IMG/VR virus record: IMGVR_UViG_3300017917_002495
Coordinates: 1-44,539 of that record
Reading direction: 5' to 3' (one strand)
DNA length: 44,539 nucleotides
DNA from: a virus
The notes beneath the pieces were generated by a model. It saw nothing but the letters and a program-made list of their open reading frames with translations. It did no database searches and was not told where the DNA came from. A program made the position numbers and the translations under genes. This document shows positions 1 to 44,539 of this stretch, in pieces; within the stretch, counting starts at the first letter, position 1; the number at the start of each line of letters is the position of its first letter.

Positions 1-83
1 ACCAGCCTAATATGCTTTAATACGCTACCATTTTTTTATCCACACAAGGATAAGCCATCCGGTAGGCCGCCCGTTCGCTCCAT

Positions 84-121
84 GTTTTAAGTGCAGAGCT
101 GGGACCTCGTTTCCCTTAAAC
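84..121 (-). ncRNA. Putative structured RNA element, copy A
   Basis: Lies downstream of the 132-308 gene. The segments 86-91 and 115-120 are complementary (TTTAAG/CTTAAA). Inside are the words ACCTCGTTT (104-112) and AGTGCAG (90-96, plus-strand reading), which also occur in the same order and with a similar closing stem at 40224-40269. No known riboswitch class was recognised. It may belong to the 5' leader of a gene left of the window. The rest of 1-83 shows no convincing gene. Confidence 0.4.
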
Positions 122-131
122 ACTTTGAGTC

Positions 132-308
132 TTAGTCTTCGTAGACTGGACTCTTTTGTTGAGCTTCGTACAACTGACGGGCTCTTTCAAACTTATCTTG
201 AATAAGTTTGCGTTTCTGTTCTTCAGTTAATACCTGACTAGCAGAAGCGTAAGCCTGTTCAATTATACGCTGACTCAACTTATCAAAATTAATCTCTTTA
301 TACTGCAT
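132..308 (-). CDS. Small hypothetical phage protein (58 aa)
   Basis: A complete short ORF that starts with ATG 6 bases after a good Shine-Dalgarno (AAAGGAG) and ends with TAA. The product is charged and rich in Gln, Glu and Lys; its middle (about residues 28-50) should form an amphipathic helix. No signal peptide, membrane segment or known domain is visible. It follows a rho-independent terminator (326-356), so it is probably expressed by readthrough or from its own weak promoter. Function unknown. Confidence 0.7.
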   Translation of the reverse strand: MQYKEINFDKLSQRIIEQAYASASQVLTEEQKRKLIQDKFERARQLYEAQQKSPVYED

Positions 309-325
309 CTTTCTCCTTTAGCAAA

Positions 326-356
326 CAAAAACCCCAGGGTGTTTAGTCCTGGGGTC
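326..356 (-). terminator. Rho-independent terminator
   Basis: On the minus strand an ACCCCAGG/CCTGGGGT hairpin is followed by a run of T. It sits directly after the stop codon region of the 383-601 gene. Confidence 0.8.
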
Positions 357-382
357 CTTTGAAGTTATTGTGTGTATTCTAG

Positions 383-601
383 TTACACTACAGTCCTCCG
401 GGACCCCATTTTTGGTGTACGATCATTAGATAGACTAATCTCACATACTGACCAATAAGAGGGCATAAAGCCTCCCAACTGGGCTATGTGTTTAGCTTGT
501 CTATGTAACGATGTTGCTTTCATTTGCTTGTCTTGTTCCTTTGAAAACACGTTATTTCTAACGTATGTGTCTAGTATATACTTAATTAGTTCTGCTGTCA
601 A
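383..601 (-). CDS. Small hypothetical phage protein (about 72 aa)
   Basis: Open frame with a TAA stop. The start is uncertain. A TTG at 601 gives 72 residues, but the frame stays open up to a TAA at 674 with no ATG or GTG before it. An internal ATG (residue 27) lies about 12 bases after an AAGGAA. A strong early promoter (660-688), overlapped by a late octamer (675-682), lies directly upstream and a terminator directly downstream, so this is a single-gene transcription unit. Function unknown; no domain seen. Confidence 0.55.
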   Translation of the reverse strand: MTAELIKYILDTYVRNNVFSKEQDKQMKATSLHRQAKHIAQLGGFMPSYWSVCEISLSNDRTPKMGSRRTVV

Positions 602-659
602 CCTATTTTGGTAAAATTGACTAAACCCTAGGGTTATTGCAGTTCTTATAAGTTCTACT

Positions 660-688
660 ATTGTATGGTATGTTTATTTATATGTCAA
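660..688 (-). promoter_or_regulatory. Dual early/late promoter
   Basis: On the minus strand TTGACA (683-688), a 17-base spacer and TACAAT (660-665) form a sigma70-type promoter. Its spacer contains a perfect T4 late octamer TATAAATA (675-682), so the same site could serve both phases of infection. It drives the 383-601 gene. Confidence 0.75.
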
Positions 689-704
689 GAGAAATATCAG
701 CAGT

Positions 705-1334
705 TTATGTGGCTTTTTCGCCACATTTGGTATTATTGGGGATCGCGGCTACTAACACATCGTGAAAGAAATCCGGGAACCAAGGCACATCTACACCAAA
801 TACTTCTTTGAAGAATTTTTGTCCGATGTGATACCAAACTGCATCGTGCTTCTTGGCGTACTTGAGGATCTCAATGTTCATAAGTCTGATATTATGATTC
901 ATACCAATACTGTCAACGTAATGATCGTAGTTGGGATATTTGATAGTGAATCCTCCAATCTGATGCCACCATGCGCTGCTGACTTCGTCTGGACGATATA
1001 CCAGTATGATCCAATCCTCAGGATATAATTCTTTGATCCTATCTAATTGAAATGCCCATTCGTGGCTCTTGACGATTCTTGTTCCGCCTTCGTTCTTCCA
1101 CGGAGCATCGAGATATGCGGCATCTTCAAGATTGGCAGCATATTCCATGCCTGTGCCAAAATATGCGCCCTTGTGTCCTGCCGGCATGCCAGAATGTGCT
1201 ACGCAGTGGGCGAATTCTCTTTCTTCGTTTCTATCTGAAATATTCATTCCTGGCACATTAGATTCAATGTGCTGTGCTAGACCGCTCCATCGACTACCAG
1301 GAACACCTGTAAAAAAAATTCTTTTAGGAAGCAT
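705..1334 (-). CDS. Sulfotransferase-like P-loop protein (209 aa)
   Basis: The N-terminus carries a glycine-rich loop of the form FFTGVPGSRWSG (about residues 7-18), placed like the phosphate-binding loop of PAPS-dependent sulfotransferases. A later VKSHEW stretch and a hydrophobic WIILVYRP strand fit the second half of that fold. No catalytic residue can be fixed by eye, so sulfotransferase or a related nucleotide-binding fold is an inference. ATG start with AAAGG just upstream; a CATAAATA late-type octamer lies at 1358-1365. Probably modifies a host or phage surface molecule, if active. Confidence 0.55.
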   Translation of the reverse strand: MLPKRIFFTGVPGSRWSGLAQHIESNVPGMNISDRNEEREFAHCVAHSGMPAGHKGAYFGTGMEYAANLEDAAYLDAPWKNEGGTRIVKSHEWAFQLDRIKELYPEDWIILVYRPDEVSSAWWHQIGGFTIKYPNYDHYVDSIGMNHNIRLMNIEILKYAKKHDAVWYHIGQKFFKEVFGVDVPWFPDFFHDVLVAAIPNNTKCGEKAT

Positions 1335-1357
1335 ACATGACCTTTAGATTAGGCAAG

Positions 1358-1365
1358 TATTTATG
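1358..1365 (-). promoter_or_regulatory. T4-type late promoter octamer
   Basis: CATAAATA on the minus strand, 24 bases before the ATG of the sulfotransferase-like gene. Confidence 0.5.
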
Positions 1366-1388
1366 AAGTAAGTGTTGGGGGAGAAAAT

Positions 1389-1982
1389 TTATAGAGCGTC
1401 CATCCAATCAAAGTTTTGATTGAATATACGATCGTTGATCTGTAGTAGATCGTTGACAGCTTCGGGTAACATCGGTACTTCCTGTCTCTCAGGATGCCAC
1501 AACAAACCCCAAATAGGTTTATCTTTATGTTTGAAGCCTTCAATGTAGCCTTCGGTATCGATAGCTATCGCTTCGTAGTCTTCACCTAGGCGAGTGATTG
1601 TACTTCCGTGAAAACTATTGACAATGACGTTTCGTCCGTCTAACTTGACAATGTGTTCAACGTTTCTATGTCCTTCGATATCGATAACTTCAGCACCTGT
1701 GGTCTGTGCGATAAAGAAAGCACCATGACAGACAGCCAGCACCGGTATATTATTTTGGACAGCATAATTGAATAGACCCATTTCTGTGCGTAATCTAGCA
1801 CCAGTGGCATTACCTCCACTGAGGATCAGCATGTCAAAATTGTGGAATGTGGGACTATTGATATTAGGAACAGGTATAATTTCGTGGTGCCCCACGAAAC
1901 TATACCAATCCTGTGTTAAGCAATCATGCGCTAGTTCGCTGTTTCCGAGATTATATTCAGATTGGCTAATAGCTATTTTCAC
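1389..1982 (-). CDS. Class I glutamine amidotransferase-like hydrolase (197 aa)
   Basis: Flavodoxin-like class I amidotransferase domain across the whole protein. The nucleophile elbow is AVCHGAF (Cys85) and the partner pair is WHPE (His163, Glu165), so the Cys-His-Glu triad is complete. LILSGGNATG near residue 55 matches the oxyanion-side loop. It resembles the stand-alone PuuD/peptidase C26 group, which hydrolyses gamma-glutamyl compounds. There is no synthetase domain, so it should act alone. Starts at GTG with AGGAAACC upstream, 12 bases after the ferritin-like gene. The natural substrate in the infected cell is unknown. Confidence 0.75.
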   Translation of the reverse strand: MKIAISQSEYNLGNSELAHDCLTQDWYSFVGHHEIIPVPNINSPTFHNFDMLILSGGNATGARLRTEMGLFNYAVQNNIPVLAVCHGAFFIAQTTGAEVIDIEGHRNVEHIVKLDGRNVIVNSFHGSTITRLGEDYEAIAIDTEGYIEGFKHKDKPIWGLLWHPERQEVPMLPEAVNDLLQINDRIFNQNFDWMDAL

Positions 1983-1994
1983 GCGGTTTCCTAT

Positions 1995-2768
1995 TTAGGC
2001 AGAAGTTTTTTCGTATCCGTATGCATCTTTCATCAACTGAAGACTGCTTTCTAATTCAACAGTGTTCTTGCAGTTGATTTCGAAAAGATCCAAACGCATC
2101 TGAGCAGCGATGCTGAGTGCGTGTTGTTGCTTTTCGATGGTATCACATAACTGCATAAGTCTACGACGACCTAGTTGGCTATGGAATTTTTCATCTTTAG
2201 CAATCTTAGCATATGTTTCTGCGATAAAAGGATCTGTCACGGTCTTGGCCATCATAGCCCAGTTACGTGCAGCACGGCCTTCTGCTAGAAGTTGATAAAC
2301 ACCAAGAGCGATTTCGTCGTTCTGGCAGTCATACTTTTCTAATAGCTTTGCACCTTTGATATCTTTGTTCTTGTTGAGTTCGAACTCTACTGCTGCTTCT
2401 ACGTCAACAGGCTCACCGCCTAGATACTCTACTACACCTTTGACCATACGGAAGTGATTAGCTTCGTCTAGAGCTTGCTTGCTTAGAAGCTGTAGCTCTT
2501 TTGGATCCATGTCCACTGGTGCGTTAGCGATGGTATTGCAGATCTCGATAAGGTTCATTCTTTCGCAGACCATACGACCTTGGAAGTGCTTGGCCAATTG
2601 CTTCTTGTCAGAAACACTCTTGTAGTAGGCTTCTACTTGTGCTTCTGAAGCTTGAAACAAAGCTTCGCTGTCTGCTTCGATCTTTGACACAAATTCTTTA
2701 ACATCTGTGCCGAATTCGGAACCATCGGATACCATTTTTTCTAATTCTGCTGTATCATATTTGATCAT
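1995..2768 (-). CDS. Ferritin-like di-iron protein, copy 2 (257 aa)
   Basis: All-helical protein with the residues of a di-iron centre: Glu in NLIEIC, DEANHF (ExxH), a Glu in LAEGRAARNW, and KDEKFH (ExxH). It aligns over its length with the upstream gene 2786-3535, with which it shares the spacing of these motifs, so the pair is a tandem duplication. The chosen ATG (2768) follows AGAGGAACC; an earlier in-frame ATG lies within the neighbour. Members of this superfamily do oxidation chemistry or iron handling. Which one applies here cannot be told. Confidence 0.7.
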   Translation of the reverse strand: MIKYDTAELEKMVSDGSEFGTDVKEFVSKIEADSEALFQASEAQVEAYYKSVSDKKQLAKHFQGRMVCERMNLIEICNTIANAPVDMDPKELQLLSKQALDEANHFRMVKGVVEYLGGEPVDVEAAVEFELNKNKDIKGAKLLEKYDCQNDEIALGVYQLLAEGRAARNWAMMAKTVTDPFIAETYAKIAKDEKFHSQLGRRRLMQLCDTIEKQQHALSIAAQMRLDLFEINCKNTVELESSLQLMKDAYGYEKTSA

Positions 2769-2785
2769 AATAATGGTTCCTCTTT

Positions 2786-3535
2786 TTAGTAAATTTCTTT
2801 TAGTGCTACGGTTTGGTGCTTGCCAGCGATCCAATCTTCACCGTAGTACTCTTGGATCATCTTACGACTTTCTTCAATAGCGATATTACCACCGCAATTG
2901 ATATCGTAAAGATCCTTTCTCATCTTCTTAGCTAGTTCACGAGCATACTGCTGCTTTTCTTCTGTGTCTAGCATTTTTGCTAGGCTAGTCTTACCTAACT
3001 TAGCATGGAATCTTTCGTCCGCTGCGATCTTAGCATATGTTGTGCTGAGTACTGGATCAGACAAAGAATCTGCCATTACTTGCCAGTTACAGCTGGCATG
3101 TCCTTCGACGATAGCTTGGTATAATGCAAGAGCGATTGGATCATTCTCTACATTATATCTTTCTGCTACGCGAGCGCCTTTGGTTTTTAGATCTGCTAGT
3201 TCTGTTGGAACTGCTTGAGCAAGATCAACTTCGTAACCACTTACATAAGGAACGATGTCGTAAACCATACGATAATGATTGGCTTCGTCTAACATCTGCT
3301 TGGCCAATGAAACAAGTTCTTTTGGATCCTTGTCTAATGGTGCTGCTGCGATGGCCTTGGCGATTTCAACCATGTTCATACGCTCGTTGACCATTCTACG
3401 CACGAAGTTATTGTATAGTTTTTCCTTGCTGGGGTTACTATCATAGAAAGCCTTGATCTGAATTTGGCTTGCTTTGTAAAGAACTTGGTTTTCTTCCCAT
3501 AGTTCATCTACGAATTGTTCACCGGTCATCTGCAT
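2786..3535 (-). CDS. Ferritin-like di-iron protein, copy 1 (249 aa)
   Basis: Paralogue of 1995-2768. The same metal-ligand pattern is present: Glu in NMVEIA, DEANHY, Glu in IVEGHASCNW, and ADERFH. Starts at ATG after TTAGGAGAAA and ends 17 bases before the second copy, so both should be made from one transcript and may form a heteromer. Conservation of the ligands in both copies argues that both bind metal. Not typical ferritin: the chain is longer and has no cage-forming signature that I recognise. Confidence 0.7.
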   Translation of the reverse strand: MQMTGEQFVDELWEENQVLYKASQIQIKAFYDSNPSKEKLYNNFVRRMVNERMNMVEIAKAIAAAPLDKDPKELVSLAKQMLDEANHYRMVYDIVPYVSGYEVDLAQAVPTELADLKTKGARVAERYNVENDPIALALYQAIVEGHASCNWQVMADSLSDPVLSTTYAKIAADERFHAKLGKTSLAKMLDTEEKQQYARELAKKMRKDLYDINCGGNIAIEESRKMIQEYYGEDWIAGKHQTVALKEIY

Positions 3536-3572
3536 GAAAATTTCTCCTAAATTAAAGCATGAATGCTTATGT

Positions 3573-3596
3573 TATTTATTTATTCGAAATAGTCAA
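3573..3596 (-). promoter_or_regulatory. Early promoter overlapped by late octamers
   Basis: TTGACT (3591-3596) on the minus strand is followed at about 16-17 bases by a weak -10 (TAACAT). Two overlapping AATAAATA octamers (3573-3584) lie in the spacer. It precedes the ferritin-like pair. Confidence 0.5.
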
Positions 3597-3829
3597 ACAC
3601 CAGATTCTTGTGCGATTAATAAGTGCTTTCCGATCTCAAAAAGCCCTATGCTACCAGGTAAATCCAGTGCGGAAACATGGATTTGAGCCGTTCCGTCTGA
3701 ATCCATGCTGGCAGCTACGAATTCTTTGATTTCTCCGTTTTCAACAGCATTTCGTATGTAATCAAGAACTTCTAACATATCCTGTTTACGTTTTTCTTGA
3801 GTTTCTTTGTTAATACTAATTACTTTCAT
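3593..3829 (-). CDS. Small hypothetical phage protein (78 aa)
   Basis: ATG start three bases after the stop of the ClpP-like gene. The first third is a charged helix (KETQEKRKQDMLEVLDYIRN) and the remainder looks like a small beta-rich domain (AASMDSDGTAQIHVSALD). No signal peptide or known motif. The tight spacing suggests co-expression with the protease gene. Function unknown. Confidence 0.7.
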   Translation of the reverse strand: MKVISINKETQEKRKQDMLEVLDYIRNAVENGEIKEFVAASMDSDGTAQIHVSALDLPGSIGLFEIGKHLLIAQESGV

Positions 3830-3832
3830 GAT

Positions 3833-4423
3833 TTATCCAAAAATATGGTCTGCTATACCTAATTCGACTACTTCGGCTGCACTGAGGTAAACATCACTGG
3901 CAGGCAGTAATTTACTCCTAATCTTTGAAGGTGCAAGACCAGTAGCTGTTTTTAGAATATCTACCATTCGCTGATTGCACAATTCTCCGTCGCGCATAGT
4001 GGCTTTTAGATCGTGATGCTTGCCGCTGAGGTTATCAGAATATTGGTGTATCATAAAACTAGTATTCTTAGCAGCATGTCTCTCACCTTTCGTACCTGCT
4101 GCAAAAATTAAGAATGCGGCACTCATGACTGCACCTATACCTATGACTCTGATCGGATGACTACTCTGTTGCATGACATCTATCAAGGCAAATGCCTGAT
4201 ATAAGTCTCCGCCCATAGAGTTTATATAGAGAGTGAGGATTTTTTCTTTGGAGTCTAAATTTTCATAGACCAACCATTTTATACATTCTCCTACTGTGTC
4301 CTCATCTATTTCTCCCTGTAAAAAATGTACAGAGTTTTCGAGCAGTTTTAAATTTACTCGATCTTCGGCATTAAAATCGTCGATTTTTTTCACGGTTCGT
4401 TCCTGGATATGATTACTTATCAT
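3833..4423 (-). CDS. clpP: ClpP-type serine protease (196 aa)
   Basis: Length and motifs match the ClpP family. The catalytic triad is visible: Ser101 in GAVMSAAF, His126 in FMIHQY and Asp177 in PASDVYLSAAE. The glycine loop INSMGGDL (about 68-74) matches the oxyanion region. ClpP forms double heptameric rings that degrade substrates fed by ClpX or ClpA. T4-like marine phages are known to carry ClpP-like proteases, with proposed roles in host takeover or prohead maturation. The same window has ClpS and a tmRNA, which makes a role in directed proteolysis more likely. Substrate unproven. Confidence 0.85.
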   Translation of the reverse strand: MISNHIQERTVKKIDDFNAEDRVNLKLLENSVHFLQGEIDEDTVGECIKWLVYENLDSKEKILTLYINSMGGDLYQAFALIDVMQQSSHPIRVIGIGAVMSAAFLIFAAGTKGERHAAKNTSFMIHQYSDNLSGKHHDLKATMRDGELCNQRMVDILKTATGLAPSKIRSKLLPASDVYLSAAEVVELGIADHIFG

Positions 4424-4440
4424 TATAGTATAAGTTTATA

Positions 4441-4818
4441 TCAGAAAACTCCCGCAATATATCCGATCAAAGCGATATAGGTAAGATAGTGTAGAAATTG
4501 ATCCAACCCCAAAAGCCACCAGAATGATTCGTGTGTAGCAGGTCCTAGTCCATAATAAGAATTGATTTTTACTTTAGCCCAATCTATATGATAATGGATG
4601 ATCGCATCAAGTAAACCGCAAACAAATGCTAACCAAATAGCTGGACTAAAATAAAAAAGACAAAGAAAAGTTCCTAGTCCGTGCAGTGAAGAGTGAAGTA
4701 TTCCTCCGGGGTGACCATATATACCTTTATTGCTATATTGAAATTTGGTCTGTAAAGGAAAATCTATAACAAAATGCTTTAATGAAAACAAGGCAAATAA
4801 TATCAATACCTCTAGCAT
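4441..4818 (-). CDS. DUF3307 family membrane protein (125 aa)
   Basis: Starts with a hydrophobic helix and carries the pattern KHFVIDFPLQT ... GHPGGILHSSLHG, typical of the DUF3307 family, in which conserved His and Asp residues lie near the membrane. About four membrane segments are predicted by eye (residues 1-15, 45-60, 62-75, 105-124). The histidine pattern (HSSLHG, IIHYHID) suggests metal binding. Start overlaps the stop of the next upstream gene at 4818. Biochemical role unknown. Confidence 0.7.
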   Translation of the reverse strand: MLEVLILFALFSLKHFVIDFPLQTKFQYSNKGIYGHPGGILHSSLHGLGTFLCLFYFSPAIWLAFVCGLLDAIIHYHIDWAKVKINSYYGLGPATHESFWWLLGLDQFLHYLTYIALIGYIAGVF

Positions 4819-5282
4819 TATGCCTCCTCTTTGTTATCCTTGGTCAATTCACACATTAGTAGAAAATGTTCATATGATTTTCTTACACTTTCGTTGGCTA
4901 AGAGCTTGTCTGCTTCAGACATCATTGCTTTAACACCGGCTTCAGCTACATCACGAATAGCAGGACGGATAAGGCTACGAGCTTCTTCGCCCCATACTTC
5001 GATAAGATTATTCCACGCATCAATTTCTGCCTGAGTCATTGCCTTGCGCTGTGGTCGAACCTCTGTGGCTTTAGATAAAGCGATACAGATAGCATCTTCA
5101 GCAACACGCCCAGCAGCAATCATTGGAGCATAGGCCGGATCGATATTAAATCTTCGACTACTGCCTCCTGGGTATACTGAAACTAAATGATAGCCTTTTG
5201 TAAAGCTATCTAATAGGTCGTTGTCATACTCAGATACTGGAACATATCTGCGTCCACGTTTTTCATAGTAAATTTTCTTCAC
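4818..5282 (-). CDS. Conserved phage protein of unknown function (154 aa)
   Basis: The start is taken as GTG at 5282, after TTGGAGTG; longer versions run into the overlapping gene 5263-5553. The N-terminal half holds YEKRGRRYVPVSEYD and VSVYPGGSSRRFNIDPAYAPMIAAG; the C-terminal half is helical and charged. I recall similar sequences in T4-like phages but know of no assigned function. Overlaps its upstream neighbour by 20 bases. Confidence 0.7.
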   Translation of the reverse strand: MKKIYYEKRGRRYVPVSEYDNDLLDSFTKGYHLVSVYPGGSSRRFNIDPAYAPMIAAGRVAEDAICIALSKATEVRPQRKAMTQAEIDAWNNLIEVWGEEARSLIRPAIRDVAEAGVKAMMSEADKLLANESVRKSYEHFLLMCELTKDNKEEA

Positions 5283-5553
5283 GATATTCACTCCAACGAT
5301 TGTTCTCAGAATCCCAGTGCCGATGATCATATAGAGTGATGATAATCTCATACCCTAGCAAGGCCAAACAAAAAAATAGACCTGCATGATCTTGTCTAGT
5401 GGTTAGACGCAGATCGAAACCGATTATGTCGCTGGTCTTATCAATCTGCACTTCCCAAAATTTGTGCCTAAGAGGAGTAGTTCCGGCCCATGATTTGATA
5501 CATTTCCATCTATCGCTCCATGGATTTCTAATATTAATTTGTAGACTGATCAT
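5263..5553 (-). CDS. Conserved small phage protein (96 aa)
   Basis: Beta-rich, Trp-rich protein with NPWSDRW near the N-terminus, a HKFWEVQI strand, a DHAG turn and YDHRHWD near the C-terminus. This pattern is widespread in tailed phages of aquatic bacteria, where it has no known function. It overlaps its upstream neighbour by an ATGA and its downstream neighbour by 20 bases. Confidence 0.75.
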   Translation of the reverse strand: MISLQINIRNPWSDRWKCIKSWAGTTPLRHKFWEVQIDKTSDIIGFDLRLTTRQDHAGLFFCLALLGYEIIITLYDHRHWDSENNRWSEYREENLL

Positions 5554-5738
5554 TCTGGTAAAGGGAAGAATCTGCTTACAAAACTTTCTTTATAACAACT
5601 AAATTCTTTAGGCATATTGTCAACGGCTTTTTCGGATCTGTAATACACCCAGTCTTTGTTTTCTACAACAGTTGTGCTGATTACAATGAATACTTTTCCA
5701 TCATTGGATGACCATCTTGTACCGTTTCTAATTTCCAT
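5550..5738 (-). CDS. Small phage protein (62 aa)
   Basis: ATG at 5738 follows AAGGAGAGCGTTG, which favours it over the TTG one codon earlier. The protein reads as a compact beta domain (GTRWSSNDGKVFIVISTTVV) with a Phe/Pro-rich tail. Coupled to the next gene through ATGA. Function unknown. Confidence 0.7.
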   Translation of the reverse strand: MEIRNGTRWSSNDGKVFIVISTTVVENKDWVYYRSEKAVDNMPKEFSCYKESFVSRFFPLPE

Positions 5739-5749
5739 CAACGCTCTCC

Positions 5750-6154
5750 TTAAGTTCTGAAAACTTCTGTAGCCTCCGTGTCTACATTCTCTACCATATG
5801 TAGCATAAAACGATAGGCATCCCAGGCTTTCTTGACTGTGTCATTTTCTGACAATTCTGTGGGAAATATATCAACCCAAATAGCATTTTCAGGCTGCTTG
5901 TGGCGATGAATACCCTCTCGGCGCGGTTGGATTAATTTATTACTATCCCAGAGACTCTTGGCAACACGTAGACATTCTACTTCGTCAAGACCATATAGAT
6001 AATCTTCTCGAATTGAATAGTCGGCGATGACTGGTGCCAATCCTTCCGGGTCACGAATACAGGTTGCGGTAATAATGAAAGCGACTTCATCTTCTGAAAC
6101 TTTACCCATAACGATATCACGAATACAACGACCTAGACTAAATCCAATTTTCAT
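5750..6154 (-). CDS. Conserved phage protein of unknown function (134 aa)
   Basis: Begins FSLGRCIRDIVMGKV and continues with FIITATCI and a C-terminal amphipathic helix (AWDAYRFMLHMVENV). Similar N-termini occur in T4-like cyanophage proteins that remain unassigned. No enzyme motif seen. Its start overlaps the preceding gene by ATGA. Confidence 0.75.
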   Translation of the reverse strand: MKIGFSLGRCIRDIVMGKVSEDEVAFIITATCIRDPEGLAPVIADYSIREDYLYGLDEVECLRVAKSLWDSNKLIQPRREGIHRHKQPENAIWVDIFPTELSENDTVKKAWDAYRFMLHMVENVDTEATEVFRT

Positions 6155-6345
6155 TCTTCAACTCCGAAATGGTCTTTGATATTATCTATACAGTCATCTG
6201 CTCCTGCGAGGTCCACTTGATCACAGAGTCTTATACATTCTTTAATAATGATATCGGCCAACATTTCCATACGATGTTGGCAGTCTTCGGTAATGTATTT
6301 GTGAAGACCGTGTGCAATCATTAACTGTTTAACTTGTTCGTTCAT
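6151..6345 (-). CDS. Small helical phage protein (64 aa)
   Basis: Almost wholly helical, with CIRLCDQVDLAGADDCIDNIKDHFG at the C-terminal end (shown here only to mark three Cys residues). This is a common small phage type containing a QECI/KECI-like helix. Coupled by ATGA overlaps on both sides. Function unknown. Confidence 0.7.
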   Translation of the reverse strand: MNEQVKQLMIAHGLHKYITEDCQHRMEMLADIIIKECIRLCDQVDLAGADDCIDNIKDHFGVEE

Positions 6346-6569
6346 TTTGACTGTTGTAATTTGGTAAGAGTGTCCATCATCATTTTCATGCTAGATTCTA
6401 GTTGCTTCTGTAGTTGTTCTGGGCTTTGTGTGGGCAGACAGGCTGTGGAATATTGTGCTGTTTTCTGTAAAAGAGCCTGTTCTCTAAGACAGTTACCTTG
6501 TGTATCAAAAGTTGCCAAGGGCGTTACCATGCCTAGATTAGTGATTAGAACTAGTTGGTATAACATCAT
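6342..6569 (-). CDS. Small probably exported protein (75 aa)
   Basis: Starts after GAGAGGTT with MMLYQLVLITNLGMVTPLA, a short hydrophobic stretch that could be a signal peptide or anchor. The rest is Gln-rich and helical. It is the first gene after the early promoter at 6598-6626. Function unknown. Confidence 0.65.
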   Translation of the reverse strand: MMLYQLVLITNLGMVTPLATFDTQGNCLREQALLQKTAQYSTACLPTQSPEQLQKQLESSMKMMMDTLTKLQQSK

Positions 6570-6597
6570 AACCTCTCATTCTGTTGATTATAATAAT

Positions 6598-6626
6598 ATT
6601 ATACTTTCAAAACAGATAAAAGTCAA
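6598..6626 (-). promoter_or_regulatory. Sigma70-type early promoter
   Basis: TTGACT (6621-6626), exactly 17 bases, TATAAT (6598-6603) on the minus strand. The -35 box overlaps the TGA stop of the gene at 6623. It would re-initiate transcription inside the long leftward block. Confidence 0.8.
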
Positions 6627-6880
6627 CTCCATTTAATGGCAAACATAGTAGCATCTTTTTCATTTTGGAAAAACCAAACACGACCCTTGACCATTTGTAT
6701 ATCTCTAAATTTACTTTGGCAGTGTTCTAAACACCAAGTTAATCTTTCCGAATAATCACGATCATCCGATAGTGCCACCGGATGATAGGTAGCTAAAAGA
6801 TCCATCAAACGTTCGTCTTTAGTTATGGGATCATCTATGACCCTGGGCCTAGGCATGATTCTAGGAACCGGTGCACCCAT
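6623..6880 (-). CDS. Member of the F-x-L-K-W small protein family (85 aa)
   Basis: The C-terminal half has the family pattern: LTWCLEHC, a Trp strand (GRVWFFQNEKDA) and a terminal TMFAIKW. The N-terminus is basic and proline-rich. At least nine neighbours between here and 10651 share this ending, so it belongs to a paralogous array. No known domain; a small alpha/beta fold with a hydrophobic final strand is likely. Confidence 0.7.
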   Translation of the reverse strand: MGAPVPRIMPRPRVIDDPITKDERLMDLLATYHPVALSDDRDYSERLTWCLEHCQSKFRDIQMVKGRVWFFQNEKDATMFAIKWS

Positions 6881-7282
6881 TTATTTTCCGTACCTCAGTA
6901 ACCATTCTGTCAATGCAGGGCCCATCAATTTGGCAGTGATTCGATATTTGTAGCCAAAGGATACTTGATCAGCCATTCTATGCCATGTAGGTGTATCACA
7001 GGCATTCTTCATGATCCATTGACCTCGATCACTCTTTTCCCATTCTATTAAAGGTTGAGCAGCATAGAGATCAGGATCCTCAACATCCCCCATAGAAAAT
7101 TCATGAACTACCACAGTCTTAACTTCTTCCACACGGTCTCCTACTAACACATACTTAGTCATTGGGGGCCTATGGATTCTGTCTTTGTGATGCTGTGACC
7201 ATTGCTCCGCAAGATGTTGATTAACCTGGGACGTTCTATCCGGCGCATAAGGCCAGGAGATACTTTCCTTAACACGGCCCAT
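6881..7282 (-). CDS. Conserved T4-like phage protein, F-x-L-K family (133 aa)
   Basis: Contains HEFSMGDVEDPDLYAAQPL, then QWIMKNACDTPTWHRM and a C-terminal YKYRITAKLM ... WLLRYGK. I recognise this as a protein widespread in T4-like aquatic phages without a function. Its ending (LLRYG) resembles the neighbouring small paralogues. Directly follows 7286-7498 with a 3-base gap. Confidence 0.75.
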   Translation of the reverse strand: MGRVKESISWPYAPDRTSQVNQHLAEQWSQHHKDRIHRPPMTKYVLVGDRVEEVKTVVVHEFSMGDVEDPDLYAAQPLIEWEKSDRGQWIMKNACDTPTWHRMADQVSFGYKYRITAKLMGPALTEWLLRYGK

Positions 7283-7285
7283 AAT

Positions 7286-7498
7286 TTATTCCTCATATGT
7301 AAGTAGATCAAAAAGTTCGGCATATTCTACGTGTGGTTCCATGTGAAAACCTGTACCCCATACTACCCAAAATTTACGTTTGTAGATTCGACGTAGCCAA
7401 ACATATCGTCTAGATACAGTCTGCACAGGCCAAAAGGCAAACGTCTGCCGCCAGGGATAGCAATCACAGCCGTCATAGATGCGTTGTGTTATTTCCAT
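7286..7498 (-). CDS. Conserved small basic phage protein (70 aa)
   Basis: Short, rich in Trp and Arg (WRQTFAFWPVQTV, YVWLRRIYKRKFWVVWG), with an acidic C-terminus. Similar small proteins are common in T4-like phages. Overlaps the previous gene by 10 bases. Function unknown. Confidence 0.7.
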   Translation of the reverse strand: MEITQRIYDGCDCYPWRQTFAFWPVQTVSRRYVWLRRIYKRKFWVVWGTGFHMEPHVEYAELFDLLTYEE

Positions 7499-7749
7499 CG
7501 TAGTGTAAAGTTAATGGCATCACCGGAATCATGGAAAACAAATGTGCTGCCGCGGCACTCCCAATGACCTTTGGCATTTTCTGTCAACCAATGTTTGATA
7601 TCAACAGCCTGTCGATTATGGTCAAATCTAATCAGTTCTATCTTGTGCCAACCTAGTTCTACCAGCATGTCAGATAGTATCTGGAAGTCAATTTCACTCT
7701 GAAGTTGTGTAGATAACTCGTTGGCTATTTCATTTTCTAGATTATTCAT
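7489..7749 (-). CDS. Member of the F-x-L-R-W small protein family (86 aa)
   Basis: ATG at 7749 shares its A with the upstream TGA (TGATG), so it is preferred to the TTG before it. After a helical start it shows LVELGWHKIELI, KHWLTENAKGHWECRGSTFVF and the ending AINFTLRWK that marks the paralogous array. Function unknown. Confidence 0.7.
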   Translation of the reverse strand: MNNLENEIANELSTQLQSEIDFQILSDMLVELGWHKIELIRFDHNRQAVDIKHWLTENAKGHWECRGSTFVFHDSGDAINFTLRWK

Positions 7750-7970
7750 CAAAAATACTCGTCCGGTTCAGCAAAATAATCCCAGCCTTGTCCGCCCAAC
7801 ATTTTTTGTAATTCCCATTTGGCTTCTTCGACTTTGCATTTTACAGGTTGTTGATCGCTGCCTAGCACAGCTTCGCATTGAGCACAAAAATAGTTCATAC
7901 CAAATCTAGGTTCATCGTAGTAGGCCACGCCACCGCAGGGCAAGACCATATAATCAGTATAGTCTGTCAT
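7749..7970 (-). CDS. Small Cys-containing phage protein (73 aa)
   Basis: Three closely spaced cysteines are visible (FCAQCEAVLG, VKCKVEE) together with a PCGGVAYYDEP start, which suggests a small zinc-ribbon-like knuckle. C-terminus is acidic and aromatic (GWDYFAEPDEYF). ATGA-coupled on both sides. Function unknown. Confidence 0.65.
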   Translation of the reverse strand: MTDYTDYMVLPCGGVAYYDEPRFGMNYFCAQCEAVLGSDQQPVKCKVEEAKWELQKMLGGQGWDYFAEPDEYF

Positions 7971-8365
7971 AACCTACTTTCTAAATCCTTTTCAAATATT
8001 CCCCATCCTAGCCTACTCTTAGGCGTATTACTTCTAGCTTGCACACAGATAAAACCTTCATCGTCTATGGTAACTCGCCAATCATAGTATCTTGTATTAT
8101 AAAGGTAATCTCTAAATTGAGCTACTAGCCTCGAAGGCATGGCATTCTCCCATCTAATATCTTTAAGGGTAGAACTTTTACCTGCTAATATTTCTACTAT
8201 TTTTAATTTTTCTAGATTATCTTGATTCAACGGTAGAAAACTAGCACGATCGTAGAGACTATCTACAATACCCATACAGCTCAATGGGGCAAAGGCCTGA
8301 TCTCTAACCTTGTTGAAATCATACTCACGGATGATGACTTTACGTCTTAGTGTTCTTATCGCCAT
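7967..8365 (-). CDS. Hypothetical phage protein (132 aa)
   Basis: Basic N-terminus (AIRTLRRKVIIREYDFNKV) and a mixed alpha/beta body, with a strand pair YDWRVTIDDEGFICVQARS near the C-terminus. No motif of known function. Overlaps 8356-8742 by 10 bases and precedes the Cys-containing gene with an ATGA overlap. Confidence 0.65.
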   Translation of the reverse strand: MAIRTLRRKVIIREYDFNKVRDQAFAPLSCMGIVDSLYDRASFLPLNQDNLEKLKIVEILAGKSSTLKDIRWENAMPSRLVAQFRDYLYNTRYYDWRVTIDDEGFICVQARSNTPKSRLGWGIFEKDLESRL

Positions 8366-8742
8366 TTTAATACAAATATCATTCTATCTTGTTCACTGCG
8401 AAACCAAAACTTGCGGTTGTTCATATACCAACGTTGTGCAGGTTCTGGTGCTTTTGATTCTCCCCAGATGTGTTCACCTGCTGATCCGAAATGTTCTAGG
8501 CACCATGCTTCCATTTCTCGCCAATTACCGCCTATGGGTTCTGCTGTGTAATAACGACTGCCATATACTTTTCCCTCAGCCAATACTATGTTCTGCACAG
8601 GACTCCATGCAATATCTTCCCACAGACGTTTAAGAGCCTGCGCAGAATAGCTCTTGCCTGCATTGCGTCCCGTGATCTGTACCATGCCTCTGCCTTTATA
8701 CTGTGTCATTTTTTTAAGTAAATCTTTCTGCCAAGGATACAT
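8356..8742 (-). CDS. Terminase-like P-loop fragment fused to the F-x-L-K-W domain (128 aa)
   Basis: The first 40 residues, MYPWQKDLLKKMTQ followed by GMVQITGRNAGKS, look like the start of a large terminase or SF2 ATPase including a Walker A motif (GRNAGKS). No Walker B or nuclease domain follows. The chain instead continues into the array's own domain: MEAWCLEHFG, RWYMNNRKFWF and the ending MIFVLKWR. ATG at 8742 forms a TAATG overlap; another ATG lies four codons upstream. It may bind nucleotide but cannot be a complete packaging motor. Confidence 0.7.
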   Translation of the reverse strand: MYPWQKDLLKKMTQYKGRGMVQITGRNAGKSYSAQALKRLWEDIAWSPVQNIVLAEGKVYGSRYYTAEPIGGNWREMEAWCLEHFGSAGEHIWGESKAPEPAQRWYMNNRKFWFRSEQDRMIFVLKWR

Positions 8743-9146
8743 TACTGCGACCACATCATCAACATTATTGTAGCATACTTCTCATGTTTCTGCCTAACCT
8801 TTATGGTAAGACAGTTGTCGCTAGCATCGTTACCTACAAAGCCCCAATCCCAATCCCACTTTTGACGACCCACATGCTGTTCCATCCAGGGACGATAAAA
8901 ATCATTAGGATCGGCACTGTCAAATTCCACCCAAACAGCACCGCCTAGATCTACCCAACGAGGATCATTGTGATCCACTGCGATCTTACCTTTGGGCCAA
9001 CGAACTTTGATACAGACACCGGGCACTAACCACCACCATAGTCGTTCGCGTATATTGAGACCACAGGGCATATAATGATTGTATTGTTTGCCCTTGATCT
9101 TGATCAGTTTTTTGATTTCGTATTTGGCCATATCCCAAAGTCTCAT
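8742..9146 (-). CDS. Conserved T4-like phage protein (134 aa)
   Basis: Trp-rich and basic: KYEIKKLIKIKGKQYNHYMP, then RERLWWWLVPGVCIKVRWP and KWDWDWGFVGNDASDN. I recognise this pattern from marine T4-like phages, where it has no function. ATG at 9146 makes an ATGA overlap with the gene upstream; an internal ATG at 9131 (MAKYEIKK) is the alternative start and matches the N-terminus I remember. The end (IMLMMW) hints at the same C-terminal strand as the array. Confidence 0.75.
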   Translation of the reverse strand: MRLWDMAKYEIKKLIKIKGKQYNHYMPCGLNIRERLWWWLVPGVCIKVRWPKGKIAVDHNDPRWVDLGGAVWVEFDSADPNDFYRPWMEQHVGRQKWDWDWGFVGNDASDNCLTIKVRQKHEKYATIMLMMWSQ

Positions 9147-9331
9147 GACCACCTCAATGAAAACATCACAGCATCTTGTTGTGTCTTAAATGCATATCTA
9201 TTAGGACCTAACATATACCAACGGTCTTGAGGTAGACGTTCTTTTAACCAATCTATTCTTTGATCTGTATCGCCTTGAACAGATTTAAGAATAATCTGAT
9301 GAGGCCAAATAGTTTTTTTGAGTACTCTCAT
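9143..9331 (-). CDS. Member of the F-x-L-R-W small protein family (62 aa)
   Basis: The smallest array member, close to the minimal domain: a helix (DQRIDWLKERL), a strand (WYMLGPNRYAFKT) and the ending DAVMFSLRWS. ATGA overlaps join it to both neighbours. Function unknown. Confidence 0.7.
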   Translation of the reverse strand: MRVLKKTIWPHQIILKSVQGDTDQRIDWLKERLPQDRWYMLGPNRYAFKTQQDAVMFSLRWS

Positions 9332-9597
9332 TTTAGTTTATTCCCTTCTGCTGTGCCCCAGCGAAGCATAAACATAGTGGCATCACGTTCCTCAGCAAAC
9401 TGCCAATATAGTGCATGATAGGTTTCTGAACGCCATAGGTCTGTACAGTTTGCTTCGCACCATGCTTTCATCTTATCTACATTACCTAGCTGTATATTTT
9501 CAAAGTTGATACGATGACTAAAGGTGGCACGAGCTCTTGTTGCCAAGATCTCGTTCACACTACCAACCTTTAAACCTTTACCTAAGCCAATCGCCAT
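9328..9597 (-). CDS. Member of the F-x-L-R-W small protein family (89 aa)
   Basis: Has KMKAWCEANCTDLW followed by YWQFAEERDATMFMLRWG, the array's signature. A basic N-terminal extension and a short polar C-terminal tail are specific to this copy. It overlaps 9578-9826 by 20 bases. Confidence 0.7.
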   Translation of the reverse strand: MAIGLGKGLKVGSVNEILATRARATFSHRINFENIQLGNVDKMKAWCEANCTDLWRSETYHALYWQFAEERDATMFMLRWGTAEGNKLK

Positions 9598-9826
9598 ATT
9601 TCAATAAGAACATAGTTCGTTTTGGTTCATCAAAAAAATCTAGATGCATCGTAGTGTCTGGAATCATTGCCACATAATCTTCTCGCCACTCTCTGTGTTC
9701 GCGAGTAGTAAATCCCAAGACTGCTTTCATCTTAGATCTAACCATCCATACACTCTTGGGATAATCTTTCTTGATTTGATTTAGAATATCTTCCCATTGG
9801 GACAATGTCAGTTTCACAGCTTTCAT
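9578..9826 (-). CDS. Member of the F-x-L-K-Y small protein family (82 aa)
   Basis: Divergent copy: LSQWEDILNQIKKDYP helix, then LDFFDEPKRTMFLLKYGDW. The WC motif is absent. ATGA overlap with the gene upstream. Function unknown. Confidence 0.65.
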   Translation of the reverse strand: MKAVKLTLSQWEDILNQIKKDYPKSVWMVRSKMKAVLGFTTREHREWREDYVAMIPDTTMHLDFFDEPKRTMFLLKYGDWLR

Positions 9827-10122
9827 AGATATTTTAAGGTAAAAACCACAGCTTCCAAGGGTTCTTTGATATACACAGTGTACATAGGATCACCAGAATT
9901 AAATCTATGGGTAACATCGGCACTAGGACAATTGGTACCCATCCACTGTTCAAATTCTCTATCATTAGCAGGATAAGCCCAGCAATACCAACCTCTGGGC
10001 GGCGGATTTAGAGGAAATGAACTTCCTGGATTAGGGACAGTTTTTCCATCTTCGAACCGCCAATGATGTATCACCGTTTCTCTGATTTTCACCCAACCAC
10101 CTTTAACAGCTTTTAAGGTCAT
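9823..10122 (-). CDS. Member of the F-x-L-K-Y small protein family (99 aa)
   Basis: ATG at 10122 overlaps the upstream TGA and is preferred to the earlier codons. Contains a Pro-rich stretch (GSSFPLNPPPRGWYCWAYP), then FEQWMGTNCPSADVTHRF and the ending AVVFTLKYL. Position of WMGTNC parallels WCLEHC in other copies. Confidence 0.65.
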   Translation of the reverse strand: MTLKAVKGGWVKIRETVIHHWRFEDGKTVPNPGSSFPLNPPPRGWYCWAYPANDREFEQWMGTNCPSADVTHRFNSGDPMYTVYIKEPLEAVVFTLKYL

Positions 10123-10439
10123 GACCAAGTTCTATGATTTTCAGCGACCCATTCGTTGCCATCGTATTCTGCAATATGCCAATCGACATCAGCAGGAATT
10201 TCAACGACTTTAATATTAGCATGAGCTCCGTTGGCGGCCATGCCTAGACTTTTGATCACGCTGATAAGATAAGGATCATCTCTGCTAATATCAGATTCAT
10301 AAAAGTCCGTAGCAGTGATTCCTGCTAGTTTTTTATATTCCTCAAAAGCCCGCTTACTAAGACTGAAGCCGCCATAGCAGGTATTAATGGCCACACGTCT
10401 GAGACCTTTCATTTCTTCTAGAAGTTTTTCTGGAGTCAT
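10119..10439 (-). CDS. Conserved phage protein of unknown function (106 aa)
   Basis: Reads RRVAINTCYGGFSLSKRAF, SRDDPYLISVIKSLG, and ends VEIPADVDWHIAEYDGNEWVAE. This is a very common phage protein family that I know only as uncharacterised. ATG at 10439 forms an ATGA overlap with the previous gene's stop. It is not part of the F-x-L-K array. Confidence 0.8.
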   Translation of the reverse strand: MTPEKLLEEMKGLRRVAINTCYGGFSLSKRAFEEYKKLAGITATDFYESDISRDDPYLISVIKSLGMAANGAHANIKVVEIPADVDWHIAEYDGNEWVAENHRTWS

Positions 10440-10651
10440 TTCCACTTCAAGGAAAACCATTGTGCATCCCTTTCATCTGAAAAATTATAAACAGCCACTT
10501 GATCCCATTCATAGGATACATCAGCAGTATCTTGAACATCAAATCCCACAAATGATTTGCACTGTGACTGTGCCCAAGCAAAGGCTTCTTGAAAATATTC
10601 CTGTGCTTGGTCATAGTTCCTTTCACTGTCAGTGAGATATATTGAAATCAT
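10436..10651 (-). CDS. Member of the F-x-L-K-W small protein family (71 aa)
   Basis: First array copy after the metallophosphoesterase. ATG at 10651 overlaps its TGA. A helix with AFAWAQSQCKS replaces the WC motif, followed by a YNFSDERDAQWFSLKWK ending that fits the family very well. Confidence 0.7.
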   Translation of the reverse strand: MISIYLTDSERNYDQAQEYFQEAFAWAQSQCKSFVGFDVQDTADVSYEWDQVAVYNFSDERDAQWFSLKWK

Positions 10652-11493
10652 ATCTCTACAACTTTCATCATATCCCAACCAGTATCTTCATAACCATCGT
10701 ACCCTCTAGGATTACAAACGATCCTAGTACTACCTATGACATAGTCAAACGGATGATGGGTATGTCCGTGTGTCCAAAGAACGATATTAGGATGATCTAA
10801 TATAAATTCGCTTAGGTCACTGTGATAACCACCATTCATTATATAATCATGAGCATACTGCGGATGGCAGCTCAAATGACTAGGAGTATGATGTCCCACA
10901 ACCACGAACTTCTGCTCGGGCGGATTTTGATCCAATACCGTTCTGAAATAGTCAAGAGTCTTATGATGACGTTCAGCGATATCAGCAGGCTTTAACTTTC
11001 TGAAACCTGCGTAATCATGCCTGATGATACGGAAGTCGTTCATCATATCTGCTAGAGCATGTAGGGTAAACGGATCACCTTTGTTGCAATCAGTCCATAG
11101 AGTCGCACCTATAAAGGTAACACCATCGATGATCTTAGCATCTCTTTCTAGGAAATACACGTTTTCATATTTGGCACATTCAGTTCGGAGATCTTCTAGG
11201 CTTTGAAAAAATTTGCCGTGATAGAATTCGTGATTACCTGCCACATATATCACATGCGGAAACTGAAAACTACAACGTTTCAGAAAGTCACGAAATCTAA
11301 GAGCACTTTCTTGCCTACGCCCTATACCTTGGCTATTTGGAGGATCCCAAAGACTATCCACAGTGGGATGGTCATGTAGATCCTGCGCTACCATGATATC
11401 ACCAGACAGGATCAAAACATCGGTATCGCCAGCATTTTGGATATTGATATCTGCAAATTCTAGATGCAGATCTGAAACAATTTGGATACGCAT
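10648..11493 (-). CDS. Calcineurin-like metallophosphoesterase (281 aa)
   Basis: All five metal-site blocks are present in order: SDLHLEF near the N-terminus, LSGDI, AGNHEFYHG, VVGHHTPS and HGHTHHPFDY. Such enzymes use two metal ions to split phosphodiesters or phosphomonoesters. The ATG at 11493 follows a perfect sigma70 promoter, so this is the first gene of the long early block. An upstream in-frame GTG would add three residues. Substrate (RNA ends, cyclic nucleotides or protein phosphate) cannot be told. Confidence 0.85.
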   Translation of the reverse strand: MRIQIVSDLHLEFADINIQNAGDTDVLILSGDIMVAQDLHDHPTVDSLWDPPNSQGIGRRQESALRFRDFLKRCSFQFPHVIYVAGNHEFYHGKFFQSLEDLRTECAKYENVYFLERDAKIIDGVTFIGATLWTDCNKGDPFTLHALADMMNDFRIIRHDYAGFRKLKPADIAERHHKTLDYFRTVLDQNPPEQKFVVVGHHTPSHLSCHPQYAHDYIMNGGYHSDLSEFILDHPNIVLWTHGHTHHPFDYVIGSTRIVCNPRGYDGYEDTGWDMMKVVEI

Positions 11494-11522
11494 AATACTC
11501 ACTTTGCTAGAAATATGTGTAT

Positions 11523-11551
11523 ATTATAGCACCACTTAATTCATCTGTCAA
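11523..11551 (-). promoter_or_regulatory. Perfect consensus sigma70 early promoter
   Basis: TTGACA (11546-11551), 17 bases, TATAAT (11523-11528) on the minus strand, with a TG before the -10. It faces the metallophosphoesterase and the leftward block, and lies between the two divergent transcription units. Confidence 0.9.
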
Positions 11552-11554
11552 CGA

Positions 11555-11562
11555 GTTAAATA
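11555..11562 (+). promoter_or_regulatory. T4-type late promoter octamer (plus strand)
   Basis: GTTAAATA on the plus strand, 26 bases before the ATG of the first plus-strand gene; that start has a G-rich ribosome site (GGGGGCG). It would drive the only rightward operon. Confidence 0.55.
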
Positions 11563-11588
11563 CACGTATATTACCCGGGGGCGAAACG

Positions 11589-11870
11589 ATGGGAGATTTT
11601 TTCAAATTAGTCGCAGAATTGGGTTTTCCAATCGCGGCTGCAATGGGAGCAGGATACTTTGTATTCCTAACGCTCAAATTTATTTTGGCTGGTGTTACAT
11701 CTAGTGTTAATGGTATCAAAGGTATCATTAGCGCATTAGATAACCGTGTCAAAACCATGAATCACGACGTGATTCGAATCGACACCGTGGTTTCAAATGC
11801 ATTAGGTCTAAGACCCGATGTAGATCGTATTGCTCGCGCCGATGGTAAGAACGATGCAAGGAGAGATTAA
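11589..11870 (+). CDS. Holin-like membrane protein, copy A (93 aa)
   Basis: One membrane helix with the sequence ELGFPIAAAMGAGYFVFLTL (residues 9-28), followed by an amphipathic helix and a hydrophilic tail. The GFPIhAA pattern before a single membrane span recalls small holin/UviB-like proteins. It aligns with 12661-12999 over about 65 residues, including the GFPI start and an N-x-DhIRh-x8-L-x-LR segment. Holin function is an inference; a virion or anchor role is possible. Confidence 0.6.
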   Translation: MGDFFKLVAELGFPIAAAMGAGYFVFLTLKFILAGVTSSVNGIKGIISALDNRVKTMNHDVIRIDTVVSNALGLRPDVDRIARADGKNDARRD

Positions 11871-12058
11871 TGGAATATACATTTACAATTAACTTGTTTT
11901 ATGTAATATGGTTTTCAATTCTTGTGTTAGCGTTTTATATCTATATGCAGGACGACGGCGATGATCACCTAACTCATATACGTCATGACATCGAAATGAA
12001 AAAAGAATGGTTTCGCATGTTGGCCGAAAAAAACAAACAGAAAAACGAGAGATTTTAA
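11870..12058 (+). CDS. Small membrane protein (62 aa)
   Basis: TAATG overlap with the previous gene. One clear membrane segment (LFYVIWFSILVLAFYIYM, about residues 9-26), then a charged tail. Function unknown; its place among holin-like genes suggests an envelope role. Confidence 0.7.
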   Translation: MEYTFTINLFYVIWFSILVLAFYIYMQDDGDDHLTHIRHDIEMKKEWFRMLAEKNKQKNERF

Positions 12059-12059
12059 A

Positions 12060-12257
12060 ATGCTATATGTTGATTATACCTGGGACTGCAACCCCAACGG
12101 AATCATCCTAGATGAAGAATTTAACAGTGATAAATTAGGTTGGAAGGGCGGCGATTATTTTCAGTTAGTTAATGTAAATGGTAGACAAATATTAAGAAAA
12201 GTAGGAAATGTTCAGCAGTTCATACTAGAGGGAGCGAACAATCATGAACAAGTATGA
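12060..12257 (+). CDS. Conserved small T4-like phage protein (65 aa)
   Basis: Starts MLYVDYTWDCNPNGIILD and contains KLGWKGGDYFQLVNVNG, a pattern I recognise from marine T4-like phages. Soluble beta-type domain. Its end overlaps the next gene by 14 bases. Function unknown. Confidence 0.75.
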   Translation: MLYVDYTWDCNPNGIILDEEFNSDKLGWKGGDYFQLVNVNGRQILRKVGNVQQFILEGANNHEQV

Positions 12258-12444
12258 AACATGGTGGAATTCATTATCACCACAGATGCAGCAGTATCTT
12301 AGACAACAACCAATTTGGCAAGACAGAGATTTATATAAATCTTTAGCGATAGGAGTGGTCGTGGGTTTTCTAATCGGTCTAGTGGTAGGCTACGAGTGGG
12401 CGTGGCGTCCGATTGAACAATCTTTTAGACCTTTGATAGGATAA
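12244..12444 (+). CDS. Conserved small membrane protein (66 aa)
   Basis: Begins YETWWNSLSPQMQQYLRQQ, then one membrane helix (AIGVVVGFLIGLVVGYEWAW, about 35-54). Ribosome site GGGAGCGAACAATC precedes the ATG. Related sequences occur in T4-like phages. Function unknown. Confidence 0.75.
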   Translation: MNKYETWWNSLSPQMQQYLRQQPIWQDRDLYKSLAIGVVVGFLIGLVVGYEWAWRPIEQSFRPLIG

Positions 12445-12650
12445 TGGACGAAACCCTAATATTATTTGGTTTATCATATATAGTAGGATCAGTCGCTTTA
12501 GTGTTCGGAATTTATTCTTTCTTTACTCTAAGAGAGATAGAAAAAGATCTAAAAGATAAACAAAAAAGGCAAACTATGAATGCCTGGAATTATTATCACG
12601 ATAAAGCCAAGCAAAAATCTACAGTTAAGTCACCATTCAAAAATTTATAA
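12444..12650 (+). CDS. Small membrane protein (68 aa)
   Basis: TAATG overlap with the previous gene. N-terminal membrane helix (about residues 5-28), followed by a highly charged helix (REIEKDLKDKQKRQ) that would be cytoplasmic. No domain recognised. Confidence 0.7.
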   Translation: MDETLILFGLSYIVGSVALVFGIYSFFTLREIEKDLKDKQKRQTMNAWNYYHDKAKQKSTVKSPFKNL

Positions 12651-12660
12651 GGGGAGATAG

Positions 12661-12999
12661 ATGGATCCGGTAGAATTAGTTAACAAGTATGGATTTCCTA
12701 TAGTCGCTGCAGGTGGCATGGGGTATCTAATATTCTATGTATGGGAATGGGCTACTAAAGAAATAAAACCTGTGCTCAGCGAAGCCAACACAACCTTAAT
12801 CGCTCTAATAGATCGTATTCGTATGTTAGACAACGACCTAATTAGGCTACAGCAAAAAGTCAATACTACTCTACATCTACGCGGAAAAATAATTGAAAGC
12901 GAGCGTGTGTTAGAACAGGTTAAAGTTGACACAGAAGCTAACAAGAAGTTTGACGAAGCTGCTCATATAGACGATAAGAAACCTTCTAAAGAAGGTTAA
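12661..12999 (+). CDS. Holin-like membrane protein, copy B (112 aa)
   Basis: Starts after GGGGAGATAG. Residues 9-28 are NKYGFPIVAAGGMGYLIFYV, a single membrane span equivalent to that of 11589-11870. A coiled-coil-like region follows (IDRIRMLDNDLIRLQQKVN). The two copies bracket the operon, consistent with duplication of one ancestor. Lysis protein or small structural membrane protein are the two options. Its stop overlaps the stop of the converging S11 gene. Confidence 0.6.
   Translation: MDPVELVNKYGFPIVAAGGMGYLIFYVWEWATKEIKPVLSEANTTLIALIDRIRMLDNDLIRLQQKVNTTLHLRGKIIESERVLEQVKVDTEANKKFDEAAHIDDKKPSKEG
12980..12997 (+). other. Hairpin at the convergent gene ends
   Basis: AACCTTC, a TAAA loop and GAAGGTT form a perfect 7-bp hairpin at the end of the plus-strand operon, exactly where it meets the opposing S11 gene. 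No long T run follows, so it is only a possible terminator. Confidence 0.4.
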
Positions 13000-13703
13000 T
13001 AACTACTGGCCAATTTATAAGCTTCTGGTATACGAGTCTTGGTATTTTTACTATTCAATAGGACGACAATGCGTCGTCCTATTTTTGTATCTAGCATCAT
13101 CACAATACATCCACCCGATGCTCGAATATATCCTGTTTTGCTGACAATAAAGTCATTGTGTGCGACCAAAGGATTAGTATTTTTAAACACCATAAATTTT
13201 TTCTTGTGTTTAATTTTAACTGCGCCCATGTTACTTGCTTCTACTATTTCTTGATAGTTTTCTGCGGCCTTGACTAACTTGATTAGATCGTAGGCAGTAC
13301 TGGAATTCATAACTCCTAATCCTGTGGGGTCAACAAAATTAGTATTCAACATTCCTAACCATTTGGCCTTGGCATTCATAGCATTCACACAGGCAGAACG
13401 TCCCCCGGGATAATTATTACACAAAGTCTCAGAGGCTCTGTTATCAGAATGTACTATGGCTAATTGAATTAATTCTTTTCTTGTATATGGCTTAATATAT
13501 TGATCTAGTTCTTGTTGAGAATCTAAAACTACAATCACTGTCATTAATTTTGTGATACTAGCTATACTACGTTTTTCGTGCATATTTTCACTTTGGATTA
13601 TATCACCGTCTCCGTTAGCCACTAGCCATGCAGTGGCCGTGATATCTTTTGAATAACACATAGAAGATATCAATCCCAGGACTATGAATAGAAATTTTTT
13701 CAT
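12996..13703 (-). CDS. S11 penicillin-binding peptidase, PbpG/DacA-like (235 aa)
   Basis: A signal peptide (MKKFLFIVLGLISSMCYS) is followed by the three penicillin-binding motifs: SITK (Ser49, Lys52), SDN (86-88) and KTG (189-191). D-alanyl-D-alanine carboxypeptidases/endopeptidases of this family trim peptidoglycan in the periplasm. The chain lacks the C-terminal membrane anchor domain of long DacA proteins, so it is closest in size to PbpG. In a phage it could loosen the wall for lysis or help surface assembly. ATGA-coupled to 13700-13867. Confidence 0.85.
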   Translation of the reverse strand: MKKFLFIVLGLISSMCYSKDITATAWLVANGDGDIIQSENMHEKRSIASITKLMTVIVVLDSQQELDQYIKPYTRKELIQLAIVHSDNRASETLCNNYPGGRSACVNAMNAKAKWLGMLNTNFVDPTGLGVMNSSTAYDLIKLVKAAENYQEIVEASNMGAVKIKHKKKFMVFKNTNPLVAHNDFIVSKTGYIRASGGCIVMMLDTKIGRRIVVLLNSKNTKTRIPEAYKLASSY

Positions 13704-13867
13704 CTTGGTTTACAAAGGTTAACTGATTTTATGCCGTTCAAACTAAAGGTTTGTATAAATTTTGCCATATCATCATTGACACTGATCATCTGAGCAGGCA
13801 TCATGAACTTGTATTGTAGCATCAACCATACACTATAGTCAATCCACCAATCTAGAGGAGTATACAT
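13700..13867 (-). CDS. Small hypothetical protein (55 aa)
   Basis: ATG at 13867 overlaps the stop of the cyclase gene (TAATG) and its own stop overlaps the S11 start (ATGA). The product has an aromatic, weakly amphipathic first half (LDWWIDYSVWLMLQYKF). No domain. The tight coupling is the main argument that it is real. Confidence 0.6.
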   Translation of the reverse strand: MYTPLDWWIDYSVWLMLQYKFMMPAQMISVNDDMAKFIQTFSLNGIKSVNLCKPR

Positions 13868-15954
13868 TATTTCTCGTGGGCTATAAATTCGCCATTCCAA
13901 TCATCGCCTAGATCCTGCTGTTTCATAAATGCACAGCGTTCAATCCACATCTTATAATACTTGTCCATTTGTCCGTCAAACGAGCCTTTTAATTCTCCGC
14001 AGAGTATTGCGGCTGCGTCAAATTGTTTTTCTTTGTATAACTGATGCATCTTATTATGTGTCTCCAGCGACTTGTAATAGGCAGTTTCATCACCTCTAAT
14101 TCTTAACACAGTATAGATAGAGTCTGCTACAGTTTTGCCTTTGGGCTGTAGATTGTCTAGATAGAGATAGAAGAAATCGTTGGCTGTTCTATTATAAGTC
14201 TCTGCGCCGATAATAGCCAATACTCCATAAGCCTTACAACGTGCTTCTAGTCGAGCAGCCGTTGATACCATGTCACCTAAGATATCATAACCATGACGAG
14301 CAGTTGATCCCATTTCACCTATATAACCATCACCTGTATTACAACCCCAGCCCATTGCCGCAGGTGGAAGTCCTAATGCTTCTTTTTCTTTAGTAAATGC
14401 CTGTACAGCATCTAGCATTTCTAGTCCAACTTTGACAATAGTATGTGCATGGTTAGGATCATCTAAGGGAGCACCATGCATGTGCATTGAAGCATCACCT
14501 ACATATTTGATAACCATGCCGTTGGCATTGATAATAGGAATGGTGATAGCATCCATGTAGCCGTTCATATATTTGGCCAGTCCTTCTGGGCCGCCATTGC
14601 CGGGTTTATCGAAGTGTTCGCCAATAGGTGTAAATCCACGTAGGTCTGAGAACATAACCGACACATCTTTCTTTGTGCCTTTCTTGATAAGATCCGGATT
14701 TTCTTGAAGAAGCCTAACAACTTCGGGAGAACAGTAACCTGCGAATTGTTTCTTGATAGCCTGTTTCTGTAGAAATTCACTTACAAATTTGACACCATAG
14801 GCATGCAGAGCGACCAATAGTAGGCCAACTCCAGGGGCAGTAGCGTCAAATAACCATAGAAAATGGTCGAACACAATAAAACTGCCAACAGCCATGCCAC
14901 CAACCAATACCACTGTTGCGATGAGACCTGCATATACATACCTCGTTAAAAATAATAATAGAATACCAGCGGCTGCAATTACAAATATTTCTAAACCGTC
15001 CGCATAGTCAGGACGTTGAATAACAACATTATTAAACATAGTTCCTAGTACCGCAGCTTGAACTTCGTGAGGCCAAATTGATCCCATGGCTGTTGGAACC
15101 GGATTACCTAAACCAGCAGCAGCCACACCCACTATAACCACAGCACCGCCGAAATCTTTAGGCAGTTCAGTCATTGACACTGACCGTGATTTCTGGCTCC
15201 AGTCGATCCACACACGACCTAGGTTGTCTGTTGTGATAGGACCAAACTTTGGTATGCGCATCTTTTCTACACCGTTGTCATTTAATTTAATTTGAACGGT
15301 CGAATCCTGTGCAGCCACACGCAGGGCTTCCATAGCAAGACTGGGATATATTTTTCCATCTACTGCTACCAACAACGGCATTCTACGATTCACTCCGTCG
15401 ATTTCCGGTAGTGTATTCACTATACCAACACCTGCGGCCTTTTGTTCTATGCTGCTTATATTAGCCATAATTCCAGGATATTGAATTATCCTGTCTTGAA
15501 AATCTGATCCTATGACTGCTGTTCCTGGTTGCTTTGCTTCGTTTTTATTTCTATCCGCAGGCATATTAGGCAGTATCACAGGGTACCTAGATAGTGTGTC
15601 TGCTAGAGCTCGATCTCCGCCTTGGCGATCTTTTTCAGTCATTAGTACATTAAACACAACCAACCCTGCATTTCTTAGATAAAGATTTTCTATGAGTGCT
15701 GCATATATTTCACGGTTAAATGGCCATTGTCCGTATTTGTCTAAGGCGTTTTCATCAATATTGACTGTAACAATATTATTTTCGGTCGGAAGTTTGTTTA
15801 CTATTAGAGTATCGAAATATCTTAATCTTATACTTTCTATAAAGACAGGATCAGCTATTCTTATACTTGTTACAAGTATAAGTGTTAATATTGCAGTCCA
15901 TGGACTTAAGATAATTTTTTTAAGGTTTACTTGCTTTGGAAGGGAGATCTTCAT
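13867..15954 (-). CDS. CHASE2-type membrane adenylate cyclase (695 aa)
   Basis: One N-terminal membrane helix, an extracytoplasmic CHASE2 sensor domain (about residues 35-300, including VNIDENALDKYGQWPFNREI), three membrane segments (about 305-385) and a class III cyclase domain. Metal-binding Asp residues are in FSDLRGF and YVGDAS, the adenine Lys in IKYVGD and the adenine Asp in YDILGD, so cAMP is the expected product. The transition-state Asn is replaced by Ser (GDMVSTAARLE), while the catalytic Arg is kept. It ends the envelope operon with CsgG and FecR proteins. Activity may be reduced. Confidence 0.85.
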   Translation of the reverse strand: MKISLPKQVNLKKIILSPWTAILTLILVTSIRIADPVFIESIRLRYFDTLIVNKLPTENNIVTVNIDENALDKYGQWPFNREIYAALIENLYLRNAGLVVFNVLMTEKDRQGGDRALADTLSRYPVILPNMPADRNKNEAKQPGTAVIGSDFQDRIIQYPGIMANISSIEQKAAGVGIVNTLPEIDGVNRRMPLLVAVDGKIYPSLAMEALRVAAQDSTVQIKLNDNGVEKMRIPKFGPITTDNLGRVWIDWSQKSRSVSMTELPKDFGGAVVIVGVAAAGLGNPVPTAMGSIWPHEVQAAVLGTMFNNVVIQRPDYADGLEIFVIAAAGILLLFLTRYVYAGLIATVVLVGGMAVGSFIVFDHFLWLFDATAPGVGLLLVALHAYGVKFVSEFLQKQAIKKQFAGYCSPEVVRLLQENPDLIKKGTKKDVSVMFSDLRGFTPIGEHFDKPGNGGPEGLAKYMNGYMDAITIPIINANGMVIKYVGDASMHMHGAPLDDPNHAHTIVKVGLEMLDAVQAFTKEKEALGLPPAAMGWGCNTGDGYIGEMGSTARHGYDILGDMVSTAARLEARCKAYGVLAIIGAETYNRTANDFFYLYLDNLQPKGKTVADSIYTVLRIRGDETAYYKSLETHNKMHQLYKEKQFDAAAILCGELKGSFDGQMDKYYKMWIERCAFMKQQDLGDDWNGEFIAHEK

Positions 15955-16126
15955 CGATGTGATGTCCTAGAGTAGTTCCTCCTACATTTCCTGCAGATAT
16001 CTTTTTACATCCCTCTCCGGGGATATTAATACAGTTAGGAGGCGGTGGCGCAAACACAGGCCTAGGGCCTGTGGCGCACCCTGTTAAAATTAATGTAATG
16101 GCAATTATAGTTGACCCGCGCATCAT
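15920..16126 (-). CDS. Small lipoprotein (68 aa)
   Basis: Signal peptide with lipobox LTGC (Cys at about residue 17), then a Pro-rich spacer (PRPVFAPPPPNC) and a short tail with GEGCKK. Start is one of two adjacent ATGs directly behind a TTAAATA late-type motif, without a ribosome site. Overlaps the cyclase start by 35 bases. Could be a spanin-like or outer-membrane anchor peptide; function not established. Confidence 0.65.
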   Translation of the reverse strand: MMRGSTIIAITLILTGCATGPRPVFAPPPPNCINIPGEGCKKISAGNVGGTTLGHHIDEDLPSKASKP

Positions 16127-16127
16127 T

Positions 16128-16134
16128 TATTTAA
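16128..16134 (-). promoter_or_regulatory. Late-type promoter motif
   Basis: TTAAATA on the minus strand, ending one base before the lipoprotein start codon. Confidence 0.4.
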
Positions 16135-16176
16135 CTAAAAAAACGGGTCAAATCGTATCTAAAAATAGATAGCTGC

Positions 16177-16470
16177 TTAGATCTTCTCAAAGATAAATTT
16201 AGAATCGCTGCCTATACCTAATATACAGGCGAACTCTTTATTACTTTTAACAAGGGTCCAACTGTTATCTTTTGGCTGTACCCATAGACTATATACAGAA
16301 TTGTCGTTGTCATGCTTGCCTGTCCAACTTAATTTCTCTTGATAATTTTTGCTGAGATTTTCTATGATCGTTTGTGTAGAATCACACAATATAGGATAGT
16401 CGTATCTAAATTGAGCGTTGGCTATAGAGCTTGCTAGGCAGAATAGGAACGCCGATGCTAGTAAACGCAT
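16177..16470 (-). CDS. Small exported protein (97 aa)
   Basis: Strong ribosome site (AAGGAGTATGCC) and a classical signal peptide (RLLASAFLFCLASSIANA, cut near residue 19). The mature part is a small soluble domain with two Cys residues that could pair. No family recognised. It is in frame with the gene upstream, separated from it only by a TAG codon and 18 bases. Confidence 0.7.
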   Translation of the reverse strand: MRLLASAFLFCLASSIANAQFRYDYPILCDSTQTIIENLSKNYQEKLSWTGKHDNDNSVYSLWVQPKDNSWTLVKSNKEFACILGIGSDSKFIFEKI

Positions 16471-16488
16471 GGCATACTCCTTAAAACA

Positions 16489-16737
16489 CTATTTATTTTT
16501 GAATCTATCTTTGATTAACATGCCCACATATGTGCCTGCAAAGGCTCCTAGCAGAGCAGGTATCAATGCTAGATTGTCTTGAGTATAATTGATTACCGCT
16601 ACGCTGGCAGTGAATGTAACAAATGCTGACCAAAAGCTAGCGGTCAGCGGTTTGTTGTTCTGAATAGAATTTACAAAACAGACATAGATTATATCTGTTA
16701 CAAAAATCGCAAGAAAAGTTATAAAATATGTGAACAT
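16489..16737 (-). CDS. Small membrane protein (82 aa)
   Basis: Three hydrophobic segments (about residues 3-20, 32-48 and 55-75) with a Lys-rich end. ATG at 16737 overlaps the upstream TGA by one base. It is the only gene in the window that ends in TAG, and that TAG is part of an AATAAATA late motif (16490-16497). Function unknown. Confidence 0.7.
   Translation of the reverse strand: MFTYFITFLAIFVTDIIYVCFVNSIQNNKPLTASFWSAFVTFTASVAVINYTQDNLALIPALLGAFAGTYVGMLIKDRFKNK
16490..16497 (-). promoter_or_regulatory. T4-type late promoter octamer
   Basis: AATAAATA on the minus strand, 19 bases before the ATG of the exported protein at 16470; it overlaps the TAG stop of the membrane gene. Confidence 0.5.
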
Positions 16738-16874
16738 CAATTTTCTTTTTTATCTTGGATTTTAGATTGGACCTGGGCTGGAGGATTTTCCGGCCAGACT
16801 TTGTCTTTGATATAATTAGCACCGAACCAGCCCCAGGCTGAAAAGAAACCCCACATCATTATTTCTAATATCAT
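16737..16874 (-). CDS. Very small membrane protein (45 aa)
   Basis: ATG at 16874 after AAGGACAAGCT; TGA stop overlaps the next start. An aromatic membrane segment (MMWGFFSAWGWFGANYI) is followed by a charged tail. Similar tiny Trp-rich proteins are common in T4-like phages. Function unknown. Confidence 0.65.
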   Translation of the reverse strand: MILEIMMWGFFSAWGWFGANYIKDKVWPENPPAQVQSKIQDKKEN

Positions 16875-16911
16875 AGCTTGTCCTTAAAAACACAGCTATT
16901 TAGTGAGGGAA

Positions 16912-18792
16912 TTATTGTCCTTGTGTTACAGTGATTGCTGAGCACGTGACTTGTGCGCAGTTATGTGTTATTGAATAAAATTGCTGTGTAGATCCGCTCT
17001 GTGATGTGGTAATTGAAGTAGCGCCGCCTGTAAGGGTAATGTTGGCCATGTGTGCAGCAGATCCTTGCTGTAAGACATTTACAGTTTTATTTCCACCACT
17101 GAGATTTATTTCAGCGTAGTGATTGCCGTTATCTTTCTGTTGTACAGTTACAGAATTAGAAGTGTCGTTGACAGTGGCTAAAATTCCTTTAGTGCCTCCT
17201 GTGCTCTGCTGTGTTAGATTAACTGTGTTTGAGTTGCCTATGACATCTAATTCTATATAATTTGTAGCGGTAGCACTGGTGCTGGTCTGAGTAGTGTTGG
17301 TAGTATTATAATGTCCGCTGACATAAATTTCACTGTAATTATTTTTTGTTCCGCTTTGTATTACCGTAGCAGAATTATTGTTACCTATCTGTGTTATGCT
17401 AACCACAGTATCTTGTAAAGGTCTGACACTGAATGCTGTTACTCTATTAGTAAATTGTGCATTAGCATTGAAAGGAGCATTAGAGCCGCCGCAACAGAAA
17501 CTTCCTGGATTTGATACACTACCACCACCTGTGTCTGTAGATGTTGTTGGATTATTAGCATCGTAGATGAAAGTTATTTCTGCTATCTGCATTGAGTTAC
17601 AATCTAAACCACACCCTTCACCTGCTTTAGTAGTTGGAAAGAAAATATAATAATATACATAGGCATTGCTGTTCGCTACTGTTATTTCTGAACTGGTTGT
17701 GAATCTGTTGTCGCTGAGATTAAGAGCACCTTCGCTAATCAAAGTCCAAGTGGTACCGTTGTTACTGCCGTAGAGTTTATAACTGGTAGGATCTCTGCCC
17801 GGAAAATCATTAGCAGTGGTTAGTGTAAATCCTTTGACCACTCTGCCAGAACTCAATTTAATAGTAACACCTGCATTGTACTTGTCAAAGTTTAGATACT
17901 TGGTATTAGGATTTCCGTCAAAGGCATTTTCAGCGCCTTCACCTGCAGGACTGTTAAGGCTGGTTGGATATATGTTGGTGATATTAACAGTTGCGCTGGT
18001 AGTTGTGATATTTTGATAACTAGGTGTAGGAGCACCAGCAGGACTCGATGTAGTCATTGTTGAATTATAACCACCAGGAGTACCAGATGTTGTTCCACCA
18101 TTAGGATCTGGTCCGCCACCATTCTGGTTAGCAACAAGACCCGTTGTACTGGTTCCTGGTGTGCCTGAACTGTTGGCAATACAGGGATTACTGCCGCCCC
18201 ACGCTCCTTGGCAAGCACCTAGTGCAGGGCTGACAGTCCAACCTTGTGCGGCTATGTTATTGTAAGGTCCAAATTCTGGGTTATAGGCCATATTGGCTCC
18301 ACCATTAAACCTAAACGTAGGAGCACGGTACCAAGGACCGTAGTCACCTGCCCAATAACTTCCATCAATGCCATAAAAACTTATTTTAGCATATGCTACA
18401 GTTGAGGCCTGCGCTGCTGATAATGTTGCACTAATGGACAATGTTGTCCAAGGTACAGCAGGATCGATACAGGGATTTCCGCATACCGCATTTGGGTTTG
18501 GAAGATTGCCTGAATAATTTGTACTAGTCTGTGTTACCAGTGTGCCGGTGCTGGTATAAAATTGTATTCTTACGTTGGCAGTATCACTTTGCCCTGCGCG
18601 GCCACCGCCGTTGTGTGCTAGAACGCTGAGTTCAAAAGTGCCACCCTGTTGCATCGTGCTGTTAAACACAACGTTCTGACTGATAGTAGTAGTAACATAA
18701 GCAGTGGCGATCGAGTTATACATGTCCTGTGCATAACTAGTCGACATGGCTGTGATGATATAAACTAAAAGGATTCGTAAAATATGTTTCAT
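16912..18792 (-). CDS. Secreted discoidin-like protein with curlin-type repeats (626 aa)
   Basis: Signal peptide, then a Gly/Ser/Thr-rich N-terminal part, an F5/8 type C (discoidin)-like segment (about 285-400, with AFDGNPNTKYLNFD and SYKLYGSNNGTTW), and a C-terminal run of curlin-like repeats (SITQIGNNNSATVIQSG and relatives, about 455-620). Six or so Cys are in the N-terminal two thirds. ATG at 18792 overlaps the FecR gene's TGA. It looks like a binding protein carried on an amyloid-type strand, exported through the CsgG pore of the same operon. Function inferred. Confidence 0.75.
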   Translation of the reverse strand: MKHILRILLVYIITAMSTSYAQDMYNSIATAYVTTTISQNVVFNSTMQQGGTFELSVLAHNGGGRAGQSDTANVRIQFYTSTGTLVTQTSTNYSGNLPNPNAVCGNPCIDPAVPWTTLSISATLSAAQASTVAYAKISFYGIDGSYWAGDYGPWYRAPTFRFNGGANMAYNPEFGPYNNIAAQGWTVSPALGACQGAWGGSNPCIANSSGTPGTSTTGLVANQNGGGPDPNGGTTSGTPGGYNSTMTTSSPAGAPTPSYQNITTTSATVNITNIYPTSLNSPAGEGAENAFDGNPNTKYLNFDKYNAGVTIKLSSGRVVKGFTLTTANDFPGRDPTSYKLYGSNNGTTWTLISEGALNLSDNRFTTSSEITVANSNAYVYYYIFFPTTKAGEGCGLDCNSMQIAEITFIYDANNPTTSTDTGGGSVSNPGSFCCGGSNAPFNANAQFTNRVTAFSVRPLQDTVVSITQIGNNNSATVIQSGTKNNYSEIYVSGHYNTTNTTQTSTSATATNYIELDVIGNSNTVNLTQQSTGGTKGILATVNDTSNSVTVQQKDNGNHYAEINLSGGNKTVNVLQQGSAAHMANITLTGGATSITTSQSGSTQQFYSITHNCAQVTCSAITVTQGQ

Positions 18793-19865
18793 CGATTCCA
18801 TATCCTTACAGTTACCTTATTTGAACCGTCACCTACAACTTTAGTTTCCACATCGTTGCTGTTGATAGAAATGTTATAGGTAGTGTTGTCCATCTTCTCG
18901 CCGCTTTTGATTACTATAGTGTTACCTCGATCATCATCTTTTCTGTAATACCAATTTAAACCTTTTTCGTTACCGCAGTCATTGAAGGGATAACAGGGAT
19001 TTGATCGAGGATCTCCTAGTACCCCACCAGCAGCGCCATTTATACCGTATAATTGTGTTTGTTCATTTTCTCTTGATTGTTTTTCTGATAAGGTTTTTTC
19101 ATTTCCTTCATGAACTTTTTTGCGTTCATCATCAGTATACTTAGATTTATCTCGGTCACGATCTTTCTTATCATCTCTATCATTTTCAACCCTAGCGATG
19201 TTTTCAGGTTTTTTAAGATTGCTGTCATTGCTCACGGCTACAGGATCTACCTTAACTGGAGGCAACGGCGGTTGTTGAGAATCTGTGACATAGGTGGCTG
19301 TATAGGCCTGATTGAGACTGACCAGTCCTGCGTCTGTGATTACATCTATAGCACCGACTACACAGTTGCCGGTAATTTGAAAATTTATTAATTTCGTAGG
19401 ATCGTCGCAGCTAGGTAATAGAACTACTAAACTACGACCCACTTCGTCTACAGTCATAGCAAAATCAGTACCTCTCACAGCAATAGTAGCTGTAGGGGTT
19501 TTTATATTGACATTTTGTGGATTATTTTTTGCTACTTGTCCGGATGCGTATCGAACTGTGCCTAAGGCAACTTTCATTCCTAATTTTCCAGCATCTGATT
19601 GTTTTGGATCATAGACAAAGTCATCTATGATTAGTTTTGAATTTTCTGTGATTTTTACTTTGGTATTATCTTGGAAAGTGATTCCTATATTGGTTTTAGA
19701 GCCAACGTTTACAGTATCCATAGATTCGATGCCAGTACTGTTCTTTCCTTGAATTGTGGTTTTTTCTCTTTTGATTTCTACAGCGGTACCTTGAATGTCG
19801 CTGATGCTACCTATTGCAGCAGCGACATCCAAAGATATGAACATTAAAAACCATAGATATTTCAT
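18789..19865 (-). CDS. Secreted FecR-domain protein (358 aa)
   Basis: Signal peptide (about residues 1-17), then a FecR domain (about 30-190) with the typical TFQDNTKVKITENSKLIID and TPTATIAVRGTDF motifs. After residue 195 the chain is charged and low-complexity (ENDRDDKKDRDRDKSKYTDDE), ending in a small beta region. In bacteria such domains sit in envelope signalling or surface proteins. Here it lies between two curlin-repeat genes with overlapping codons on both sides, so it is probably part of the exported structure. Confidence 0.8.
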   Translation of the reverse strand: MKYLWFLMFISLDVAAAIGSISDIQGTAVEIKREKTTIQGKNSTGIESMDTVNVGSKTNIGITFQDNTKVKITENSKLIIDDFVYDPKQSDAGKLGMKVALGTVRYASGQVAKNNPQNVNIKTPTATIAVRGTDFAMTVDEVGRSLVVLLPSCDDPTKLINFQITGNCVVGAIDVITDAGLVSLNQAYTATYVTDSQQPPLPPVKVDPVAVSNDSNLKKPENIARVENDRDDKKDRDRDKSKYTDDERKKVHEGNEKTLSEKQSRENEQTQLYGINGAAGGVLGDPRSNPCYPFNDCGNEKGLNWYYRKDDDRGNTIVIKSGEKMDNTTYNISINSNDVETKVVGDGSNKVTVRIWNR

Positions 19866-20545
19866 CAGTTCCCTGTTGATACGGTTACATTATTGCTGTT
19901 GCCGTTAGTGGTAATATTAACAGTGGTGTTAACGGTACCACTTTGTGTGACTGTATGAGAATTACTTGTTCCTGTTACTGATGCAGTTAAATGATGTCCA
20001 GCACCTGCACTGGCACCAGTCATTGAACTAGTAAATGTATTACTATCTCCTAATATAGTTATAGCACTGGTTGAATTGCTTGTGAGTATAGTCTGTGTTA
20101 CAGTATTGCTATCACCAGTGATACTTAATGTATTAGTAATGTTTGACCCTTTGATAGTGCTTGTCACGGTATTCAAGTCGCCAGTAATAGACATCGTACT
20201 GTTCACATTTGTGCAACCTGTTGTTCCGTCGCCACAAGTAAAAGTAATCTGATTAGTGTCACCTACAACGGTTTTACTAATAGTATTACTGCTACCTACT
20301 ACGGTATAGTCAATTGTATTTGCATCACCTGTTTGTGATGTTGTAAGGATATTTGTAGATCCTGTTATCTTGCTCTGTTGATTTAAACCACTGTTACCTA
20401 CTCTATTATTTGCTCCTACCTGTGTGATTGATATCACATTGGTAGAACCAACTTGTTCGATGTATACCCCATTATTAGCGTATGCACCAGATCCTGCAAA
20501 TATCGCAGCCATTATAGTGGCCATCTTATAATAATTTTTTACCAT
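19865..20545 (-). CDS. Curlin-repeat protein, CsgA/CsgB-like (226 aa)
   Basis: After a signal peptide ending in AYA, the protein consists of about eight 20-22 residue repeats of the curlin type, for example VISITQVGANNRVG and NTVTQTILTSNSTSAITILG, rich in Asn, Thr, Ser and Gly. Curlin repeats stack into a beta-helix amyloid. ATG at 20545 follows CGGAGAAAGTAAAA. It lies 48 bases after csgG, so it is the natural export substrate of that pore. Gln/Asn ladder is less regular than in E. coli CsgA. Confidence 0.8.
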   Translation of the reverse strand: MVKNYYKMATIMAAIFAGSGAYANNGVYIEQVGSTNVISITQVGANNRVGNSGLNQQSKITGSTNILTTSQTGDANTIDYTVVGSSNTISKTVVGDTNQITFTCGDGTTGCTNVNSTMSITGDLNTVTSTIKGSNITNTLSITGDSNTVTQTILTSNSTSAITILGDSNTFTSSMTGASAGAGHHLTASVTGTSNSHTVTQSGTVNTTVNITTNGNSNNVTVSTGN

Positions 20546-20593
20546 TTTTACTTTCTCCGTGGTGACGAAATGCACCGTTTAAAACTAATTCTT

Positions 20594-21580
20594 TCATTCT
20601 CCCTTTTTTACTTCTTCTTTTCCGGCCTCACTTTCTGTTTTATTGCCTTCATTGCCTGTTCCGACATTGGACTGCTGTGGTAAGGCTGATGACTGAGTTT
20701 TGGTGGTGGCGGATTCTTTATCGGGCTGTGTCGGAACCAACTCATCTTTCTTCTCCTCCTTCTTTAATATAGGATCGGGTCTAGACGTCTGTGTGGGTTT
20801 TTCTTCTTTATAGCTCCAGTGTCCTTTTCTGGCGCCTTCTTTAATCATTTCTATAACCGCAGCATGGATCGCCAATTGAACAGCCTTGTTCATTGATTCG
20901 TTGGTGGCTGAACCAGTTTCTAGTTCTAGAGATGCTGTGCCAGCATCGTAGAATCTAAGGACTCCTAGTTTATCCATAAAACTAATTACAGTTTTGCTGG
21001 TATTGACTGCAACTAACACTTCTCCTGTGGCTACAGAAACTGCTCGTAAACTTATAGTTACTTCGTCTTGTTGATATTGGGTGGTTGCTCCTATGCCTAG
21101 AATTCTAGCACCGGAACCTCCGCTCATTGTATTTGAATCATAACCTATGATACCGCCTTCAAGAATCATTCCAGCAAACATCATAGGAGGAAGTTGTTGT
21201 GCGTCCTTGCCCTGATATAGTTCTCGCATTTGACGTATAAGTTGACGTTCCTTGACTATGTTATCTAGGCCGCCGCGTTCGAGAACTTTGAACCATTTTC
21301 CATTGCCCACGTCCTGTAGGCTCTTTACTAGGTATGCGTCTGCGCCCTGTGTCACGGCAGAACTAAGGCTGGCAATAACCTGACTAGACTTTCTTTGTCC
21401 AGTCATATCTCGGAAATTATAAACAGCCACAGTAATCGCACCAGAGGCTGGTTCGGCTAATTGTGGTTCTTTTTTTAGTTTAGGTGCGGTAACTACCGGA
21501 TCGTCAAAATTTCTTACATAGTTCCCGACGGTTCCACATCCTGCAAGTGCTATAGCCAATGCTATAGGGGTTAATTTCAT
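20594..21580 (-). CDS. csgG: CsgG-family outer-membrane secretion pore (328 aa)
   Basis: Lipoprotein signal (ALAIALAGC) followed by the CsgG domain: VAVYNFRDMTGQRK, GKWFKVLERGGLDNIVKERQLIR, MILEGGIIGYDSN, GIGATTQYQQDEVTISLR and VNTSKTVISF. Bacterial CsgG makes a nine-subunit lipoprotein channel that secretes curlins (type VIII secretion). The core is complete; a Lys/Glu-rich tail of about 70 residues is extra. ATG at 21580 overlaps the CsgF stop. In a phage it could secrete the neighbouring curlin-type proteins or act as a large envelope pore in lysis. Confidence 0.9.
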   Translation of the reverse strand: MKLTPIALAIALAGCGTVGNYVRNFDDPVVTAPKLKKEPQLAEPASGAITVAVYNFRDMTGQRKSSQVIASLSSAVTQGADAYLVKSLQDVGNGKWFKVLERGGLDNIVKERQLIRQMRELYQGKDAQQLPPMMFAGMILEGGIIGYDSNTMSGGSGARILGIGATTQYQQDEVTISLRAVSVATGEVLVAVNTSKTVISFMDKLGVLRFYDAGTASLELETGSATNESMNKAVQLAIHAAVIEMIKEGARKGHWSYKEEKPTQTSRPDPILKKEEKKDELVPTQPDKESATTKTQSSALPQQSNVGTGNEGNKTESEAGKEEVKKGE

Positions 21581-22038
21581 TAAGGTGCTAGCCATCCGAA
21601 GTCTCCAATTGGTACAGTCATTGTGGTAATATTACCGTTGGCATCCCTAATGGTAATTTCTATTAAACTACCTGTTTTTGTATAGGTAATTGTTCCACCA
21701 TTGAATGCAAAGGTTCCGGACGCTTGTGTTCCTTGTCCTTCGAATAATTTTTCTGTGATTTGTCTTGCTAGTTCGTTGTAGACACGACTTTCTAAGTTCG
21801 CCACAAATTTAGCCATAGTGGTGTTCTTAGCGTCGTTTTCAGCTTTCAATTCGTCTGCTTTTTTTTCAGCAGCGATAGCAAGTTTACGACTCAGTTCTTG
21901 ACTGTAGATCGTTAATGCGTGACTTGAATATCCTATGCCAGAAAAAGCCGGACTATTGAAATTATGGACCATTTCTGCAGCATATACTGGTGCGATAGTA
22001 GTCGCAACGATGCTGCATAATGCAATAATTTTTCTCAT
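21580..22038 (-). CDS. csgF: CsgF-like curli assembly factor (152 aa)
   Basis: Signal peptide (cut after APVYA), then MVHNFNSPAFSGIGYSSHAL, which matches the CsgF N-terminus that plugs into CsgG (phenylalanine/asparagine-rich, NPxFGG-like). The C-terminal part is a short helix plus beta sheet, about the same size as E. coli CsgF (138 aa). ATG follows GGGAGCGAATTACA; a TTAAATA motif lies upstream. Adjacent csgG makes the assignment firm. Confidence 0.8.
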   Translation of the reverse strand: MRKIIALCSIVATTIAPVYAAEMVHNFNSPAFSGIGYSSHALTIYSQELSRKLAIAAEKKADELKAENDAKNTTMAKFVANLESRVYNELARQITEKLFEGQGTQASGTFAFNGGTITYTKTGSLIEITIRDANGNITTMTVPIGDFGWLAP

Positions 22039-22067
22039 TGTAATTCGCTCCCGGTTATCGGTATAGT

Positions 22068-22074
22068 TATTTAA
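22068..22074 (-). promoter_or_regulatory. Late-type promoter motif for the curli-type operon
   Basis: TTAAATA on the minus strand, 30 bases before the csgF start; the AT-rich palindrome TTATTTAAATAA surrounds it. Confidence 0.45.
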
Positions 22075-22115
22075 ATAACAACTGAGAGAAATTAAACTGC
22101 TTGATAATGGAGGGA

Positions 22116-23231
22116 TTAGGGAGTCTTTACCTGCATACCGTTTTGAGCACCTACTTCAAAACCGTATTTGTATACTCCGATTTTTTCATTGAATTGTTCA
22201 CTGGTTTCTATGTATGTTATAGTCATTTTAGAACTGTTCACAAACAAGACACCTTTGAATTGGTCTGCTGTTTTATAATAATCAAAGGCCAATGATTTCA
22301 TCGGCACATGAAGACTGTTGAAATCAAGAACTCCGTTGCCATCAAACGGACTCACTGATGCTAATTGCTGTTTACTGATATTTAAAAACAATGACCTGAT
22401 TGTTTTTTCCCATAGAGATCTAACAAACCGCACCACTGTGTTAGCATCGGCTCCACCTTGTATGGCCAATGGTCCGAATTCAGTCCAAAAATTTTGTTTG
22501 GCGCCGACACCAACACCGAAACTTTTGCCCGACAAAGGAGTTTGAGGATTCTTTTTTTCTTGCTCTGCTATAAACTTAGTGACTTCTTCAGTGACCTCTT
22601 GTCTAACTTGATCTGTACTACCATAGCCTTTTCTGCCTTTGATTCTGGCCATGTTGTCTTTTACTTCATAGCCCTCGCCCCTAATAGTGAGATCTCCATG
22701 ACCTGTCTTAGATAATGTAATATCGGGGCTTAGTATAGCAAGGAAGAATTCTCCCTTGCCTCTGTTGGTTTTGGTGTTTCCGCTCTTAAATGAACCGGCT
22801 ATGTTCATTAGTTCTGATGCGATATTTTGATAGATATTTGGAAACTGTGTTTTAACCAAAGAAGTAATGTTTCTAGTTTCACCAGCAGTTAGTAGTGCAT
22901 CTACATCTATAATACCTTTGGTTACTATTTCTTTTGCGAATGCCATTTTATCTTCAAATGGTGCTTTAGCATCAATAATAGCTTTAGATAATGTCGTTTG
23001 AATTTGCCTAAGATCGATATCTTTGGAAAATATTTCATCAAAGCCACCACCTAGATCCATCTTCCTAATGTAACTGTAGATTTGATTAAGCTCGTCTATA
23101 TCAAAGATGTTCTGTACCTTATCTGTGATAGTGGTTTGTACTTGTGTGATCTTAGGATCTGCAGAATTTCCCGCATTATCTGCTTGAGATAAACCCGGTT
23201 TTTCTTCAATTAAAAATTCAAATGCTCTCAT
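22116..23231 (-). CDS. T4-like phage protein with a nuclease-like segment (371 aa)
   Basis: The ATG at 23231 is chosen because a GATAAATA late octamer ends 5 bases before it and the product then begins MRAFEFLIEE, a start common in T4-like phages. The middle holds GKGEFFLAILSP, GDLTIRGEGYEVKDNMARIKG (about 165-205), whose E ... GD ... E-x-K order resembles a PD-(D/E)xK nuclease core. The rest is helical. Nuclease function is a weak inference; the protein may be a structural or packaging-related component. Confidence 0.6.
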   Translation of the reverse strand: MRAFEFLIEEKPGLSQADNAGNSADPKITQVQTTITDKVQNIFDIDELNQIYSYIRKMDLGGGFDEIFSKDIDLRQIQTTLSKAIIDAKAPFEDKMAFAKEIVTKGIIDVDALLTAGETRNITSLVKTQFPNIYQNIASELMNIAGSFKSGNTKTNRGKGEFFLAILSPDITLSKTGHGDLTIRGEGYEVKDNMARIKGRKGYGSTDQVRQEVTEEVTKFIAEQEKKNPQTPLSGKSFGVGVGAKQNFWTEFGPLAIQGGADANTVVRFVRSLWEKTIRSLFLNISKQQLASVSPFDGNGVLDFNSLHVPMKSLAFDYYKTADQFKGVLFVNSSKMTITYIETSEQFNEKIGVYKYGFEVGAQNGMQVKTP

Positions 23232-23236
23232 AAGAG

Positions 23237-23244
23237 TATTTATC
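23237..23244 (-). promoter_or_regulatory. T4-type late promoter octamer
   Basis: GATAAATA on the minus strand, 5 bases before the ATG at 23231. No ribosome site lies between, so the transcript may be leaderless. Confidence 0.6.
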
Positions 23245-23926
23245 GCAGTTCGGGAAACAAACAATCCTGTATAAAAACTCTAACATCGTCTTCGTTTAAT
23301 CCTAGACTAGCCATTACTTTTGGAGTATGCGGGTTCTGTTTCTGATTTTGTGCATAATAATTCTGTTCGAAACTAGCATCATCTACAGTATTGTTTGTTT
23401 CGCCCACAGTTTCTATGTAATGATTTACCAGTATATGAGCTAGGCTTTCGATCTGAGACAATTCACTTTCATCACTAACATTGCCCGCAGCTATCATGTG
23501 CGGACTAAAAATACGCTGCGCCCAATCAGGCAATTCACGCTTTTTAATCCACTCATATCTGCTGACTTCTTCAGCAAAATATTCAATCATAGGATGGCTA
23601 CGATCCTTTGTAGGACTGTAATCAATAAAGCAGCCTGTGATTTTGTTTTTGCCTGCTATAACATCAAAACCAAAAATGGGTGCCGGGTTATGGGTATGCG
23701 GAAAAACACAGCAGTGCATCATCCAGAGGCCCTTTGAGGATCGGGCATCGACTACATCGATGTGAGCTCTACGATAATTACCACTGGTCCAGACACGATT
23801 TACCCAACCCGGCTGATTGAAACGATCCATGCCTGGTTCTTGGGTTTCTATTCCTGTTTCGGAAAACCTTTCTTCTAATAGAGCTTGTATTCCTATTAGA
23901 GTATTCCAGACCTTACTGTCCGTCAT
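23240..23926 (-). CDS. Ferredoxin-dependent bilin reductase, PcyX/PebS-like (228 aa)
   Basis: Shows the family's core: VVDARSSKGLWMMHCCVFPH, NPAPIFGFDVIAGKNKITG, FIDYSP (central catalytic Asp) and LPDWAQRIFSPHMIAAG. These enzymes reduce biliverdin with electrons from ferredoxin. Viral members (PebS in cyanophages, PcyX in phages of presumed heterotrophs) make phycoerythrobilin. It overlaps the heme oxygenase gene by about 14 bases, so both should be made together: heme to biliverdin to a reduced bilin. No bilin-binding protein is seen in the window. Confidence 0.85.
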   Translation of the reverse strand: MTDSKVWNTLIGIQALLEERFSETGIETQEPGMDRFNQPGWVNRVWTSGNYRRAHIDVVDARSSKGLWMMHCCVFPHTHNPAPIFGFDVIAGKNKITGCFIDYSPTKDRSHPMIEYFAEEVSRYEWIKKRELPDWAQRIFSPHMIAAGNVSDESELSQIESLAHILVNHYIETVGETNNTVDDASFEQNYYAQNQKQNPHTPKVMASLGLNEDDVRVFIQDCLFPELR

Positions 23927-24470
23927 AGATTTTCACAACTTCCATCATTTCGTCAAAAAATCTAGCAGCGAAATCAAAACAGACCTTAGCTTCGTCGGCC
24001 ATACTATCATTCAACTTAGATCTAATAGCTTCCTTGATTTTATCAGGAGAGTCTCCGAACTGATAGTATTTTCCTGAACCAGGTACACGTTTAGCGATCA
24101 TCTGTCCGCCACTTAGATCTCCCATGTGTCTTACATAGATATGAGCCATTAATTTTTCAGGATCGTTTTTAATTTCAAGAATATATTTGATATAATCATT
24201 GACCACAGGACACATATAGGGAACTTCATCTGAATCTCCCCAGAGTTCTGTGAAATCTTCTAGGATAGCTGGAGCTCTTCGCACCTCCGGTAGATCGTTG
24301 AACAATCTGTGCGGCATGGCACAGACTTCCAATATTTCATACATGGGGTGTTGATTTTTAAGATAGGTAGCGTAAATTTTTGGATTTACATTTCCTGAAA
24401 ACAATACCTTAACGAAAGGTCTTGTCTCTGCTCTTTTGTGTTGTTCGTGGGTGAGTTCTTTTAGATTCAT
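23913..24470 (-). CDS. Heme oxygenase (185 aa)
   Basis: The proximal His lies in LTHEQHKRAE near the N-terminus and the distal helix is YVRHMGDLSGGQMIAKR, both diagnostic of biliverdin-forming heme oxygenase. It opens the heme ring and releases biliverdin, CO and iron. Start: ATG at 24470, 8 bases after an AGTAAATA late octamer; a GTG at 24491 overlapping the upstream stop is the alternative. Paired with the bilin reductase downstream. Confidence 0.9.
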   Translation of the reverse strand: MNLKELTHEQHKRAETRPFVKVLFSGNVNPKIYATYLKNQHPMYEILEVCAMPHRLFNDLPEVRRAPAILEDFTELWGDSDEVPYMCPVVNDYIKYILEIKNDPEKLMAHIYVRHMGDLSGGQMIAKRVPGSGKYYQFGDSPDKIKEAIRSKLNDSMADEAKVCFDFAARFFDEMMEVVKIYDGQ

Positions 24471-24478
24471 AGTGAAGT

Positions 24479-24486
24479 TATTTACT
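24479..24486 (-). promoter_or_regulatory. T4-type late promoter octamer
   Basis: AGTAAATA on the minus strand, 8 bases before the heme oxygenase ATG, with no ribosome site between. Confidence 0.5.
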
Positions 24487-24487
24487 T

Positions 24488-24748
24488 TCACTGTAGTCTT
24501 AGCAGAAAAAATAAGAAATCTTTTTCATTGTCTAGTTTAAGGAAATAGTCTTCGGAACCGAATTTTTCATACTGCCATTTTTCTCCCATAGGTCCTAGAC
24601 TTTGTTCGAAAAATATTCGAACAGTTTTTTTACCAAATTTGCCAAAGGAGAGTCGATTCGGACGCTTGTCACGCAAATGGATCCAGAACCCGAATCTTTT
24701 AGCTCCTGTTTGTTGATGTTTTACTAGTCTAACATCATCAAAATTCAT
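24488..24748 (-). CDS. Small basic phage protein (86 aa)
   Basis: Rich in Phe, Lys and Arg, ending FLFFLLRLQ, a distant echo of the F-x-L-K-W array at 6.6-10.7 kb. No known domain. ATGA-coupled to clpS; the late octamer of the heme oxygenase gene overlaps its end. Confidence 0.65.
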   Translation of the reverse strand: MNFDDVRLVKHQQTGAKRFGFWIHLRDKRPNRLSFGKFGKKTVRIFFEQSLGPMGEKWQYEKFGSEDYFLKLDNEKDFLFFLLRLQ

Positions 24749-25047
24749 TGTTCTTGTTCTAGAGTAATTCTCAACGGGAATCCATTGTTTCTAGCTATTT
24801 GAGTAGATTCGATACCTCGTTGTTCGGCTATCTCATGCGTATAGACTCCGGCCACTGCACTTCCTGAATTATGAATTTCTAAAGTAATATTCCTAGCTTC
24901 AGATTCACTGTGTTTGAAAATAGAAGTTAAAAGTTCCATGACGAATTCCATGGGAGTATGGTCATCGTTAAGAAAGATTACCTTCCACATTTTTGGAGGC
25001 TGAAGACTAACCTTTATTTTTTCATCAAATTGGATTTCGGTGCTCAT
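24745..25047 (-). CDS. clpS: ClpS-type adaptor (100 aa)
   Basis: Matches ClpS through most of its length: MWKVIFLNDDHTPMEFVMELL, where the Asn-Asp-Asp and Met form the N-degron pocket, then the EIHNSGSAVAGVYTHEIAEQR region and G-PLRITLEQE end. ClpS delivers proteins with destabilising N-termini to ClpA(C)P and blocks other substrates. The phage ClpP-like gene elsewhere in the window makes a proteolysis link plausible. Which host ATPase it docks to is unknown. Confidence 0.85.
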   Translation of the reverse strand: MSTEIQFDEKIKVSLQPPKMWKVIFLNDDHTPMEFVMELLTSIFKHSESEARNITLEIHNSGSAVAGVYTHEIAEQRGIESTQIARNNGFPLRITLEQEQ

Positions 25048-25063
25048 AATTTCTCCTTCGATG

Positions 25064-25086
25064 ATATGGGGGACTAGCCCCCATAT
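25064..25086 (-). other. Strong hairpin between hsp20 and clpS
   Basis: ATATGGGGG and CCCCCATAT (25064-25072, 25078-25086) form a perfect 9-bp stem with a 5-base loop. No T run follows, so it may stabilise or process the mRNA rather than terminate it. Confidence 0.6.
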
Positions 25087-25090
25087 ATAT

Positions 25091-25531
25091 TTACTTAACC
25101 TCTACAATATCAATTACACGCGGCTTCATTTCTTCTGGAACAATTCGTTCGATTCTGATCTGAAGGATGCCGTTTTTGATATGTGCGCTTACGATTTTCA
25201 TATGTTCCGCAAGGGTAAACTTGCGTTCAAAATCTCTAAGTGCTAGGCCACGATGTAGAAACTCTACAGTAACATCGGGTTTGCTTTTATCACGTTCTCC
25301 AATGATTGATAATTCATTTTGTTCTACTGTGACTTTGATTTCGTCTTTTTCGAAACCCGTGACTGCCATTTCAATCTCATATAGATTTTCCTGCAATTTA
25401 GCCACATTATATGGAGGGTAATTGTTACTGACTTGATTTTGGAATCGACGCTCCATGTCGTCAAAAATTCTATCAAATCCTACGAGTGCTCTATTTAGAG
25501 CGGCTGTATCAAAACGTGTTAGTTGTGTCAT
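25091..25531 (-). CDS. Small heat-shock protein, Hsp20/IbpA-like (146 aa)
   Basis: An alpha-crystallin domain from about residue 35 to 130 with YNVAKLQENLYEIEMAVTGF, NELSIIGERD, EFLHRGLALRDFERKFTL and HIKNGILQIRIER. The pattern and length are those of the proteobacterial IbpA/IbpB group. It holds unfolded proteins for refolding by DnaK, whose gene is next to it. Hsp20 genes are frequent in T4-like cyanophages. Good ribosome site (AAGGAG) before the ATG. Confidence 0.9.
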   Translation of the reverse strand: MTQLTRFDTAALNRALVGFDRIFDDMERRFQNQVSNNYPPYNVAKLQENLYEIEMAVTGFEKDEIKVTVEQNELSIIGERDKSKPDVTVEFLHRGLALRDFERKFTLAEHMKIVSAHIKNGILQIRIERIVPEEMKPRVIDIVEVK

Positions 25532-25560
25532 TTAAAATCTCCTTAGAAAGTAAGATATAG

Positions 25561-25586
25561 TAGGGGCCCAACCTAGGTACCCCTAG
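25561..25586 (-). other. Hairpin between dnaK and hsp20
   Basis: TAGGGG and CCCCTA segments can pair around a GC-rich loop in the 64-base gap after the dnaK stop. No T run; possibly a processing or attenuation structure. Confidence 0.45.
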
Positions 25587-25595
25587 TTTAGACAA

Positions 25596-27494
25596 TTAGT
25601 CTTTTTTCTCCGTAAAGGTAGCATCGACTACATTGTCATCGTTTGGCGAAGCTTGGGATTGGGCAGTTGTTGCCTGCTCTTTAACTTGCCTTTTTTCCAA
25701 CAATATTTTCATTGCCGGATAAACTTTTTCAAGTTCTGATTTGATCTTATCAGTGTCATCACTTTTTGCTGCTTCTCGGACAGCAGCAATAGCAGATTCA
25801 ATTTCAGACTTTTCAGTTTCGGTGAGATCGTCTTTGAATTCTTCCATGTCGCGAGTAACTTCGTGAATGGTTGATTCTGCTTGATTCTTTGCTTCAATAA
25901 GTTCTCTAGACTTCTTATCTGCCTCTGCATTGGCTTCTGCATCTCTGATCATCTGTTCTATTTGTTCTTTGCTTAGACCGGAATCAGATTTGATTGTGAT
26001 TTTGTTTTCTTTGCCAGTGCCCTTGTCTTTGGCACTGATGTGCATGATACCGTTGGCATCGATATCAAAAGTAACTTCAATCTGAGGTTGTCCTCTACGT
26101 GCTGGCGCAATACCTTCTAAATTGAATTCGCCAAGCATTTTGTTATGCTGGCATAATTCACGCTCTCCCTGAAAGACCTTGATAGTCACAGCAGGTTGAT
26201 TGTCTTCTGCTGTGGAAAAAGTCTGAGTACCCTTGGTAGGAATGGTTGTGTTTTTCTGGATGATCTTAGCCATAACTCCGCCAAGCGTTTCAATACCTAA
26301 GCTCAACGGTGTAACATCTAAGAGTAAAACGTCTTTGCGATCACCACCTAGAACAGCACCTTGAATAGCTGCACCAACTGCCACAGCTTCGTCGGGGTTG
26401 ACATCTTTGCGAGGTGCTTTACCAAACAACTTTTCTACCTCTTCCTGTACCTTAGGCATACGTGTTTGACCGCCTACAAGGATGACTTCGTCGATGTCAG
26501 CAGGTGTTACTCCTGCATCCTGCATGGCAGTTCGACACGGTGCCAAAGATCTATTGATTAGATCTTCAACTAGGCTTTCTAGTTTGCTACGTGTAATCTT
26601 AACAACCAAATGTTTAGGACCACTAGCATCTGCTGTGATGTAGGGTAGGTTAACTTCTGTTTGAGAACTATTAGAAAGTTCAATCTTAGCTTTTTCAGCC
26701 GCATCCTTTAGACGCTGTAATGCCAACATGTCTTTGGTCAAATCAACACCTTGATCTTTTTTGAACTCATCTACTAGATAGTCCATGATGCGTTGGTCAA
26801 AGTCTTCACCGCCTAGGAATGTATCACCATTGGTTGATAATACTTCAATTTGTTTGTCGCCGTCGATGTTGGCGATTTCAATAATACTTACGTCAAATGT
26901 GCCGCCGCCGAGATCGTACACTGCTACTTTACGATCCTTGTTATCTTTCTTATCCACACCATAGGCCAAGGCCGCTGCTGTGGGTTCATTGATAATACGT
27001 AGAACTTCTAAACCGGCGATCTGACCAGCATCCTTGGTCGCCTGACGCTGCGAGTCATTGAAGTACGCCGGCACCGTGATCACGGCTTCGGTGACTTCTT
27101 CACCGAGATAATCTTCCGCAGTCTTTTTCATCTTGCGAAGAACTTCTGCCGAAATCTGTGGGGGTGCTAATTCTTTGTTCTGTGCCCTAACCCATGCATC
27201 TCCGTTTTTGCTTTCGAAAATTTCATAAGGCATAAGATCGAGATCTTTTTGCACAGCCTGTTCTTTAAACTTGCGTCCAATTAGACGCTTACTTGCATAA
27301 ATTGTATTTTTTGGATTAGTTACTGCCTGACGTTTCGCACTGGCACCAACTAAAATTTCATCGTTGGCGTAGGCAACGATACTAGGTGTGGTACGAGCAC
27401 CTTCAGAATTTTCAATAACTTTGGAAGTTCCATTTTCGACGATAGCCACGCAAGAGTTCGTGGTGCCGAGGTCAATACCGATGATCTTAGACAT
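25596..27494 (-). CDS. dnaK: DnaK (Hsp70) chaperone (632 aa)
   Basis: Full length compared with E. coli DnaK (638 aa). Begins [18 protein letters not shown] (ATPase phosphate loop), has [11 protein letters not shown] and [13 protein letters not shown], the hydrophobic linker [19 protein letters not shown], the substrate-binding domain and the end NVVDATF. It folds proteins by ATP-driven binding, normally with DnaJ and GrpE; neither is in this window, so host partners would be used. Ribosome site AAGGAG. Full-length DnaK is uncommon in phages. Co-directional with hsp20 and clpS. Confidence 0.95.
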
Positions 27495-27576
27495 TTCTAT
27501 CTCCTTATAAAGTAAGATCTATTTGAGCACTATGCTCTATAAACTGTACATATTATGTTACAGTCTACGATTTTAT

Positions 27577-28161
27577 TTATCTTTGATTAGCTAAAGGGGT
27601 GATTAATTTCCCATTTAGGCTTGAACTAGATGTTCTTAGAATTTTAAAAACGTTCTGTACACCCACTGCCTGATTCCAAGCATCTTCTAAGGCATGATGT
27701 TTAAGTACTGGTGGACGCTGTGGATCTATACCGATATCAAAAATAGTTCGCGTGTCTCTGACTTCCCAGAAACTCCAAGGAATCGCTTTGCCAATTTTAC
27801 GGAATAGATTTTCTAGGATAATAACGTCAAAGCCAGCACCGTGGCTCCAAACACGTTTAGCACCCCAGCAAAATTTGTAGAGTTGATTCATTGCATCTTC
27901 AATGGGGATTCGTCCTTCTGGACTAAATGCTTCGTCTTGTGCGGCTTGACCCTGTCCGGCCCACCAATCTACTGTGGACTGGCTCACAGTACAGCCATAT
28001 TTGTCACAGCTATCTAGATCTACTTTTACATAGAATTTTTCCATCGATGGTTCTTCGACATCAGAACCAAAGGGATCAAATTTTACAGCGCCTATGGTAA
28101 GGATCGTTGCTGTGGGGAGAACATCTAGTGTCTCCAAATCAATCATAACGTCGGTGTTCAT
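27577..28161 (-). CDS. DEDDh-type 3'-5' exonuclease (194 aa)
   Basis: Exonuclease motifs in order: IDLETL (Asp8, Glu10), a SHGAGFDVIILE block with the second Asp, and HHALEDAW with the His and final Asp. Closest in pattern to the stand-alone exonuclease/RNase T-like group rather than to polymerase proofreading domains. ATG at 28161 lies only 6 bases after the -10 box of its own early promoter, so its mRNA is probably leaderless. Acts on DNA or RNA ends; substrate unknown. Confidence 0.8.
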   Translation of the reverse strand: MNTDVMIDLETLDVLPTATILTIGAVKFDPFGSDVEEPSMEKFYVKVDLDSCDKYGCTVSQSTVDWWAGQGQAAQDEAFSPEGRIPIEDAMNQLYKFCWGAKRVWSHGAGFDVIILENLFRKIGKAIPWSFWEVRDTRTIFDIGIDPQRPPVLKHHALEDAWNQAVGVQNVFKILRTSSSSLNGKLITPLANQR

Positions 28162-28167
28162 ACGACT

Positions 28168-28196
28168 ATTATACTGTTTTTTATTATATAAGTCAA
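28168..28196 (-). promoter_or_regulatory. Sigma70-type early promoter, leaderless
   Basis: TTGACT (28191-28196), 17 bases, TATAAT (28168-28173) on the minus strand; the ATG at 28161 is 6 bases after the -10 box. Confidence 0.8.
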
Positions 28197-28199
28197 GCA

Positions 28200-29219
28200 T
28201 TATTTTAAGAATATATCATTGATCTGTCGATTAACTCTGACAAATGTGGTACATTTTGAAAGTTGTTTTAATGTTGGAGCACCCACATAGGTACAGGCAC
28301 TACGTAGGCCTCCAAGTAGGTCTAATACTGTGCGATTAACTGGTCCTTTGTAAGGTATTTCTACTGTTCGTCCTTCACTGCTACGATATTCAGCAACGCC
28401 ACCGTTATGCTTATTCATTGCTGTGTCTGAACTCATTCCATAAAATGTTACTTTACCATCTTCTACGGTTCCGCCACCTTCATCATGTCCTGCCAGCATA
28501 CCTCCTAGCATCACAAAGTCCGCGCCAGCCCCGAAAGCCTTACTAACATCACCAGGGCAAACACATCCGCCATCAGCAATAATATGAGCGCCAAGACCGT
28601 GAGCGGCATCGGCACACTCAATGATTGCACTAAGCTGTGGGTAGCCCACACCAGTTTGCACACGAGTAGTACAAACGCTACCAGGGCCAATCCCCACTTT
28701 AATAATATCTGCGCCACGTAAAATTAACTCCTGTGTCATATCCGCGGTAACAACATTACCAGCGATAATGGTGCAGTGAGGGAACGCCTCACGAACGTCT
28801 GCAACGTAATCACCAAAATGTTCTGAATAACCGTTGGCAACATCGATGCAGATAAAATGTATTTCTGGATATGCGTTAATAATCCTACTCAATCGTCTAA
28901 AATCATTTGAGTTCGTACCTGTACTAACGGCAAAATAATTGCCACCAATTTCTGTTACATAGTCAAATAAATCGTCTTCGGAATAGGTCTTAATCAAACA
29001 GGTGAACATTCTAAAATCCCATAATGACTTAGCCATAGACAGTGTACCAACACCGTCCATGTTAGAAGCCATGATAGGAATACCAGTCCATTCTGTTTGA
29101 CTGTGTTTAAACTTATAGGATCTTTGAAGATCTACTTCTTTGCGACTTGAAAGTGTAGAACGCTTGGGTCTAATCAGCACATCACGGAAGTCTAATTTGA
29201 CTTCGTCTTCGATACGCAT
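28200..29219 (-). CDS. guaC: GMP reductase / IMP dehydrogenase family (339 aa)
   Basis: TIM-barrel enzyme with the catalytic loop GPGSVCTTR (Cys183, close to Cys186 of E. coli GuaC), [14 protein letters not shown] and YGMSSDTAM. No CBS domains are inserted and the length (339 versus 347 aa) fits GMP reductase, which converts GMP to IMP with NADPH. This would shift purines during phage DNA synthesis. IMP dehydrogenase activity is the alternative but the length and loop favour GuaC. Ribosome site AAAGG. Confidence 0.85.
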
Positions 29220-29231
29220 ATAATGCCTTTC

Positions 29232-29471
29232 TTAGAATAATTTTGGAGGGAGTTGTTGATCTCTAAGTTTCTTTTGCCAACGAGCCTTGGCTGCACCAGC
29301 CTTCCTTTTTTTCACACTGGTTGGTTTTTCGTAGAATTCTTTTTTACGTAGATCATCTAATATACCAGATTCTTCGACTTTCTTTTTAAATCTTCTTAGA
29401 GCTTGATTGATATTTTCGTGTTCCTTGACCGTAACACCGGTACCCTTTTTTTCATCGTATAATTTTTTCAT
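29232..29471 (-). CDS. rpsU: Ribosomal protein bS21 homologue (79 aa)
   Basis: Reads VTVKEHENINQALRRFKKKV, LRKKEFYEKPTSVKKRKAGA and a Lys/Arg-rich end, the exact layout of bS21 with about 8 extra residues at the N-terminus. bS21 sits on the 30S subunit near the anti-Shine-Dalgarno. Phage copies are known, including in SAR11 phages, and may replace the host protein to favour phage mRNAs. Followed after one base by the next gene. Confidence 0.9.
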   Translation of the reverse strand: MKKLYDEKKGTGVTVKEHENINQALRRFKKKVEESGILDDLRKKEFYEKPTSVKKRKAGAAKARWQKKLRDQQLPPKLF

Positions 29472-29472
29472 A

Positions 29473-29850
29473 TTAGTCTGTGATTTTTCCTAGAATTGAC
29501 ATGACATCATCTTTAGTATATATAACATTTCTATTAGCTACTTGTAAATCTCTGAGATTACCAAAATAATAAGTATTGGCCTGTGCAGATATATATCCTG
29601 TAATTAATTCGTTAATTCCGCCGTCAGCATTAAAAAATATAAGATCTGCTTTATTTTTTTTGTCTAATAACCAAGTCACAGGCTCGCCTGTTTTCCAAAC
29701 ATAACATATGATATTGGCTGCCGAATCTACTTCCATTAATGATTGAGAAATAATATTAGATTGATCGTGTGTCAGATCTACTGTGAGTATTCTTGCCCCA
29801 TCGAGGTAGCAGTCATCAGGTGATGTAGCTATGATGATTTTATCAGTCAT
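29473..29850 (-). CDS. Conserved T4-like phage protein (125 aa)
   Basis: Contains IICYVWKTGEPVTWLLDKKNKADLIFFNAD (residues about 48-78) and YYFGNLRDLQVAN, seen in other T4-like phages without a function. Alpha/beta fold of a Rossmann-like appearance. ATGA-coupled to the membrane protein upstream. Confidence 0.75.
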   Translation of the reverse strand: MTDKIIIATSPDDCYLDGARILTVDLTHDQSNIISQSLMEVDSAANIICYVWKTGEPVTWLLDKKNKADLIFFNADGGINELITGYISAQANTYYFGNLRDLQVANRNVIYTKDDVMSILGKITD

Positions 29851-31358
29851 TTTCTAGCATCTTGTATTTTTTTCCAAAGTGTCGATTCGTTCTGCTCGGC
29901 ATTTTGTTCGTAGTTGGCTATTGATCCTTGGTTTTCTTTACCTGCTGTTTGCCTTCTCGTTCTATCCAACTCACTGTCTTTTTTTTTGGCCTCGAGTTGT
30001 TCGGCCGCCCACTTAGCAGCTTCAGCGGCAGCATCATCATCTCCAAAATCTGCCTGCGGCTTAAGATATTCATCCCATGGTAACTTGTCTATAAGACCCT
30101 GTTCAAACAATCTCCTATGCCTTTTTAATGAATCGTTAGGATGATCTTGTTTCCATGATGTCTTTGCAGCCTTAATTTCAGCGGTATCGTCTGGATGATC
30201 TAATTCGTCATCGTCGGATTCATCTTCTTTTTCTTCATCTTTTTCCGGATGATAGACCAGAGGACCCACAGGATCTACTCCAGGAACTTTACTTACCCAA
30301 GGTTTGAATAGATAGGCGTGTGTTTCGGGAGTGATTTTAACTTCTTTGTCTTTGTCATCTTCCCAGGTCTTGCCTTCTGGATAAAGATCCTTGTCTTCTG
30401 CTAGAAATTTAAATTCATCTTCTGATTCTTTGGCAGCAGGAAAAGGCCATGCCGCTATAGGTTCTTCTGGAGCGGGCTCTTCTGGAGCGGGCTCTTCTGG
30501 AGCGGGCTCTTCTGAGATAACGGGACCTGTTACACCCTGAGAAAAATCGTATTCTTCCCGCATGCCGTCATCTTCTTCTTGTCTACGGAACCAAGCAAAA
30601 CTATATTGACTTGCCAATAGTAGGATCACAGCCAGTGGATCAAAAACAAAAACAATAATAATAATCACCCATCTTACTGCAGATTCTAGTAAATTCTGAT
30701 CCGGATTATCACCATAGATCAATGCGGCAATGTATTTTATAGGGCCTACTTCAGCCTCCACCTTGCGCAATTCACTGGCTATGGGGGCTCTTTCTTCATT
30801 TAATTTAGCGATACGAGCCTGTGCTTCTGCGATATCTTTTTGTAAACGACCACGCTCTGTCTGTTGTTGCCTACGAATTTGTACAGCTCGTTCAGCACCT
30901 TTTTCGTCATCACTACGACTTAGTCTAGCTTCTACTTGCGCATCCATTTGTTTAATAGCTGTGCGAGCAGTTTCTATGTTATCTCTTTCAGTTTTGATCT
31001 TTTCGTCTAATAGAGAAACTTTGGCAGCAACATCCCCTGTAGGCACTGCCTGATCTAGATGTGCTTTTGAAAGATATCCAAAGATACCCATGCTAGTGAT
31101 CAACATCAAGACTGCGATAGCAATCATTAAATAGGTTTTAAGGAATCTTGGTGCGACCATCCAATTCTGTTTAAGCCAAACAGTGGCCGCTAGTTTGCCT
31201 ACTTCTAACACAATACCCATAACGGTGATGGGGATCACTGCCGCGGCAAATATAGATACAAGACCCGCTACAGAATAATAAATGGCAACAGCGGATATTG
31301 ATAATCCGCTGATTAATGCCAAATAGGCGATTATACGATCACTAAGATTTATTTTCAT
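29847..31358 (-). CDS. Large membrane protein with coiled coil and PAPEE repeats (503 aa)
   Basis: Three membrane helices in the first 100 residues, a long coiled coil (about 115-215, rich in Glu, Arg, Gln), a further membrane segment (about 235-260), then a very acidic cytoplasmic tail with PEEPAPEEPAPEEP. ATG at 31358 is 7 bases behind an ACTAAATA late octamer and starts MKINLSDR; the longer frame overlaps the previous gene. I recall similar proteins in T4-like marine phages but know of no role. It could organise the inner membrane or interact with the host envelope. Confidence 0.75.
   Translation of the reverse strand: MKINLSDRIIAYLALISGLSISAVAIYYSVAGLVSIFAAAVIPITVMGIVLEVGKLAATVWLKQNWMVAPRFLKTYLMIAIAVLMLITSMGIFGYLSKAHLDQAVPTGDVAAKVSLLDEKIKTERDNIETARTAIKQMDAQVEARLSRSDDEKGAERAVQIRRQQQTERGRLQKDIAEAQARIAKLNEERAPIASELRKVEAEVGPIKYIAALIYGDNPDQNLLESAVRWVIIIIVFVFDPLAVILLLASQYSFAWFRRQEEDDGMREEYDFSQGVTGPVISEEPAPEEPAPEEPAPEEPIAAWPFPAAKESEDEFKFLAEDKDLYPEGKTWEDDKDKEVKITPETHAYLFKPWVSKVPGVDPVGPLVYHPEKDEEKEDESDDDELDHPDDTAEIKAAKTSWKQDHPNDSLKRHRRLFEQGLIDKLPWDEYLKPQADFGDDDAAAEAAKWAAEQLEAKKKDSELDRTRRQTAGKENQGSIANYEQNAEQNESTLWKKIQDARK
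30463..30507 (-). repeat. Three tandem 15-bp repeats (PAPEE coding)
   Basis: The unit TCTTCTGGAGCGGGC (plus-strand reading) occurs three times without change at 30463, 30478 and 30493. It encodes five residues (PAPEE) per copy in the tail of the membrane protein; copy number may vary between strains. Confidence 0.95.
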
Positions 31359-31365
31359 GAAAAAA

Positions 31366-31373
31366 TATTTAGT
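31366..31373 (-). promoter_or_regulatory. T4-type late promoter octamer
   Basis: ACTAAATA on the minus strand, 7 bases before the membrane protein ATG at 31358. Confidence 0.5.
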
Positions 31374-31764
31374 TATCCATCCATCTCCAATTACTGCTAG
31401 CATTTGAATAACAGGCTGTTCTGCTCATAGTCTTTTCGACTCCATAAGCAATGGCCTGTGCATGTATACGTCTACAGTACCCAGAACCAGTAGGCCAAGT
31501 CATGACCGGTACAGCTACTCCACTAGCAGTTCCCTTATACCACTCTACCACTTGACCATTTTCTGCATACATTACGGCATGAGTAACTGCCTGCGTATAT
31601 GCATCTTTCTGATCATCGTTGAGAGTTCTAAACCAACCAAATCCGCCAATGACAAGATCATTTACGAACGATTCACCTCTATATTGAAAGAATCTTGGGT
31701 TATTGATATCGTTGGCGTAGGCTGTGTTAGTTGCGACCAGTATTAACAATTTCCCAATTGCCAT
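31369..31764 (-). CDS. Surface-antigen-like exported protein (131 aa)
   Basis: ATG at 31764 gives a signal peptide (MAIGKLLILVATNTAYA); the longer frame overlaps the previous gene. The C-terminal part has GQVVEWYKGTASGVAVPVMTW, YCRRIHA and TACYSNASSNWRW, the layout of the small rickettsial/Legionella type surface proteins (RT0821/Lpp0805 family), with two Cys likely paired. Probably exported to the periplasm or outer membrane. Role in the phage unknown. Confidence 0.65.
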   Translation of the reverse strand: MAIGKLLILVATNTAYANDINNPRFFQYRGESFVNDLVIGGFGWFRTLNDDQKDAYTQAVTHAVMYAENGQVVEWYKGTASGVAVPVMTWPTGSGYCRRIHAQAIAYGVEKTMSRTACYSNASSNWRWMDN

Positions 31765-32086
31765 CCAGCTTCTGACAGCTGACACCTTTGCGTCTAACAT
31801 CTCTATCTCCAATCTTCATCCAATATGTAAATTCGCCACAATTTGCAGCCATTCCGGATTGTGCTAAGAATAACCTATCGATCTCGTTGTCATTGCATTT
31901 TAAGACCTCAACGGTTTGTTCTTCCAAGATACCATGTTGATTCTTGACCACAATGGTAGTTGTCTTGAGATCACAATACTGTTCTGACTTGGCTCTAACG
32001 GCAGGTTTAGATGCACAGGCTGTCAAAGCCAAAACCAACACGGACAAAACTAGGGTCCGTGTTGTTTTTGAGTATGATGTTTTCAT
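31727..32086 (-). CDS. Small lipoprotein (119 aa)
   Basis: Signal peptide with lipobox LTAC (Cys at about residue 24). The mature part has four Cys residues and ends with VRRKGVSCQKLDGNWEIV, a C-terminus resembling that of 31369-31764, so the two may be distant relatives. ATGA-coupled to the lipoprotein upstream; its end overlaps the next start by 38 bases. Confidence 0.7.
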   Translation of the reverse strand: MKTSYSKTTRTLVLSVLVLALTACASKPAVRAKSEQYCDLKTTTIVVKNQHGILEEQTVEVLKCNDNEIDRLFLAQSGMAANCGEFTYWMKIGDRDVRRKGVSCQKLDGNWEIVNTGRN

Positions 32087-32682
32087 CGGCGTGTTTGATC
32101 AAGAACTTCTTTGGCTGTTTCGTCTAAGGTCTTGCCAGCGACTCTGCCTTGAAGTTTGACCTGCTTGTTTTGATCGTAGTTAGCAGCCAATGTCTCAACA
32201 TCTTGTTGGCTAATCTTTAACATCACGAAAGCTCTGTAGTTGCGCAATTCTGGGTTATAGATAACCATTTTCTTTTCTATACCATATGTACGCAAGACAC
32301 TTTCTGCGATTAAGTTCACGATGACATCCTGTGCGCCGCCTGTGCCAACTGGATTGGAAGGAGGTCCAGATTCATCATATTTGATAGTAGTCCGATTATT
32401 CATTTCACCGTTGACTCTATCTGCGATTTTAGCCTTGGCTTTGAGAGTGGCTTTTTTCAACGCCATCTCCATGCTAGGACTAACATCTTCTGCCACGGCA
32501 TAGTACATACCGTCTCGGTCCCATGGCTTGTACCAAGCCTTTGATTCACTACCTTTATCGGCATGATCAAGATACCACGTTGGAACAGTTTTCTTTTCTA
32601 AGTTTTCAGTTTGTAGTGTGGTCATTGACCCGCAGGCAGTAAGAGCCAATACCAGGGGTACAACAACAAATGCCTTTTTCAT
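32083..32682 (-). CDS. LPP20-like lipoprotein (199 aa)
   Basis: Lipobox LTAC at about residues 14-17. Then a domain with VPTWYLDH, YAVAEDVSPSMEMALKKATLKAKAKIADRVNGEM and a YRAFVMLKISQQDVETL strand/helix, as in LPP20 lipoproteins. It is the first gene after an early promoter (32716-32744). Such proteins sit on the inner face of the outer membrane. Together with the next two genes it forms an envelope set. Confidence 0.7.
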   Translation of the reverse strand: MKKAFVVVPLVLALTACGSMTTLQTENLEKKTVPTWYLDHADKGSESKAWYKPWDRDGMYYAVAEDVSPSMEMALKKATLKAKAKIADRVNGEMNNRTTIKYDESGPPSNPVGTGGAQDVIVNLIAESVLRTYGIEKKMVIYNPELRNYRAFVMLKISQQDVETLAANYDQNKQVKLQGRVAGKTLDETAKEVLDQTRR

Positions 32683-32715
32683 GTGTGCCTCTCTATGAGT
32701 TGTTACGACTTACAT

Positions 32716-32744
32716 ATAGTAACACCATAGCCGACAAAAGTCAA
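32716..32744 (-). promoter_or_regulatory. Sigma70-type promoter
   Basis: TTGACT (32739-32744), 17 bases, TACTAT (32716-32721) on the minus strand, ahead of the lipoprotein operon. Confidence 0.7.
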
Positions 32745-32761
32745 CTATGGTGATTACCAAA

Positions 32762-33091
32762 TTATTTGAAGAATATTAAAGCCATTAATACAGCCTGTAA
32801 AATAAAGCCTAATCCAATAGTGACTACATTTAACATGTCTTTCTGTACAGCAGCTTTAACAAATAATAGACCAAGACCTCCCCAGACCAATAATACAAGG
32901 TCCACCGCAGGCAATCTATCAGTTAAGCCGCTCATAACAGCTAGCATACTAGGAATAGTAGCAGCATGAAGAACGATTACAGCCAGCCATCCAAATGTTT
33001 CGGATGAGATTAAACTCACTTTAGTCACAGCCCAGTCTTTAAATTCTTGCATTGACTCAAAATGAGGTAAGATATTGAGTTTATTAAACAT
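32762..33091 (-). CDS. Membrane protein with three helices (109 aa)
   Basis: ATG at 33091 after AAGGCAACA; the longer frame overlaps the SleB-type gene. Three hydrophobic segments (about residues 33-55, 64-80 and 85-108) and an amphipathic N-terminus. Next to a cell-wall hydrolase, so a holin-like role is possible, but no specific family was recognised. Confidence 0.65.
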   Translation of the reverse strand: MFNKLNILPHFESMQEFKDWAVTKVSLISSETFGWLAVIVLHAATIPSMLAVMSGLTDRLPAVDLVLLVWGGLGLLFVKAAVQKDMLNVVTIGLGFILQAVLMALIFFK

Positions 33092-33641
33092 TGTTGCCTT
33101 TCTTTCCTTTGTAGAAAATATGATTACCGATTGATCCAATCTTTTCGAGGGGCCAACGAGGGTTTACATAGTTTGCATGATAATACAATGCTTCTTTGAG
33201 AACACTCAATTGGAATCCTTCCAAAAGAACTTTCTTAGCTACTTCATAGCTTTCTTTATACGCTACAGGATTTACAGGTTTGGTCTTTGCGGCTTGATCG
33301 CATGCCCATGAGAATTGGCACACTACCTTGTCCATAATGACATTTTTCTTGTAAATTACTCCGCAGACATCATCGCCAAACCTACCATCTTTAACCCTGT
33401 TAAGGGTAACCTGAGCCACTGCCACTTTACCTTCAAAATTTTCGTAGCCGGCTTCACGGTAGATGTTCATGGCCAAACAGTTCAATTGATTTTCGCGGGT
33501 TTTGATAGAAACCACATCTTGACTGTAATAGCCATTGGTCTGTCTGAGATTTTCAAACTTCTTGTTTACTATAGATTGGATAACAGTTACCACGGCCAGC
33601 AGGCCTAATAGGCAACATACGATGCGAATTGACTTTTCCAT
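33084..33641 (-). CDS. SleB-type cell-wall hydrolase (185 aa)
   Basis: ATG at 33641 is preferred because GGAGGA precedes it. An N-terminal membrane or signal helix (IRIVCCLLGLLAVVTVIQ) is followed by the Hydrolase_2 domain: LAMNIYREAGYENFEGKVAV with the catalytic Glu, VTLNRVKDGRFGDDVCGV, VCQFSWACD and ALYYHANYVNP. These enzymes cut peptidoglycan glycan strands. Probable endolysin or exit/entry muramidase, with a signal-anchor for release to the periplasm. Overlaps 32762-33091 by 8 bases. Confidence 0.85.
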   Translation of the reverse strand: MEKSIRIVCCLLGLLAVVTVIQSIVNKKFENLRQTNGYYSQDVVSIKTRENQLNCLAMNIYREAGYENFEGKVAVAQVTLNRVKDGRFGDDVCGVIYKKNVIMDKVVCQFSWACDQAAKTKPVNPVAYKESYEVAKKVLLEGFQLSVLKEALYYHANYVNPRWPLEKIGSIGNHIFYKGKKGNNV

Positions 33642-33664
33642 AAGTCCTCCTTTCATTTGGTGTC

Positions 33665-33705
33665 GTAAACTTCACGACATTACATTAAGGGAGTAAACTT
33701 CACGA
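33665..33705 (-). repeat. Two copies of a 13-bp direct repeat
   Basis: GTAAACTTCACGA (plus-strand reading) at 33665-33677 and 33693-33705. The repeats span the end of the small 33672-33854 ORF and the space before the SleB-type gene. Confidence 0.8.
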
Positions 33706-33854
33706 GGCTCTTGAAAGAACCCTGGGTTCGTGTAGTTTGTCTCCATCAGCAACAGAGTCTCATAACCTTCTGCTACCTTTGGCGAACTTGACCGCCCGAA
33801 TCTCACGGGTTTCTCATAGGCCAAGACTCGCGGGTTCTTTTCAGCTTGTGGCAT
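33672..33854 (-). CDS. Small hypothetical protein (60 aa)
   Basis: ATG at 33854 and a TGA stop inside a direct repeat. The sequence (RVLAYEKPVRFGRSSSPKVA, GYETLLLMETNYTNPGFFQE) has protein-like composition. The GGAG sequence is too close to the ATG to be a normal ribosome site, and the region also folds into hairpins such as CCCG-TGAGATT-CGGG, so a structured RNA is an alternative. Upstream at about 33915 is an extended -10 (TGCTATAAT). Confidence 0.5.
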   Translation of the reverse strand: MPQAEKNPRVLAYEKPVRFGRSSSPKVAEGYETLLLMETNYTNPGFFQEPREVYSLNVMS

Positions 33855-33911
33855 ACTCCGAACCAACTATCTTAGTTTCTTTGCGAAACGTAGTTATATA
33901 TAGCATATTGA

Positions 33912-33925
33912 TAAGATTATAGCAC
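33912..33925 (-). promoter_or_regulatory. Possible extended -10 promoter
   Basis: TGCTATAAT on the minus strand, followed by a hairpin (GTTTC/GAAAC within AACTA/TAGTT) before the small ORF. The -35 box is weak. Confidence 0.4.
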
Positions 33926-33937
33926 AAAAATAGGTAA

Positions 33938-34327
33938 TTATCGACGCATTTTGGCAATATCTACCGCTTGTTCATCCGAAAAGATAGGTACTGCATTAGA
34001 TTTGTGCATGGTACCAATACCTTTGATCAATGTGCCTGTGTAGACTTTGTCAGGTGCTTTAAGGCAAGGAGCCATATTGGTAGGATCAAGACTAGGAATC
34101 TTTGGTCCTGTGTCTCTACGATATGCTGGAGTGTTTGCTGGGCTGTAGGTAGGAGCAACCAAAGCTCTATTCCTCTTCTTTTTTTCTTGCTCAACACCAT
34201 GTCTTTTGAGTAATTCTTGCCAATCTTCAGCCAATTGACGTGCCTTTCTCGCCTCATCGGCGTTACGAAACTTGCGTTTACTTTTTTTCTTGCCTGTGGT
34301 ACTAAGCCACGGACCTTCAAGATGCAT
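33938..34327 (-). CDS. Basic phage protein (129 aa)
   Basis: Starts MHLEGPWLSTTGKKKSKRKF and continues with a Lys/Arg-rich helix (ARQLAEDWQELLKRHG) and a Pro-rich C-terminal half. This N-terminus is common in T4-like phages. ATG at 34327 (two codons after another ATG) is only about 13 bases from the -10 box, with no ribosome site. Nucleic-acid binding is possible from charge alone; function unknown. Confidence 0.7.
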   Translation of the reverse strand: MHLEGPWLSTTGKKKSKRKFRNADEARKARQLAEDWQELLKRHGVEQEKKKRNRALVAPTYSPANTPAYRRDTGPKIPSLDPTNMAPCLKAPDKVYTGTLIKGIGTMHKSNAVPIFSDEQAVDIAKMRR

Positions 34328-34339
34328 TGTCATAGTGTT

Positions 34340-34368
34340 ATAATAGCATCATTTGGTTTGATTTGCAA
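34340..34368 (-). promoter_or_regulatory. Sigma70-type early promoter
   Basis: TTGCAA (34363-34368), 17 bases, TATTAT (34340-34345) on the minus strand, immediately upstream of the basic protein gene. Confidence 0.65.
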
Positions 34369-34759
34369 GTTCTTTATATCCATTTGTTGTAGGATGAATA
34401 CTATCGGGTTGAAGTTTTTTAGTTTGGATAATGGTATCACCAAAATCTTTGGCCATTATTTCCACTGATCGATTTATCGAGGGTTTGCAGAATTTTTCAT
34501 TACAGGGAGGTAGGATCCAAAACACATGATCGGCTTCGACTCTGCTTCTCATCTGCTGAAGTTCCCAAATGGTACGAACATGTGTAGTATCATTAGTTCC
34601 TAAACTGATTATGACTGTTTTGGCAGATAAATCCTTTCCATAAAACTTTTTATTCCATTGGTTACTGTTTATGCCGCCTTTGGCATAAGATACACATTCT
34701 GGTCGTTGATAGGCTGTGCCTACAGCGATACTATCACCGATTATTAGACAGTCGAGCAT
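34349..34759 (-). CDS. SGNH-type hydrolase (136 aa)
   Basis: Blocks of the SGNH/GDSL esterase fold are clear: IIGDSIAVG (Ser10), SLGTNDT (Asn56) and DSIHPTTNGY (Asp119, His122). Such enzymes deacetylate or de-esterify sugars and lipids. Length is short but spans all blocks. ATG at 34759 follows GAGGAGATAATC; no signal peptide, so it should act in the cytoplasm or virion. May alter cell-surface polysaccharide. Confidence 0.8.
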   Translation of the reverse strand: MLDCLIIGDSIAVGTAYQRPECVSYAKGGINSNQWNKKFYGKDLSAKTVIISLGTNDTTHVRTIWELQQMRSRVEADHVFWILPPCNEKFCKPSINRSVEIMAKDFGDTIIQTKKLQPDSIHPTTNGYKELANQTK

Positions 34760-34781
34760 GATTATCTCCTCAATAGATTTA

Positions 34782-34810
34782 ATTATAAAATTATTGTATG
34801 TAACTGTCAA
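34782..34810 (-). promoter_or_regulatory. Perfect consensus sigma70 early promoter
   Basis: TTGACA (34805-34810), 17 bases, TATAAT (34782-34787) on the minus strand. It sits right behind the pqqA terminator and serves the SGNH gene. Confidence 0.9.
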
Positions 34811-34836
34811 GAAAAAACCCGCCGAAGCGGGTCTTT
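34811..34836 (-). terminator. Rho-independent terminator after pqqA
   Basis: GACCCGCTTCGGCGGGT hairpin followed by six T on the minus strand. Confidence 0.9.
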
Positions 34837-34856
34837 GCAGTTTGACAAACCATGTA

Positions 34857-34928
34857 TTATCGATTCATGATATACATAGTGATCTCAAAACCGTAGCGCA
34901 TTTCGGTTGCTTGAGGCTTGGTCCACAT
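34857..34928 (-). CDS. pqqA: PqqA, precursor peptide of pyrroloquinoline quinone (23 aa)
   Basis: A 23-residue ORF with a strong ribosome site (AAGGAG, 6 bases before ATG). It matches Klebsiella PqqA (as I remember it) at about 12 of 23 positions without gaps: Met1, Trp2, Lys4, Pro5, Arg11, Gly13, Glu15, Thr17, Tyr19, Ile20, Asn22, Arg23. Glu15 and Tyr19 are the residues that PqqE cross-links and that become PQQ. No pqqB-E gene is in the window, so host enzymes would be needed. It has its own promoter region and terminator, so it is a dedicated transcript. Confidence 0.85.
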   Translation of the reverse strand: MWTKPQATEMRYGFEITMYIMNR

Positions 34929-34955
34929 ATTGCTTCTCCTTGTAAATTGAATAAG

Positions 34956-34975
34956 CATACTATTGCATTAGTATG
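34956..34975 (-). promoter_or_regulatory. Inverted repeat in the pqqA leader
   Basis: CATACTA and TAGTATG (34956-34962, 34969-34975) form a perfect 7-bp palindrome with a 6-base centre, about 28 bases before the pqqA ATG. It could be an operator or an mRNA hairpin. A TATAAT lies just upstream (about 34985) in AT-rich sequence; the rest of the gap up to 35041 shows no gene. Confidence 0.5.
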
Positions 34976-35041
34976 TATCATTATTATAAGTTAAAAACTT
35001 CAAGAAAGCATAGTGAAATTCATGAAAATAGACTCGTGATA

Positions 35042-35548
35042 TCAGCTATTCAATACCTTAGCAACACTATTCATTACTGCGGCAATACGACCGATGTCAC
35101 GAAGTTGTTCTACTGTGTAGCCTTCCTTCTTGAGCGTGTCGTAGTGTGCCTTAACACAGAAGTGACACTTGCCCACAATGCTTGCGGCCAAACTAAATGC
35201 TTCAAAGTTTGCCTTGGTAGTTCCACCGTGGCTTGCAATAGCGTTCATTCTAAGTTGTGCTGGCAAGCCCTTTAGTTGCTCGTCATCGGCCATTTCAACA
35301 TATGGATACCAAACGTTGTTCTGTGCCATAATGCTGGCGGCAGTCATTGCAGCATCTGCGTGTACAGGTGCGTCTGCTAACATAACTGCCAACACTTTAC
35401 CATTGCCAGTTGCGGCCAGTGCGGCTACAGCACAACCGTAGGCAACATCTCGGTCCAATGTGCTACGTTCTAATACAGCATCTAGATTTAGTTTTGTGTC
35501 TTTAGCGTACTCTGAAAGTGCGCCTTTGACTGTTTCAATAAAGCTCAT
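35042..35548 (-). CDS. ahpD: AhpD-like alkylhydroperoxidase (168 aa)
   Basis: Helical carboxymuconolactone decarboxylase fold with the redox centre SIVGKCHFCVKAH (Cys128, Cys131, His135). In mycobacteria AhpD passes electrons from lipoyl proteins to AhpC. The gene is in an operon with an AhpC of the matching type, so the pair should reduce peroxides. ATGA-coupled to the aldolase gene. Confidence 0.85.
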   Translation of the reverse strand: MSFIETVKGALSEYAKDTKLNLDAVLERSTLDRDVAYGCAVAALAATGNGKVLAVMLADAPVHADAAMTAASIMAQNNVWYPYVEMADDEQLKGLPAQLRMNAIASHGGTTKANFEAFSLAASIVGKCHFCVKAHYDTLKKEGYTVEQLRDIGRIAAVMNSVAKVLNS

Positions 35549-36204
35549 CCCTGTCTCCCTGAAGATAAAACGATCTTACAAATATGTTCTAGTCGTTCGA
35601 TATGTTCAAAGGCTCGCCATGGACTAGTGTCTATAGCTACTACACCGTGTCCTTTGATGCCCACTATATCATAAGCTATATTGCCTTCGCTGTCAAGTTG
35701 TAAATTCTCATGACAACGATCTGCTAGCTCTTGGCTGATAGGTGGAACATCAGGAACATTTGGTGCTACCTTTGTGTAACGGCTCAGTTCTGGAAAATCA
35801 TTTACTACAGTACTAAGATCGATACCGGCATGCATGGCAGCAACACAGTATGTAGGATGCAGGTGTACAACTACACGAACATCATCCCTGTGCTGTCCCA
35901 TCTCACGCTGTAGACCAAAATGTAGTGGAATCTCTCCACTGGGTCTTAGACCTACGCTGATATCGCTGTAAGGTAATACTTGCCAATCATAGACTGTTTT
36001 AACATCTGCGAAGTCTGTGCCTATGCTTTTCTTGATAGAAATCTTCTTGAACTGATCCGGCTGAAGTGTTTGCTTACGGACACCACTAGGAGTGATATAA
36101 AAGTGATCACGGTCGTGGTGCCGTATGCTGACATTACCATCGCGACTGGTGATCCAGTTACGTCGATAGGCTTCTACCAACGTTTCGCAGATGGTTTCTA
36201 ACAT
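35545..36204 (-). CDS. Class II aldolase/adducin family protein (219 aa)
   Basis: Zinc-site histidines are visible in VVVHLHPTY and in IKGHGVVA and AFEHIERLEH; SRDGNVSIR near residue 20 is the phosphate-binding loop. Family members cleave sugar phosphates (fuculose-1-P, ribulose-5-P) or dehydrate methylthioribulose-1-P. The exact substrate cannot be read. It lies between ahpC and ahpD with overlapping codons on both sides, an unusual place that suggests a joint role in stress or aldehyde metabolism. Confidence 0.8.
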   Translation of the reverse strand: MLETICETLVEAYRRNWITSRDGNVSIRHHDRDHFYITPSGVRKQTLQPDQFKKISIKKSIGTDFADVKTVYDWQVLPYSDISVGLRPSGEIPLHFGLQREMGQHRDDVRVVVHLHPTYCVAAMHAGIDLSTVVNDFPELSRYTKVAPNVPDVPPISQELADRCHENLQLDSEGNIAYDIVGIKGHGVVAIDTSPWRAFEHIERLEHICKIVLSSGRQG

Positions 36205-36755
36205 TACAGTGTCTCTCCGCCTACTGTACGATTACATGCACATAGCTCGCCAGTTTGTAGCGCATCAAGAACACGAAGTGTTTCTTCTGGGCTACGACCA
36301 ACGTTCAAGTTGTTGACAGTAACGTGTTGGATCACGTTGTCTGGATCAACAATGAATGTAGCACGTAATGCCGCACCTGCTGGCGCATAGAATACACCAA
36401 GCTGGTTGATCAGGCTTAGGTCTTCCATAGTATCGTCATTCCAACGTTGTGTATCAGCAAACTGGATATGTTTAATATTTCCTAGATCAGGATGTGCCTT
36501 TTGCCATGCTAGTTTACAGAACTCATTGTCTGTTGAACCTGTAAGCAATACAGCATCGCGATCTGCAAAATCTTGGAACAGTTTGTCGTAAGCAACAATT
36601 TCTGTTGGGCATACAAATGTAAAGTCTTTTGGATAGTAAACGATTACTTTCCATTTACCTGCGAAAGATTCGTCTGTGATCGTAAAGAAATCATCTTTAC
36701 CTGGATTTACGCCTGTTACGGCAAACTTTTCAATTTTATTACCAACTGTTTTCAT
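36204..36755 (-). CDS. ahpC: AhpC-type peroxiredoxin (183 aa)
   Basis: Peroxidatic Cys49 in FTFVCPTEI; the C-terminus ELCACNRTVGGETL carries Cys172 and Cys174, the two-cysteine tail known from mycobacterial-type AhpC that works with AhpD. Reduces peroxides and peroxynitrite. Strong ribosome site (AAAGGAGAG). A promoter (36810-36838) and a leader hairpin (AGGACT/AGTCCT at about 36788-36802) precede it. First gene of the three-gene operon. Confidence 0.9.
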   Translation of the reverse strand: MKTVGNKIEKFAVTGVNPGKDDFFTITDESFAGKWKVIVYYPKDFTFVCPTEIVAYDKLFQDFADRDAVLLTGSTDNEFCKLAWQKAHPDLGNIKHIQFADTQRWNDDTMEDLSLINQLGVFYAPAGAALRATFIVDPDNVIQHVTVNNLNVGRSPEETLRVLDALQTGELCACNRTVGGETL

Positions 36756-36809
36756 TTAACTCTCCTTTTGTGTGTGTTGAAAACTCTAGGACTTCGAGTC
36801 CTTACTACA

Positions 36810-36838
36810 ATAATACATTTAATTATCCTATTAATCAA
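36810..36838 (-). promoter_or_regulatory. Sigma70-type promoter of the ahpC operon
   Basis: TTGATT (36833-36838), 17 bases, TATTAT (36810-36815) on the minus strand. The leader contains a perfect AGGACT/AGTCCT hairpin before the ribosome site. Confidence 0.65.
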
Positions 36839-36894
36839 GCGAGATTAATAACTTTTTTAAAAAATATTTTAATGACGTTAATAGATTTTTTCAA

Positions 36895-37545
36895 TTATAC
36901 CATTCTAGATAGAAGTGCATCGACAGAGTCTCTGGTCAATTCTACATTTACAACAATAAAATACGAATGGTCGGGCCCATAATTGAAAAGACTATGGCGA
37001 ACACAGGTATCTATAAAATATGGACGTCCATGTTCAAAATGTAATATTCTATCTTCTTGAAGAAAATACATGTGTTCTGGATTACATGCTTTCAAAGGCA
37101 CGAATATTCTAAATGATTTTATGCTAACAAAATGACTATCTCTGTGCGGAGGAAAATATCCCCCTGGAGCTAACCTAATGACATGAGTTCTGCATATATG
37201 ACCTTCAAATGGGGCCAGATAAGGTCTGGCATATTCATAGACAGGAGTAGGAGTCGTGATATCAACTTCTGTGAACCGTGTACCCTTTTCTGCATTGTAT
37301 TCTTTGAAACTGTCTAAATCAGGTACGCCCGATAAGCCGCCATCTAGACTGGTGATACTAAGACCTTGCCTAGGAATTGATTTTCTAGGATTATATTGTT
37401 TCCAATCATTATCAAATACCTCTATATCCTTTAGGAATTTACTAGGATCGTGGAAATAGTCTAACCCCCATATTTTACCATAGCGGGTTATGGTAGCATA
37501 AAGCAACGATTTGTATAATTTTATATCGGGTTTATCATCTTGCAT
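36895..37545 (-). CDS. 2OG-Fe(II)/Asp-Asn beta-hydroxylase-like oxygenase (216 aa)
   Basis: Double-stranded beta-helix region at the C-terminal half: HVIRLAPGGYFPPHRDSHF with the HxD metal pair, FRIFVPLKA, LHFEHGRPYFIDTCVRHSLFN with the distal His, and a final strand. This is the pattern of aspartyl/asparaginyl beta-hydroxylase-like dioxygenases that need 2-oxoglutarate and iron. Substrate unknown (protein or free amino acid). Three bases after the nitrilase gene. Confidence 0.7.
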   Translation of the reverse strand: MQDDKPDIKLYKSLLYATITRYGKIWGLDYFHDPSKFLKDIEVFDNDWKQYNPRKSIPRQGLSITSLDGGLSGVPDLDSFKEYNAEKGTRFTEVDITTPTPVYEYARPYLAPFEGHICRTHVIRLAPGGYFPPHRDSHFVSIKSFRIFVPLKACNPEHMYFLQEDRILHFEHGRPYFIDTCVRHSLFNYGPDHSYFIVVNVELTRDSVDALLSRMV

Positions 37546-37548
37546 TGA

Positions 37549-38328
37549 TTAGTATACCACGTGCTTGAAATAGGAAATTTCTTGATCAGATCCGCGAATC
37601 ACCCATTGTCCGTCTGTATCAACGATCCCCACAGGAGCGCAAGGATCTCCTTGATAAATTTCTCCATCGGTTTTGGTTGTAGTATCTGAACATACCGTAT
37701 AGAAATTTCCAAGAAAACTATTCATTTGTAAATTAGCTTCGCTCCATTTATAGTACAGCTGGTCTGGGCCTGCTTCTTTGATTTGATAGGCTCCAAGAAA
37801 TAAAATTTTAACATTGCTGTCTCTAATAAAACGCAGTAATTCACCGTGTTCTGGATGTTTAATCACCGGAGCCCAATAATCATTACATACTAGGGAAGAA
37901 ATCATGTGTCCTTTATAGTTGAGCAGAGGTGGAAGATAATTTCTCTGATGATAAAATCTAACATCTAATTCGGTTAATTGATTTTTTGAATATTCAAACA
38001 GTTCCTTGCCCCCCAATATAAATTTTTGACAATTAATCCAATTTTTTTCTTTATCAAACGCTGCTGTACCTAGAATTAAATCTACATTTTTGTCTTTAGA
38101 ATATTGTTTTAGGTCCTCGACACCGTCATGAATCTTTTTGATCCTAGGATCGTCCCAAGATTCCGGCTCCCACAAATATCCACTAAGGGCACATTCCGGA
38201 GTAGATAAAATCTCTACAGACTGTTCATTTGCCCAATCTATGGCTTTCTTTATTTCTATTAGGTTCTGATCTATATCTAAGGTGATTTTCAGCCTGCATC
38301 CGGCCACTGTGATAGGTTTTACATTCAT
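37549..38328 (-). CDS. Carbon-nitrogen hydrolase (nitrilase superfamily, 259 aa)
   Basis: The Glu-Lys-Cys triad is present: STPECALSGY (Glu45), YSKNQLTE (Lys115) and SSLVCNDYWAP (Cys148). The length is typical for stand-alone amidases of this family. It may hydrolyse an amide or nitrile and release ammonia, or act in a salvage pathway. Followed closely by the dioxygenase gene; preceded by the tmRNA terminator. Confidence 0.8.
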   Translation of the reverse strand: MNVKPITVAGCRLKITLDIDQNLIEIKKAIDWANEQSVEILSTPECALSGYLWEPESWDDPRIKKIHDGVEDLKQYSKDKNVDLILGTAAFDKEKNWINCQKFILGGKELFEYSKNQLTELDVRFYHQRNYLPPLLNYKGHMISSLVCNDYWAPVIKHPEHGELLRFIRDSNVKILFLGAYQIKEAGPDQLYYKWSEANLQMNSFLGNFYTVCSDTTTKTDGEIYQGDPCAPVGIVDTDGQWVIRGSDQEISYFKHVVY

Positions 38329-38358
38329 GACAATACTTATTCTCTGTATATAATATTC

Positions 38359-38385
38359 AAAAAAAAGGCTACCGAAGTAGCCTTT
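38359..38385 (-). terminator. Rho-independent terminator after the tmRNA
   Basis: AAAGGCTACTTCGGTAGCCTTT hairpin with a UUCG loop followed by eight T on the minus strand. Confidence 0.9.
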
Positions 38386-38394
38386 ACTATTTTT

Positions 38395-38712
38395 GGTTAC
38401 AAGGTATAGTTACCCCGGACTTGCAGTTTCTTAGGCTGCTAGTGCAACACGACCGCCTACTGTGTTACCAGTGAAGCTTAGTGCTGCAAAGTCAAATGAA
38501 TCGTCGTTTGCGATTACTTTTTTTGCGTCTTCGGCCGGGAATCCCCAACCCTACGGTTTCTGCCTTACCGTGCTGTCCACTTGTTTACTCTTTGCCCTGT
38601 CGAAACCTAATTCATCCCCACCTAAATATACAAACATACACTTAGGTGGAGATGCCGGGGTTCGAACCCGGGTCCAGAACACTTTTCTATCCGCTTCATA
38701 CAGCAATAACTT
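38395..38712 (-). ncRNA. ssrA: Circularly permuted (two-piece) tmRNA
   Basis: The acceptor half comes first: a T arm with CCGGG-TTCGAAC-CCCGG, then CATCTCC-A-CC ending at 38645. A 25-base spacer (38620-38644) follows, then the coding half from 38619 with GGGGATGAATTAGGTTTCGAC. GGGGATG pairs with CATCTCC and gives the G3-U70 pair used for alanine charging. The resume codon GCA (38511) follows GTAATC; the tag starts ANDDSFDFAALSF, ends GGRVALAA, has 26 residues and stops at TAA (38431-38433). ACAGC and GCTGT in the two halves can pair. Permuted tmRNAs occur in alphaproteobacteria, some cyanobacteria and some betaproteobacteria. The outer ends are approximate. Confidence 0.93.
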
Positions 38713-38714
38713 AC

Positions 38715-38743
38715 AGTATATATTTATTGTGACAGATTGTCAA
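38715..38743 (-). promoter_or_regulatory. tmRNA promoter, early type with embedded late octamer
   Basis: TTGACA (38738-38743), 17 bases, TATACT (38715-38720) on the minus strand; the spacer contains AATAAATA (38721-38728). The -35 box overlaps the stop of the Ntn hydrolase gene. Confidence 0.8.
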
Positions 38744-39627
38744 TCTATTTGATGTGATAGTTTGTGATCAAAATGTGGATCATTATCCAAATTTTTGTCT
38801 TTGAGATTCATATAAAGTATTCGGTTACTAAGAATTTCAACCCAGGTCTGTTGATCCTGTTTATTCAATTCCCAAAAATTAAATTTCATATGACTTTGAA
38901 CTGGTCTAACATACATGGTCTTTTCTGCAGGGATCAGCATTATCTGGCTAGTCGTGCGCATTTTTTTGTTTTCTGTTGTGGTACGTAGGGCATTCATCTG
39001 AGGATTATTGGTATAGTCTATGGTTAACCCGTCAAGTATATCCTCGGGATCTTCTGCTTGACTAGTAACTATCTCAGCGATGAGTTTTCGACTTTCTGAG
39101 CTATATCGACTCAGCGTTTCTCTTTTATTTTCCGGATCTTTTTGATATCCGGCCCAAGGAAGAAGAACTCCGTGGTTGGTTCTTACCACATGTTGATCTT
39201 TAGGAATTATCTTAACCTTGTATTGATAATTTCCATTATTTTTAGCAGATTCTATTAGAATCATAGTTTCTTTGTCAAATACCAAGGTATTGCCTGTGAG
39301 CCCGTCATCTATGAGGCTCATGGCCGCGGCCTTGACATTTGGAAACTGTAGAGCCTTTTTAATTCGTTTTCCATCTCTAGAAGGTGTTCTAGTACGCTTC
39401 TCGATCTCTTTTTCGTCGTCAAGGACCATTAGGCTGGCTCCGAGTATGCCTACCCCGGCAGAATTCATCCCTTCACAATATTGTGTGATATCGTCCCAGA
39501 AATACAATATCTCTACGCCCTTGGCGTAGGTTTTCTTGAATGAAATCTCGGGGATGTAATTCCTGTCGCGATTTTTAACTGCGACCCAGCCGTAATCTTT
39601 AAAATATTTTCCAATAACAATACACAT
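38740..39627 (-). CDS. Ntn-type C-N hydrolase (295 aa)
   Basis: The second residue is Cys (MCIVIGKYF), which would become the N-terminal nucleophile after Met removal. KNRDRNY, GMNSAGVGI and RTNHGVLL match the linear amide hydrolase/acyltransferase (choloylglycine hydrolase or C45) pattern. It should cleave an amide or peptide bond of unknown identity. ATG at 39627 is 5 bases behind an AATAAATA late octamer and has no ribosome site. Confidence 0.75.
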   Translation of the reverse strand: MCIVIGKYFKDYGWVAVKNRDRNYIPEISFKKTYAKGVEILYFWDDITQYCEGMNSAGVGILGASLMVLDDEKEIEKRTRTPSRDGKRIKKALQFPNVKAAAMSLIDDGLTGNTLVFDKETMILIESAKNNGNYQYKVKIIPKDQHVVRTNHGVLLPWAGYQKDPENKRETLSRYSSESRKLIAEIVTSQAEDPEDILDGLTIDYTNNPQMNALRTTTENKKMRTTSQIMLIPAEKTMYVRPVQSHMKFNFWELNKQDQQTWVEILSNRILYMNLKDKNLDNDPHFDHKLSHQID

Positions 39628-39632
39628 GCATG

Positions 39633-39640
39633 TATTTATT
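39633..39640 (-). promoter_or_regulatory. T4-type late promoter octamer
   Basis: AATAAATA on the minus strand, 5 bases before the Ntn hydrolase ATG; overlaps the stop of the previous gene. Confidence 0.6.
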
Positions 39641-40214
39641 AACTGTACTCAAACGGTGTACTAGGATGTCCATAGTCCACCGGAATAGTTTCTTCCTTGA
39701 TATTATCGTACATTTCGTAATAGCTTTCGTTTGGCTTAACGATACGGAAATCGTTGGTATATTTCAACCCGGCTATCGTTAAATCAGGACCATTTAATAG
39801 ATCACAAATAACAAATCCTGTAGCACATCTACCCAAGATATTCTTGAATGGACTGTGTCGGTATTCGTTACGCTGTAGAGCTTTATGGAAAGCACAATTG
39901 GGTCTGAACATAACACGATTAATGCCTAACTTTTGGTTACGCAGTCGTATTTTATCTATTAGAGTTAATGTGGAGATTGTAGCAGAATTTTCTTCGTCGA
40001 TGCGTAGTAATACGTCTTTGACTTTGATGCTACCTTTTGTGTGACTGTTATCAGGTGTTTCCTTAGTGCTCCAAGGAACAGTACAGTCAACATGATTTAC
40101 ATACAGGGTTTCGCCATGGAATTTTAAGACCCACATAGGAACGGTCTCGTCTTCTAAGTGCTTTTTGTTAAAGTGGAAGACACAATCTTTACAAGCATAT
40201 TCAATCTACGACAT
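39639..40214 (-). CDS. Hypothetical phage protein with an in-frame amber codon at position 3 (191 aa if read through)
   Basis: A ribosome site AAAGGAAAATAAA precedes ATG at 40214. The codons are ATG TCG TAG (TAG at 40206-40208), then an open frame to TAA at 39639. The 23 codons between TAG and the next ATG (40136) are clearly coding: IEYACKDCVFHFNKKHLEDE, with a CxxC pair, run into MWVLKFHGETLYVNHVDC. A start at 40136 would drop that CxxC part and has no ribosome site. The protein has further Cys/His residues (FRPNCAFHKAL, LGRCATGF) and no known function. A tRNA with an apparent CUA anticodon lies 86 bases upstream. Confidence 0.75.
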
Positions 40215-40223
40215 TTTATTTTC

Positions 40224-40269
40224 CTTTAAAAGTGCAGGGCTTCCACCTGTCTCCCACCTCGTTTTAAAG
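40224..40269 (-). ncRNA. Putative structured leader RNA, copy B
   Basis: CTTTAAAA (40224-40231) and TTTTAAAG (40262-40269) are perfectly complementary and enclose the words AGTGCAG and ACCTCGTTT shared with copy A at 84-121. An alternative stem, AAGTCC (40267-40272) with GGACTT (40282-40287), would compete with the first. It lies between a late promoter octamer and the ribosome site of the amber-codon gene, as a regulatory leader would. Confidence 0.5.
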
Positions 40270-40289
40270 TCCGCGTGTCCAGGACTTTT

Positions 40290-40297
40290 TATTTATT
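40290..40297 (-). promoter_or_regulatory. T4-type late promoter octamer
   Basis: AATAAATA on the minus strand between the tRNA and the structured leader. Confidence 0.55.
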
Positions 40298-40300
40298 AGT

Positions 40301-40375
40301 TGGTGCGCTAGATGGGAATCGAACCCACTAACCAGAGTTTTAGAGGCTCCTAACCGACCGTCGGTACTCTAGCGC
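40301..40375 (-). tRNA. tRNA with apparent CUA (amber suppressor) anticodon
   Basis: Seven-pair acceptor GCGCTAG/CTAGCGC, discriminator A and encoded CCA; T arm GTGGG-TTCGATT-CCCAT; five-base variable loop. The anticodon arm is GGAGC-CTCTAAA-ACTCT (a G-U pair, three normal pairs and a C-A mismatch next to the loop), which puts CTA at positions 34-36 after T33 and before A37. The D arm is unusual (three good pairs, A at position 8). The amino acid is not certain; no close relative was recognised. If CUA is right it reads UAG. Confidence 0.75.
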
Positions 40376-40415
40376 ATTAATTTATTGTATTGATTTTTTT
40401 GGGCGAAAGCAAGAA

Positions 40416-40838
40416 TTATTTTATCCAACCGATCTTTTTGCCTACCAATTTACGTTGGTCGTGTTCTTCTGGAGTAGCCGGATATCTCCAAGCCCAAACA
40501 GCCACGAGAGCCATGAATACTGCTGTGCTGATTATTCCTACGGGCTTGACTCCTCCCGTCCACATCAGTACCAAACTTAGACTCATCATGAATAACATGA
40601 GATATCTTAGTTTGGTTGGGAATACACGTTTCTCTGTCCAATTAGTTAGGAATGGACCAAAGATCTTATGATTGTAGATCCAGCGATGCATACGCTCTGA
40701 ACCTTTTGAGAAACAGTACGCTGAGAATACAATAAATGGCGAATAAGGAATGCCTGGAGTAATGACTCCAATATAGGCCATTCCTAAACTTAGAAAGCCC
40801 AATATATTCCAAAATAATTTTTTTACGTTAGTTAACAC
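40416..40838 (-). CDS. ybaN: YbaN/DUF454 inner-membrane protein (140 aa)
   Basis: Matches E. coli YbaN over the core: FWNILGFLSLGMAYIGVITPGIPYSPFIVFSAYCFSKGS (residues 9-47, listed to mark the first two membrane spans), then HRWIYNHKIFGPFLTNW and KLRYLMLFMM. Four membrane segments are expected. Function is unknown in bacteria as well. GTG start overlapping the PAAR gene by 11 bases. A host-type membrane protein in a phage is unusual. Confidence 0.8.
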   Translation of the reverse strand: MLTNVKKLFWNILGFLSLGMAYIGVITPGIPYSPFIVFSAYCFSKGSERMHRWIYNHKIFGPFLTNWTEKRVFPTKLRYLMLFMMSLSLVLMWTGGVKPVGIISTAVFMALVAVWAWRYPATPEEHDQRKLVGKKIGWIK

Positions 40839-41088
40839 TTACATTCCCCGATCCCGAAGCAGCATGACCGCAGGTAGCTGTATCGCCTGCTTTGCAAACT
40901 GGTATGTTATTTACAAATACATTACCTGAACCTGTGGCCATAACTGGGCTAGAATGCGGTGATCTACCGTGTCCGGCTACAGCATCTCCTATCCTAACCA
41001 CAGCGGTATTATTGGCAAATACGTTTGCTGAACCTCCTACCAAAACTCCGCCTGCTGCGTCTTGACCTTTTCTAGTGATTCCTGGCAT
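40828..41088 (-). CDS. PAAR-motif spike-tip protein (86 aa)
   Basis: Composed of PAAR-type repeats, GGSANVFANNTAVVRIGDAV and GSGNVFVNNIPVCKAGDTAT, with His and Cys residues (GHGRSPHSS, TCGHAAS) that bind metal at the tip. Such small proteins cap the tail spike of contractile tails (T4 gp5.4 type) and sharpen it for membrane piercing. Fits a T4-like tail. TAATG overlap with the gene upstream. Confidence 0.85.
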   Translation of the reverse strand: MPGITRKGQDAAGGVLVGGSANVFANNTAVVRIGDAVAGHGRSPHSSPVMATGSGNVFVNNIPVCKAGDTATCGHAASGSGNVSVN

Positions 41089-41570
41089 TAAAATGACCTC
41101 GGTATGTTTTGATTAATTTTATCAACATATTTTCCAATATCGTTCAAGGCCCTGGCCACTTCTTTATCTGTAGGTTGTTTATCTCGCCATTCTAACATTT
41201 TGCCCTCTTCTACTAACATCCTGTATGTGGTTACAAAAGACACCAGTTCCAAAGGAGAAACTATATGTATGCCCGATCCTTCGCCTAGCTCTTTGATCTT
41301 CTTTAGATAAACTTCCATAGCAGTCTGTTTATCGGCTACGGTTGTTGTCTGTGAGGCTAATATAGTTGATTGGGCTGCTATGGTCTCTAGGCTATTTTTG
41401 ATATTGGTAGAATTAGTAGCGATTGTTGCAAGAGATGATGCAATATTAGTAAGCGTCGAGCTATAGTCGGGAGGTGTTGGTGTTGCGGCAGTAGAAATTA
41501 CTCCAACGACAGTAGCGCCATCATAAATGACGCTTACTCCGGGAATAGTAGTGTTTACTGTTAACGCCAT
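41088..41570 (-). CDS. Probable structural protein (160 aa)
   Basis: Residues 35-95 are a Thr/Ser/Ala-rich helical region (NIASSLATIATNSTNIKNSL) like a trimeric coiled coil, followed by a compact helical C-terminal domain. It sits between the PAAR tip and an LSm-like gene in a short operon, so a tail or baseplate role is likely but unproven. Confidence 0.6.
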   Translation of the reverse strand: MALTVNTTIPGVSVIYDGATVVGVISTAATPTPPDYSSTLTNIASSLATIATNSTNIKNSLETIAAQSTILASQTTTVADKQTAMEVYLKKIKELGEGSGIHIVSPLELVSFVTTYRMLVEEGKMLEWRDKQPTDKEVARALNDIGKYVDKINQNIPRSF

Positions 41571-41573
41571 AGA

Positions 41574-41867
41574 TTATCTCGCCATTGCTATACCAGTAGT
41601 ACCTGAAATATAAGAATCAGCAAATTGCTTATCAGTGGCTTCACAGACCGTGACTGCTACCTTAGAAATTTTAATATCCTTATCCGGGTTAACAGTAAAC
41701 AGATATGGAGCCATTCCGATTCCTTGTTGTGACGCTGTTAAAACCATAGGCTTAGATATTTTATAGTGCATGGCACCTTCTTCGACCAGCTTACCAATCA
41801 GTTCTTCTCCGCTGGTTAGCTTTAGAGTGATGACTTCACCTACTGCCACGCCTTTGTCAATCAACAT
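41574..41867 (-). CDS. Small LSm-like beta protein (97 aa)
   Basis: GEVITLKLTSGEELIGKLVEEGAMHYKISKP (residues 10-40) has the form of an Sm1 strand pattern; PYLFTVNPDKDIKISKVAV follows as a second strand block. Related short proteins occur next to tail or glutaredoxin genes in T4-like phages. RNA binding is only a fold-based guess. ATG overlaps the glutaredoxin stop. Confidence 0.6.
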   Translation of the reverse strand: MLIDKGVAVGEVITLKLTSGEELIGKLVEEGAMHYKISKPMVLTASQQGIGMAPYLFTVNPDKDIKISKVAVTVCEATDKQFADSYISGTTGIAMAR

Positions 41868-42121
41868 TATAGTTCTCCATCGCCATATCCACCGGCTGTT
41901 TCTTCTAGATATTTTTTCAATTCAGTGTAGCCCCCTATCAATTGGCTACCTAAAAAAATCTGAGGTACCGTTCTAGCATTAGGCACTGCCTCTAATAGAT
42001 CTTCCCTGGTGTAACCATCTCCGATCTTGCGTTCTTCGAATGCTATTCCCTTCTGCTTCAGCAACATCTTGGCTTGATCACAGAATGGGCAGCTATATTT
42101 GCTCCAAACTATTGCTTTCAT
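41867..42121 (-). CDS. Glutaredoxin (84 aa)
   Basis: Thioredoxin fold with the active site KYSCPFCDQAK (Cys10, Cys13), the cis-proline in RTVPQIF and the GGYTEL glutathione-binding turn. It reduces the class I ribonucleotide reductase encoded next to it, as T4 glutaredoxin does. The three genes nrdA, nrdB and this one are consecutive. Confidence 0.92.
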   Translation of the reverse strand: MKAIVWSKYSCPFCDQAKMLLKQKGIAFEERKIGDGYTREDLLEAVPNARTVPQIFLGSQLIGGYTELKKYLEETAGGYGDGEL

Positions 42122-42137
42122 TTATCGTCCTTTCTTC

Positions 42138-43238
42138 TTATATAGCCGGTAATTCTTCGTAGTCGATTTTTTCACTCATCACCCCGATGACATAATTGGT
42201 ACTTTCTGATTCTTGTAATGCTGTTTGTTTCTTACTAGTATCGCTGTGTTTATTAAACCATGGGATTGGAGTAGTTTTTGGTGCGGGTTGTTGATATCGA
42301 ATACCTATTTCTTTTAGACTAGTGGCTGCTGTATAATCTACAAAATCTTTGAGAATATTTGCATTAAGTCCAATAACCGGTCCTTTCTTGAAAAGATAGT
42401 CTGCCCATTCTTTTTCTTCTCGAATTACACTAAGATACATTTGATATACTTCTTGTTCACAATCTGCTTTGGCTTTGGCAAAACGAGGATCTTCTTTAAC
42501 CACTTGATTAATCATCCAAGCAGTCCATCCTTTGTGTAGTAGTTCGTCTTGCAGAATCAAACTGATAATGTTGCCATTACCAATAAAGATTTTATTCTCT
42601 ACCATTGCTAGTGATGTAGCAAATGAAACCATAAAGCGGAATGCTTCTAAGGCATAGCTGGCATGTAGCGCAAGATAAATCGCACGAATATGAGCCTCTT
42701 CGCTGTATTGTGATCCGATTTCTTTATGGCAATTAATTTCGTGTAGTTGATCGTAGTATTTGCCAACACTACTAGCCATGTTAACAATTTCCGCTGTGTC
42801 ATGGATGGTGTTAAAAACTTCTTTAGGCACATTATAGATGTTGCGAATAATATGGCTGTAACTACGACTGTGGATATTCGTTTCAAAGAATGTCCAGTTG
42901 TAGACTAGAGCTTCTAGTTCTGGTAGGCTTACGATCGGAGTAAAGATTTGGCTTGGGCCGCGGCCTTGCAGACTGTCAAGAGCAGTTTGCCTAAGCAAGT
43001 TACTAGTGAAGATATGTTTAACTGCATCAGATGCTTCCTTAAAATCTTGTGCATCTTTGGTCAATGAAATTTCTTCAGGTACCCAAAAGAAACCTCGGGC
43101 TGTTTTTTCAAAGTCTGCAATCTTGTTATATTTGACTTCTTCGAAACGTTGTATGGTAACTGGACCTGCTGGATCCAGGAACATTTTTCGTTGTAAGTAG
43201 TCTGTCTTTGTGTGTAGGTTGTATTGTTGTTTGCTCAT
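42138..43238 (-). CDS. nrdB: Ribonucleotide reductase class Ia small subunit NrdB (366 aa)
   Basis: Di-iron/tyrosyl radical protein: YALEAFRF (Glu204 equivalent), LQDELLHKG (Glu238 and His241), SRSYSHIIRN (radical Tyr122 equivalent) and a C-terminal tail for NrdA binding (DYEELPAI). In the first ligand helix the sequence is FETNIHSRS, one residue longer between Glu and His than in E. coli (SETIHSRS). Makes deoxynucleotides with NrdA. ATGA overlap with nrdA. Confidence 0.95.
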   Translation of the reverse strand: MSKQQYNLHTKTDYLQRKMFLDPAGPVTIQRFEEVKYNKIADFEKTARGFFWVPEEISLTKDAQDFKEASDAVKHIFTSNLLRQTALDSLQGRGPSQIFTPIVSLPELEALVYNWTFFETNIHSRSYSHIIRNIYNVPKEVFNTIHDTAEIVNMASSVGKYYDQLHEINCHKEIGSQYSEEAHIRAIYLALHASYALEAFRFMVSFATSLAMVENKIFIGNGNIISLILQDELLHKGWTAWMINQVVKEDPRFAKAKADCEQEVYQMYLSVIREEKEWADYLFKKGPVIGLNANILKDFVDYTAATSLKEIGIRYQQPAPKTTPIPWFNKHSDTSKKQTALQESESTNYVIGVMSEKIDYEELPAI

Positions 43239-44539
43239 AATTTACAGCTTTCGCAATCCTCTTCTAAAAATTCTTCAATCACTTCTCTTTCATTGTGAAA
43301 ACCATTGTAGTGTACTTCTGGTGTAAGATCATGTGCCTTGGCACCTTGTTTGTTTATCAAACTATAATAAAAAGTCTTGAGTCCCCATACATGCGCCAAC
43401 ATAAGATTCTTAGCAATCAGAGTAGTTGGAACTTTGCGTTCAGGAAAGTGTGCGGGATTATAAAAAGTATTAGTGCTGATGCTCTGATCCACATATGCGG
43501 CCAATACCGCAGCAGTCTTTAGATAACCAACACAGTCTGTTTGTTCCCACATGAGTTGATACTTATTCTTTAGTTTATGATACTCCGGAACTACTTGTGT
43601 GAACGAGCCCGCCTTCGACTCTTTGGTAGAGATAAGGCTCATTGGCATCTCTATTCCATTTGTGCTATTAATAACAACACTGCTAGACTCCACTGGAGCG
43701 ATAGCCATAAGAGTAGCATTTCGTACACCATGGGTTTTCATCTCCTGTCTTAGTGATTCCCAATCGAGTTCGGGTGAAAAATCAACGAGTTCTCCGATGC
43801 CTTTAGATCTTCTTTCCCAGGGGAAGATTCCTCTACCGTACCAGGTTTTGTCTGAATCTTTGCACCTACCTCTTTCTTTTGCGAGTTCAACGGTTGCTTC
43901 CGTAAGGTAAAAGGCCTGATGCTCCATCCAACTTTTAACTTCTGCCAATGCATCGTGGTCGCCATATTTTATGCTCCTTTTAGCATGCCAGTAGGCAAGA
44001 TTAGTAACACCAATGCCCAGTGGCTGTATTTCATCGTTTGAAAGTTTGCTCTGTATACTCAAGAAATCTTGATAATCAAGGATGTTACACAGGCTACGCT
44101 GTAGAATCCTACAGGCTCTACGCATATCCTCTGGGTTCCGGAACGCACCCCAGTTGATAGATCCCAGTGTACATAACGCTATGCGACCATCTGGATCGTC
44201 AAGTCTTTTAAATGGACGTGTGGGTAATAGGATCTCACAGCACAGGTTACTCTGATATATCGTATGATATTCAGGATCGAATGGTCCTTGATTCATTACA
44301 TTATCAATAAACACCAAATAGATGCGACCCGTGTCTGTGCGTTCTTTCAGTATACCACCCTTGAAAACTTCTTCAGCACTCATGACCTTTTTTCTTAGGT
44401 CACGACGCTTTTCATATTTTACATATAGCTCTTCAAATAATTCTGTATTCTTATAGAAGGCTTCGTAAAGATCAGGTACTTCGTTAGGATCAAAGAAAGT
44501 AATATTTTCTTTGTTTTTAAAACGACGCCAAAAGAACGC
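43235..44539 (-). CDS. nrdA: Ribonucleotide reductase large subunit NrdA, C-terminal part (434 aa in window)
   Basis: The frame is open from the right edge, so the N-terminal part is outside. Recognisable segments: ENITFFDPNEVPDLYEAF, QSNLCCEILLPTRP (radical Cys), IALCTLGSINWG (second active Cys), GLKTFYYS (the paired radical-transfer Tyr residues) and the C-terminal thiol pair CESCKL. The position after the radical Cys is Cys instead of Leu. It reduces ribonucleotides together with NrdB. Confidence 0.95.
   Translation of the reverse strand, partial: AFFWRRFKNKENITFFDPNEVPDLYEAFYKNTELFEELYVKYEKRRDLRKKVMSAEEVFKGGILKERTDTGRIYLVFIDNVMNQGPFDPEYHTIYQSNLCCEILLPTRPFKRLDDPDGRIALCTLGSINWGAFRNPEDMRRACRILQRSLCNILDYQDFLSIQSKLSNDEIQPLGIGVTNLAYWHAKRSIKYGDHDALAEVKSWMEHQAFYLTEATVELAKERGRCKDSDKTWYGRGIFPWERRSKGIGELVDFSPELDWESLRQEMKTHGVRNATLMAIAPVESSSVVINSTNGIEMPMSLISTKESKAGSFTQVVPEYHKLKNKYQLMWEQTDCVGYLKTAAVLAAYVDQSISTNTFYNPAHFPERKVPTTLIAKNLMLAHVWGLKTFYYSLINKQGAKAHDLTPEVHYNGFHNEREVIEEFLEEDCESCKL

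Follow-up and report, generated by a model that had tools for sequence, protein, structure and literature searches.

A stand-alone pqqA gene with a host-type operator recurs in phages of methylotrophs

The stretch of viral DNA analysed here (the window; 44,539 nucleotides, positions 1 to 44,539 of IMG/VR record IMGVR_UViG_3300017917_002495) contains a complete gene for PqqA, the precursor peptide of PQQ. Judged from its sequence, this is a genuine PqqA of the Methylophilaceae type, and in itself an ordinary one; it is the setting that is notable, as the gene stands alone, recurs in methylophages, is largely unannotated and is tied to a host-type operator. It is probable that a phage of a PQQ-making methylotroph supplies extra PqqA in this way, under host PQQ control, which would sustain methanol oxidation. 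The features of the pqqA locus are as follows.

35042..35548, minus strand: AhpD-like carboxymuconolactone decarboxylase-family protein, the upstream neighbour of pqqA
35010..35026, minus strand: PQQ-box-like operator TTCATGAATTTCACTAT, which departs from YTMATGRTTWTMHNKAK at one position and is a diverged version of the palindromic box CTMATGA-TTT-TCATKAG
34983..34988, minus strand: -10-like element TATAAT, the probable pqqA promoter, its position conserved in relatives
34956..34975, minus strand: 5' leader hairpin CATACT-AATGCAAT-AGTATG, directly 3' of the -10-like element
34936..34940, minus strand: ribosome-binding site AGGAG (AAGGAGAA), preceding pqqA
34857..34928, minus strand: pqqA coding sequence of 23 codons (ATG 34926-34928, stop 34857-34859), product MWTKPQATEMRYGFEITMYIMNR
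34812..34836, minus strand: intrinsic terminator 3' of pqqA, with a UUCG loop and six U

In the ORF listing of the window, the coding sequence is enclosed in frame by a larger ORF of 33 codons, and inspection of the sequence places AAGGAG 8-12 nt 5' of the inner ATG, in agreement with the ribosome site proposed in the preliminary description. The peptide scores 36.1 bits against PF08042 (Pfam PqqA, cut-off 21.1) and 33.9 bits against TIGR02107 (NCBIfam PqqA, cut-off 20). When the whole 44,539-base record is searched, pqqA is the sole match to PF08042, and this profile matches 0 of 14 control genomes. The PQQ-forming Glu and Tyr are present in the GFEITMY segment, with three residues between them. 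When compared with Methylophilaceae-type bacterial PqqA, 18 of the 23 residues are identical, which goes beyond the match at about half of the positions, Glu and Tyr included, that had been noted initially. The phage gene shares its length, its Glu-x3-Tyr core and the ATEMR..GFE..TMY motif with Methylophilaceae PqqA (PF08042/TIGR02107), including dispersed stand-alone copies, as well as the box upstream and, for many of the host copies, the terminator downstream; unlike these, the window gene lies in a phage genome without PqqB or PqqE, and its operator is partly diverged.

Similar peptides are found in cultured Methylophilales phages and in many viral contigs when phage genomes and viromes are searched for short PqqA ORFs; their absence, which the preliminary description had named as a refutation, is thus not observed. 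By tblastn, 12 of 50,697 phage records have a PqqA match, namely nine Methylophilales/Methylophilaceae phage records, one Manatee Spring podovirus and two Acinetobacter contigs. The nine cultured records represent six distinct phages, which are Venkman, Melnitz (four variants), MEP301, MEP401, MEP402 and P19250A, in a tally without the other Methylophilales phage taxa MEP431-434, HIM624-A, phiMB624-A and Venkman EXVC038S. The Acinetobacter 'phage' matches (H11, H12) have been set aside, since each is a complete pqqABCDE locus and the contigs look bacterial. All seven phage records tested besides the window score above the Pfam PqqA cut-off. For the IMG/VR records, DNA patterns have been used to find pqqA: the GFE[VI]TMY pattern gives at least 120 stretches, every one listed reading as a PqqA ORF, and a second pattern, without the Glu/Tyr, gives at least 26 further complete peptides, all those listed having E-x3-Y, a spacing that is also kept in isolate phage PqqA. 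After merging identical genes, at least 153 distinct viral pqqA genes are obtained. In seven viral records, among which are contigs as long as 191 and 356 kb, pqqA occurs together with a terminase-like match, although this family model also matches 11 of the 14 control genomes and therefore is alone no proof of phage. The pqqA neighbourhoods form 26 groups if two shared proteins are required and 4 if one suffices; pqqA recurs in phages with different genomic surroundings.

The gene is annotated in none of the six records inspected (Venkman, Melnitz-1, MEP301, P19250A, MEP401 and MEP402): in five of these methylophage records there is no gene annotated at pqqA, and in Melnitz-1 there is a hypothetical gene on the opposite strand. 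An opposite-strand hypothetical gene is also annotated at pqqA of the Manatee Spring podovirus, and in the remaining three Melnitz records a 'hypothetical protein' is listed under the PqqA match. Viral pqqA has probably escaped notice, since genes of 23 codons are passed over by gene callers.

In the window the peroxide-defence genes ahpC and ahpD adjoin pqqA, and the AhpD-like gene has been used as an anchor for relatives with and without pqqA. AhpD relatives, 88-96% identical, are found on phage contigs of up to 353 kb. A good PqqA match lies within about 3 kb in 15 of 80 AhpD loci, one of them truncated, and a whole-record search finds pqqA in 15 of 50 selected records, a set that includes two picked for pqqA and three via the SGNH neighbour. 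Since a minority of the ahpD-related phage contigs has pqqA, the gene is variable and dispensable in this lineage. Its codons are nevertheless under strong purifying selection in the window lineage, with a dN/dS of about 0.09 for nine distinct sequences near ahpD. As is expected of an auxiliary metabolic gene, pqqA is of host type, occurs in bona fide phage genomes and is maintained by purifying selection.

The signals around the gene are also conserved. A ribosome site is present in 145 of 152 viral pqqA genes, compared with 65 of 728 random positions, and a terminator in 70 of 150, compared with 12 of 728 (both for the genes among the matches listed). The terminator of the window, ACCCGC-UUCG-GCGGGU followed by a U run, has a folding energy of -19.1 kcal/mol (z = -4.4), so that it is indeed the strong terminator it had been taken for. 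Within the window lineage, alignment of the leaders shows a conserved block, the -10-like TATAAT, the hairpin and the ribosome site. The leader palindrome noted initially is unremarkable in the window when considering its folding energy alone (z = -0.48), but relatives keep it in two forms, ACATACT..AGTATGT and AAGTACT..AGTACTT, which differ by the exchange of two base pairs. Among 158 phage leaders, 47 have a stem of at least seven pairs, compared with 12 in shuffles; a pair-count score for the hairpin has not been used, MAFFT having misaligned short-loop hairpins. Across 3.8 Mb of phage sequence, a figure that counts both strands, the combination of -10 element and hairpin is almost exclusive to pqqA leaders, and the hairpin is absent from all bacterial pqqA leaders compared.

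The proposal that pqqA is its own transcription unit holds in part. The clear terminator closes the unit, and the -10-like TATAAT, the hairpin and the upstream box favour a promoter of its own, whereas a simple promoter scan of the window finds no standard -35 element or standard promoter ahead of pqqA. Furthermore, the terminator scan, which also missed the clear pqqA terminator, finds none between ahpD and pqqA, and therefore read-through from ahpC-ahpD is possible. Just past the pqqA terminator, a perfect sigma-70 consensus, TTGACA-17-TATAAT, is seen at 34782-34810 on the minus strand, preceding a GDSL/SGNH-like hydrolase gene.

Ahead of the phage pqqA genes there is a palindromic box of 17 bases, CTMATGA-TTT-TCATKAG, one form of which is the motif seen about 65-115 nt ahead of the ATG. 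Among the leaders in the matches listed, it is exact in 47 of 149 viral pqqA leaders and within two mismatches in 109 of 149, whereas random stretches have it at 0.2% (exact) and 1.5% (within two mismatches), and the sequences before other phage genes (n=1,989) at 0 and 1.6%, respectively. The pattern is derived from pqqA leaders, so that their matching is partly by construction; this does not apply to its low frequency in the rest of the genomes. In the window, the box is the single site with at most one mismatch, and since 0.9 such sites are expected by chance per whole window, its weight comes from its position and from the relatives.

The same palindrome is found in the hosts. In 15 Methylophilaceae-type genomes there are 48 exact matches to YTMATGRTTWTMHNKAK, compared with 8 for a reversed control pattern, and 33 of these 48 lie 72-158 nt upstream of pqqA. 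Among the remaining boxes inspected, one is ahead of pqqB, one lies between xoxF-like and xoxJ-like genes and two are ahead of tldD-like genes, these gene names being a reading of the sequences; one box (G008:C33:94520) is about 2.3 kb from pqqE. We lean slightly towards a Methylophilaceae PQQ regulon, in which a putative regulator acts at CTMATGA-TTT-TCATKAG before the pqqA copies, pqqB and possibly xoxF/tldD genes, and in which pqqA is paired with the operator across different phage lineages, so that the host PQQ signal would drive the phage-supplied precursor. The box would then be a candidate binding site of an activator. At L440, L444, L431 and L432, the host box is adjacent to a gene whose product is a small exported protein that has a conserved ECRTEY motif.

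The peptide type points to Methylophilaceae, and the host of the window phage is most likely a PQQ-making methylotroph of this family, in line with the methylotroph proposed in the preliminary description. Among 18 methylotroph-type genomes, chosen for Methylophilaceae-like PqqA, each has 1-10 scattered pqqA copies, and 15 have PqqE above cut-off. Most of these genomes are named Methylophilaceae (Methylophilus, Methylotenera, Methylobacillus and Methylovorus), some having broader names only, and at least one (L232, G016) is an unspecific gammaproteobacterium. Multiple pqqA copies combined with single other pqq genes (pqqBCDE) are a Methylophilaceae trait, with 3-12 copies in one survey (PMC4109929), and expression differs among separate pqqA copies (PMC9851590). 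The identity of the phage-encoded DnaK has also been considered as a marker of the host family.

25596-27494, minus strand: full-length DnaK with about 70-74% identity to its betaproteobacterial counterparts; Hsp20-like and ClpS-like genes are nearby

This DnaK is 71-74% identical to that of Burkholderiales-type genomes and 69-72% to that of Methylophilaceae-type genomes, which does not decide between the two. As it is slightly closer to the Burkholderiales type, it is mainly the 23-residue peptide and the operator that support the assignment of the host family.

Neither PqqB nor PqqC has a match in the window record, consistent with the claim that the precursor is the only part of the pathway encoded by the phage; the PqqC search, which gives no match in the viral records either, was made without a positive control. 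PqqE is above cut-off in 0 of 50 pqqA-positive viral records, and PqqB is found in 0 of 40, the window and seven phage genomes included. One other pair of window genes has been considered as PqqC and rejected, its sole match being to PaaA_PaaC, below cut-off.

1995-3535, minus strand: two tandem related ferritin-like proteins, with weak PaaA_PaaC similarity

It is probable, then, that the phage infects a PQQ-making methylotroph, presumably one of the Methylophilaceae, and brings in an extra, complete pqqA. PqqA would be the substrate of the pathway, and PqqB-E the reusable enzymes that the host already has; as one PqqA is consumed per PQQ in the known pathway, extra precursor would be the natural thing to add. 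The added PqqA may keep PQQ, and with it the methanol (and related) dehydrogenases, running during phage replication. Because the phage pqqA promoter region has the Methylophilaceae palindromic operator, the host PQQ regulator would switch the phage gene on, together with the host pathway. Expression of phage pqqA, processing of its product by host PqqE, a rise in PQQ and a benefit for the phage are each predicted from sequence data. A PQQ alcohol dehydrogenase is found in 1 of 50 pqqA-positive viral records (the window being outside that search): the 72 kb contig IMGVR_UViG_3300025120_009955 (L062) combines pqqA with a PQQ-dependent alcohol dehydrogenase that scores above cut-off. This low count, the dispensability of pqqA in the lineage, the diverged box of the window and the affinity of its DnaK count against the preferred explanation.

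Other explanations of the same data are less probable. The adjoining ahpC and ahpD, and the finding that the E. coli importer PqqU is closed by PQQ, which blocks a phage using this importer (PMC12124388), would fit a phage PqqA that raises PQQ mainly for antioxidant protection, or for an export that blocks rival phages using the PQQ importer as receptor (superinfection exclusion). This is unlikely when considering that most relatives have ahpC-ahpD without pqqA and that other phages place pqqA among different neighbours; we also know of no methylophage that uses PqqU. Slightly less probable again is a passenger gene, hopping into phages from multi-copy hosts without benefit: the many dispersed host copies and the patchy presence within the ahpD lineage agree with such a history, but the dN/dS of about 0.09 and the ribosome site in 145 of 152 of the listed genes do not, nor does the presence of pqqA, in differing neighbourhoods, in all cultured Methylophilales phages that surfaced.

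The conserved operator, at high copy during replication, could also titrate a regulator, and a decoy has therefore been considered, in which host PQQ metabolism would be upset because PqqD/PqqE or the host regulator are titrated by the peptide, or by the operators that multiply with the phage DNA. We give this a somewhat lower probability than the passenger gene, as strong purifying selection has preserved Glu, Tyr and the remainder of the host sequence in the peptide, and the gene has its ribosome site and terminator, whereas a decoy need not be a good substrate and operator titration requires no ORF. A chance ORF or bacterial contamination might be suspected from the shortness of the ORF and from IMG/VR contigs of just 4-6 kb, but it is highly improbable, given the curated cut-offs passed, the 0 of 14 control genomes matched and the pqqA genes on contigs with a terminase-like match and in isolate genomes, the isolates already contradicting it. 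A supply of extra PqqA under host control is the reading that we prefer.

Viral PqqA has been reported earlier. In passages of a 2020 Lake Baikal study, PqqA and methanol dehydrogenase are described for viral population VP_266, assigned to Methylophilaceae (PMC7678222), which is similar to the present case in its virus-borne PqqA, its assignment to a Methylophilaceae host and the proposed support of methanol dehydrogenase. It differs in having a viral methanol dehydrogenase alongside PqqA, which 49 of the 50 pqqA-positive records (searched apart from the window) do not have, and those passages do not discuss breadth, operator or cultured methylophages. A 2026 sediment study has pqqA among the viral genes listed (PMC13188868). 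There is no mention of pqq in the main texts of the MEP301 paper (PMC8024684) and of the OM43 phage lineage paper (PMC10580990), and in the Melnitz paper PQQ appears solely as an addition to the medium (PMC9004378). Among open-access main texts, none has been found that describes a palindrome at methylotroph pqqA genes; when considering the texts searched, the breadth of viral pqqA and the shared operator appear to be new. Like the mazG, phoH and hsp20 of Melnitz (PMC9004378), pqqA is a host-type metabolic gene kept by lytic phages, but it encodes a consumable precursor peptide and not an enzyme or regulator. It is widespread in phages of methylotrophs active in methanol turnover, in the sea and in lakes, and, owing to the shared operator, a PQQ regulon in Methylophilaceae and its exploitation by phages can be tested directly in phage-host pairs that are in culture.

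Three other regions of the window, all on the minus strand, may be mentioned. At 16912-21595, curli/CsgG-type-looking proteins lie beside large repetitive proteins, with PHROG matches of unknown function. At 23240-24491, a heme oxygenase adjoins a ferredoxin-oxidoreductase-like protein, possibly as a bilin-making pair, and at 38340-38757 the phage has a permuted tmRNA gene of the betaproteobacterial type.

Follow-up and report, generated by a model that had tools for sequence, protein, structure and literature searches.

The peptide tags of tmRNAs are usually seen as degrons of about 10 residues that vary freely upstream of a terminal LAA. The IMG/VR virus record analyzed here, taken whole (44,539 bases; hereafter the window) and belonging to a freshwater-type phage, encodes a permuted tmRNA with a 26-residue tag. 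The locus raises the question of whether the additional residues are kept as a peptide, as RNA or through shared descent, and of what might read them.

Permuted tmRNA gene

ARAGORN calls only one tmRNA in the window, a permuted form on the minus strand (38736-38340) with the tag ANDDSFDFAALSFTGNTVGGRVALAA. The permuted covariance models by which the initial annotation proposed to check its claim agree: RF04321 (tmRNA_permuted) aligns to 38705-38431 on the minus strand with 122.8 bits against a cut-off of 47 (E 1.2e-23), and RF01850 (beta_tmRNA) to 38757-38362 on the same strand with 100 bits against a cut-off of 84. An alpha-, beta- or cyanobacterial type had been left open. RF01850 outscores the other models of its clan and no CCA is encoded, which identify the tmRNA as beta-type, although the message-part pairs of RF01850 fit it poorly. 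The gene comprises the following elements.

38715-38743, minus strand: promoter-like TTGACA-17-TATACT, sigma-70-like, 11 of 12 consensus bases (consensus match only)
38645-38705, minus strand: first-transcribed tmRNA piece, T arm and 3' acceptor strand ending in ACC at 38647-38645 (RF04321 alignment)
38620-38643, minus strand: 24-nt intervening spacer (sequence and folding)
38431-38619, minus strand: second tmRNA piece, with 5' acceptor strand GGGGAUG, D-like GGUUUCGACAGGGC, pseudoknot region and tag frame (sequence and Rfam)
38431-38511, minus strand: tag frame ANDDSFDFAALSFTGNTVGGRVALAA and TAA, 26 codons
38446-38493, minus strand: tag extension DFAALSFTGNTVGGRV, 16 codons missing from 10-residue tags (comparison with tags of 10-13 residues)
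38364-38385, minus strand: intrinsic terminator, 9-bp hairpin AAAGGCTACTTCGGTAGCCTTT followed by a T run (consensus match only)

In the minus-strand sequence, the halves follow one another in permuted order, with the 3' acceptor half preceding the spacer and the message half. Pairing between the two acceptor strands, CAUCUCC (38654-38648) and GGGGAUG (38619-38613), is complete and includes G3-U70, as had been noticed at the outset, and the tag frame does begin with AND, end in LAA and span 26 codons. The promoter and terminator that had been ascribed to the gene correspond to the sites at 38743-38715 and 38385-38364, both of them consensus matches only. The gene-encoded 3' end is ACCU (38647-38644) rather than ACCA, and the terminal A must therefore come after processing, through completion of CCA; the beta consensus (RF01850) likewise lacks an encoded terminal A. 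The spacer and the acceptor strands of the precursor fold as a single 19-bp hairpin. Each of the 137 distinct relatives that were scored forms all seven acceptor pairs, and positions 4-69, 5-68 and 6-67 show compensatory changes; pairs 1-3 and 70-72, including the G3-U70 found in 137/137, are partly fixed by the search itself. By analogy with trans-translation elsewhere, the mature RNA would consist of two pieces and be charged with alanine. In three relatives (L016, L087 and L067), the tag as called has an additional VNA or VN at its beginning (VNANADTF...), which leaves the exact resume codon of those genes uncertain.

Genomic context

Neighboring and distant genes include the following.

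37549-38328, minus strand: carbon-nitrogen hydrolase (PF00795), next downstream of the tmRNA, and beside it in related phages too
42138-43238, minus strand: nrdB, at the beginning of a conserved nrdA-nrdB-glutaredoxin-PAAR-DUF454-tmRNA order
25596-27494, minus strand: DnaK chaperone, over the NCBIfam cut-off
3833-4423, minus strand: ClpP-like protease, best PHROG match a head maturation protease

Upstream of the tmRNA lie DUF454, PAAR, glutaredoxin-like, nrdB and nrdA genes; downstream, the carbon-nitrogen hydrolase is followed by AhpC, class II aldolase and AhpD-like genes. This phage gene order is conserved around the tmRNA in dozens of contigs, and viral contigs with relatives of the hydrolase gene have a permuted tmRNA at the equivalent place. 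Counterparts of NrdB in cultured phages reach no more than 61% identity, the best being that of Xanthomonas phage X1. At full length, blastn found no DNA similar to the window region in phage and plasmid records. Together with the conserved gene order, this supports the reading that the gene is not recent host contamination.

The window also codes for a CHASE2 and nucleotide cyclase protein and for IMP dehydrogenase; these belong, with DnaK, AhpC, the AhpD-like gene and the aldolase, to a set of host-like genes (25596-27494, 13867-15954, 28200-29219, 35042-36755). A tRNA-like gene found by Rfam only (40304-40375, minus strand, 35.2 bits) lies approximately 1.6 kb upstream of the tmRNA. Its anticodon loop, read from the alignment, is CUCUAAA, which would give the anticodon CUA and a possible amber suppressor. 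In Xanthomonas phage XacN1 (L261, L268, L273), permuted tmRNAs of equal score occur at two sites, the tag ANANTFDYALAA being read at one of them, and in each case two CTA-anticodon tRNAs lie approximately 1 kb upstream. When checked, an association of tmRNAs with amber-suppressor tRNAs did not prove to be general. A 77.7-kb contig of another phage (L026, from L004) encodes a relative of the window's 295-residue gene neighbor and, elsewhere, an alpha-type permuted tmRNA (RF01849, 112 bits) with the apparent tag ANDNFAPSKVSALVA; tmRNA type thus differs between related phages.

Tag length classes and the extended tag family

A search blind to the tag, with only the tRNA-like half as query, returned at least about 120 viral loci. 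Among the matches listed, 108 are permuted tmRNAs by ARAGORN, and their tag lengths are bimodal: 68 have 10-13 residues, 40 have 23-31, and none falls between 14 and 22. The long tags form set A, which includes that of the window, set B (for example AKANTFEYFQVPVTLATANDAEFAIAA), set C (ANANTTEAEVMTFVWDLPANESRYALAA) and set D (for example AKASTGEVTVSGKNVKFSARTAQRQSLAV). All but one of the 28 distinct long tags fit a single loose start motif, defined post hoc, and 16/28 finish as an ordinary NDxxFALAA-type tag, so that long tags can be read as an extension added to a standard tag. In family D, the last three residues are LAV or FAV in place of LAA. In a bacterial genome collection, the tag-blind pattern occurred in one contig only, a MAG with the tag ANDSTYALAA; the bacterial genomes sampled with RF01850 came from a MAG centre and were mostly without betaproteobacteria. 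Strict DNA patterns for permuted tmRNAs gave one match or none, because most relatives have the acceptor strands GGGCCUG/CAGGUCC and long spacers.

Long and short tags alternate at one shared genomic site. The RNA tree of the tmRNAs has poor resolution; it hints that tag classes have been swapped repeatedly, without establishing any such swap. Long tags occur in a few phage lineages, and no neighboring gene exclusive to them was isolated, since phage lineage coincides with tag class.

A query based on the tag alignment found the core DF[ST]AMSFTGN[ST]V...ALAA encoded with permuted tmRNAs in at least 121 IMG/VR contigs; of the 80 that were fetched, ARAGORN calls nearly all as permuted tmRNAs, and the tags have 26-33 residues. 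Five tmRNA-bearing relatives found through the gene neighborhood were selected without regard to the tag, and four of them (two near-identical contigs counting as one) also have a long tag, with the core DF[S/A/G]A[M/L]SFTGN[S/T]V...ALAA. The window tag fits the resulting family A, defined by DF[STAGK]A[ML][SN]FT[GS]N[ST]V, a variable spacer and an ALAA-type end. Within the extension, F, A, F-T-G-N and V are invariant across divergent tmRNA backbones. A scan of 84,980 bacterial and archaeal species genomes for family A only, requiring exact peptide-pattern matches, yielded 59 stretches that fit the pattern, none of them confirmed as a relative, and tblastn found no long-tag relative among 50,697 phage records. 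In 2.18 Mb of fetched DNA, consisting largely of the regions surrounding these tmRNA genes, the motif was likewise seen only within tmRNAs, which gives no support to a copying of the extension from a phage protein.

Neither a phage permuted tmRNA nor a 26-residue tag is new, since two-piece forms are known from phages and tags of 8-35 residues from bacteria (PMC8012679). What is new is the tag family to which the window tag belongs. The literature searched yielded no earlier description of extended conserved phage tags, and this extra-long, conserved and seemingly virus-only family is apparently undescribed before. The long tag that first drew attention to the locus is therefore real at 26 residues, but it is the mark of a conserved viral family rather than a single-gene oddity.

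Selection on the tag extension

Among 43 distinct family-A cores, pN/pS is 0.16 in the tag frame and 2.3 and 4.7 in the other two. Because the 80 family-A loci were picked by a peptide pattern, their apparent conservation as peptide is inflated, and the calculation was therefore repeated on the tag-blind and neighbor-found sets. Although these are small, the in-frame values are similar, at 0.25 for 11 distinct tag-blind sequences and 0.18 for five distinct neighbor-found sequences, with at least 1.6 in the other frames of each. As judged from these sequence comparisons, the extension is selected as a peptide. AlphaFold2 predicts no fold for the tag (mean pLDDT 62.6), and no binding mode is thus suggested.

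Clp proteases and adaptor proteins

Among contigs of at least 100 kb, a ClpA-like unfoldase (746-785 residues) is encoded in five of the six long-tag ones (L045, L090, L110, L154 and L198, not L225) and in one of eleven with short tags (L192); the association with tag class (Fisher p 0.005) is confounded by lineage and drawn from few related contigs. Genuine ClpP, scoring above 200 bits, has the same distribution in number, with 5/6 long-tag contigs (not L090) and 1/11 short-tag contigs (again L192). Both proteins are encoded in the same contig in L045, L110, L154 and L198, which are relatives. Because the contigs are few and related, lineage can explain the co-occurrence of ClpA and ClpP with long tags. 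NCBIfam ranks ClpA first for two large ClpA-like proteins, below its strict cut-off, and places one ClpP above a subfamily cut-off. ClpX-like proteins are found in two short-tag phages (L192 and L197); the six long-tag contigs have none.

The short-tag L192 contig (231 kb) encodes ClpX-like, ClpA and ClpP proteins together, and the ClpX-like protein of L280, a 114-kb contig of L197, has a zinc-finger-like N-terminus. Divergent ClpP-like matches in the contigs G012, G015, G017, G020, G460, G473, G474 and G479 contain one in-frame TAA or TAG each inside the matching segment, which may reflect overrun, a frameshift or recoding.

In the 44.5-kb window fragment itself there is no ClpA. Its ClpP-like protein resembles head maturation proteases and is not counted as a degradation protease; from its sequence, it probably functions in capsid processing. 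No SmpB was found in 18 phage contigs and no SspB in 22 records, and host SmpB is thus presumably used. No paper on a phage-encoded ClpP was found in the literature searched.

Proposed function and alternatives

The reading that we favor, and consider probable, is that the locus encodes a working two-piece beta-type tmRNA of a large phage, which relies on host SmpB and carries an ALAA degron with a virus-specific extension. Its own promoter would drive transcription, after which the RNA would be cleaved around its acceptor ends, completed with CCA and charged with alanine through G3-U70. With host SmpB, it would load on stalled ribosomes and append the 26-residue tag, an ordinary ALAA-type degron with the conserved extension placed before its end, and the tagged chains would then be degraded by Clp proteases. 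Such a tmRNA would fit ribosome rescue during the decay of host mRNA, in which case many tagged chains would be host proteins from messages destroyed during infection.

Several other readings must be weighed against this one. It may be that the tmRNA is an ordinary one whose tag has merely lengthened, the extra residues being idle and their conservation reflecting recent common ancestry. The 8-35-residue tags of bacteria (PMC8012679) and the alternation of long and short tags at one site are compatible with this, but changes in the extension are many when synonymous and few when they alter an amino acid, the invariant residues persist on divergent backbones, and tag lengths are bimodal, with a gap at 14-22 residues among the matches listed; we regard this reading as improbable. 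Message regions of tmRNAs are structured, and the extension could instead be kept for a stem or pseudoknot in the RNA, with the peptide as a by-product. Compared with column-shuffled alignments, the tag frame has a modestly better consensus fold (z -2.8). However, compensatory changes in this fold are almost absent, variation at wobble positions dominates in the extension and pN/pS exceeds 1 in the other frames, making an RNA role very unlikely.

The alternative that we take more seriously, while still thinking it unlikely, is that the extension acts against the host, evading or blocking a host adaptor or delaying degradation, so that ribosomes are freed and tagged proteins persist or bind elsewhere. 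The lack of detected SmpB (18 contigs) and SspB (22 records) in the phages, the LAV or FAV ends of family D and hydrophobic, strand-like stretches in the extension are consistent with such a role, but most long tags retain the terminal ALAA, and ClpA and ClpP co-occur with long tags. Finally, some bacteria typically have the beta-type permuted form, as would be expected of a host ssrA introduced by contamination or misassembly; the phage gene order around the tmRNA in dozens of contigs and the failure to find the tag in 84,980 bacterial and archaeal species genomes leave that explanation with hardly any credibility.

For the favored virus-specific degron, an addition of 16-21 residues that is kept as a peptide in many phages and is not found in the bacterial genomes searched implies a reader. 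The likely purpose of the extension would be to direct tagged chains to a chosen Clp protease, which in several long-tag phages could be phage-encoded ClpAP; phage ClpAP or ClpA is a plausible, if speculative, reader. The complete viral pathway, in which stalled chains are tagged by the tmRNA via host SmpB, then recognized through the extension and digested by a viral ClpA-ClpP pair, is conceivable but rather doubtful. If true, large freshwater-type phages would redirect trans-translation, recycling host proteins or removing defence proteins. Where phage ClpA and ClpP co-occur, the reason why phages carry tmRNAs becomes directly testable with purified parts.

Comparison with known systems

Bacterial ClpAP and ClpXP act on ssrA tags with the same ALAA-type end, and several long-tag phages encode ClpA-like and ClpP proteins. 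In contrast to the bacterial systems, the components here are virus-encoded, neither SspB nor SmpB was detected with them, and the extension has no described reader.

Permuted tmRNAs encoded by phages have been reported from the OM43 phage Melnitz and other marine phages; of 133 distinct tmRNAs in 402 phages, 53 were predicted to be in two pieces, and the authors of that report proposed ribosome upkeep or tagging of host proteins as their role (PMC9004378). The Melnitz tmRNA is alphaproteobacterial-type and accompanied by a glutamine riboswitch, whereas that of the window is beta-type with no riboswitch over the Rfam cut-off, and the main text of the report does not appear to mention an extended tag family such as that of the window (PMC9004378). 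A tmRNA database holds 79 phage sequences (PMC11915505). Experiments on phage two-piece tmRNAs were not found in the literature searched.

With the betaproteobacterial tmRNA (RF01850; merged into RF04321, PMC11915505), the window gene shares its order, its acceptor pairing, an end in ACC without the A and a tag frame ending in GCACUAGCAGCCUAA; it differs in the 16-codon insertion in its tag frame. The cultured phages XacN1, UF_RH6, QDWS595, PHB04, BUCT628 and X1 also have permuted tmRNAs over the Rfam cut-off, but with tags of 10-14 residues, unlike the 26 of the window. That of XacN1, ANANTFDYALAA, has the same beginning as the long tags.

Follow-up and report, generated by a model that had tools for sequence, protein, structure and literature searches.

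The release factor 2 gene of Escherichia coli, prfB, is autoregulated by a +1 frameshift at CUU UGA, and the bar minigenes of phage lambda, in which a stop comes after a few codons, are associated with peptidyl-tRNA drop-off. Ribosomes held in the first codons of a gene lose short peptidyl-tRNAs, which are recycled by peptidyl-tRNA hydrolase (Pth) (PMC10192219). TAG-recoded phages (code 15; crAss-like, Lak and phAss-1) encode a CUA suppressor tRNA and read UAG as an amino acid, with a proposed role in gene control; in phAss-1, 41 ORFs carry TAGs (PMC10607447). Orphan CUA tRNAs have also been reported in standard-code jumbo phages, namely two in XacN1, for which no targets could be found (PMC5852040), and one in RsoM2USA (PMC8504454).

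The locus described here, from a viral DNA stretch of 44,539 nucleotides analysed as a whole (the window), recalls each of these systems and departs from each. As in prfB, an early stop lies in frame in a translation gene whose expression would hang on stop-codon competition, but the frame continues unchanged past the TAG in all relatives, a dedicated phage tRNA would read the UAG, and the gene encodes either Pth2 or a small new protein rather than a release factor, the window product having no Pfam, PHROG or NCBIfam match and the alternative locked gene being PTH2. The CUA tRNA and the reading of UAG as an amino acid are shared with the code 15 phages; there, however, many genes carry TAGs, whereas here one gene (rarely two) per genome has a single TAG near its start and TAG is still a normal stop. 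An ORF of a few codons ending in a stop, with Pth acting on the drop-off product, is common to this arrangement and to the bar minigenes (PMC10192219), except that in the present loci the 5' end of the Pth2 (or partner) gene forms the short ORF. Finally, XacN1 and RsoM2USA are likewise standard-code phages with a CUA tRNA, and an amber-start gene with a Pth2 domain in XacN1 is a candidate for the target that its authors lacked.

We consider it highly probable that the window gene is under a translational amber lock: a suppressor tRNA dedicated to the task would compete with a UAG-reading release factor, and its success would allow a Pth2/partner module to be made. Suppressor tRNAs, read-through and early-stop control are each already known; a search of open-access papers, a body that leaves most subscription papers and preprints outside, turned up no case of a tRNA dedicated to one locked gene in phages with the standard code. 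The proposal gives the amber-suppressor tRNAs of such jumbo phages a likely target, conserved and specific, ties phage tRNAs to the control of peptidyl-tRNA hydrolase and, if true, describes a natural translational switch of one tRNA for one gene.

The amber-start gene and its relatives

The minus strand of the window reads AAAGGAAAATAAA-ATG-TCG-TAG-ATT-GAA-TAT-GCT-TGT, with ATG TCG TAG at 40214-40206, and after the TAG the same frame stays open until a TAA at 39641-39639 (Table 1). A sequence-only reading had picked out this start with its ribosome site and uninterrupted frame, together with an upstream tRNA in the same direction with a CTCTAAA loop. Both observations hold, and the anticodon is CUA and no other. 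The CxxC motif (ACKDC) that it noted is not conserved, most relatives having ACKDV.

Table 1. Features of the amber-start locus in the window
Feature	Position	Strand	Details and basis
Amber-locked gene (predicted)	39639-40214	-	191 aa if TAG = one residue (M-S-[TAG]-I-E-Y-A-C...); open frame, relatives
Start-proximal amber codon, TAG = codon 3	40206-40208	-	TAG is the stop in all 93 distinct relatives that have one upstream of the core
Shine-Dalgarno-like AAAGGAA ahead of ATG	40221-40227	-	Read directly; position relative to ATG kept in relatives
Conserved N-terminal domain, WW-domain-like motif	39969-40205	-	FHFNKxHL..PMWVxK..GxTxYVNH..TKETPDNxxTKGSIKxK; alignments, model
C-terminal alpha/beta region	39642-39968	-	Model pLDDT 88 overall; missing from shortest relatives (76-92 aa)
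tRNA, CUA anticodon, encoded CCA	40301-40375	-	Rfam tRNA 35.2 bits; covariation
Anticodon CTA (CUA) in loop CTCTAAA	40341-40343	-	Flanking pair 31-39 = C.A; read directly and alignment

Three scans of viral contigs with the window gene placed relatives on well over 100 of them (340 matching stretches were counted in one scan), and a fourth scan was made with the Phosso form. In the 93 distinct genes with a stop before the conserved core and no ATG between, this stop is always TAG and never TAA or TGA. It occupies codon 2 to 12, behind a short peptide that varies (MK, MA, MS, MTQQ, MSQS, MTDLNPIAI, MSNEKIPRI), and the Shine-Dalgarno sequence keeps its place beside the ATG whatever the ATG-TAG distance (1 to about 10 codons). 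The base after the TAG is A 89 times and G four times, never C or T, and the next codon may be ATT, ATC, ATA, ACT, AAA, AAC, GTA, GTC or GTT. The relatives do not begin at the equivalent of 40136, and a sequencing error is ruled out because the TAG is nearly universal in the family. The 23 codons that follow it, said in the sequence-only reading to look coding, are under purifying selection (median pS 0.73, median pN 0.096; pN below pS in 1496 of 1500 pairs), so that a single conserved in-frame TAG stands in a selected frame, as expected of a suppressor-tRNA-dependent gene. The TAG-only stop, the selection on the codons behind it and the varied next codon together lend strong support, at the level of sequence, to the TAG being read in frame.

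An unbiased scan for a conserved ATG followed within at most 12 codons by a stop and then a long frame without another start yielded large sense-strand clusters for TAG only, and in two families only: the window gene (83 members) and a second gene (9 members; see below). One more TAG cluster of 9 runs antisense to the region of the window-gene family, and most other clusters with aligned in-frame stops were set aside as resembling antisense or shadow frames. No homologue of the window gene was confirmed in bacterial genomes. The isolated phage RHph_I1_18 carries an unannotated relative, ATG-AGT-GAG-TTC-ATG-TAG-AAC-GAA..., directly followed by a CUA tRNA. In Phosso, which also carries a CUA tRNA, the domain gene (the window-gene homologue) is fused and devoid of TAG, which counts against the lock.

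The linked CUA tRNA

The window tRNA lies 86 nt upstream of the amber-start gene, both on the minus strand. Its Rfam score exceeds the gathering cut-off of 29 bits, and on model R1, whose source rows include the window tRNA, it reaches 82 bits. A covariance model was used because ARAGORN alone did not call this tRNA and missed those of several relatives as well. When the window tRNA is aligned with 35 related CUA tRNAs, 92.8% of the cloverleaf cells are paired and 118 are changed on both sides, against 32 in shuffles. Within the flank sequence retrieved for each locus, a same-strand CUA tRNA accompanies 81 of 92 distinct TAG-bearing loci, mostly at most 2 kb upstream, and none lies on the opposite strand; four long contigs that were counted have exactly one CUA tRNA each. 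At L106, L131, L042 and a few other loci it is missing from the examined flank or is a pattern match only, which speaks against the lock. Chance is excluded as the source of the TAG and tRNA arrangement. As far as sequences can tell, comparison of the relatives shows initiation at the ATG, in-frame reading, specificity for TAG and linkage to the tRNA.

Most of the CUA tRNAs share G1-C72, C2-G71, G3-C70 and A73. Nearest-neighbour comparison among phage tRNAs gave no consistent isotype; A73 together with U35 would presumably suit LysRS, an assumption that we hold with low confidence. Next to the anticodon loop, positions 31 and 39 fail to pair in 60 of 78 CUA tRNAs versus 14 of 394 other tRNAs of the same phages (as C.A, A.C or C.C in the CUA tRNAs of L001-L160). 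This mismatch might weaken decoding; altered anticodon loops are proposed as a phage-tRNA escape from host nucleases (PMC10264068). An expanded-loop frameshift tRNA, considered as a reading of the unpaired 31-39, was rejected because the frame does not change.

Pth2, a second amber-start gene

In one clade, the window-gene homologue begins with a plain ATG and the adjacent upstream gene, directly behind the CUA tRNA, reads ATG-ACT-TAG-ATT-AAC.... This second locked gene matches peptidyl-tRNA hydrolase 2 (PF01981, cut-off 23) at 24.9 bits in L144; the same family is found next to the domain gene in Phosso as well, at 60.6 bits, and a Pth2 partner was matched in 12 of 23 genomes. A Pth2 scan returned 16 loci, 15 of them with an intact 5' end; each of these 15 has a start-proximal TAG and a CUA tRNA 115-270 nt upstream. 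On contig G001, which has two CUA tRNAs, the domain gene has ATG where the TAG would be and the upstream Pth2 reads ATG-AAA-ATG-GCA-TAG, whereas in G015 the domain gene and Pth2 both carry TAG. Where the two genes are adjacent, the TAG is usually in the first and the partner then starts with a plain ATG. The amber codon thus goes with the module, most often with whichever gene comes first in it, and not with a residue of one protein.

The same configuration, ATG followed by 1-4 codons and a TAG before the Pth2 frame, is found in the cultured phages CBB, GAP32, Kaldavass, XbC2, Serratia BF, pEa_SNUABM_19, Acinetobacter ME3, Salmonella phage Arash, Tenacibaculum pT24, XacN1 and Stenotrophomonas RAS14, and in four uncultured huge phages. 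The XacN1 case is weaker because an ATG comes five codons after the TAG; RAS14 has the TAG and post-TAG sequence of XacN1 without the early ATG. The Pth2 start of Cane17 is ambiguous (ATG-TAG-GTG), and the Pth2 genes of RaK2, K64-1 and Hallingskeid have no start-proximal TAG. Most of the cultured jumbo phages with an amber-locked Pth2 have a CUA tRNA: ARAGORN called one in CBB, GAP32, BF, pEa_SNUABM_19, Arash, RAS14, pT24 and ME3 (where an annotated CTA tRNA lies 490 nt upstream of the amber Pth2) and two in XacN1, as well as one in LR756500, LR756501, LR756511 and Cane17. A non-exhaustive pattern search found no CUA tRNA in Kaldavass, RaK2 or Hallingskeid and, in XbC2 and LR745206, matches of which none was confirmed as a CUA tRNA. 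An amber Pth2 without a confirmed CUA tRNA, as in Kaldavass, XbC2 and also LR745206, counts against the lock. Atu_ph07, whose domain gene lacks the TAG, gave no CUA match; a UCA suppressor has been reported in this phage (PMC6102473).

At amber-start loci, the annotation of several deposited genomes shows either nothing or a shortened CDS, and the lock would explain why the window-gene family and Pth2 are annotated truncated or missed.

Proposed mechanism and alternative explanations

Under the translational amber lock, a ribosome would initiate at the ATG and reach the UAG at codon 2-12 after incorporating 1 to about 10 residues. Should a class-1 release factor reading UAG win at this point, only a tiny peptide would be made; should the charged phage CUA tRNA win, the same frame would continue into the full protein, either the small protein with a WW-like motif or the peptidyl-tRNA hydrolase (Pth2). 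Output would thus depend on how much charged phage CUA tRNA there is relative to UAG-reading release factor, and efficient synthesis of the locked protein would wait until the phage tRNA exists. The lock would in this way act as regulation of output, and the Pth2/partner module would probably serve translation, Pth2 freeing tRNAs from dropped peptidyl-tRNA. The sequence-only reading had proposed a suppressor-tRNA switch for late-gene control. Amber decoding by the linked CUA tRNA as a condition for the protein is supported, but late-gene control is not retained: nothing found points to late genes, and the locked partner, Pth2, points to translation maintenance.

Given that ribosomes held early drop peptidyl-tRNAs that Pth recycles, we speculate that a locked Pth2 gene could feed back on itself. 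A fuller jumbo-phage feedback circuit is a tentative and rather doubtful extension of this idea. In it, competition between the CUA tRNA and UAG-reading release factors, including a phage RF1-type factor with in-frame UGAs or a CUU-UAG frameshift site, would adjust how much Pth2 and partner protein is made to the translation state (termination capacity, tRNA damage and peptidyl-tRNA load).

Alternatively, the amber codon may be read constitutively, its point being a particular residue at this site and not regulation. Such a reading, which would fit the retention of a TAG that a single change would remove and its position directly before I/V/T-E in the domain gene of most relatives, is improbable, as the residues on either side are not constant, the amber is found now in one and now in the other of two unrelated proteins, and relatives without the TAG simply have an ATG start at that place.

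Still less should be expected of the idea that ATG-x-TAG forms a mini leader ORF, with re-initiation of the protein just past the stop. The codon after the TAG is ATT, a rare known start codon, in 70 of the 93 genes, but it can also be AAA, ACT, AAC or GTx; since this codon varies and no ATG precedes the core, re-initiation is not the general route. Nor would a leader demand TAG to the exclusion of TAA and TGA, and the linkage to the CUA tRNA would be left unexplained.

That UAG is itself the start codon and the CUA tRNA an initiator is hardly credible, even though the tRNA serves a single gene in each genome and engineered amber initiators exist: the in-frame ATG keeps its Shine-Dalgarno spacing while the distance to the TAG varies, and the CUA tRNAs have a paired 1-72 (G-C), where bacterial initiator tRNAs are mismatched.

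Genome-wide use of code 15, with TAG as a sense codon, deserves practically no credence despite the phage-encoded CUA tRNA and the rare use of TAG as a stop in the window, where it ends 1 of 79 predicted ORFs and none of the 52 genes of at least 100 aa, because TAG still terminates ordinary genes in related genomes (30/342, 17/191, 8/310 and 10/137, or 3-9%) and conserved start-proximal in-frame TAGs, far from spreading to many genes, are confined to the window-gene family and Pth2. Conserved internal TAGs in structural genes are absent so far. A TAG at 16489 in the window was rejected as a further case; it is an ordinary stop, and the gene behind it has its own start.

The protein and other features of these genomes

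The core domain was modelled at pLDDT 94 (83-aa form). Searches of Pfam, PHROGs, NCBIfam and PDB sequences with the window protein gave nothing significant, and a fold search of the PDB with the model gave no match at E<=0.001; a fold search of a viral library returned only unnamed or DUF phage proteins. The YVNH-W motif resembles the WW domain (PF00397), but 6 of 91 members match, below significance (best E 0.064), and membership of this family was rejected in favour of a likeness of motif.

A permuted tmRNA at 38340-38736 of the window (minus strand; Rfam tmRNA_permuted 122.8 bits), with an unusually long predicted tag, ANDDSFDFAALSFTGNTVGGRVALAA, lies shortly downstream of the gene that follows the amber-locked one, and is near the locked gene in several relatives too. 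Elsewhere on the minus strand, the window encodes a CHASE2-adenylate/guanylate cyclase (13867-15954), a CsgG-like curli secretion protein (20594-21595) and an Hsp70 (25596-27494).

A phage RF1-type release factor gene (PPT motif, GGQ) with in-frame UGAs occurs in L286 (16598-17272, plus strand) and on the minus strand in L307, L322 and L207; its product matches NCBIfam RF1 models below cut-off. The RF1-type gene of L158, L150 and L165 has a CTT TAG C site after which the frame goes on at +1, prfB-like but at UAG. In L288 (G007), a UCA-anticodon tRNA at 19866-19941 accompanies a release-factor gene with two in-frame UGAs. Downstream of the domain gene in L151 and L162 lie tiny ORFs, ATG ACA TAG ATT AGA GGA CCA ACT TAA and ATG ATG TAG ATA CAC AAA AGA GGA CCG TAA, in which a start-proximal TAG is followed by a short tail with RGP.
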